From positions 1 through 26,113 of IMG/VR virus record IMGVR_UViG_3300048065_000516: a stretch of 26,113 nucleotides of DNA; one strand, given 5' to 3'. The notes under the pieces were generated by a model, which saw nothing but the letters and a program-made list of their open reading frames with translations, did not search any database and was not told the DNA's origin. A program made the translations under genes and the position numbers. This DNA is from a virus. Shown here one piece after another: positions 1 to 26,113 of this stretch (positions are counted from its first letter, which is position 1; the number at the start of each line of letters is the position of its first letter).

Positions 1-1353
1 AACAGTACCCGAAGGTTTGACACAGGTGATAGCGGCTGACTGCTGGATGCCCATCTTCTCTGCATACTCAGCATTAGTATCTACAGCTACTTGCTTCATC
101 TCAGCTAACCACTTGGAGCTGTCTACGTTCTTGGATAGCACAGGATGATCCATGATGCCTGTCAGGGACACACCAAGCAAACGCTCCTCTGATGTATTCT
201 TAGTCCAGATAGGTCTTAGGTAAGGCATATGTGTGAAGGTGGCCTGTGCTGTGCCAAGTATAGTCGCCAGTCTTACCTTGCGCTTGAGTGACTCAAGATC
301 GTCTGTCTCTCTTACGACTACCTCTGTCAGATTGCAGAACTGGTTGCCACGCAGGATGATCTCAGAACATGGGTTAGTCCCCCAAGCATGGCCTGTGTCA
401 CGTCTGCCATTCTTAGCTACATGAGCCTCAGCGGCAACACGGCTAAATATACCACGTTCACCTGACTTGGACTCGACAAGAGCTAACCATTCGCGCATGA
501 AGGTTTCCATGTCTGGCTTCTCTGTGTAGCAAGCACTGTTGTTAGCTAAGGCTCTTTGTGGCTCGGTTTCCCACCATTGACCAGACTTGGCATGAGACAT
601 CCGCTGATCACTCAGGTTACTCAAGCTGATCATGGCTGACCTACGGACACCCCCGACTACAACGACTTCACCGATCTTACACATGATGTCATGACACTCG
701 ATGGAGTTCAGTTTGCGTCCTGCGGCACCCTTGAACTTAGCGACAGTAAAGTTAAACAGATCATTCAGAGGTTCAGCACCACTAGCACGACCACCAAAGG
801 TCTTTAGGCGGCTTCCTGCTGGCCTTACACGACTCAAGTCCCACTTAGGTACATCTCCTGTGTATAGGAGACTGATGAGCTTCCTGAGAGCCTTTGCCCA
901 GCCCTCTTTGCTGTCCTGTACGACAATCACATCGTCACTATCAGCTACGACTGTAGGTATGTCAGGCAGATTGCCAATGGCTTGACGCTCGACACTGAAG
1001 CCTACGCCTGTGCCACATAGAAGTATGAACATAGCTTCATCGAAGGCTCTTGGGTGATCCACAGGCAAGTAAGAGCAGTTGTAGATACAGGTGTTATCAC
1101 GGTCTGCGGCTACACCAGCAGTCATCAAGGCTCTCATCGATGGCATGACAGCTAGATCAAGGATACCATCCTCGATGTCTTCCCAATCCTGTCCTGTCAG
1201 TGCCTCTTTGATCTCAGGTTGAGCGCATAGATAGTCAGTGTATCTCTGTACTGTCTCTAGCCATGTTTCTCTGCGGCCTTTGTCTTCTATCCACCTTGCG
1301 TATCTGCTGGTGGCAATGAAAGTCTGGTAGTCACTTGGTAGTAGGTTATCCAT
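1..1353 (-). CDS. nrdJ: Cobalamin-dependent (class II) ribonucleotide reductase, N-terminal part
   Basis: This gene reduces ribonucleotides to deoxyribonucleotides using adenosylcobalamin, supplying DNA precursors for phage replication. The visible 451 residues are open to the left edge, so the C-terminus (including the redox Cys pair expected there) is missing. Visible motifs are NCSYL with C93, CGTGVGFSVER at about 113-123, NPCSEI with C329 and E331, and C340 in QFCNLTEV. The spacing C329 to C340 is 11 residues, the same as the thiyl-radical Cys408 and Cys419 of Lactobacillus leichmannii RTPR; C93 then matches Cys119. The segment ends in VKPSGTV, the substrate-phosphate loop. The pattern fits the monomeric class II type. 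The start is ATG at 1353 behind AGGGAG, and it overlaps the DUF3310 gene by 8 bp, so the two are translationally coupled. No R2-type subunit is expected for this class. Confidence 0.92.
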   Translation of the reverse strand, partial: MDNLLPSDYQTFIATSRYARWIEDKGRRETWLETVQRYTDYLCAQPEIKEALTGQDWEDIEDGILDLAVMPSMRALMTAGVAADRDNTCIYNCSYLPVDHPRAFDEAMFILLCGTGVGFSVERQAIGNLPDIPTVVADSDDVIVVQDSKEGWAKALRKLISLLYTGDVPKWDLSRVRPAGSRLKTFGGRASGAEPLNDLFNFTVAKFKGAAGRKLNSIECHDIMCKIGEVVVVGGVRRSAMISLSNLSDQRMSHAKSGQWWETEPQRALANNSACYTEKPDMETFMREWLALVESKSGERGIFSRVAAEAHVAKNGRRDTGHAWGTNPCSEIILRGNQFCNLTEVVVRETDDLESLKRKVRLATILGTAQATFTHMPYLRPIWTKNTSEERLLGVSLTGIMDHPVLSKNVDSSKWLAEMKQVAVDTNAEYAEKMGIQQSAAITCVKPSGTV

Positions 1354-1627
1354 CGCTAGGTTTTCTCCCTTCTAGCTGGTTGATACGCATCTGGCAGTAG
1401 CGCATTGCTTTCTTAATGTCGGTGATCTCGGACTCCACTGAGTCCATGTTTGGATAGAGCTTGGTGCCAGCTCGTGTGACGTACTTCACGATGTTTCCAG
1501 CCCAAAAAGAAAGCCCGTCAGACATGATGAAGTCTACGGGCTGGATGGTGTGCTGAGTGTAATGCGCTGGGTCTTTGATTACGTCAGGTTGTCGTTCTTT
1601 CTCTTTCATGTATGCCTCATGCCGCAT
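1346..1627 (-). CDS. DUF3310 family phage protein
   Basis: A protein of about 93 residues with the DUF3310 pattern: DPAHYTQHTIQPVDFI near the start, then GNIVKYVTRAGTK and a helix ending KKAMRYCQMRI. The family is widespread in tailed phages, often next to nucleotide-metabolism genes, and its role is not established; some annotation pipelines call it a nucleotide kinase without good support. I chose ATG at 1627 because GGGAAAC sits 3 bases upstream of it; ATG at 1609 behind GAGG is almost as good, while the longer reading from 1666 lies deep inside the exonuclease gene. It overlaps the exonuclease stop by 11 bp and the reductase start by 8 bp, as expected in a compact leftward operon. Confidence 0.85.
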   Translation of the reverse strand: MRHEAYMKEKERQPDVIKDPAHYTQHTIQPVDFIMSDGLSFWAGNIVKYVTRAGTKLYPNMDSVESEITDIKKAMRYCQMRINQLEGRKPSDG

Positions 1628-2366
1628 GTTGTTTCCCTGTAAATAGAATTGGTTTCTTGTTCTCATAGTCCCAATCTTCCCAACGCAGTATTCGCGCTAG
1701 TCTGGCTTGGGTGAGGGCGTCTTGTTTGGTAAAACCAGCCTTGATGTAAGCCTGTTCGACTAATGACCATGTAGGTCTGGAACCTAAGACCTTCTCTGCT
1801 GTCTTAGCTCCATATCCTTTGAGTCCTGCATAGCCATCAGTCACATCTCCAGTCAGGCACTGCATCAAGAAGAACTTGTCAGCTTCTGCCTGAGTAACGT
1901 CCATGCGTTCACCAGACATCGGTCTAAACAGCTTTGTTGGTATGGTCTTCATGTCCTTATCATCAGACACGATGATTGCCTTGCCGACATTCTCAGGTTT
2001 AGTAGCTAGGATGCCCATGACATCATCAGCTTCTAAGCCGTTTATAGTGACTGTAGAAAACGTATGTCTTGCCCAGTCCAGCATGGCGGCATAGCCAAGA
2101 GGCTTACGGACACCTTTGCGATTACCTTTGTATCTGGGATCAACATCACGTCTAAAGTTATGCTTGGATGATATACAAAGGATCACACGGTCATCATGTA
2201 GTGTCTCTTTGAATGTATCGAGCTGATCAAAGAACATTTCCTTAGCCAGCTTTAGGTCAGTGTCTAGGCTCCAGATGTTCGAGCCATCGTCTTCATCCCA
2301 GCATATCTCTTGCTCAGTGAAGGTTGTGCATCTGTATAGATATAAGTCAGCATCAACTAATAGCAT
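1617..2366 (-). CDS. T7 gp6-type 5'-3' exonuclease
   Basis: A 249-residue FEN/5'-3' exonuclease that probably degrades host DNA and removes RNA primers. Metal-binding acidic residues are in the family order: D5 and D7 in LLVDAD, E112/D114/D115 in GLEADDVMG, D135/D136/D138 in VSDDKD, and D174/D177 in TGDVTDG. These are followed by a helix-turn-helix loop GLKGYGAKTAEKVL (181-194) that contacts duplex DNA in this family. Basic residues KGNRKGVRK at 80-88 fit the helical-arch region. Start is ATG at 2366, with AGGAG about 10 bases upstream, overlapping the previous gene's stop by 14 bp. Its position next to the family A polymerase matches the replication module of T7-like phages. Length is slightly under the roughly 300 residues of T7 gp6. 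Confidence 0.9.
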   Translation of the reverse strand: MLLVDADLYLYRCTTFTEQEICWDEDDGSNIWSLDTDLKLAKEMFFDQLDTFKETLHDDRVILCISSKHNFRRDVDPRYKGNRKGVRKPLGYAAMLDWARHTFSTVTINGLEADDVMGILATKPENVGKAIIVSDDKDMKTIPTKLFRPMSGERMDVTQAEADKFFLMQCLTGDVTDGYAGLKGYGAKTAEKVLGSRPTWSLVEQAYIKAGFTKQDALTQARLARILRWEDWDYENKKPILFTGKQHAA

Positions 2367-2706
2367 CTTCTTCTAGCTCCTTTAAGAATGACAAACCGTC
2401 AGCCGTGATTAACCACCTGTTACCCCACAGCTCGTCAGTGAGCTTGGTAGTGATCAGGTTCTCTGTGGCGGCAATGGCAACCATCGAGGCGGCATCACGG
2501 GCAAATGTTGACTTAGTGGTGAACCCACCAGCCCATGCACGTGCAAGCACTTGGAACATATGCCCAAGGGCTACCTCGGTTGCTTCCTCTATCTCAGTGG
2601 GTGTCAGCCCATGTTCTTCCAACGCTGAACTCAGCGTCGATGGGGATTCTGAGCTTGTAGACTTCGCCAGCCTCTTTCGCACATCGTCTAATGAGATTAC
2701 CGACAT
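2353..2706 (-). CDS. Hypothetical protein overlapping the DNA polymerase gene
   Basis: A 117-residue mainly helical acidic protein that I do not recognise. Residues 28-70 (SALEEHGLTPTEIEEATE...) look like helical segments, and the C-terminal GNRWLITADGLSFLKELEE resembles the end of a small winged-helix fold, but this is weak. The first 113 bp lie in another frame within the 3' end of the polymerase gene. The start at 2706 is supported by AGGACAGGAAG upstream, which is itself polymerase coding sequence. No later ATG until residue 50 would leave a plausible protein. It overlaps the exonuclease start by 14 bp. A role in replication or nuclease control is possible by position only. Confidence 0.7.
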   Translation of the reverse strand: MSVISLDDVRKRLAKSTSSESPSTLSSALEEHGLTPTEIEEATEVALGHMFQVLARAWAGGFTTKSTFARDAASMVAIAATENLITTKLTDELWGNRWLITADGLSFLKELEEDAIS

Positions 2707-4366
2707 ATTCTTCCTGTCCTTTCTTTACTGCACATTGAACCTCATCGTGTATCCAGCCGATCACTGTCACATCTAGGTTTTGTTTCTTGATTTCCTTGTC
2801 GAGCAAAGTGACCCACTTGGATGACACAACAGCTCCTGCCGATTGCAACAGGCTGTTGAGACTTGTGTGGCTTGAGTTCACCTTGATGCGGTTGTTGCCT
2901 AGGGCTTTGATCCAGCCTTTAGATGCGGCTTTCTCTACGTCTTTCTTTAGCTGACCGTAGGCTGGAACAGCATTTATGAAGTTCTCTTTAAGTCGCTTTC
3001 CTTCTTTGGCTCCTTTGCCAACGATGGCTCCGACTTTAGAGTCTCCAGCTCCGTAGAGTGTGGCGTAGAGCCACGTCTTTGCTTGGTCACGTGTAGTAAG
3101 TCCCGTTGCCTTCTGGTTGTATGTGTGGATATCGGATTCCAGCACGACTTTCGCATAAGAACCCTCGTCATATGATGCCAGATAATGGGCAAAGAGTCTG
3201 ATCTCGATGCCACTTAGGTCACAGCCAACAAGTGAATACCCACTGGGTACAGTGAATAGATCACGACACTGTTTGCCATAGGGCAGACGCACAGCAGGAA
3301 CCTGTGACAAGTTTGGTTGAATGTGAGTACACCTGAGCGTCCTAGTTGATGGACAGATAAGCCTATGACGTATCTTACCGTCACTGCTGACCTTCTTCAT
3401 CCACGCTTGTGAACCCTCAGCTAACTGACCTATGCGCTTCTCAAGTAAGAACAGCTCACCTAGTTTCTTAGCTTCTGGATAGTCCAGCTCACCAAGAACA
3501 ACATCATCGATGATTGCATGACCCTGTGGTGTAGTCTTACTAGGCTTCCAGCCATACTTCTTGGTCAGGCAGAACTCAATGTGCCTACGTGAGCTATGGT
3601 TGAACTCGACAACCTTGGTCTTAACAAAGGGGACGCCCTTCTCATACCCTAGCTTCTTGTTGTTGACCTTGGGTATGATGGTCTCATGTACTTCCCAAGG
3701 CTCAAACAGGTTCTGTAGTTCATCATTGAGTTCATCACGCCGCATACTCAGCTCTGCATAGAGCTTACCAGCACCAGCTTCATCAAATGTCCATCCAGCA
3801 TTGCCAATACGTTCAGCAACCTCAGCTACATCATGAGCTAGATCAATAGCCTCTGGGTTGTGGTTCTCAGGCTTTAAGAACTTGTAGAGAGCCATCAGGA
3901 CATAGACATCCTGTTCACAGTAATCTTGCATGGCCTGTGACCAGTGTTCCCAGCCGCCATCATAGTCGTCTTTCAAGAAGTTCTCTGAACCTGAGATGCG
4001 ACTATTGAGTCTCATGCCCCACGCTTTGAGGCTATGTGATCCATAGAGCCGCTTAGGTAGTACCTCGTTACTCCAGTTGTACTCGAAGTCTTCGTTCTTT
4101 AGGTCAGCTCTGATCAACCTAGATAGGACTAAAGTGTCTGAGCGTTTACCTTTGAAAGCCCACGATGGATACAGCTTGTCGATTACTTTGAAGTCGTAGC
4201 CGATGCCGTTGTGAGCCACAAGTTCATCAGCAGTTGCTAGTTCTGCTAGACCTTCTTCAATCTGGTCATGGCTGTAGCTCCATACCTTTTCCCCGTCACC
4301 CACGCCGATGCAATGGATGACATCAGGATCGAGACCGTCAGTCTCTAAATCAAAGAACAACCTCAT
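2594..4366 (-). CDS. T7-like family A DNA polymerase with 3'-5' exonuclease
   Basis: The 590-residue replicative polymerase. The exonuclease domain keeps Exo I D6 and E8 (FDLET), Exo II N53 and D58 (HNGIGYDF) and Exo III Y149/D153 (YCEQD), so proofreading should be active. The polymerase domain has TRTLRCTHIQPNLSQVP (341-357), motif A with D383 (GCDLSGIEIR), motif B RDQAKTWLYATLYGAG with R426, K430, Y434 and Y438, and motif C H540-D541-E542. Y434 aligns with E. coli Pol I F762 and T7 Tyr526. At 590 residues it is shorter than T7 gp5 (704), and whether a thioredoxin-binding insert exists cannot be judged by eye. It starts at ATG 4366 behind AGGAG and overlaps the MazG-like gene by 4 bp (ATGA). 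Confidence 0.97.
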   Translation of the reverse strand: MRLFFDLETDGLDPDVIHCIGVGDGEKVWSYSHDQIEEGLAELATADELVAHNGIGYDFKVIDKLYPSWAFKGKRSDTLVLSRLIRADLKNEDFEYNWSNEVLPKRLYGSHSLKAWGMRLNSRISGSENFLKDDYDGGWEHWSQAMQDYCEQDVYVLMALYKFLKPENHNPEAIDLAHDVAEVAERIGNAGWTFDEAGAGKLYAELSMRRDELNDELQNLFEPWEVHETIIPKVNNKKLGYEKGVPFVKTKVVEFNHSSRRHIEFCLTKKYGWKPSKTTPQGHAIIDDVVLGELDYPEAKKLGELFLLEKRIGQLAEGSQAWMKKVSSDGKIRHRLICPSTRTLRCTHIQPNLSQVPAVRLPYGKQCRDLFTVPSGYSLVGCDLSGIEIRLFAHYLASYDEGSYAKVVLESDIHTYNQKATGLTTRDQAKTWLYATLYGAGDSKVGAIVGKGAKEGKRLKENFINAVPAYGQLKKDVEKAASKGWIKALGNNRIKVNSSHTSLNSLLQSAGAVVSSKWVTLLDKEIKKQNLDVTVIGWIHDEVQCAVKKGQEEYVGNLIRRCAKEAGEVYKLRIPIDAEFSVGRTWADTH

Positions 4367-4707
4367 CGGTTGTCTCCTGAGCCTTTGATAAGGTCTAGTT
4401 GCATACGCCTGTCGAGCTTACGTAGGTTCATGTCAGCTACAGACGAAAGATCGAACTGGAACTGAGCCGCGAGGTTGGCTAAGTACCAAAGAACATCACC
4501 AGCTTCCTTCATGACCTCGATGCGCTGATTGTAGTTCATATCAGCTATGTGACCCTCATGGTCACGTATGTGCTTCTTTAGCTTGTCACAGACTTCACCT
4601 GTCTCTGATGCCAGTCCAAGTGCTAGGTATTCGATCTTGCTATCATCAACGATAAAGGTGGACTCAGCCTTCAGTTGGTATTCATCAAGTGTCAATGCGT
4701 TGCTCAT
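4363..4707 (-). CDS. MazG-like nucleotide pyrophosphohydrolase
   Basis: A 114-residue all-alpha NTP pyrophosphohydrolase. The metal-binding ExxE and ExxD pairs are E35/E38 in LASETGEVCDKLKKHIRD and E68/D71 in KEAGDVLWYLANLA. MazG-type enzymes hydrolyse (d)NTPs to monophosphates; in marine phages they are thought to adjust nucleotide pools or remove non-canonical nucleotides, and a proposed effect on ppGpp has not held up well. It is a single-domain form, about half the length of bacterial MazG. Start ATG 4707 has AGGAGGG just upstream and overlaps the upstream gene by 4 bp. It sits between a conserved small protein and the polymerase, in line with nucleotide-supply genes being grouped with replication here. 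Confidence 0.88.
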   Translation of the reverse strand: MSNALTLDEYQLKAESTFIVDDSKIEYLALGLASETGEVCDKLKKHIRDHEGHIADMNYNQRIEVMKEAGDVLWYLANLAAQFQFDLSSVADMNLRKLDRRMQLDLIKGSGDNR

Positions 4708-5024
4708 GAGACCCTCCTATCGTTGAAGTCGAGAGTGAATTGGTCTGGTATGTCAGTGGGTACGCCTTTAATACGGAAGAAACCCCTGTACTTAGGGTTC
4801 ATTTCCATAAAGTGCCTTGCGTAATATGGACGGTGGTTGTTGCTTAACTTAAAAGGCTCACCACGGGTTTCTATCGATGTAAACCATCGGATTCTCTCGA
4901 AGATTGCATTTATAGAAAAGTTCTTTCGTCCAGCTTTAATTGCATCAAAAGTAAAGCGTTCAACTAACTCATATATCTCTGGGTTATCGTTATGGAACTT
5001 TCTCCAGTTATCTTTTAGTGTCAT
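4704..5024 (-). CDS. Conserved phage protein of unknown function, 106 aa
   Basis: A 106-residue basic protein with a pattern I recognise from many phage and prophage genomes without a known role: a helical start (NPEIYELVERFTFDAIKAGR), then SINAIFERIRWFTSIE, then NNHRPYYARHFMEMNP and GFFRIKG. The conserved Arg/Tyr/Asn-rich core suggests nucleic-acid contact, but that is inference. Its ATG shares a base with the primase stop (TAATG junction) and its own stop overlaps the MazG-like start (ATGA), so it is tightly coupled to both. In other phages relatives of this protein also occur near recombination or replication genes. Confidence 0.8.
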   Translation of the reverse strand: MTLKDNWRKFHNDNPEIYELVERFTFDAIKAGRKNFSINAIFERIRWFTSIETRGEPFKLSNNHRPYYARHFMEMNPKYRGFFRIKGVPTDIPDQFTLDFNDRRVS

Positions 5025-6634
5025 TAGAACTCACTCCCTTCGGGTACTAGGCGACCTGTGTCGCGGTTAAATTGAATGTTGCCAGCCCAACCAGTCTCTC
5101 CAGACCAACGGTTCTTGAGGACTGATAGGATTCTGGTGTCACTGTCTGGTTCTTCTTTATCGACAGCCATCGACAGGCACATATCGGATAACTGGGCTAT
5201 CGAGGCTGACCCACGTAGAGATTGCAGGGTTGGTTTCTCACCTTGCTCAAAGCCTTTGTCACCTGATGGTCTTCTAAGGTGGCTTACAATGATCAAGCCA
5301 ATGTCCAGCTCTTGAACTACCTCTGACCTTAGCCTTGTCATGGCTATGTCTATGAGCTTGCGTTCATCGTTAGTTGCTAGGCCAGACACAAGGATACTGA
5401 TGTGATCGAGGACAACCCATTCGACACCCAAGGCTTTGACCATAAAGGTTATGCGCTGGATAATCGTGTCAATGTCACAGCTACCAAAGTGATCATAGAG
5501 GTACACTTGCTTGTCCTCTGGGAACAGCTCATCGAAGGCTTCCTCGATCTCCTCTTGGGTAGCCTGGTCTTTGTTGACAGTGATGTTCTTGTTGAGGTGG
5601 ATACCAACGAGACCTTTAAGTGTTCTCTTGTTGGTTTCCTCTAGGCAAAGCAGACCCAGCTTCTGTCCTGATTGATGTAAGTGATAAGCTATCTCTCGTA
5701 CTAGAGTTGTCTTACCCATTCCCGAACCAGCCGTGATCGTCACAAGTTCCCCACGCCGAAGACCGCCAGTGATGGCGTTCAGTCGATCATATGGATACTT
5801 AATGGATGAAGCGGCATCATCCTGACCTATCACGCTTCGGAAATCGGCAGAGGTCTTGATGCTATCAGGCCGATATTCTCTGGCCTCAAAGATAGCACTC
5901 ACGACAGCCGCTGACTTACCTGCCATTAGGCACTCATTAACATCCTTCATCGGGAGTGTGGCAATGAAGGCTTTACCTATAGGCAGGACTTGTGCTGACG
6001 CTAAAGCGGCCTCTCGACCAGCTTTGTCGTCATCGAAACATATGATTACCTTGTCGAACTGACTGACATAATCATAGTTGTCTTTGATTGTTCTTACTGC
6101 TGAGTTTGATCCATTAGGAATACCAACACAGGCTAGGTGGTACTTACCAGCACAGGTGGCGGCACTGATGGTATCTATCTCACCCTCACAGATAACCAGC
6201 TTACCTCTGGTGTAGAGGTGTGAACCAAACAGGGTCATCTTCTTGGCATCACCTACGATGCTAAACTGTTTGTCTTTGGTTCTGATCTTCTGAGCTACTA
6301 CATGATTATCTTTGTCAGTGTAGTTGGCTACTTGTACTGACTCACCTTTGTGCTTGGCTATAAAGTAACCATACTTACGACAAAGGTCTTCGCTCAGACC
6401 TCGTTTCTTGATCGAGGTATAGCTACCAGTAAGAAGACCGCCCGTTACAGGCAGGGAGGATACTGTTGTAGGCGATATCTTCTCACTGGTGCCATCTGGT
6501 TGCACAGTTGTGTTACACGCGAAACAATGCGTATGACCATCGTCATAAAGAGAGTTGGCATCACTGCTTCCGCATAGATCACACGGTAGATGTGATACAA
6601 ACTCGCTCTCGTTTTCTTTAATCTGCATATTCAT
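5024..6634 (-). CDS. T7 gp4-type primase-helicase
   Basis: A 536-residue fusion of primase and hexameric helicase that unwinds DNA ahead of the polymerase and makes primers. The N-terminal zinc-binding motif uses C18, C21, C37 and C40, needed for primer-site recognition. The TOPRIM domain has E150 (ICEGEID) and D201-D203 (CFDDDKAG). The RecA-like helicase has Walker A GSGMGKTT (303-310), catalytic E332/E333, Walker B D410 (WVVLD), H452 (VSHLRR) and the arginine-finger region KNRWSGETG at 508-516. Length is close to T7 gp4A (566). I see no internal Met matching the T7 gp4B short form between the zinc motif and TOPRIM. The ATG at 6634 is behind AGGGAG with 7-base spacing, and the gene lies 21 bp after endonuclease I. 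Confidence 0.97.
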   Translation of the reverse strand: MNMQIKENESEFVSHLPCDLCGSSDANSLYDDGHTHCFACNTTVQPDGTSEKISPTTVSSLPVTGGLLTGSYTSIKKRGLSEDLCRKYGYFIAKHKGESVQVANYTDKDNHVVAQKIRTKDKQFSIVGDAKKMTLFGSHLYTRGKLVICEGEIDTISAATCAGKYHLACVGIPNGSNSAVRTIKDNYDYVSQFDKVIICFDDDKAGREAALASAQVLPIGKAFIATLPMKDVNECLMAGKSAAVVSAIFEAREYRPDSIKTSADFRSVIGQDDAASSIKYPYDRLNAITGGLRRGELVTITAGSGMGKTTLVREIAYHLHQSGQKLGLLCLEETNKRTLKGLVGIHLNKNITVNKDQATQEEIEEAFDELFPEDKQVYLYDHFGSCDIDTIIQRITFMVKALGVEWVVLDHISILVSGLATNDERKLIDIAMTRLRSEVVQELDIGLIIVSHLRRPSGDKGFEQGEKPTLQSLRGSASIAQLSDMCLSMAVDKEEPDSDTRILSVLKNRWSGETGWAGNIQFNRDTGRLVPEGSEF

Positions 6635-6655
6635 ACGCTTGCTCCCTTTGCGTAA

Positions 6656-7075
6656 CTACTCCTTCAACCAGCTCTCAGGGATCGTCTTGAAAGCAAAACT
6701 GAACCCATGCTTTTCACACCACATCGAGTATGTGGTCTTGGAGCCTTTGTAGAGTTTCTGGTTACTGCTGAAGACGAACCTGATGTCGATGTCAGGACAT
6801 TGTGCTTTGATCAAAAGGTGCTTTTGCCTATCACTAGCAATGAAGCGACCTTTGGTTTCGACATAAAAATACCCACCATCTCTGGTGAGTATCTTGAAGT
6901 CTGGTGTGTACTTAGATGATCGAGGTGGCCACTCGTAGTTGAGCTTCTCTTGCTCGTAAATGACTGGCACATTTAATGACTCTAGTTGTTGTGCAACCTT
7001 GATCTCCAAGCCACTTCTATATCCACGTTTCCATGCAGACCTAGAAGTCTCCTTCGGTATCGTCTTGGAACTCAT
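6656..7075 (-). CDS. T7-type endonuclease I (Holliday-junction resolvase)
   Basis: A 139-residue junction-resolving endonuclease that cuts branched DNA and helps break down the host chromosome and resolve replication intermediates before packaging. The active-site set of T7 gp3 (E20, D55, E65, K67) is matched by E24 (YRSGLE), D59 (KYTPDF), E73 and K75 (VETKGRF), in the same spacing. The C-terminal part carries DIRFVFSSNQKLYKGSKTTYSMWCEKHG, also as in T7. The open frame extends to 7180, but the start at 7075 has GAGGAAACCA directly upstream and gives the family's normal length; the longer start would lie deep in the ssDNA-binding gene. Overlap with that gene is 35 bp. Confidence 0.95.
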   Translation of the reverse strand: MSSKTIPKETSRSAWKRGYRSGLEIKVAQQLESLNVPVIYEQEKLNYEWPPRSSKYTPDFKILTRDGGYFYVETKGRFIASDRQKHLLIKAQCPDIDIRFVFSSNQKLYKGSKTTYSMWCEKHGFSFAFKTIPESWLKE

Positions 7076-7583
7076 TGGTTTCCTCTTTTGCTTGAGAAGC
7101 GATATAACCGCCATCGACAGCACCAAAGTCATCACCACCGTTACCCATTGTCTCGGCTGGTGTGATGATCTGAACAGCACCTAGGTTGAGCTTTACGCCC
7201 ACGTTGACGCCTTTGTCGTAAGCAGTCAGGGTGCCAGCTACTCGTAGAACAGAACCGCCCCATAGTTGTGGTACTTGGTTGTCCATGATGAGCTGTCCTG
7301 CTGAGTCCTTGAACTTAGGCTGGAACTTGCTCTTGGTCTTGAAGATCACATCACCAGTATCAGGGTCAGTCATATAAGGGAGCTGGGCTTTAGACATCTT
7401 TTTGCCTAGCTGTTCCTGTGCAAACTCATTGATCTTGGCGACAAGAGCCTTAGCACTATCAGGATCGACTGCGAGGTTTGTCTTGAAAACACCCTCGTCA
7501 TCGAACTTAGTGTCGGCCTTGTTCAACCAAGGATACTGGGCAACACCCTGTGGTGTAGTGAAGTTCATTCGTGCTTGAGCCAT
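7041..7583 (-). CDS. T7 gp2.5-type single-stranded DNA-binding protein
   Basis: A 180-residue ssDNA-binding protein expected to coat exposed template and coordinate polymerase and helicase. The body has an OB-like mix (FKTNLAVDP..., KSKFQPKFKDSAGQ, LRVAGTLTAYDKGVNVGVKLNLGAVQII). The C-terminus is acidic and ends in Phe (EFQDDTEGDF), the hallmark of gp2.5, whose acidic tail and terminal Phe bind partner proteins. It is somewhat shorter than T7 gp2.5 (232). The start ATG at 7583 sits behind AAGGAG. It overlaps the small gene upstream by 19 bp and endonuclease I downstream by 35 bp; the T7 gene order gp2.5-gp3-gp4-gp5 is kept. Confidence 0.92.
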   Translation of the reverse strand: MAQARMNFTTPQGVAQYPWLNKADTKFDDEGVFKTNLAVDPDSAKALVAKINEFAQEQLGKKMSKAQLPYMTDPDTGDVIFKTKSKFQPKFKDSAGQLIMDNQVPQLWGGSVLRVAGTLTAYDKGVNVGVKLNLGAVQIITPAETMGNGGDDFGAVDGGYIASQAKEETNEFQDDTEGDF

Positions 7584-7759
7584 TTTGGTTTCTCCTTTGC
7601 GGCTTTTCTTTGGTCTACAGTTGTTAAGTTGATTGGTTGACCCATAGCTCTAAGCTCGATGCCAAGGGCATGGGCTTCTGCTAGAAGGTCTACTGGAACA
7701 GGCTTACCGCGCATCTCGCACAGTCGTGCCTTCTCCAGCACTCTCTCGCGAGGGTGCAT
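7565..7759 (-). CDS. Hypothetical small protein, 64 aa
   Basis: A small charged protein (HPRERVLEKARLCEMRGKP..., ending KEKPKWLKHE) with a high share of Lys, Arg and Glu and one predicted amphipathic helix at 2-14. I do not recognise the family. An ATG at 7759 preceded by AGGAGAATACC is the clear start; the open frame running to 7807 would enter a dyad. It is the first gene after the RNA polymerase and is translationally coupled (19 bp overlap) to the ssDNA-binding protein. It may be a small replication accessory or host-takeover protein, by position only. Confidence 0.75.
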   Translation of the reverse strand: MHPRERVLEKARLCEMRGKPVPVDLLAEAHALGIELRAMGQPINLTTVDQRKAAKEKPKWLKHE

Positions 7760-7802
7760 GGTATTCTCCTGATTTGTTTTTATTGTTATCTTTGGAGTCA
7801 AA

Positions 7803-7858
7803 CCCAAGGCCGCTAGTTAAATACATTACCGATCAAAGTACGTGGAAACGGCCTTGGG
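7803..7858. promoter_or_regulatory. Long-loop perfect dyad between RNA polymerase and replication genes
   Basis: Two perfect 10-bp arms, CCCAAGGCCG (7803-7812) and CGGCCTTGGG (7849-7858), flank a 36-nt AT-rich loop in the only gap (105 bp) between the RNA polymerase stop and the next leftward gene. On the minus strand the second arm is followed by only TTT, so it is not a convincing rho-independent terminator. It could be an RNA processing stem (RNase III sites separate early and later genes in T7), an attenuator, or contain a phage promoter in the loop. Confidence 0.6.
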
Positions 7859-7864
7859 ATATTC

Positions 7865-10609
7865 TTACAGGAAGCAATAGTCGCTTTTTAGGACTTGCTT
7901 CAGATCGAGTGTTCCTTTGGCTGGAACCTCTGGTAATTTAGCTTTCTCTGGATGATCTAGTTGAGCGACAACCTGATCTTTCAGTCGCTCGTATAGACAC
8001 TCGCCTTCATACTGTTCGACAAATGCCTCACGTACAGCATTGAACATCTCAGCAGTGTCGGCTGGTGTTGTTGCAAAGCTGTCATGGATCAAGAAGAAAT
8101 CCTTGATGCCATACTTGTCGAAGCATTTAAGAACTGTTGCATGTAGATGAGAGCTGTCGAGGCTATGAGTATGATTGGCGGCACATGCGGCATTAGATTT
8201 ACGCGCATCGACCACATCATGTATGTCGTCTTTGATTGTCACTTGGCTTCTTTTGATGTGACCAAACTCTTTGTCATACAAGTAAACCTTGATAGCTTTA
8301 GAGATACGTTTGTTGTACCGATTGACGACAGGAAAACCCATTGGCGTTGTCCAAGTCATCATCTTGTTCTCGTTGCTACACGCCTCACATAGTTTCTGGA
8401 TAAATCCCATTCCTTCGTTGGCACCTCTGACGACCTCGTTGACAGCATCCCAGCTTTTCTTAGCTAAGTAACTGGCGGCGGCTTGACCTTTGTCTAACCC
8501 CAGACACTCACCTGTCTCCTCATCGATCTTCTCGACAGCAAATGGATTAACAGTGTGTCCTTCCCAGTGACCATCACTGGTGATCGCATCATTGATAGGC
8601 TTCATGAAGTCAGTCTTGATCTGCTCACCAAAGCCATACAGATTGGAACCGTAGTTCTTAGTCATCACATTGCGCTTCAAGGTCTTGCGACCAACACGAA
8701 ACTTCTGCCAAGCCTCGCGCATCTCTTTGTTAGACTCAGACTTATCAGCATCTATCTTCTGTCTAGCAACCTCTGCAACAGCCTCATATAAGTCCTGTGG
8801 CTTATCTGATGGTGTCAGGTTGACCAAAGCACCCTCAGCCTCGTTCAAACCAAGCGCACTGAAGTGCTGGAGTCCTGAGTTGGAACCATCGAGGCCACAT
8901 GGAAACCCAGACTCATACTCGTAGCCGTAGGTGAATACATTATGTATCTCGATACAGGCCGATAGGAAGCCAAAGGGCTTGTCTGCGTGGCTCCAGTATA
9001 GCTTGGTAGCATCATCGCCATCGAAGCTCTCACGGAAGTCCCTAGCGACCTCTAGAATGCTTTCAATGTTGTCTGTGACCCACTCAAGTCTGTCGCTGAT
9101 TGATGCTTTACTGATCTTATTGAAATCACCTAGGTCAGCGCACTTCAAAGCAATCCATTGCAAACCTTCTTCACCGACTGGCTTCTTGTTGTGCAAGAGC
9201 ATCATCGACTTGATGTGGTCTGAGCGTTGGTGACTGAAGTTAGCGACAGGATACACTCTGCCTCTGAAATCCCACGATGCACCCACCCAGAAAGCCTTTG
9301 TAGGCAGGTTGGCAAGTTCTCTGGCAGTTCGTAGGTCTTGAGTCTTTAGAGCCAGCCCACCGTCAATCTCGCGGTTCTTATTGAACACCTCTCTGGCTCG
9401 TATGACCCAGCCCTTCTTGTCTGCTTTAGACAGTTCCGACCAGTTGTTAGGAAAAGCTAACTTGTCGAGCTTAGTGGCTCTTGGAAACTTAGAGAAACAC
9501 TTGTTGTTTTCCCATGCCCACTCGACAGCCTCTAAGATAGGTACATTGATCTCAAAGGGTGTATCTTGGATCAAGTTCAAGGCTCGTAGCATCTCACTCA
9601 AAGAACCATCTGCAATAGCCCTACGCACCATCTTCTGTTGCTTCGGGTTGGCACCTCGTACCAGTGGCACCTGTGCTCCTAGAGCTGAGTCCAGATAGAC
9701 ACCAGCAGTTCTCTCATATGGGTTCTGGTTCTTCAGATCATCAAAGGTCTGCCACTGCACTGGTGGCACTGACATTGGTGTAAACATAGGTTCCAACCAA
9801 GATGCTTCCTCGTTGAGTACCTCTAAGCGTTCTAGTTCATCATCAGTCATGGCTAGTTCAAAGGTTCCTAGCTCCTGTCGAGTCTTAGCGTCATACTCTT
9901 GCTCCGACCAAGCTATACCGACACGCTTAGATGTCTTAACACCTCGTTTACTGTATGTATTCTTCTCCCAGACTTCAAAGAGGTTGGCTGACTCCAGCAC
10001 TGCGTTCATAAGCAAAGAACCAACCTTCACACATAGGTCTTTAGACCAAGGTTCTTTTGTAAGTCCTTCCTTGGTTGCAATGGCTTTCAGTGCGCTTTTG
10101 CGATACTTGACGGAGCTATGCTCTTTCATCACCTTGTTATAGACTCTTTGCTCTAGCTCCTTGTTTTCACTGCGGAGCCATCGACCCCACTGTTCCATCT
10201 CTACAGCACGACCTAGCTCTACCAAGGTACTCGCTAGTGTTCTTTGACGACCAACAGAGTCTAAGCATATCGACAAAGCTATTACTGACATAGTTCCAGT
10301 AGGAATATCTTTGATCTCATTGAACCAAGTAAACTGTCTGCCACTGCCAGAGTCACCTTGGTTACTTATGACAGCATCGAGGTACTTCTGCACTGCGGCT
10401 TGCTTAGTGTCGATAACAGACTGAGCGTTTTGCTGTGTGGAGATGTTCTTGTTCTTAGAAAGTCTCTTTAGATACCTGCGGCGACCACGCAAAGACATTA
10501 CTTTCTCACGTCTAAGTTCTTGGATAACTTCTGGTGAGTTCTGGTATGCCTTGTGTAATTCCTTCAGTTTATCGAAGGGATTATCAGTGGTGTTTTGGGT
10601 ATCTAGCAT
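7865..10609 (-). CDS. T7-like single-subunit DNA-directed RNA polymerase
   Basis: A 914-residue phage RNA polymerase that would transcribe phage genes from its own promoters. All catalytic motifs match T7 RNAP (883 aa): D574 in CGLDGSNSGLQHFSA (T7 D537), K645 and Y653 in RKTLKRNVMTKNYG (T7 K631, Y639), and H842/D843 in FFLIHDSFATTPA (T7 H811, D812). FWVGASWDFRGRVYP (440-454) and the C-terminal SDYCFL, comparable to T7 SDFAFA, are also conserved. The specificity-loop region is about residues 770-800 and does not obviously match T7. The start at 10609 is chosen because AGGAGAG lies 5 bases upstream; the frame extends 10 codons further. The gene has its own upstream regulatory region below a terminator, so it may be controlled separately from the integrase operon. 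Confidence 0.97.
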   Translation of the reverse strand: MLDTQNTTDNPFDKLKELHKAYQNSPEVIQELRREKVMSLRGRRRYLKRLSKNKNISTQQNAQSVIDTKQAAVQKYLDAVISNQGDSGSGRQFTWFNEIKDIPTGTMSVIALSICLDSVGRQRTLASTLVELGRAVEMEQWGRWLRSENKELEQRVYNKVMKEHSSVKYRKSALKAIATKEGLTKEPWSKDLCVKVGSLLMNAVLESANLFEVWEKNTYSKRGVKTSKRVGIAWSEQEYDAKTRQELGTFELAMTDDELERLEVLNEEASWLEPMFTPMSVPPVQWQTFDDLKNQNPYERTAGVYLDSALGAQVPLVRGANPKQQKMVRRAIADGSLSEMLRALNLIQDTPFEINVPILEAVEWAWENNKCFSKFPRATKLDKLAFPNNWSELSKADKKGWVIRAREVFNKNREIDGGLALKTQDLRTARELANLPTKAFWVGASWDFRGRVYPVANFSHQRSDHIKSMMLLHNKKPVGEEGLQWIALKCADLGDFNKISKASISDRLEWVTDNIESILEVARDFRESFDGDDATKLYWSHADKPFGFLSACIEIHNVFTYGYEYESGFPCGLDGSNSGLQHFSALGLNEAEGALVNLTPSDKPQDLYEAVAEVARQKIDADKSESNKEMREAWQKFRVGRKTLKRNVMTKNYGSNLYGFGEQIKTDFMKPINDAITSDGHWEGHTVNPFAVEKIDEETGECLGLDKGQAAASYLAKKSWDAVNEVVRGANEGMGFIQKLCEACSNENKMMTWTTPMGFPVVNRYNKRISKAIKVYLYDKEFGHIKRSQVTIKDDIHDVVDARKSNAACAANHTHSLDSSHLHATVLKCFDKYGIKDFFLIHDSFATTPADTAEMFNAVREAFVEQYEGECLYERLKDQVVAQLDHPEKAKLPEVPAKGTLDLKQVLKSDYCFL

Positions 10610-10633
10610 GAACACTCTCCTGTGTGCTGTGGT

Positions 10634-10650
10634 TAACACTTATTGTGTTA
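10634..10650. promoter_or_regulatory. Operator-like dyad upstream of RNA polymerase
   Basis: A perfect inverted repeat with arms TAACAC (10634-10639) and GTGTTA (10645-10650), spacer of 5 bp. It lies 25 bp before the RNA polymerase start and abuts the 16-mer shared with the divergence region, which is where a repressor would block initiation or early elongation. Function is inferred from position and symmetry. Confidence 0.45.
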
Positions 10651-10665
10651 GGTGGACACAAAACT
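10650..10665 (-). promoter_or_regulatory. Shared 16-mer, copy 1 (candidate phage promoter)
   Basis: The minus strand reads AGTTTTGTGTCCACCT, identical over 16 bp to 14884-14899 on the plus strand. Each copy points into a gene-free leader: this one toward the RNA polymerase gene, the other toward the virion genes. I saw no third exact copy in the window. A promoter for the phage-encoded polymerase is the simplest reading, but a recombination site is also possible because the two copies are inverted around the integrase segment. Confidence 0.5.
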
Positions 10666-10712
10666 AAACTACTGAAATCATTAAGTTTACGTTTTAGGAG
10701 ATTTAGACTGTT

Positions 10713-10758
10713 AATCAGGTCTTTTGTCCCCTTGGATGCCCCAAGCGAACCCCTGATT
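10713..10758. other. Nested dyads in the RNA polymerase leader
   Basis: Outer arms AATCAGG (10713-10719) and CCTGATT (10752-10758) enclose an inner hairpin with arms CTTGG (10731-10735) and CCAAG (10741-10745). On the leftward transcript this would fold just downstream of the terminator and upstream of the RNA polymerase gene. It could be a leader structure or a protein-binding site. Confidence 0.4.
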
Positions 10759-10766
10759 GTAGGCAT

Positions 10767-10805
10767 AAAAAAAGAGACCTCAATAGCACGTGGCTATCAG
10801 GTCTC
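10767..10805 (-). terminator. Rho-independent terminator for the leftward integrase operon
   Basis: On the minus strand a hairpin with outer stem GAGACCT/AGGTCTC (plus-strand 10774-10780 and 10799-10805) and inner stem ATAGC/GCTAT is followed directly by seven T residues (10767-10773 as A on the plus strand). It would end leftward transcripts after the integrase and regulator genes, before the RNA polymerase gene, so RNA polymerase needs its own promoter or antitermination. Confidence 0.88.
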
Positions 10806-10812
10806 AGTGTCG

Positions 10813-10833
10813 TAAGTATAATTTATATACTTA
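10813..10833. repeat. AT-rich perfect dyad
   Basis: Arms TAAGTATA (10813-10820) and TATACTTA (10826-10833) around a 5-bp ATTTA spacer. It is entirely AT except for one G/C pair per arm. It sits between the terminator and the AGCTA boxes and could be an operator, a duplex-unwinding element or an integrase/regulator site. Confidence 0.5.
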
Positions 10834-10925
10834 GCTACTTCTGTATTAAAGTGTACCAGCTACATAGGTCTGTGATACCAGCTATCTTAATCTTTAGTAG
10901 TAGCTATAGTAGCTATAGTAGCTAT
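10833..10925. repeat. Six AGCTA boxes, last three as exact 9-bp tandem repeats
   Basis: AGCTA occurs at about 10833, 10858, 10880, 10902, 10911 and 10920, with steps of 25, 22, 22, 9 and 9 bp. The last three form exact tandem copies of AGTAGCTAT (10899-10925), and two earlier ones share TACCAGCTA (10854-10862, 10876-10884). The array runs into the stop codon of the regulator gene. The near two-turn helical spacing suggests iterons or protein-binding sites. Confidence 0.6.
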
Positions 10926-11446
10926 GTTTCTAATGCTAAGTCAGTCCTATTATGTAGGAACCACCAATACTCTGTGACAAGGTTTCTCAAGCGTGCTACA
11001 TCATGTGTATGTCGGTATATGTCTTTTACATAGGTCTCTTGGAACAAATCTAGCAATTCATCTGATGCTTGATAGAGTTTTGCTGATGGCTCCTCAATCC
11101 AGCCAGCATCTAAACACTCCTTGATCATTGTTGTCGCTGACTTGTAAGTTATTACTAGCTCTGATGCTACATCCACACTGCTGACTGGTGTTTTTAAGAT
11201 TAGACTCTTGCACATCAACCTAGAAAACATCTGACGTGTGTCGGTGCTTGTGAAGTACCTAACTAACTTGGAGGTATGCTGGGTAGTACGTTCTTTTCTG
11301 AACCTGTAACAGTACAGATCAATGTCGCAGACTGCCGCAGTGTAGGCATCCCAGATACGGCGTCTAGTCTCATGTCGTTGCTCAGGTGGCTCAATATCCA
11401 AGTCTGCCGAGTGAAGCAGTTTCATATATTCTACTTTGTTGACCAT
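10922..11446 (-). CDS. Putative winged-helix DNA-binding regulator
   Basis: A 174-residue protein I do not recognise by name. Residues about 74-135 (FSRLMCKSLILKTPVSSVDVASELVITYKSATTMIKECLDAGWIEE...) read like a MarR-type winged helix: a helix, then SVDVASELVITYKSATTMIKEC as helix-turn-helix with a recognition helix, then GWIEE leading into a wing. The N-terminal 50 residues are Arg- and acidic-rich helix. The ATG at 11446 follows the integrase stop by 3 bp, with GGGAG inside the integrase end. Being paired with the integrase and upstream of RNA polymerase makes it the best candidate in the window for the lysogeny or early/late switch regulator, possibly acting at the dyads at 14931-15039 or 10634-10650. 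The last codons overlap the AGCTA repeats. Confidence 0.65.
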   Translation of the reverse strand: MVNKVEYMKLLHSADLDIEPPEQRHETRRRIWDAYTAAVCDIDLYCYRFRKERTTQHTSKLVRYFTSTDTRQMFSRLMCKSLILKTPVSSVDVASELVITYKSATTMIKECLDAGWIEEPSAKLYQASDELLDLFQETYVKDIYRHTHDVARLRNLVTEYWWFLHNRTDLALET

Positions 11447-11449
11447 AGT

Positions 11450-12340
11450 CTAAATGCTCCCATTTCCTAAAGCCTGACTCATGCCAGCTACTTGTTTCTG
11501 TGTATCGTCTTTGAGCTTTATATACTTGTTAGTAGTTTTCAAGTCAGAATGACCTAGCATCTTACCAATAACTGTAGATGTGATATTTAGATCATTGGCA
11601 AACCTTGTCGCGGCAGTGTGTCGCCAGATGTGGAAAACAATGGTCTTGTCGTCACTCCCGAACACCTTGTGCCGCATCTCGCCCCAGACTTTGTAAAAGG
11701 TCTTGATACTGAAGTAGTCCCAGATCGCCTCTAGAGCCTCTACAGCGGCCTCTGAGGTGTCGTTAAGGGGTACGTACCTCTGCTTCTTGCCTTTACCATT
11801 CCACTTGGTCTCAGGTAGCCATAGCCACTTAAATCCATCGTCATCAACCTCGACCTTGGCCTTACCCTCGTAGAGCTGGAGTATCTCCCCAAGCCTCATG
11901 CCTGTGTGTAGCGATAAAAGACTCATGTGATAGACATAGGGTGCCTCGCGGTTCGACTTAAGCCAGCTTAGTATCTTGGCTATCTCTGTGTCGGTGAAGA
12001 ACCTCGGCCTCGCGTTGTCCTCGTCATACTGATCGATGCTAATGGGATACTTGACGTAGTGATTGTCGAAAGCATACCTCACGACCTTGCCTACCGCGAC
12101 TCCATGCCTGTTGGCTGTGGTCTCGGCTAGGTCATGGTCTTGTATCAGGTGATCCATATAGAAGTGTACGTCTGCGGCTCTGATGTCGTCTATTGGCCTG
12201 TCGCCATTATTGTCGAACTCTGCAAACCTTCGTATCGCCATACGGCAATACTCGGAGTGCTTAGGCTTCACACGCTTATATATGATCTTGTGGTGTCGCT
12301 CGTGAAACTGAGAGAATGTATATGTGTTAGCTTTAGTCAC
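11450..12340 (-). CDS. int: Tyrosine recombinase (phage integrase)
   Basis: A 296-residue site-specific tyrosine recombinase that would integrate the phage at a host tRNA gene. The N-terminal core-binding (SAM-like) domain spans about 1-105. The catalytic domain has R149 (LHTGMRLGEILQL), a candidate Lys at 179 or 185-186 in the beta-hairpin TKWNGKGKKQRYVPL, H237 and R240 (HIWRHTAATRFA), H264 (LGHSDLKTT) and nucleophile Y273. All six positions are present, so it should be active. It begins with GTG at 12340 behind GGGGAG (7-base spacing), overlapping the upstream gene by 8 bp. Unlike many integrases, it lies about 2.3 kb from its probable attP, with a run of small genes between. Confidence 0.95.
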   Translation of the reverse strand: MTKANTYTFSQFHERHHKIIYKRVKPKHSEYCRMAIRRFAEFDNNGDRPIDDIRAADVHFYMDHLIQDHDLAETTANRHGVAVGKVVRYAFDNHYVKYPISIDQYDEDNARPRFFTDTEIAKILSWLKSNREAPYVYHMSLLSLHTGMRLGEILQLYEGKAKVEVDDDGFKWLWLPETKWNGKGKKQRYVPLNDTSEAAVEALEAIWDYFSIKTFYKVWGEMRHKVFGSDDKTIVFHIWRHTAATRFANDLNITSTVIGKMLGHSDLKTTNKYIKLKDDTQKQVAGMSQALGNGSI

Positions 12341-12647
12341 AATATGGCTCCCCTGTTGCTGTGTCGATTAGCTCTTGATCAAAGCAGTTGTTCATCGACC
12401 AGAAAGCTCGTTGTAGCTTCCTTGGTGTTTCGGTGTCTGTTAAGTCGAAGCACTCAGTCCATTCACACATAAAGTGTCTAAGTGCATTACGAGCCTCGAT
12501 GACAGCCTTGAGCTGGTCTTGTGATAGTGCCGCTATGCCATCTCGCCTTATTAGCTCTACAGTTGATTGACGTGTCGCGTGGAACTCCTCGCGCTGTTCT
12601 TCTGTCAGTGTCGCCCAGTTCTCTGGGTAATCGATATAGTCACTCAT
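12333..12647 (-). CDS. Hypothetical protein, 104 aa
   Basis: An acidic, helical 104-residue protein (YPENWATLTEEQREEFHATRQSTVELIRRDGIAAL...) with four Cys residues late in the chain (MCEWTECFDL, NNCF, YCD). I do not recognise a family. The start at 12647 has GAGGAG upstream and overlaps the stop of the previous gene by 4 bp (ATGA); its own stop overlaps the integrase GTG by 8 bp. Translational coupling to the integrase suggests a shared expression window rather than a shared mechanism. Confidence 0.75.
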   Translation of the reverse strand: MSDYIDYPENWATLTEEQREEFHATRQSTVELIRRDGIAALSQDQLKAVIEARNALRHFMCEWTECFDLTDTETPRKLQRAFWSMNNCFDQELIDTATGEPYCD

Positions 12648-13000
12648 TGGTTAGTCTCCTCTTCTGTGTCATCGTAAGGGCGACTGTGGTCATGGTCTTT
12701 CTCGCCCTCAAAAAGCCAAGCATCAATACTCATACCGCTTCCTGTCATATGAACTGCACTTTGAGATATATTGTATAAGTTAGCGTCCCAGATGTGCATC
12801 CCCTTGGCTGGTCTCCAGTTGCTCACAGGATTATCAAACAGGTATTCATGAGTAAGTAAGTCGTGCATGTCACAACCACTACTGACCATACAGTCGCCCA
12901 TAGCCAACATGCCGCTATAGTCTTCCGTTATGTCCTTGAACTCGATCTCGTAGTCACGCTCGAATACATGACGAACAGTTAGTTTACGTTTAACAGTCAT
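12644..13000 (-). CDS. Hypothetical protein, 118 aa
   Basis: A 118-residue protein of unknown function with a short basic N-terminus (MTVKRKLTVRHVFERDYEIEF) and a strongly acidic, His/Asp-rich tail (FEGEKDHDHSRPYDDTEEETNQ). The first part reads as beta strands. I chose ATG at 13000, which has AAAGGAG about 9 bases upstream; an in-frame GTG at 13009 is too close to that site. It overlaps its neighbours by 11 bp upstream and 4 bp downstream. Acidic small early proteins are often host-takeover or DNA-mimic proteins, but nothing here shows that directly. Confidence 0.72.
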   Translation of the reverse strand: MTVKRKLTVRHVFERDYEIEFKDITEDYSGMLAMGDCMVSSGCDMHDLLTHEYLFDNPVSNWRPAKGMHIWDANLYNISQSAVHMTGSGMSIDAWLFEGEKDHDHSRPYDDTEEETNQ

Positions 13001-13223
13001 GATGGTCACTCTCCTTTAGTTCAAGTTGTGTCGCACGTTTACGCTCGGCTACGTGGGCGTCAGCTAGTGTCGCCATGCGCCTCAGCTCGTCCCTAGCGAA
13101 CTGTCGTGACTCGACAGACTCCGCACGTGTCAGCACCTCGATGAGTGCTGGCAAGATACGCTCCCAGCGTGGCTTGAAGTCGACACATTGCTGTGTCGTG
13201 GTGTCGTTGTTACTGCTGGTCAT
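12990..13223 (-). CDS. Hypothetical protein, 77 aa, with NDTTTQQ start
   Basis: A 77-residue helical protein. The core (RWERILPALIEVLTRAESVESRQFARDELRRMATLADAHV) resembles small conserved proteins seen in marine phages, but I cannot name a family. Its N-terminus SNNDTTTQQ shares NDTTTQQ with the next upstream gene product, and the shared DNA is a 21-bp near-exact repeat. The start at 13223 has AAGGGAG upstream; it overlaps the upstream gene by 14 bp and the downstream one by 11 bp. Confidence 0.72.
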   Translation of the reverse strand: MTSSNNDTTTQQCVDFKPRWERILPALIEVLTRAESVESRQFARDELRRMATLADAHVAERKRATQLELKESDHHDC

Positions 13224-13438
13224 CTTGGTTGCTCCCTTGCTGTTGCTGTAGGATGAAATCTAGGCGTTGGCCTCGCACGACCACATTCATGTCGATCAGC
13301 TTCTTGAGGTGTAGCTTCTCGGCCTCGCTCAGTCCCTCTAGCTGTGACTGCATATTATCCAGTGTCGGGTTGTCTAAGATCGACTGCATAGCCGCTATAA
13401 GAGTGTCGCGGCTAAACTGCTGTGTCGTAGTGTCGTTG
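13189..13438. repeat. 21-bp direct repeat pair in two neighbouring genes
   Basis: Copies at 13189-13209 and 13418-13438 match at 20 of 21 positions (core CTGTGTCGT then GTGTCGTTG, G/A difference in the middle). Each encodes the NDTTTQQ segment at the start of a separate small gene, while the rest of the two proteins is unrelated. Each copy contains GTGTCG twice. This looks like a copied start segment or a recurring DNA-level motif. Confidence 0.75.
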
Positions 13439-13446
13439 GTTGTCAT
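13210..13446 (-). CDS. Hypothetical protein, 78 aa, Gln-rich tail
   Basis: A 78-residue helical protein (RDTLIAAMQSILDNPTLDNMQSQLEGLSEAEKLHLKKLID) with a Gln-rich C-terminus (LQQQQGSNQDDQQ). The N-terminus TNDTTTQQ repeats that of the downstream gene. No family recognised. The start ATG at 13446 has GAGGATC upstream and overlaps the previous stop by 4 bp (ATGA). It is part of the coupled small-gene run between the integrase and the attP-like site. Confidence 0.7.
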   Translation of the reverse strand: MTTNDTTTQQFSRDTLIAAMQSILDNPTLDNMQSQLEGLSEAEKLHLKKLIDMNVVVRGQRLDFILQQQQGSNQDDQQ

Positions 13447-13679
13447 CTCTTGATCCTCTTCTCGATTGTTGGTGTCGCGTCCCAGTCCCTACGCTTCATG
13501 CGCCACTTCTGATTAGTGATAGGCTTGACGCATCTGACGTGCTTATGACCCACGACAGCCCAGATAAGGTGGGTGCCGCAGATCGGGTACTTGACGTTGT
13601 AAAGGTCAGCTTGGAATAGCCTCGCGGTGCGCCATGTCGCCTCGCGTGGCCTCGGTGTTTTGTGGTTAGGTCTGGTCAT
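13443..13679 (-). CDS. Hypothetical basic protein, 78 aa
   Basis: A 78-residue, strongly basic protein (RPNHKTPRPREATWRTARLFQ at the start, KWRMKRRDWDATPTIEKRIKR at the end). It has two Cys (YPICGTHLI, VRCVKP) and three His in between, a loose pattern that could bind a metal but does not match a zinc finger I know. The charge suggests nucleic-acid binding. The start at 13679 overlaps the previous stop by 4 bp; the longer frame to 13760 has no ribosome site and runs through the neighbour. Confidence 0.68.
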   Translation of the reverse strand: MTRPNHKTPRPREATWRTARLFQADLYNVKYPICGTHLIWAVVGHKHVRCVKPITNQKWRMKRRDWDATPTIEKRIKR

Positions 13680-13867
13680 TCTACAAGCCACCCCTCGTCC
13701 AAGAGTGTCGCGGCTAGGCTCTCGGCATAGCGTGGCTCGACCACAAGGGCATCGCCCCACCAGTGCCCCTCACTGTTGTTGCTGAGGTGCCTAGATGCGT
13801 TGGAGTGTGTCGGCCTCACCAGAAACAGACTGTCGTGGTTCTCGAATGTGAAATCGGGGGCAATCAT
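13676..13867 (-). CDS. Hypothetical protein, 63 aa
   Basis: A 63-residue protein (IAPDFTFENHDSLFLVRPTHSNAS...HWWGDALVVEPRYAESLAATLLDEGWLVE) of unknown family. The mix of beta strands and a C-terminal helix (EPRYAESLAATLLDEGW) fits a small alpha/beta domain. The start at 13867 overlaps the stop of the 42-aa membrane ORF by 4 bp (ATGA) and has GGGGGTG upstream; the alternative start at 13936 lies inside that ORF in another frame. Its stop overlaps the next gene by 4 bp. Confidence 0.68.
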   Translation of the reverse strand: MIAPDFTFENHDSLFLVRPTHSNASRHLSNNSEGHWWGDALVVEPRYAESLAATLLDEGWLVE

Positions 13868-13992
13868 GATGCACCCCCAGACAGCACTACGATCCAGTGC
13901 CAGTAGGTATACTCGACTCCCCAGATGTTCATCCAAGGCAGGGTTGCGGCGACCAGTAAAAGGCCGCCCAGTAATTCACGGTAAAGGTTCAT
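13864..13992 (-). CDS. Small membrane protein, 42 aa
   Basis: A 42-residue ORF found by reading the strand directly: MNLYRELLGGLLLVAATLPW, then MNIWGVEYTYWHWIVVLSGGAS. It has a hydrophobic segment at about 7-24 and a second aromatic, hydrophobic one at 29-39, so it should sit in the membrane. It exactly fills the gap between two genes: it starts 2 bp after one stop, with GGGGAG upstream, and its TGA overlaps the next ATG. It could be a superinfection-exclusion, holin-like or host-takeover peptide; its place in the early arm argues against a main holin. Confidence 0.7.
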   Translation of the reverse strand: MNLYRELLGGLLLVAATLPWMNIWGVEYTYWHWIVVLSGGAS

Positions 13993-13994
13993 GG

Positions 13995-14306
13995 CTAAAA
14001 CTCCCCGACAATAAAGGCTGATGAATTAGGCACCTCGATGACCGTTGTGTGGTCTCTAATGGTGTCTAAGTCGGGGTAATCCTCGGAGTCGTAGCTCTCG
14101 TGGAACTCATCGATGCAAGCGTATTCGCAGAACTCGCAATCGGTGGCGATAACGTCTAGCCTGTCGTGACCGCCCCCAATGTCATTGGAACGCTCGACAA
14201 GGTACGCATAAAGCGCACCAAGCCCAGCATATGACCAAGCCTCAGCCCTGCCGTGGTTGTGGAAGGCATCGCGGAATTGTGACTCGTTGATCTCTTGATA
14301 AATCAT
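13995..14306 (-). CDS. Conserved phage protein of unknown function, 103 aa
   Basis: A 103-residue acidic protein with a pattern I have seen in phage genomes: FRDAFHNHGRAEAWSYAGLGALYAYL, then LDVIATDCEFCEYA and a final short region with DYPDL. The conserved core F..F...GR...(W/F)SY.GL.AL(Y/F).YL and DVIA..CEF..Y is typical of this unnamed family, which occurs in diverse tailed phages without known function. The ATG at 14306 overlaps the first gene's stop by 4 bp and has GGGGGTC upstream. Confidence 0.8.
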   Translation of the reverse strand: MIYQEINESQFRDAFHNHGRAEAWSYAGLGALYAYLVERSNDIGGGHDRLDVIATDCEFCEYACIDEFHESYDSEDYPDLDTIRDHTTVIEVPNSSAFIVGEF

Positions 14307-14587
14307 GACCGACCCCCAGCGTTGAGGTTAGCAAGTGCAATCACGCCCGACTTGATATCGCGCTTGATCTGCGCTGTGTCCATGCCCAGAAACTTGTTGC
14401 GATACTTGCTAGTCGTGACGCTGTAATCCCAGCGGTCAGCGTCTAGGGTAACGACCCCAGCCGATATATGCCGCTTGGCAATCACTGTCTGATATGATTG
14501 GAAGTATTCGTATTCGCCATCGGTTATAATGAACTGATTGGCTACTGGTGCGCCTGTGCGCCCTGTCATTTGTCTGACTTGTGACAT
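14303..14587 (-). CDS. Conserved phage protein of unknown function, 94 aa; first gene of the leftward arm
   Basis: A 94-residue protein with the sequence VTLDADRWDYSVTTSKYRNKFLGM and a tail of small helices ending LANLN. The WDYS.TT.KYRN.FLG motif is shared by many small phage proteins of unknown function. It has the strongest ribosome site in the region, AGGAGG with 8-base spacing at 14596-14601, next to a short dyad. It is the first leftward gene after the tRNA-Thr half at 14641, so its transcript comes either from a promoter in the divergence region or, in a prophage, from the rebuilt host tRNA gene. Confidence 0.82.
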   Translation of the reverse strand: MSQVRQMTGRTGAPVANQFIITDGEYEYFQSYQTVIAKRHISAGVVTLDADRWDYSVTTSKYRNKFLGMDTAQIKRDIKSGVIALANLNAGGRS

Positions 14588-14600
14588 CGCTTAATCCTCC

Positions 14601-14617
14601 TGCGATACTGTGTCGCA
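14601..14617 (-). promoter_or_regulatory. Dyad next to the Shine-Dalgarno of the first leftward gene
   Basis: Arms TGCGA and TCGCA (14601-14605, 14613-14617) with a 7-nt loop end at the AGGAGG ribosome site of the 94-aa gene. The stem borders, and by one base touches, that site on the leftward mRNA, so it could modulate translation or be a protein-binding site. Confidence 0.4.
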
Positions 14618-14640
14618 AGGGATAAAAACATATGCCTAGA

Positions 14641-14690
14641 TGGTGCTGGCGGAGAGACTCGAACTCCCAACCGCCCGATTACAAATCGGG
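14641..14690 (-). other. 3' half of a tRNA-Thr(UGU) gene; probable attP core
   Basis: On the minus strand the segment holds an anticodon stem-loop CCCGA-TTTGTAA-TCGGG (anticodon TGT), a 5-nt variable loop CGGTT, a T-arm GGGAG-TTCGAGT-CTCTC, a 3' acceptor strand CGCCAGC, discriminator A and encoded CCA at 14641-14643. The structure is canonical from position 27 to the 3' end. No D-arm and no 5' acceptor strand GCTGGCG is found upstream, so it is not a full tRNA. A tRNA 3' half including CCA in a genome with a tyrosine integrase is the classic attP identity segment, which restores the host tRNA on integration. Crossover would be expected near the anticodon loop. Confidence 0.88.
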
Positions 14691-14820
14691 AACCACCAAG
14701 GAATAACCCTTGCTTGAGATCACAGTGAATCAATTTGACAAGTATTGCAAGCACTATTTTACAAACAGCGACACAAAAGCAGATCGGCTGGTAATCCTGC
14801 GCTTTGCAAGGTGTAGACCT

Positions 14821-14854
14821 GCGGGGGCTTCAGGTTAACGAGTAGCCTCTCCGC
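14821..14854. other. Imperfect GC-rich hairpin in the divergence region
   Basis: GCGG(14821-14824) pairs with CCGC (14851-14854), and GGCT (14826-14829) with AGCC (14844-14847), leaving a 14-nt loop. There is no T-tract on either strand, so it is not a standard terminator. The stretch 14695-14883 otherwise shows no gene; this hairpin may be part of an integrase arm region or a leader RNA. Confidence 0.35.
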
Positions 14855-14883
14855 AAGCCTACAACCTAGGGAAACACGTCAGA

Positions 14884-14899
14884 AGTTTTGTGTCCACCT
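14884..14899 (+). promoter_or_regulatory. Shared 16-mer, copy 2 (candidate phage promoter)
   Basis: AGTTTTGTGTCCACCT on the plus strand, identical to the minus-strand copy at 10650-10665. It is 460 bp upstream of the first virion gene and points toward it. Two exact copies ahead of the RNA polymerase gene and the late arm fit promoters for the phage RNA polymerase, but no transcription data are available. Confidence 0.5.
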
Positions 14900-14930
14900 C
14901 TTAGATAAAAACGGTAGTAGTTTTAGGTAG

Positions 14931-15039
14931 TACCTAGGTGATCATATGAAAGTAAGTTGACTGTAGTCAGTACCACCACAGATAAGAACAATAGGACTTA
15001 GATCACCTAAGTATTAAGACAACTTAGATCACCTAAGTA
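14931..15039. promoter_or_regulatory. Three operator-like GATCACCTA sites
   Basis: Two exact 18-bp copies of ACTTAGATCACCTAAGTA lie at 14996-15013 and 15022-15039, with 26 bp between starts (about 2.5 helical turns). Each has symmetric arms ACTTAG/CTAAGT. A diverged inverted copy (GATCACCTAGGTA when read on the minus strand) lies at 14931-14943. I saw no other copies in the window. Placement around a sigma70-like promoter between two divergent arms is what a phage operator cluster looks like. Integrase arm sites are the main alternative. Confidence 0.65.
14957..14986 (+). promoter_or_regulatory. Sigma70-like promoter for the rightward arm
   Basis: TTGACT (14957-14962, 5 of 6 to consensus) is followed after 18 bp by GATAAG (14981-14986, 4 of 6). 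The two exact operator-like repeats begin 10 bp downstream, overlapping where transcription would start. It would drive the virion genes with host polymerase when derepressed. Confidence 0.45.
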
Positions 15040-15084
15040 CCAGCTCCCGATTTATTCATAAAAGAGTAATAACTCCACCACAGA

Positions 15085-15090
15085 TATAAT
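15085..15090 (+). promoter_or_regulatory. Isolated consensus -10 box TATAAT
   Basis: A perfect TATAAT with no good -35 at 16-18 bp. It lies in a second copy of the 12-mer CCACCACAGATA (15075-15086), whose first copy (14973-14984) overlaps the -10 of the promoter just upstream. If used, it would need an activator or be part of a phage-polymerase promoter. Confidence 0.3.
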
Positions 15091-15358
15091 TCTGTTTGTC
15101 GCTCCTTAATGACCCAATGTCTCTCAGGTATTCATAGGATCAGCCAGCCGATGCGACATCGGCAACACAAAAGCACCAACAGTATCAACAGTTTACCAGA
15201 CACTGACCAGGCGATTGGGACTCCTGCCCACTTTTGGCACCCCCGTGGCGTCGTAACTCAGATCAATTCCAAAAAGCCGCTAAAGCCCCGCGTTGTTGTT
15301 GTTGTTCCGACCTTCTTCATCAGAGGACTCCCCCAGAGAAAACAAAGGAAACCCCTAA
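15091..15358 (+). other. Gene-free leader of the virion arm, with a perfect hairpin
   Basis: I see no convincing gene in these 268 bp; the only long frame (from 15109) has no ribosome site. The leader has a perfect 7-bp hairpin with a 3-nt loop at 15147-15163 (GCCGATG/CATCGGC), without a T-tract, and five GTT triplets at 15292-15306. It could be a structured 5' UTR. Confidence 0.5.
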
Positions 15359-16045
15359 ATGGCACTAGAATCAGGCACCTATATAAACAGCCTTGTAGCC
15401 ACCAACCCAGTAGCAACTGATGGTCTGGCTCAAGCAGACGACCACATGCGACTAATCAAGGCTACAGTTCTAGCGTCTTTTCCTAATATCACTGGAGCCA
15501 TGACGGCCACACAGGCGGTACTCAACGGTATAGACGCTCGTATGACAGCCTTGGAAACAGCCTTTGCCACAGGCACCAAGATGCTATTCCAGCAGACCAC
15601 AGCCCCTACAGGCTGGACTAAGGACACCTCAAGCAACGATAAGGCACTCCGCGTTGTATCAGGCACTGTCGGTTCTGGTGGTTCCGCTGGGTTCTCATCT
15701 GCCTTCTCCAGTATCACCCCTGCTGGTTCCATCAGCAACACCGTGGCTGGCTCCACTGCTTCTCATGCTATCACAGTAAACGAGATGCCAGCTCACTCCC
15801 ACGCTATCACAGGTACATACAAACGTGATGATGGAAGTGGTGGTGGCGGTCATTTCCCACATGGATCAGCTCGTAGTACATCAACTAGCATCTCAGGTTT
15901 CTTAGATATCACAGCCAGTAATACTGGTGGTGACGCAGGTCACACTCACGGCGTAGGTACACTTGCTGTATCTAGCACCTTCTCAGGTACATCTATTGAC
16001 CTAGCTGTAGCCTACGTAGATGTGATCATTGCGACACGAGACTAG
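15359..16045 (+). CDS. Tail collar / tail-fibre-tip-like virion protein
   Basis: A 228-residue protein, first gene of the rightward arm. Residues 15-50 (NPVATDGLAQADDHMRLIKATVLASFPNI) match a short N-terminal segment common in marine podovirus tail proteins. The second half carries the phage collar-like pattern: LFQQTTAPTGWTKDTSSNDKALRVVSG (about 75-101), then EMPAHSHAI and GDAGHTHGVG with conserved His pairs, ending YVDVIIATRD. Such domains form trimeric fibre tips that bind receptors, with His residues often coordinating metal. Gly/Ser/Thr-rich low-complexity stretches separate the blocks. The ATG has AAAGGAAA upstream. The exact virion role (short fibre or tail tip) is inferred. Confidence 0.78.
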   Translation: MALESGTYINSLVATNPVATDGLAQADDHMRLIKATVLASFPNITGAMTATQAVLNGIDARMTALETAFATGTKMLFQQTTAPTGWTKDTSSNDKALRVVSGTVGSGGSAGFSSAFSSITPAGSISNTVAGSTASHAITVNEMPAHSHAITGTYKRDDGSGGGGHFPHGSARSTSTSISGFLDITASNTGGDAGHTHGVGTLAVSSTFSGTSIDLAVAYVDVIIATRD

Positions 16046-16050
16046 AACCC

Positions 16051-16338
16051 ATGAAGCTAGAGGTAAAACAGAACTGTCCACTAGATAGCTTCAATCCTTG
16101 TCGTCAATTCGACTGTGCGTGGTTCATGAAGATACAAGGGCATAACCCAAACACAGGAGACCCCACAGAGGAGTGGGGATGTTCTATGGCTTGGCTACCT
16201 ATACTCATGATTGAGAACGCACAGCAGTCTAGGTCTACAGGGGCGGCTGTCGAGTCATTCCGTAATGAGATGGTTACACAGAACATAAAGAACACCGAGT
16301 TACTTAAAAACGAACAGTTACATCTGGAAGGGAACTAA
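16051..16338 (+). CDS. Conserved phage protein of unknown function, 95 aa
   Basis: A 95-residue protein with four Cys residues in the first half (NCPLDSFNPCRQFDCAWFMKIQG and WGCSMAW), followed by LPILMIENAQQSRSTGAAVESFRNEMV. The C-x7-C-x4-C ... C arrangement could bind a metal or an iron-sulphur centre. I recognise the pattern from marine phage genomes, in the same setting between tail proteins, but no function is known. It starts 5 bp after the previous stop, with only a weak ribosome site. Confidence 0.78.
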   Translation: MKLEVKQNCPLDSFNPCRQFDCAWFMKIQGHNPNTGDPTEEWGCSMAWLPILMIENAQQSRSTGAAVESFRNEMVTQNIKNTELLKNEQLHLEGN

Positions 16339-16343
16339 AGCTA

Positions 16344-17957
16344 ATGGCGATCCTACCCATACGTGACCTAGGTGACACTGGAGTTGTTACAGATGTATCC
16401 CCGTATAACATCCCCATCAATGCTTTCAACAAGGCTTTCAATGTACGTTTTGATGAGGGCAAGGTGCTACGTGCGCCTATCTTCCGTAAGATCAAAGATA
16501 GCTTAGGTTTTACTCCTAGGTTTACCTACGGCATTGTTCCTTCTAGTGGCTTTGATACCACTTTGCTGTTGTCGAACTCATGGGTAATCAACGAGTATGC
16601 TTCGGGTACTGTAAGTAACAGGTCTGGTTCCATATCTGGTTCTGATGACCCTAGGCCATACACAGGCACCTCACTTGCTGACGTAGTTTACATAAACAGA
16701 CCAGACAGGGTTCCAGTGTACCGCCTAAGTACAGGCATTAACTTTGCTGACCTAACTAACTGGGATAGCAACTGGCGTGCCTCATCACTTAGGTCATACG
16801 GTGACTTCCTGATAGCCATGAACATGACAGAGGGTTCTGCAAACTACCCAACCCGTGTTCGCTTCAGTAACCTAGTTACAGCTAACTCAATACCTGATAG
16901 CTGGGATGAAACAGATACAACTAAGTCTGCTGGCTTTAACGACCTAGTACAGATTAAGACTGAGATCATCGATGGTGCTACCCTAGGTACTAACTTTATT
17001 ATCTACGCTAGTGACCAAGTGTGGATGATGGAGTTTGTCGGTGGAACCTTTATCTTTAACTTCCGTAAGCTCTTTACAGATGCTGGTGTTATTAACCAGA
17101 ACTGTGTTGTCGAGGTAGAAGGTAAACACTTTGTCTTTGGTGCTTTTGACATCTACACCCATGATGGTACATCCAAGCAATCTATATGTGATGAACGAGT
17201 TAAGAACTTTATATACTCAAGCATCAACAACCAAGATTCCGACAGGTGTTTTGTACAGCACAACCCGACACTCAACGAGATATACTTCTGCTATAAGTCT
17301 GGTGATGAATACGTAGCATTTCCTAATGCAGACCGATGTAACAGGGCGGCAGTTTATAACTACCGTAATAACACATGGTCATTCATGGATTTACCTAACG
17401 TATCCAGTGGCACCATAGCTAACGTAAACTCAGTGGCTACCTATGCAACCAGCAGTACATCTTATGCCCTCACTGGTGGCACCTACTACCAGCAGGAAGA
17501 CTCTTTCAACCGTCATACCCTGATGGTAGGTGAGAGCCTGAGTGCCGATGGTATCACCTCAGATAAACTGTATGGCATCGATGTATCAGATGCAGGACAG
17601 ATTGCTTTTGATCTGGACACACAAGCCACTAAGCCTGTGTACCTAGAACGCACGGGTCTTGATCTTGACGAAGCTGGTCTGGGTGCTTCCCAGTATGTTG
17701 TGTGTACCCGTATCTACCCACAGGCTGATACTGTGAACACCAATGATACAACCATGAACTTCCAGTTTGGTGCATCGGACATACCGAGGTCTACCCCCAC
17801 GTATCAGTCAGCAGTTACTTTTGATGTATCTACAGATCACAAGATCGACAGCAGAGCCGCTGGTCGATACCTGTCTTACAAGGTCACATTGAATGACAAT
17901 AAGGACTTTGAAATATCAGGGTTTGACCTAGAGGTTACTGCGACAGGCAGGAGATAA
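16344..17957 (+). CDS. Tail stabilisation/nozzle-like protein (beta-propeller type)
   Basis: A 537-residue virion protein dominated by short beta strands. Regions such as SLRSYGDFLIAMNM (about 149-162), RVRFSNLVTANSIPDSWDETDTTKSAGFNDLVQIKTEI, FIIYASDQVWMMEF, GKHFVFGAFDIYTHDGTSKQSI and AAVYNYRNNTWSFMDL give a repeated blade-like layout. This resembles podoviral P22 gp10-type packaged-DNA stabilisation proteins and T7 gp12-type nozzles, which close the tail tube; length fits. The C-terminus (SRAAGRYLSYKVTLNDNKDFEISGFDLEV) also resembles the end of that family. The assignment is from general pattern, not a specific motif. Confidence 0.65.
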   Translation: MAILPIRDLGDTGVVTDVSPYNIPINAFNKAFNVRFDEGKVLRAPIFRKIKDSLGFTPRFTYGIVPSSGFDTTLLLSNSWVINEYASGTVSNRSGSISGSDDPRPYTGTSLADVVYINRPDRVPVYRLSTGINFADLTNWDSNWRASSLRSYGDFLIAMNMTEGSANYPTRVRFSNLVTANSIPDSWDETDTTKSAGFNDLVQIKTEIIDGATLGTNFIIYASDQVWMMEFVGGTFIFNFRKLFTDAGVINQNCVVEVEGKHFVFGAFDIYTHDGTSKQSICDERVKNFIYSSINNQDSDRCFVQHNPTLNEIYFCYKSGDEYVAFPNADRCNRAAVYNYRNNTWSFMDLPNVSSGTIANVNSVATYATSSTSYALTGGTYYQQEDSFNRHTLMVGESLSADGITSDKLYGIDVSDAGQIAFDLDTQATKPVYLERTGLDLDEAGLGASQYVVCTRIYPQADTVNTNDTTMNFQFGASDIPRSTPTYQSAVTFDVSTDHKIDSRAAGRYLSYKVTLNDNKDFEISGFDLEVTATGRR

Positions 17958-17959
17958 CT

Positions 17960-18238
17960 ATGGCTGTAAACGATAAGACCAATGTGGTCGTGCAGACTTA
18001 CTCCAGAACACAGTACCCAGTTATCGAGGAAGGTATCAGGAGATACTTCCAAGATGAGCTACAGCGCATTGAGACATCAATCAGGTCGTTAGCTCAGGCT
18101 TCAATACAGGTATCTGAGTCACCACCTGAGAATCCAATCAAGGGTATGGTTAGATACGCAGTCAGTCCATGGAACCCCCTCAGTAACGGTTTTAGTGGCC
18201 TTGTGGTCTACAATGGTACGGCATGGGTGGCGGTGTAA
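17960..18238 (+). CDS. Small virion-associated protein, 92 aa
   Basis: A 92-residue protein, with helix in the first half (QYPVIEEGIRRYFQDELQRIETSIRSLAQAS) and a short beta module at the end (GMVRYAVSPWNPLSNGFSGLVVYNGTAWVAV). The final motif, G(M/T)VRYA...NPL..G..G.V.YNG..WV.V, is seen in small structural proteins of marine podoviruses. The N-terminal helix suggests oligomerisation on a larger tail or fibre part. It starts 3 bp after the stabilisation protein, with a strong AGGAGAT site, so the two are probably made in the same ratio. Confidence 0.7.
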   Translation: MAVNDKTNVVVQTYSRTQYPVIEEGIRRYFQDELQRIETSIRSLAQASIQVSESPPENPIKGMVRYAVSPWNPLSNGFSGLVVYNGTAWVAV

Positions 18239-18522
18239 GAATACCAGTGATCGAGCGTCAGGAATACACCGTCTTCTATGAGGGTCTTAGTTACCCCGAA
18301 GGTGTACTTGTGTTTGTTCACTGCGACATAAAACAAGCATGGTCAAAGACTGTAAAGCAGTCACTCAAGACTGACTTTGATCACTTACTAAGGATGAGGC
18401 AACAACCTTTGTACTGCCTCAGACATGACACAAAACAAGAGAAGTTCATCAAGATGTTTGGCTTTGAGTTTTCATTCTCAATGCCTGATCACAACCTAGA
18501 TGTTTACATACTGGAGGTATGA
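18223..18522 (+). CDS. Small protein with acetyltransferase-like end, possible T7 gp13-like internal protein
   Basis: A 99-residue protein. The sequence HCDIKQAWSKTVKQSLKTDFDHLLRMRQQPLYCLRHDTKQEKFIKMFGFEFS reads like the second half of a small GNAT-type fold (KF.KMFGFE), and T7 gp13 and DUF2833-like podoviral proteins have a comparable end before the larger ejection proteins. The gene order, just ahead of the gp14-like gene, agrees. It overlaps the previous gene by 16 bp and has no clear ribosome site, so it depends on coupling. Confidence in function is low. Confidence 0.6.
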   Translation: MGGGVRIPVIERQEYTVFYEGLSYPEGVLVFVHCDIKQAWSKTVKQSLKTDFDHLLRMRQQPLYCLRHDTKQEKFIKMFGFEFSFSMPDHNLDVYILEV

Positions 18523-18523
18523 A

Positions 18524-19552
18524 ATGGGTGCAGAAATAGTAGCCCCGATTGCAGGTTCTGTTATTGGCGGTATAATGGGAAACAAAGCCGCAAAGAAACA
18601 AGCTGGAGCGCACCGCTACGCCGCTGATATGAACGCCCGTGGTTATAATGATGCTCGTCCTTACATCCAAGATATGTATGAAGGTGGCACCAAAGCCCTA
18701 AATGATTCCTTGGAAGCAGGTTACTACAGCGGTGATACATACGCTGGCATGAACGACATGCAACGTAACGCCATGAACAATATGTATGGCTTTGGTAATC
18801 AAGGTTTCACTGGTGGTCAGAACCTGATGAACGCTAGTGCTGGCTTTGGTACTAACTATGCAGACCTATTCAATGCCGCTGGTGGAGACCGTATGGCTAC
18901 TGCACGTCAGTATGCTATGGACAACTCACAGCCCTTGGTCGATGCCGCTTTGCGTGACAGCACACGTAACCTACAAGAGAACACCTTGCGTAACATAGGC
19001 ATGGGTGCATCTGGTACTGGCAATGCGAACAGCTCAAGAGCTGGTGTAGCAGAGGCTATTGCTGGTCGTGCATATGCTGACCGTGCGGCTGATGTATCAG
19101 CAGACATCTCTGACAACCTTATGCGGCGTTCTCTTGCAGAACAGAATACAGCTTTCCGTAATCAGATGGCGGCTAACCAAGGTCTTGGTGGTGCATACAC
19201 TACAGGCTTTGGCATGGGTACAGACGCTGGTCGTCTTATGGGTGCCGCTGGTGATGCTATGCAGAAAGACGCACAGATGGAACTCAATGAACGCAGGAAG
19301 TTCTTTGAGGGCAACCGCGACTATGCACTAGATCAGTACAACAAGTACAACGCAGGTATCCTTGGTCGCGCTCCACAAACTAGCAGACAATCAGCTAACT
19401 TGGTCGATCCAACTATGGCAGGTCTTAGTGGTGCTATGGCTGGCTTTGGTTTTGGTCAGAAGTACCTATCACCAATGTTTAACCAGCAAACACAGGCAAT
19501 GCCAACACCCGCACCGCAAATACCATTGGCGCAGGGCTATTTGAGTCATTAA
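18524..19552 (+). CDS. Internal virion (ejection) protein, T7 gp14-like
   Basis: A 342-residue protein with a glycine-rich hydrophobic N-terminus (MGAEIVAPIAGSVIGGIMGN), the usual start of gp14/gp7-type DNA-ejection proteins that insert into the host outer membrane. The middle is alanine-rich helix with many Asn, Met and Gly residues, including MGASGTGNANSSRAGVAEAIAGRAYADRA, a motif recurrent in podoviral ejection proteins. A second glycine-rich hydrophobic segment near the end (DPTMAGLSGAMAGFGFG) may also enter the membrane. I chose ATG at 18524, with GGAGGT 5 bases upstream, rather than the frame's earlier start. It follows the previous stop after 1 bp. Confidence 0.85.
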   Translation: MGAEIVAPIAGSVIGGIMGNKAAKKQAGAHRYAADMNARGYNDARPYIQDMYEGGTKALNDSLEAGYYSGDTYAGMNDMQRNAMNNMYGFGNQGFTGGQNLMNASAGFGTNYADLFNAAGGDRMATARQYAMDNSQPLVDAALRDSTRNLQENTLRNIGMGASGTGNANSSRAGVAEAIAGRAYADRAADVSADISDNLMRRSLAEQNTAFRNQMAANQGLGGAYTTGFGMGTDAGRLMGAAGDAMQKDAQMELNERRKFFEGNRDYALDQYNKYNAGILGRAPQTSRQSANLVDPTMAGLSGAMAGFGFGQKYLSPMFNQQTQAMPTPAPQIPLAQGYLSH

Positions 19553-19612
19553 TAACGCGGCACGTTACTACCAACAGAATTACACTATTAGGTCATAACA
19601 AAGGAGTATCCT
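19553..19612. promoter_or_regulatory. Short intergenic gap with a dyad
   Basis: A 60-bp gap before the small secreted-like ORF. It contains the dyad TAACG-CGGCA-CGTTA (19553-19567), with no T-tract, and ends in a strong AAGGAG ribosome site. A processing or weak regulatory site is possible. Confidence 0.3.
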
Positions 19613-19801
19613 ATGACAATAGTCTGGACACTGCTCCTTACTGTTTGCACCTCTGAGATATGTGTCAAACAGCCGATTGATTTCTTTCGTACACAGCAAG
19701 AATGTCACAAGGCAATGCTTACATACAACAAGATGCCCAAAGACGGTCAATGGAAAACAATAGATTATAGATGTATTGTTATAGGTGGCATTGAGATATG
19801 A
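19613..19801 (+). CDS. Small exported or membrane-anchored Cys protein, 62 aa
   Basis: A 62-residue protein with a short hydrophobic N-terminus (MTIVWTLLLTVCTSEICVKQ) and four Cys at 12, 17, 31 and 54. The layout (hydrophobic start, VC...C, later QQEC and YRC) loosely recalls the DUF1482 family of small phage proteins, whose function is unknown. The Cys spacing would allow two disulphides if exported. It has a clear AAGGAG ribosome site and overlaps the next gene by 4 bp (ATGA). No classical holin, endolysin or spanin is visible in the window, so a lysis-related role cannot be excluded. Confidence 0.68.
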   Translation: MTIVWTLLLTVCTSEICVKQPIDFFRTQQECHKAMLTYNKMPKDGQWKTIDYRCIVIGGIEI

Positions 19802-21744
19802 GCATGTTATTACCCAGTGGACTATTGACCCTTGACGGTACCCCTACGCCAGCTCTCATGGATGCCATCAGGCATAGTGAGACTGGTCACTTGTCGGATG
19901 CTGAGGCTGGACAGGCTGTAAGCAGGAAAGACGCTATAGGTGCCTACCAGTTCCTTCGTAAGAACCTACACAACATGGGCTACGGTATGCCCAAGAACAT
20001 CTCTGTTGCTGATGCTACCGACATAGATAAGCAAAGAGAGCTTGCTACACAGTATGTCAAAGGTATCAACAAGCATCATAAGTACACAAACCCCATGCAC
20101 TCTCTAGCGGCATATAACTGGGGTGCAGGTAATGTTGATAAGTGGCTGGCAAAAGGTGGCAAGTTCAGTGAGCTACCCAAAGAAACAAGAGACTACCTAA
20201 TGAGGGCTTCTAAGTTTCTCAATGCTAATTACCAAGCACCACAAGCCGCACCAACCCAGCCTAAGATACAAGGAAAACAACCTATGGCTACAACAGAAAT
20301 GCAAAGAGCCGCGTTAGCTGACAGGCTTCGTAGCCAGAATGTACCTGAAGGTATGATACCTCAGATGGTCGATGAAATGCTTGGTGTAGAAGCACCTGTT
20401 TTAACACAACCAACTACATCAGCTCCTGATGCGGCACTGTCTTCAGCATTGTTAAGCAAAGGTGTACCACAGGGTATGCTTACGACAACGGCTGACGACA
20501 TGATGGGTCAGTCAGCTCCTGCTCCAGTATCTACAGTATCTCCAGATGCTATGAGCATAGTGGATGACGGTGCGCTTACTAACATTGATAACACCAATAT
20601 CAACACTAACAGGTTTGACACACCTAATATCCTAGGTCGCACTCCAAGAGTTGTCAGAGGTCTTTTGACTGGTGGTGCTTTGCAGAAAGATGAAGCACAG
20701 AAGATCGCAAATACACCAAGTTACTTGCAACCTGTAGGTAGCCCACAAGATAACAACCCACAAACACAGATGGGAATGTTTGGTGGTGGTTACTTGGATA
20801 ACAATCCACAGACACAACAGGGTATGCTGTTTGACTCACAGGATAACAACCCACAGACACAACAGCCAATACTGACTGACGCGGCAACAGCTACACCAGT
20901 ATCAACAGCATCTACAGCACCTTCCAACAAGCCAGCCACCAGCAAACCATCTGGTAGCAATGCCATTATCGAGGCTCAACAGGCATCCCTAGCCAAAGCC
21001 TCAGAGGGTAGACGCAACGCGGCGGCACTGACCACCATGCCAACTACAGAGATGACTGGTAGCGACCTTATTCGCATTGGCCTAGCTGGTGTAGGTGGGT
21101 CGGCTAAAGGCGGCTTGAACGCCCTAGACCGCATGGGTGAGGTATATGGTCAGCTTGAAGACGCCAAGAACTCAGCGGCCTTAGAGCAATACAAAGCTAA
21201 TCTTAAAGCGGCAGGTAAGAAAAAGACAGACGGTGACGCTAATGCCTCCCGTGTATCCAGTGGTATTGTCACAGGTCTAATCGATGAGGTTATGCCTACT
21301 ATCAATGATGACATCGATGGACTGTTCAACAAGATTACAGGCATGGGTGGTAACACCACAGGCTTCTTTGGCAAGATCATGAGTGGCATTGGTGGTAGCG
21401 ATGCCGCCAACCTTCGCGCACAACTTACGACCATCAAGTCCAACGTAGGTTTCGATAAACTACAGTCAATGCGTGAGGCATCACCTACAGGCGGTGCATT
21501 GGGTAACGTATCTGAGAAAGAGAACGAGTACCTACAATCTGTACTTGGTAACTTGGAACAATCACAGTCACCAGAACAGCTAAAGCGGAACTTGTTGAAG
21601 CTACGTGAAGCCTACCTAGACATTGTTCATGGTTACGGTAACAGACCTTTTGGAACACCTAAGTATAGTGGTGGTTCACCAGCTCAGGGCAACAGTAACA
21701 CCCAGACCATCAATGGTGTCACAGTGACTAAAGTAACTCCTTAA
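19798..21744 (+). CDS. Internal virion protein with N-terminal lytic transglycosylase domain
   Basis: A 648-residue ejection protein. Residues 18-125 form an SLT-like transglycosylase: catalytic E28 in IRHSETG, GAYQF (48-52), and AAYNWGAG (104-111). It would open a local hole in peptidoglycan during DNA entry, like the N-terminus of T7 gp16. After a Pro/Gln/Ala-rich linker come two similar segments, NVPEGMIPQMVDEMLG and GVPQGMLTTTADDMMG, and three copies of DNNPQTQ starting at residues 318, 334 and 349, then a helical C-terminal half. In T7 the SLT domain sits on the largest ejection protein, but here it is on the middle one. The ATG overlaps the preceding stop by 4 bp. Confidence 0.85.
   Translation: MSMLLPSGLLTLDGTPTPALMDAIRHSETGHLSDAEAGQAVSRKDAIGAYQFLRKNLHNMGYGMPKNISVADATDIDKQRELATQYVKGINKHHKYTNPMHSLAAYNWGAGNVDKWLAKGGKFSELPKETRDYLMRASKFLNANYQAPQAAPTQPKIQGKQPMATTEMQRAALADRLRSQNVPEGMIPQMVDEMLGVEAPVLTQPTTSAPDAALSSALLSKGVPQGMLTTTADDMMGQSAPAPVSTVSPDAMSIVDDGALTNIDNTNINTNRFDTPNILGRTPRVVRGLLTGGALQKDEAQKIANTPSYLQPVGSPQDNNPQTQMGMFGGGYLDNNPQTQQGMLFDSQDNNPQTQQPILTDAATATPVSTASTAPSNKPATSKPSGSNAIIEAQQASLAKASEGRRNAAALTTMPTTEMTGSDLIRIGLAGVGGSAKGGLNALDRMGEVYGQLEDAKNSAALEQYKANLKAAGKKKTDGDANASRVSSGIVTGLIDEVMPTINDDIDGLFNKITGMGGNTTGFFGKIMSGIGGSDAANLRAQLTTIKSNVGFDKLQSMREASPTGGALGNVSEKENEYLQSVLGNLEQSQSPEQLKRNLLKLREAYLDIVHGYGNRPFGTPKYSGGSPAQGNSNTQTINGVTVTKVTP
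20749..20869 (+). repeat. Three DNNPQTQ-coding repeats
   Basis: GATAACAAYCCACARACACA occurs starting at 20749, 20797 and 20842 (steps of 48 and 45 bp), coding DNNPQTQ each time within the transglycosylase ejection protein. Each copy is followed by a Met/Gly-rich spacer, so the unit is about 15-16 residues. It is a short flexible repeat. Confidence 0.8.
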
Positions 21745-21758
21745 ATCAGAGGTAATAA

Positions 21759-24700
21759 ATGGCTCAGTACCAAGTAGGTTCTTCACTCTACGAGATACCC
21801 GACAACATATCTCCACAGCAACTGAACGAAGTCCTAACCGAGCTTGCATCTAAAGAACAACCACAGCAACAACAAGGCACTGATGGTGCGTTAGCTTACT
21901 CAGTAGACAAAGCACAGCAAATGATAGGCAAAGGTGTTGAGGCTGTTGGTGATCTTGTCGGTTCTGATACAGTAAAACAGTATGGTTCTGACGTAGTTGC
22001 ACAGCAGGACAGGGATATAGCCGCTGGGGGCTACAAGCCTACATACACTGGTTCTTTTCGTGAGACCTACAACAAGGGTGGTATTGAAAATGCTCTTGGT
22101 TGGATTGTTGAGAAATCAGCAGAAAACCTAAGTTCTGGTGGTCTTGCTATAGCAGGAACAGGACTAGCCGCTTTAACAGCTCCATTCTCTGCTTCAGCCG
22201 CTTTACTTATCGGTGGTGGTACGTTTGCCGCTAGTGCGGCTATGAACACAGGTGACTCAGCGTTTGAACAAGAAGAAAAGACAGGTGGTTATGACAGCAA
22301 GGTAGCTGTGGGTACAGGTATTATTGCTGGTATCCTAGACAAGTTCGGTGCTGGCAAGGTTATTCCTACGTCAGACCTAGCTAAACTAAGTGGTCAAGAG
22401 CTTGTTGAGCGTCTTATCAAAGCTGGTCATCCAAATGCTGCCAAGAATATTGGTAAACGCATCTTGAAGTCCTTTGGTAGTGAGGCAGGTACAGAAACAG
22501 CACAGGAAGCGGCTATTGTAGGCAGTGCAGTCACTCAGGGCGGCGAATATACCAAAGATGAGCTTATTGATCGTGGTATTGATGCGGCAGTTCTTGGTGG
22601 AACAATGGGTGGTACGACAACTACAGCCATAGAAACAGCCAAAGCCACTGGTAGAGGCGTCCAGAACGTCACTGGTATGGCACAAGAGGAAGTTACACCC
22701 GAAGTACAAGCCGCTAGAGGCGACTTTGCCAACAGATTAGACCGTATTGCTACTGGCAACGGTATGAACCTCAAGAATGTAGGCAAAATGGGATCAAAGG
22801 GAGCTGTCGATGCTGTCGATAACGCTCATACTGAGATTGCCAGTGAAATTGACTTTGCCATAGACGGTCTGAACCAGACTAACGAAACAACCTTGAACAA
22901 AAGAAAAGGCGATACTGCACTTGTAGCTGAAAAGAAGGCAAAAGCACGTTTAGCTATTAAGAACGCCAAGAATAAGGTCAAAGGCATAGTAACCAATGAC
23001 CAATTAGCAGTTGTAGAAGAGCTAGTGGGCGGCACGACAGAAGGCCAGCAACTCCTCAATCTTATGCGAGAGAGTAACGAACTCACAGCTCTTCACAAAG
23101 CTGGATATGTAGGTGGTTTATCACAATACACTGACCTTATGTCCCCTATTGGTGGTCGTGCAGGTTACGACACAGGCATGATCGCTACTGAACGTATGCT
23201 GAGACCCCTGATAACAGGCGGTGCGGCCTTCCAGACAGGCGGTGCATCTCTAGCACTACAAGGTGGCATAGCGGCTACTGGTCGTATTGTGGACGCTATG
23301 ACAGGCCGTAGAAGCCGTGTTGCTAAGTTCATCAAGAACAACCGTGGTAAGTCAGGACAGCAGGTATCCGCTGGTTCTTCAGCTAGAGCCAAGGGTCTTG
23401 CCGCTTTTAGAGCCAGACAAGCAGAGATTGAACGTAAGAAACGTGAGGCCGCAGAGAAACGCCGCCAGCAACAAGCTGAAATAGCACGTAGGCAAGCTGA
23501 GGAAGCCGCTGAGAAAGAACGGCTAAAACAGTCAAACATTGATCTTTATGAAAACGGCACACGCCAACGTAAGGGTTACAAGTATGTAGCTGGTGATGCC
23601 AGCTTGAGTAGCCCACAAGGTATCTTACTAGCTGGTACTGGTACTGACTTGGCAAACATAGAGCTTGCACTAGCTGACATAATACTACAGTTCCCACCTG
23701 ATAGTTCAGCCACAATATATGCCAAGAGTGCGCTGAAGAGTCTACGTGAGGGTGGTAAGATTGCAGACGGTAAAGGTCTAAATAATCTTATTACGCTTGT
23801 GAACGATATGATCGACACAGGACGTACAAGAGCTAAAAGCATAAAGCCTAGAGATGCTGGTATTGTGGTAAGCAATGCTCAAAATGAAGCAATCAAACGT
23901 GGCATCGAGGCTAACAGAGCTTTTGCACAATCACTGATTGATGCCTTAGATGCTGATACATCTGTAGACAGTTTCTCTAAAGGCATCATCAAGTCTAAGC
24001 TGGAAACCTACAAGAACGATGATCTAGGTCTTGATCCGCTTGGTCGTGCTAGGCAGGAGCTACAGGACGCCATCGAGGTACTACAAGCTAACAATGGTAA
24101 CGTAGAGAAAGCTAATCAATACTTAGGCCAGTATATAGCCCGTATTGAGACACAGCAGAACGCACGTAAAGGTCAGGAGCAACCTCAGCCTGAGCCAGAG
24201 CCAGAACCTCAGCCTGAGCCAGAGCCAGAACCTCAGCCTGAGCCACAGCCAGAACCTCAGCCTGAGCCACAGCCAGAACCTCAGCCTGAGCCTGTAAAAA
24301 CAAATCCTATTGATACTAGCAATATTACACCCGAAACCATCAGGATACAAAGGCGTTTGGATATACAAAGAGCATTAAGGTTGGAAATGAAAGAAAATGC
24401 TAAAGATGATCGTTACATTAATAAAACTTTCAAAACCTTTACTGGCAGTGTTAAAGACTTCGGTAATGTACAGTTTAGTAAAGCATTTAATGATGAAACT
24501 GTGTCAGCTATATCAGTTTTTATTCCGATGTTAAATGAGATAGCAGACAGGTTCAATGTTCCTAGACTGCGTGGATTTAAGACTATCAACAGTGCAACTG
24601 CTAACCAAGGCGATGGTGTCATGGGTATCAATGCGGCTAGTTTCAATGGTCTTGCAAGTGGTCTTGCATACACAAATTTAGACCCAGAAGAACGTGAAGC

Positions 24701-25334
24701 TCGTATTAAACTTTGGCAAGACACAATCAATGATAATGAGGCAGAACGTAATACTAATCATGCAAAACTTATTAAACTAATTGATACTTATCGCACACAA
24801 AGAAACATGATGTTAAATGCTCCAGAAGCTTGGCAAGAATATCAGCAAATAAGCAAAAGACAGGAAGAGCTTTACGAAGAGAGAAGAGAAGCCAGTCTAA
24901 GTATAGACAGGCTTAAAGCTAAAAAATACACAGCATCTCTTTGGAAGCTTGGTGATGCACTTAATAATAGGCCAGCTCATTCAGAACTTTTCTATGACAC
25001 AGGATTAGACAGAATAAAAAGCATCTTATTGCATGAGATGGGTCATCACATACATCAATACTTTGCACAAAAGCCACCTTTATCAAACGCAGATTTAGAT
25101 GTTAGAAAAGCCTCTAGGGTTAGGCCAATGGAAACATGGTTTATGCTAAACAAAAGCACTTTTCTAAACCAACAAAATAAAGACAAACAAGCTACCAACT
25201 ATTCTACAAAGAATGAGTTTGAGTGGTTTGCAGAGAACTTTTCTCTGTACTGGATGAACAGGCGTGATCTGGTTGACCCAGCTTTTGTTAGTTTGATAGA
25301 ATCAGCACTAGGAGGGACATTCAAAAATGTCTAA
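21759..25334 (+). CDS. Large ejection protein with C-terminal HEXXH metallopeptidase domain
   Basis: A 1191-residue protein in the position of the largest T7 internal core protein. Residues 120-170 contain glycine/alanine-rich hydrophobic stretches (SSGGLAIAGTGLAALTAPFSASAALLIGGGTFAASAAM) that could insert into membrane, followed by helical and coiled-coil parts, including a Lys/Glu/Arg/Gln-rich coil at about 545-590. A proline-rich linker (809-845) made of PQPEPEPE-type repeats then leads to an AT-rich C-terminal region. That region has H1092-E1093-x-x-H1096 (LHEMGHHIHQYF) and, about 60 residues later, NEFEWFAENF with E1153 or E1159 as a possible third zinc ligand, the layout of a zincin peptidase. 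The domain may process virion proteins or act inside the host after ejection. The ATG has GAGG upstream. Confidence 0.8.
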   Translation: MAQYQVGSSLYEIPDNISPQQLNEVLTELASKEQPQQQQGTDGALAYSVDKAQQMIGKGVEAVGDLVGSDTVKQYGSDVVAQQDRDIAAGGYKPTYTGSFRETYNKGGIENALGWIVEKSAENLSSGGLAIAGTGLAALTAPFSASAALLIGGGTFAASAAMNTGDSAFEQEEKTGGYDSKVAVGTGIIAGILDKFGAGKVIPTSDLAKLSGQELVERLIKAGHPNAAKNIGKRILKSFGSEAGTETAQEAAIVGSAVTQGGEYTKDELIDRGIDAAVLGGTMGGTTTTAIETAKATGRGVQNVTGMAQEEVTPEVQAARGDFANRLDRIATGNGMNLKNVGKMGSKGAVDAVDNAHTEIASEIDFAIDGLNQTNETTLNKRKGDTALVAEKKAKARLAIKNAKNKVKGIVTNDQLAVVEELVGGTTEGQQLLNLMRESNELTALHKAGYVGGLSQYTDLMSPIGGRAGYDTGMIATERMLRPLITGGAAFQTGGASLALQGGIAATGRIVDAMTGRRSRVAKFIKNNRGKSGQQVSAGSSARAKGLAAFRARQAEIERKKREAAEKRRQQQAEIARRQAEEAAEKERLKQSNIDLYENGTRQRKGYKYVAGDASLSSPQGILLAGTGTDLANIELALADIILQFPPDSSATIYAKSALKSLREGGKIADGKGLNNLITLVNDMIDTGRTRAKSIKPRDAGIVVSNAQNEAIKRGIEANRAFAQSLIDALDADTSVDSFSKGIIKSKLETYKNDDLGLDPLGRARQELQDAIEVLQANNGNVEKANQYLGQYIARIETQQNARKGQEQPQPEPEPEPQPEPEPEPQPEPQPEPQPEPQPEPQPEPVKTNPIDTSNITPETIRIQRRLDIQRALRLEMKENAKDDRYINKTFKTFTGSVKDFGNVQFSKAFNDETVSAISVFIPMLNEIADRFNVPRLRGFKTINSATANQGDGVMGINAASFNGLASGLAYTNLDPEEREARIKLWQDTINDNEAERNTNHAKLIKLIDTYRTQRNMMLNAPEAWQEYQQISKRQEELYEERREASLSIDRLKAKKYTASLWKLGDALNNRPAHSELFYDTGLDRIKSILLHEMGHHIHQYFAQKPPLSNADLDVRKASRVRPMETWFMLNKSTFLNQQNKDKQATNYSTKNEFEWFAENFSLYWMNRRDLVDPAFVSLIESALGGTFKNV
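24183..24293 (+). repeat. 24-bp tandem repeat coding a Pro-Glu-Gln linker
   Basis: About 4.6 copies of a 24-bp unit (24183-24206, 24207-24230, 24231-24254, 24255-24278, partial to 24293). The first two differ from the next two by one base (GAG versus CAG), giving PQPEPEPE twice and PQPEPQPE twice. It links the body of the ejection protein to its C-terminal module and is likely to vary in copy number between relatives. Confidence 0.95.
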
Positions 25335-25530
25335 AGCATACGACAGAGCAAGTGCTATACTTGAAGAAAAGGGTATGGAACTGACGGACGATGATGTTGA
25401 TCAAATAGAATTTCTTTCTGCTGGTTTTACATATGAAGAAACCGTCAATCTCAAACCTTGGCTTTATGAATGTATTGAACAAGTCAGAAATAGTAACGAC
25501 ACTAAGTTGTCACAAGATGGGCGCACCTAA
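25327..25530 (+). CDS. Small acidic protein, 67 aa, after the metallopeptidase gene
   Basis: A 67-residue acidic helical protein (KAYDRASAILEEKGMELTDDDVDQIEFLSAG, then ETVNLKPWLYECIEQV). No family recognised. It overlaps the peptidase gene by 8 bp, with GGAGGGAC upstream, and shares its lower GC. It could be a partner or protective (immunity-like) protein for the peptidase domain, a scaffold part, or part of packaging; nothing in the sequence decides. It overlaps the small terminase gene by 14 bp. Confidence 0.7.
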   Translation: MSKAYDRASAILEEKGMELTDDDVDQIEFLSAGFTYEETVNLKPWLYECIEQVRNSNDTKLSQDGRT

Positions 25531-26014
25531 AGAACCGCGACTAAAGTCGCCCCCTAAAAAGGGTAACGGTAAGTGTCCACAACGCGCACCCAAGAAAAAC
25601 TACTTCTCGACTCTGATGGAAACACCAGAGGGTCGAGAGTTACGTAAGCAATGGTCGAACAAGAAGCGTAAGAACGCTGGTCGGCCTAAAGGTACACCTG
25701 ATGGTCTTCGGAAAGAGCAAGCCGATACCATGAGAGTGGAAGTTAAAAAGGAAGCAGAAAAGGTAGTAGAAGTTATGGCAGAAAAGTATGGCGTAGAAGA
25801 CGAATACGCAAAAGAAGCACTCAAGACCGCTGTTGAGGTCATGAAGATGCAGGGTGAGACCCGTGAGCGTCTATCAGCCGCAAGGCTAGTGTTAGACTTC
25901 ACCAAGCAGAAACCTGTGGCAAAGTCCGAAGTAGCTGTAGCTAAAGCAGAAGACTTCTTAGCTTCCCTACTTGTAGAAGACGATAGTGAACCAGAAGCTA
26001 AAAGCGGTTCGTAA
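25517..26014 (+). CDS. Small terminase subunit (predicted)
   Basis: A 165-residue, basic-start protein (GAPKEPRLKSPPKKGNGKCP, KKRKNAGRPKGTPDG) that should recognise phage DNA for packaging. The middle is helical (EVKKEAEKVVEVMAEKYGVEDEYAKEALKTAVEVMKMQG), followed by RERLSAARLVLDFTKQKPVAKSEVAVAKAEDFLASLL, a motif order typical of podoviral small terminases: RxxAAxLVLDFTxxKP, then an acidic tail. I chose ATG at 25517, since the longer frame to 25433 lies inside the preceding gene in another frame. The stop overlaps the large terminase start. The role is strengthened by the downstream large subunit. Confidence 0.82.
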   Translation: MGAPKEPRLKSPPKKGNGKCPQRAPKKNYFSTLMETPEGRELRKQWSNKKRKNAGRPKGTPDGLRKEQADTMRVEVKKEAEKVVEVMAEKYGVEDEYAKEALKTAVEVMKMQGETRERLSAARLVLDFTKQKPVAKSEVAVAKAEDFLASLLVEDDSEPEAKSGS

Positions 26015-26113
26015 GCGACTACTACTAGACTTTCCTTTTTATGCTAACTCTGCACTAAAGATCAGAACTAAAGCTGGTGAGATTGCTCCATTAAAACTCA
26101 ACCCAGCACAGCA
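25986..26113 (+). CDS. Large terminase subunit, N-terminal end only
   Basis: The last 128 bp read in one frame as VNQKLKAVRKRLLLDFPFYA, then NSALKIRTKAGEIAPLKLNPAQ, and run off the right edge. The pattern LKIRTKAGEI.PL.LN.AQ is the usual N-terminal adenine-binding lead-in of phage large terminases, whose Walker motifs would follow outside the window. A stop lies 4 codons upstream in frame, so the start is probably GTG at 25986, inside the small-terminase end (29 bp overlap). The ribosome site is weak. Confidence 0.82.
   Translation, partial: MNQKLKAVRKRLLLDFPFYANSALKIRTKAGEIAPLKLNPAQ

Follow-up and report, generated by a model that had tools for sequence, protein, structure and literature searches.

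The DNA stretch analysed here, a virus record of 26,113 bases which we call the window, probably contains the phage attachment site (attP) of an integrating marine T7-like podophage, arranged in such a way that integration would change which promoter serves the leftward operon. If this is true, the integrase and regulator operon of a marine phage would sense its own integration by DNA geometry alone and would be taken over by the promoter of a host tRNA gene. As a class, tRNA promoters are often growth-rate regulated. The idea holds up and can be tested, but what it describes is the phage version of a mechanism already known rather than a new one: promoter exchange through attP has been proven in some conjugative elements and apparently has not been described for viruses of this kind, to which it would now extend. 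It also names a host gene, the tRNA-Thr gene of SAR116 bacteria, and an exact junction to be sought in metagenomes.

According to the proposed course of events, the 50-bp attP core would recombine with the tRNA-Thr(UGU) gene of the host and make the tRNA whole again. The leftward operon (small genes, integrase and MarR-like regulator) would come to lie on the strand of this tRNA, 53 bp past its end, where the host tRNA promoter could reach it. The DNA between the divergent phage operons, which carries the candidate leftward promoter, the candidate phage promoter and the operator-like palindromes, would end up at the opposite end of the prophage. A hairpin in the leader should keep translation of the first gene low, and readthrough should be stopped or limited by the terminator that lies between the regulator gene and the phage RNA polymerase gene. 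The attL predicted in this way consists of the host tRNA-Thr 5' half (GCTGGCGTGGCTCAATTGGTAGAGCA), the core, and then TCTAGGCATATG...CCCTTGCGAC. The features concerned are collected in Table 1.

Table 1. Positions in the window of the features discussed in the text
Feature	Position	Strand	Basis
attP core, a 50-bp tRNA-Thr(UGU) 3' half that includes CCA; same sequence as host attB	14641..14690	-	
Leader from tRNA CCA end to first start codon, 53 bp	14588..14640	-	
Leader hairpin pairing the Shine-Dalgarno region (AGGAGG, 14596-14601)	14594..14623	-	folding, covariation read by eye
Upstream segment GCAAGGGTTAT, complementary to CCCTTGC of the leader; integration would remove it from the operon	14703..14713	-	
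TTTGTGTCGCTGTTTG, leftward and promoter-like, outside the core; may serve as promoter in the free phage	14762..14777	-	conserved in relatives
Candidate phage-RNA-polymerase promoter GTTTTGTGTCCACCT, ahead of tail operon	14885..14899	+	conservation, shuffles
Second GTTTTGTGTCCACCT copy, directly ahead of RNA polymerase gene	10650..10664	-	
Two operator-like palindromes ACTTAG-ATCAC-CTAAGT, 26 bp apart, in divergent intergenic region	14996..15038	.	
First gene of divergent tail/structural operon	15359..16045	+	
First leftward gene, 94 aa, phrog_21575	14303..14587	-	
Further small genes of leftward operon, mostly with overlapping starts and stops	12333..14306	-	
Tyrosine integrase, 296 aa, no room for N-terminal arm-binding domain	11450..12340	-	
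MarR-like winged-helix protein, 174 aa (the 'regulator' of the earlier note)	10922..11446	-	
Intrinsic terminator closing leftward operon, stem -16.0 kcal/mol followed by seven T	10761..10805	-	
Single-subunit (T7-like) RNA polymerase gene	7865..10639	-	

The tRNA-Thr half, its host gene and its viral relatives

Read on the minus strand from 14690 to 14641, the window sequence is CCCGATTTGTAATCGGGCGGTTGGGAGTTCGAGTCTCTCCGCCAGCACCA, which comprises the anticodon arm with UGU, the variable loop, the T arm, the acceptor 3' strand, the discriminator A and CCA. CCA ends at position 14641 and the first leftward gene starts with its ATG at 14587, so the earlier note was right in placing a tRNA-Thr 3' half on the strand of the leftward genes with its CCA end 53 bp from the first start codon. 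ARAGORN reported no complete tRNA in the window, as is expected for half a gene, and a complete or functional phage tRNA was ruled out.

We searched a 40-base pattern from the core against a GTDB-based genome collection and obtained exact matches in nine genomes, every one within a complete tRNA-Thr(TGT) gene, which argues that the match is not due to chance. A host tRNA-Thr(UGU) gene ending in the 50-bp segment, which the earlier note had proposed to look for, thus exists, and mostly under SAR116 labels: seven of the nine matching records are labelled Candidatus Puniceispirillum or SAR116 cluster, the other two carrying general labels only. When up to two mismatches are allowed, 27 of the 136 SAR116-order genomes contain the core segment. 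Judged from these sequence matches, the host of the window phage is likely a member of SAR116 (Puniceispirillaceae).

Nine other IMG/VR contigs carry the same core, leader and geometry as the window, and a pattern made from the leader alone retrieved from IMG/VR the same nine and no others. In all nine the core is flanked on one side by the leftward operon and on the other by the tail operon, which is the same and divergent throughout, and all keep the orientation and the short leader. Their number is small, and they do not count as independent cases: the three in the clade of the window amount to about one observation. The attP geometry is not an assembly artefact, since nine other viral contigs show it, and an assembly chimera was ruled out, the core, the leader and the divergent tail operon being common to these contigs. 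A tenth, distant relative (L073, a record of 42,205 bases), whose RNA polymerase is 54% identical, has the same layout with a tRNA-Arg-like segment. This segment resembles tRNA-Arg(UCU), ends in the T loop (L073:4096-4221, minus strand; L117), and was not found in the 136 SAR116-order genomes. A single-sequence search of IMG/VR for relatives of the integrase confirmed none; relatives were obtained through the RNA polymerase and a 537-aa structural protein.

Regarding classification, the single-subunit RNA polymerase and the T7-like replication genes fit a marine phage of the Autographiviridae type, and the tyrosine integrase together with an attP identical to a host tRNA segment fits an integrating marine T7-like phage. 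The closest named DNA polymerases belong to marine Autographiviridae of Roseobacter and SAR11 (CRP-125, HTVC168P and others), at 43-45% identity. The HMO-2011 type was considered and not adopted, as the nearest named DNA polymerases are of the Autographiviridae type and the Pfam matches are without the DnaJ insert.

Candidate promoters on the two sides of the core

The leftward genes follow the order small genes, tyrosine integrase, MarR-like protein, terminator, T7-like RNA polymerase and T7-like replication genes, and the tail and ejection genes run rightward from 15359. The integrase gene is not the first behind the tRNA half, several small genes intervening over about 2.3 kb. For the MarR-like protein, structure prediction gave a model with pLDDT 79 and its elements in winged-helix order, the best PDB matches of which are of the MarR family (E 0.004, probability 0.99); its MarR/HTH Pfam matches are weak.

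On the host side, eight of the nine loci have a putative promoter shortly before the tRNA-Thr gene, recognised by its resemblance to the consensus, with TTGACC, 16-17 nt and a TAAAAA-like box; these boxes lie upstream of the core and outside it. On the phage side, TTTGTGTCGCTGTTTG stands at the same place in all nine relatives amid surrounding sequence that is poorly alignable; it is present in a single copy in the window and has TTTTGTGTC in common with the candidate phage promoter. The suggestion that integration would cut away a free-phage promoter lying beyond the core thereby gains a concrete candidate. The candidate phage promoter GTTTTGTGTCCACCT itself occurs exactly twice in the window. 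The part TTGTGTCCACCT within it is conserved in nine of nine relatives, with none of 100 shuffles giving as many matches, and the core of the copy ahead of the RNA polymerase gene is also kept in the relatives L011, L013, L015, L016 and L018; from this we infer that it is the promoter of the phage's own RNA polymerase. All these promoter calls are based on conservation and resemblance only. A scan of the region for sigma-70-like promoters found 8 where 6.0 were expected, no better than shuffles, and none on the minus strand of the leader. The palindromes in the divergent region are perfect (14996-15012 and 15022-15038) and may possibly be operators for the MarR-like protein.

It was also observed that the RNA polymerase gene has a strong terminator ahead of it, followed by a copy of the candidate promoter for that same polymerase (window 10640-10810).

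The 53-bp leader contains no intrinsic terminator, the terminator-like matches being elsewhere or on the other strand, and the earlier statement that none separates the tRNA half from the operon is borne out to this extent. The readthrough expression postulated in the earlier note is favoured by the orientation and by this lack of an intrinsic terminator before the operon, but the idea needs two amendments: readthrough would end at the terminator before the RNA polymerase gene, and the leader would damp expression of the first gene. As for the exchange of promoters, its parts are in place, namely the host tRNA gene, a putative promoter outside the core, the orientation and a promoter-like element beyond the core, but its product was not found: neither 136 genomes from the host order nor the viral contigs contained an attL of the window phage. 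We count this against the exchange, together with the lack of a close RNA polymerase (none among 61 genomes of the family), a leftward promoter which is only a conserved motif, and the distance of about 2.3 kb to the integrase gene.

Searches of SAR116 genomes by RNA polymerase, structural protein and junction likewise revealed no prophage of the window type, and this bears on the question whether there is a stable prophage at all. The phage might integrate through attP only for a time while it grows lytically, like T7-like cyanophages, which enter tRNA-Leu without stable lysogeny (PMC8776855), and the tRNA promoter would then be irrelevant. We hold this to be rather unlikely, since the MarR-like regulator and the operator-like palindromes suggest some repression and a relative does reside in a host genome. 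This relative, in the SAR116-family genome G024, is a distantly related integrated prophage (structural protein E 2.9e-293, RNA polymerase 32% identical) which sits in tRNA-Lys between att repeats of about 50 bp, some 40 kb apart. The cyanophage precedent nevertheless means that the prophage stage of the window phage is perhaps brief.

The core of the G024 prophage is the tRNA-Lys 5' half, and its integrase gene lies directly behind the host upstream DNA and that 5' half. The same promoter-side position of the integrase in so distant a prophage is one of three points which speak against regarding the geometry of the window as incidental. On such an account a core made of a tRNA 3' half simply must rebuild the tRNA, the orientation of the operon has no regulatory role, and the operon in the prophage is either silent, ended early by Rho or read from an internal promoter. 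That a tRNA followed by an integrase on the same strand is the commonest of four arrangements, with 736 of 1,273 pairs (PMC2951348), agrees with this account, and so does the buried ribosome-binding site of the first gene, which favours Rho termination of a readthrough RNA. The other two points against it are that the orientation and the short leader are kept in every one of the nine relatives, and that a conserved promoter-like element lies precisely on the side which integration removes. Weighing these, we regard an incidental geometry as rather unlikely. As a separate observation, the G024 repeats (L113:4616-4697 and L111 about 4516-4566, that is G024:C1 about 384,615-384,697 and 424,515-424,565) cover the 5' half of tRNA-Lys(UUU), so that the intact tRNA gene now relies on a promoter at the phage end.

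The leader hairpin

The leader forms a predicted hairpin which is strong but is not followed by a U-run, and which buries the Shine-Dalgarno sequence of the first gene; such a hairpin over the ribosome-binding site had been missed in the earlier note. Of the 24 gene starts in the window, that of the first leftward gene ranks lowest both in folding energy (-28.5 kcal/mol) and in accessibility of its Shine-Dalgarno region (0.18). The hairpin is retained in relatives with compensating changes, two outer pairs differing on both sides between two groups according to a reading by eye rather than with a counting tool; in the window group its register is shifted.

The segment GCAAGGGTTAT, which lies immediately before the core, has a sequence complementary to the 5' strand of the hairpin. 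In the window, 3.4 kcal/mol are needed to open the Shine-Dalgarno region when the phage upstream region is present and 9.1 kcal/mol when the host tRNA 5' half takes its place, and none of 200 shuffled upstream regions gave a cost as low as 3.4. L002 and L005 behave like the window, the effect is weak in L006, and it is little or absent in L003, L004, L007, L008 and L010; it is strongest in L073 (2.6 with the upstream segment and 12.4 without it, with none of 150 shuffles as low). These folding predictions support an effect of the upstream segment unevenly and are at most suggestive. They could reflect an RNA switch that integration cuts apart, in which CCTTG of the leader would pair either with the Shine-Dalgarno region (off) or with the segment upstream of the core (translation possible). 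On integration the host tRNA 5' half would replace that segment and the off fold alone would remain, so the first gene would be translatable in the free phage and shut in the prophage. We think such a switch quite unlikely. A simple equilibrium switch in all relatives was ruled out, the fold with the buried Shine-Dalgarno sequence being the minimum-energy fold in the attP and attL contexts alike and the upstream effect being clear only in the clade of the window and in L073.

The same complementarity may have a reason at the DNA level, since repeats of CTTGYGNC surround the core. This motif has 11 occurrences on both strands of the whole window. In eight of the nine phages two or three copies are found no further than about 100 bp from the core, and in L005 there is one; the downstream copy lies 10-11 or 21 bp from CCA, values about one helical turn apart. 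The motifs around the core (CTTGYGNC, CTTG and inverted repeats) may accordingly be sites for recombination or regulatory proteins instead of RNA elements, with the conserved leader and first codons (ATGACACAAGT) forming an attP arm that overlaps the gene, a reading favoured by the clustering and helical spacing just described and by first codons which unrelated first genes have in common. It fits less well with an integrase that has no room for an N-terminal arm-binding domain, with the asymmetric bulges of the leader dyad, which are more easily explained by an RNA hairpin than by a DNA dyad, and with compensating changes that preserve pairing with the Shine-Dalgarno region. We regard it as less likely than not; it concerns the leader and is compatible with the exchange of promoters.

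The first leftward gene varies among the relatives, with the leader and often the first codons kept. In L002-L010 unrelated first genes open with the same codons (ATGACACAAGT or similar) after the conserved leader, as if they had been swapped in behind a fixed start.

Comparison with known integrating elements

The nearest precedent for the proposed exchange is ICEKp1, in which, as demonstrated by experiment, int is expressed from the host tRNA-Asn promoter in the integrated state and from a promoter of the other end in the excised state, and stem-loops of the leader damp expression (PMC13023037). Its authors report analogous promoter switching for ICEclc and ICEEc1, and suggest that a sequence of the far end could pair with the leader stem-loop (PMC13023037). 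The window shares with ICEKp1 the insertion at a tRNA 3' end (here read from attP and the host gene), genes behind the tRNA on the same strand, and leader stem-loops. For the element promoter that in ICEKp1 lies on the far side of attP and serves the free form, the window offers a candidate counterpart, the promoter-like element at 14762-14777. Two traits of that system recur here, the host tRNA promoter outside the core (eight of nine host loci, by consensus) and the lack of a sigma-70-like site between the tRNA and the first gene; a third, int as the first gene behind the tRNA, does not, the window operon opening with small genes and having int about 2.3 kb off. Further differences are that the window element belongs to the T7-like phages and encodes an RNA polymerase, that its leader has 53 bp against 161 bp, and that its hairpin buries the ribosome-binding site whereas that of ICEKp1 resembles a terminator.

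KplE1 argW-intS, one of the 'STI' pairs, is alike in having the tRNA first and the integrase on the same strand, but its intS has its own autoregulated promoter overlapping attL (PMC2951348), whereas the integrase of the window is distal and the leader has no sigma-70-like site. The T7-like cyanophages P-SSP7 and S-TIP37 (PMC8776855) also have a tyrosine integrase and an attP copying a host tRNA segment; in them attP lies downstream of int and corresponds to tRNA-Leu, whereas in the window it heads the operon, corresponds to SAR116 tRNA-Thr and has tail genes diverging from it.

The marine Autographiviridae CRP-125 and HTVC168P show the same order of RNA polymerase, SSB, endonuclease, primase and polymerase genes, and CRP-125 has a MarR-annotated gene beside int. 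In the stretch of CRP-125 compared, early and replication genes have one direction and int is directly ahead of the RNA polymerase gene, whereas the window has a terminator and a candidate promoter between the two and a divergent tail operon. The Roseobacter phage CRP-3 (PMC6918029) is a marine podovirus which has been shown to insert into the 3' end of a tRNA gene of its host, tRNA-Met; it is of the HMO-2011 type with a different tRNA.

Apart from the window phage, the SAR116 tRNA-Thr gene resembles an integration hotspot, as seen downstream of it in L023, L025, L028, L029 and L031. Other elements at this gene have integrase-type genes about 60 bp downstream which point away from the tRNA, a placement in keeping with the one proposed for the window phage; such a gene is complete in L031 and present in L028 and L029 as an open frame with the N-terminal DUF6538 part only, and paired short repeats, e.g. 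GTAGACCATATGGTAGACCA, precede integrase-type genes there.
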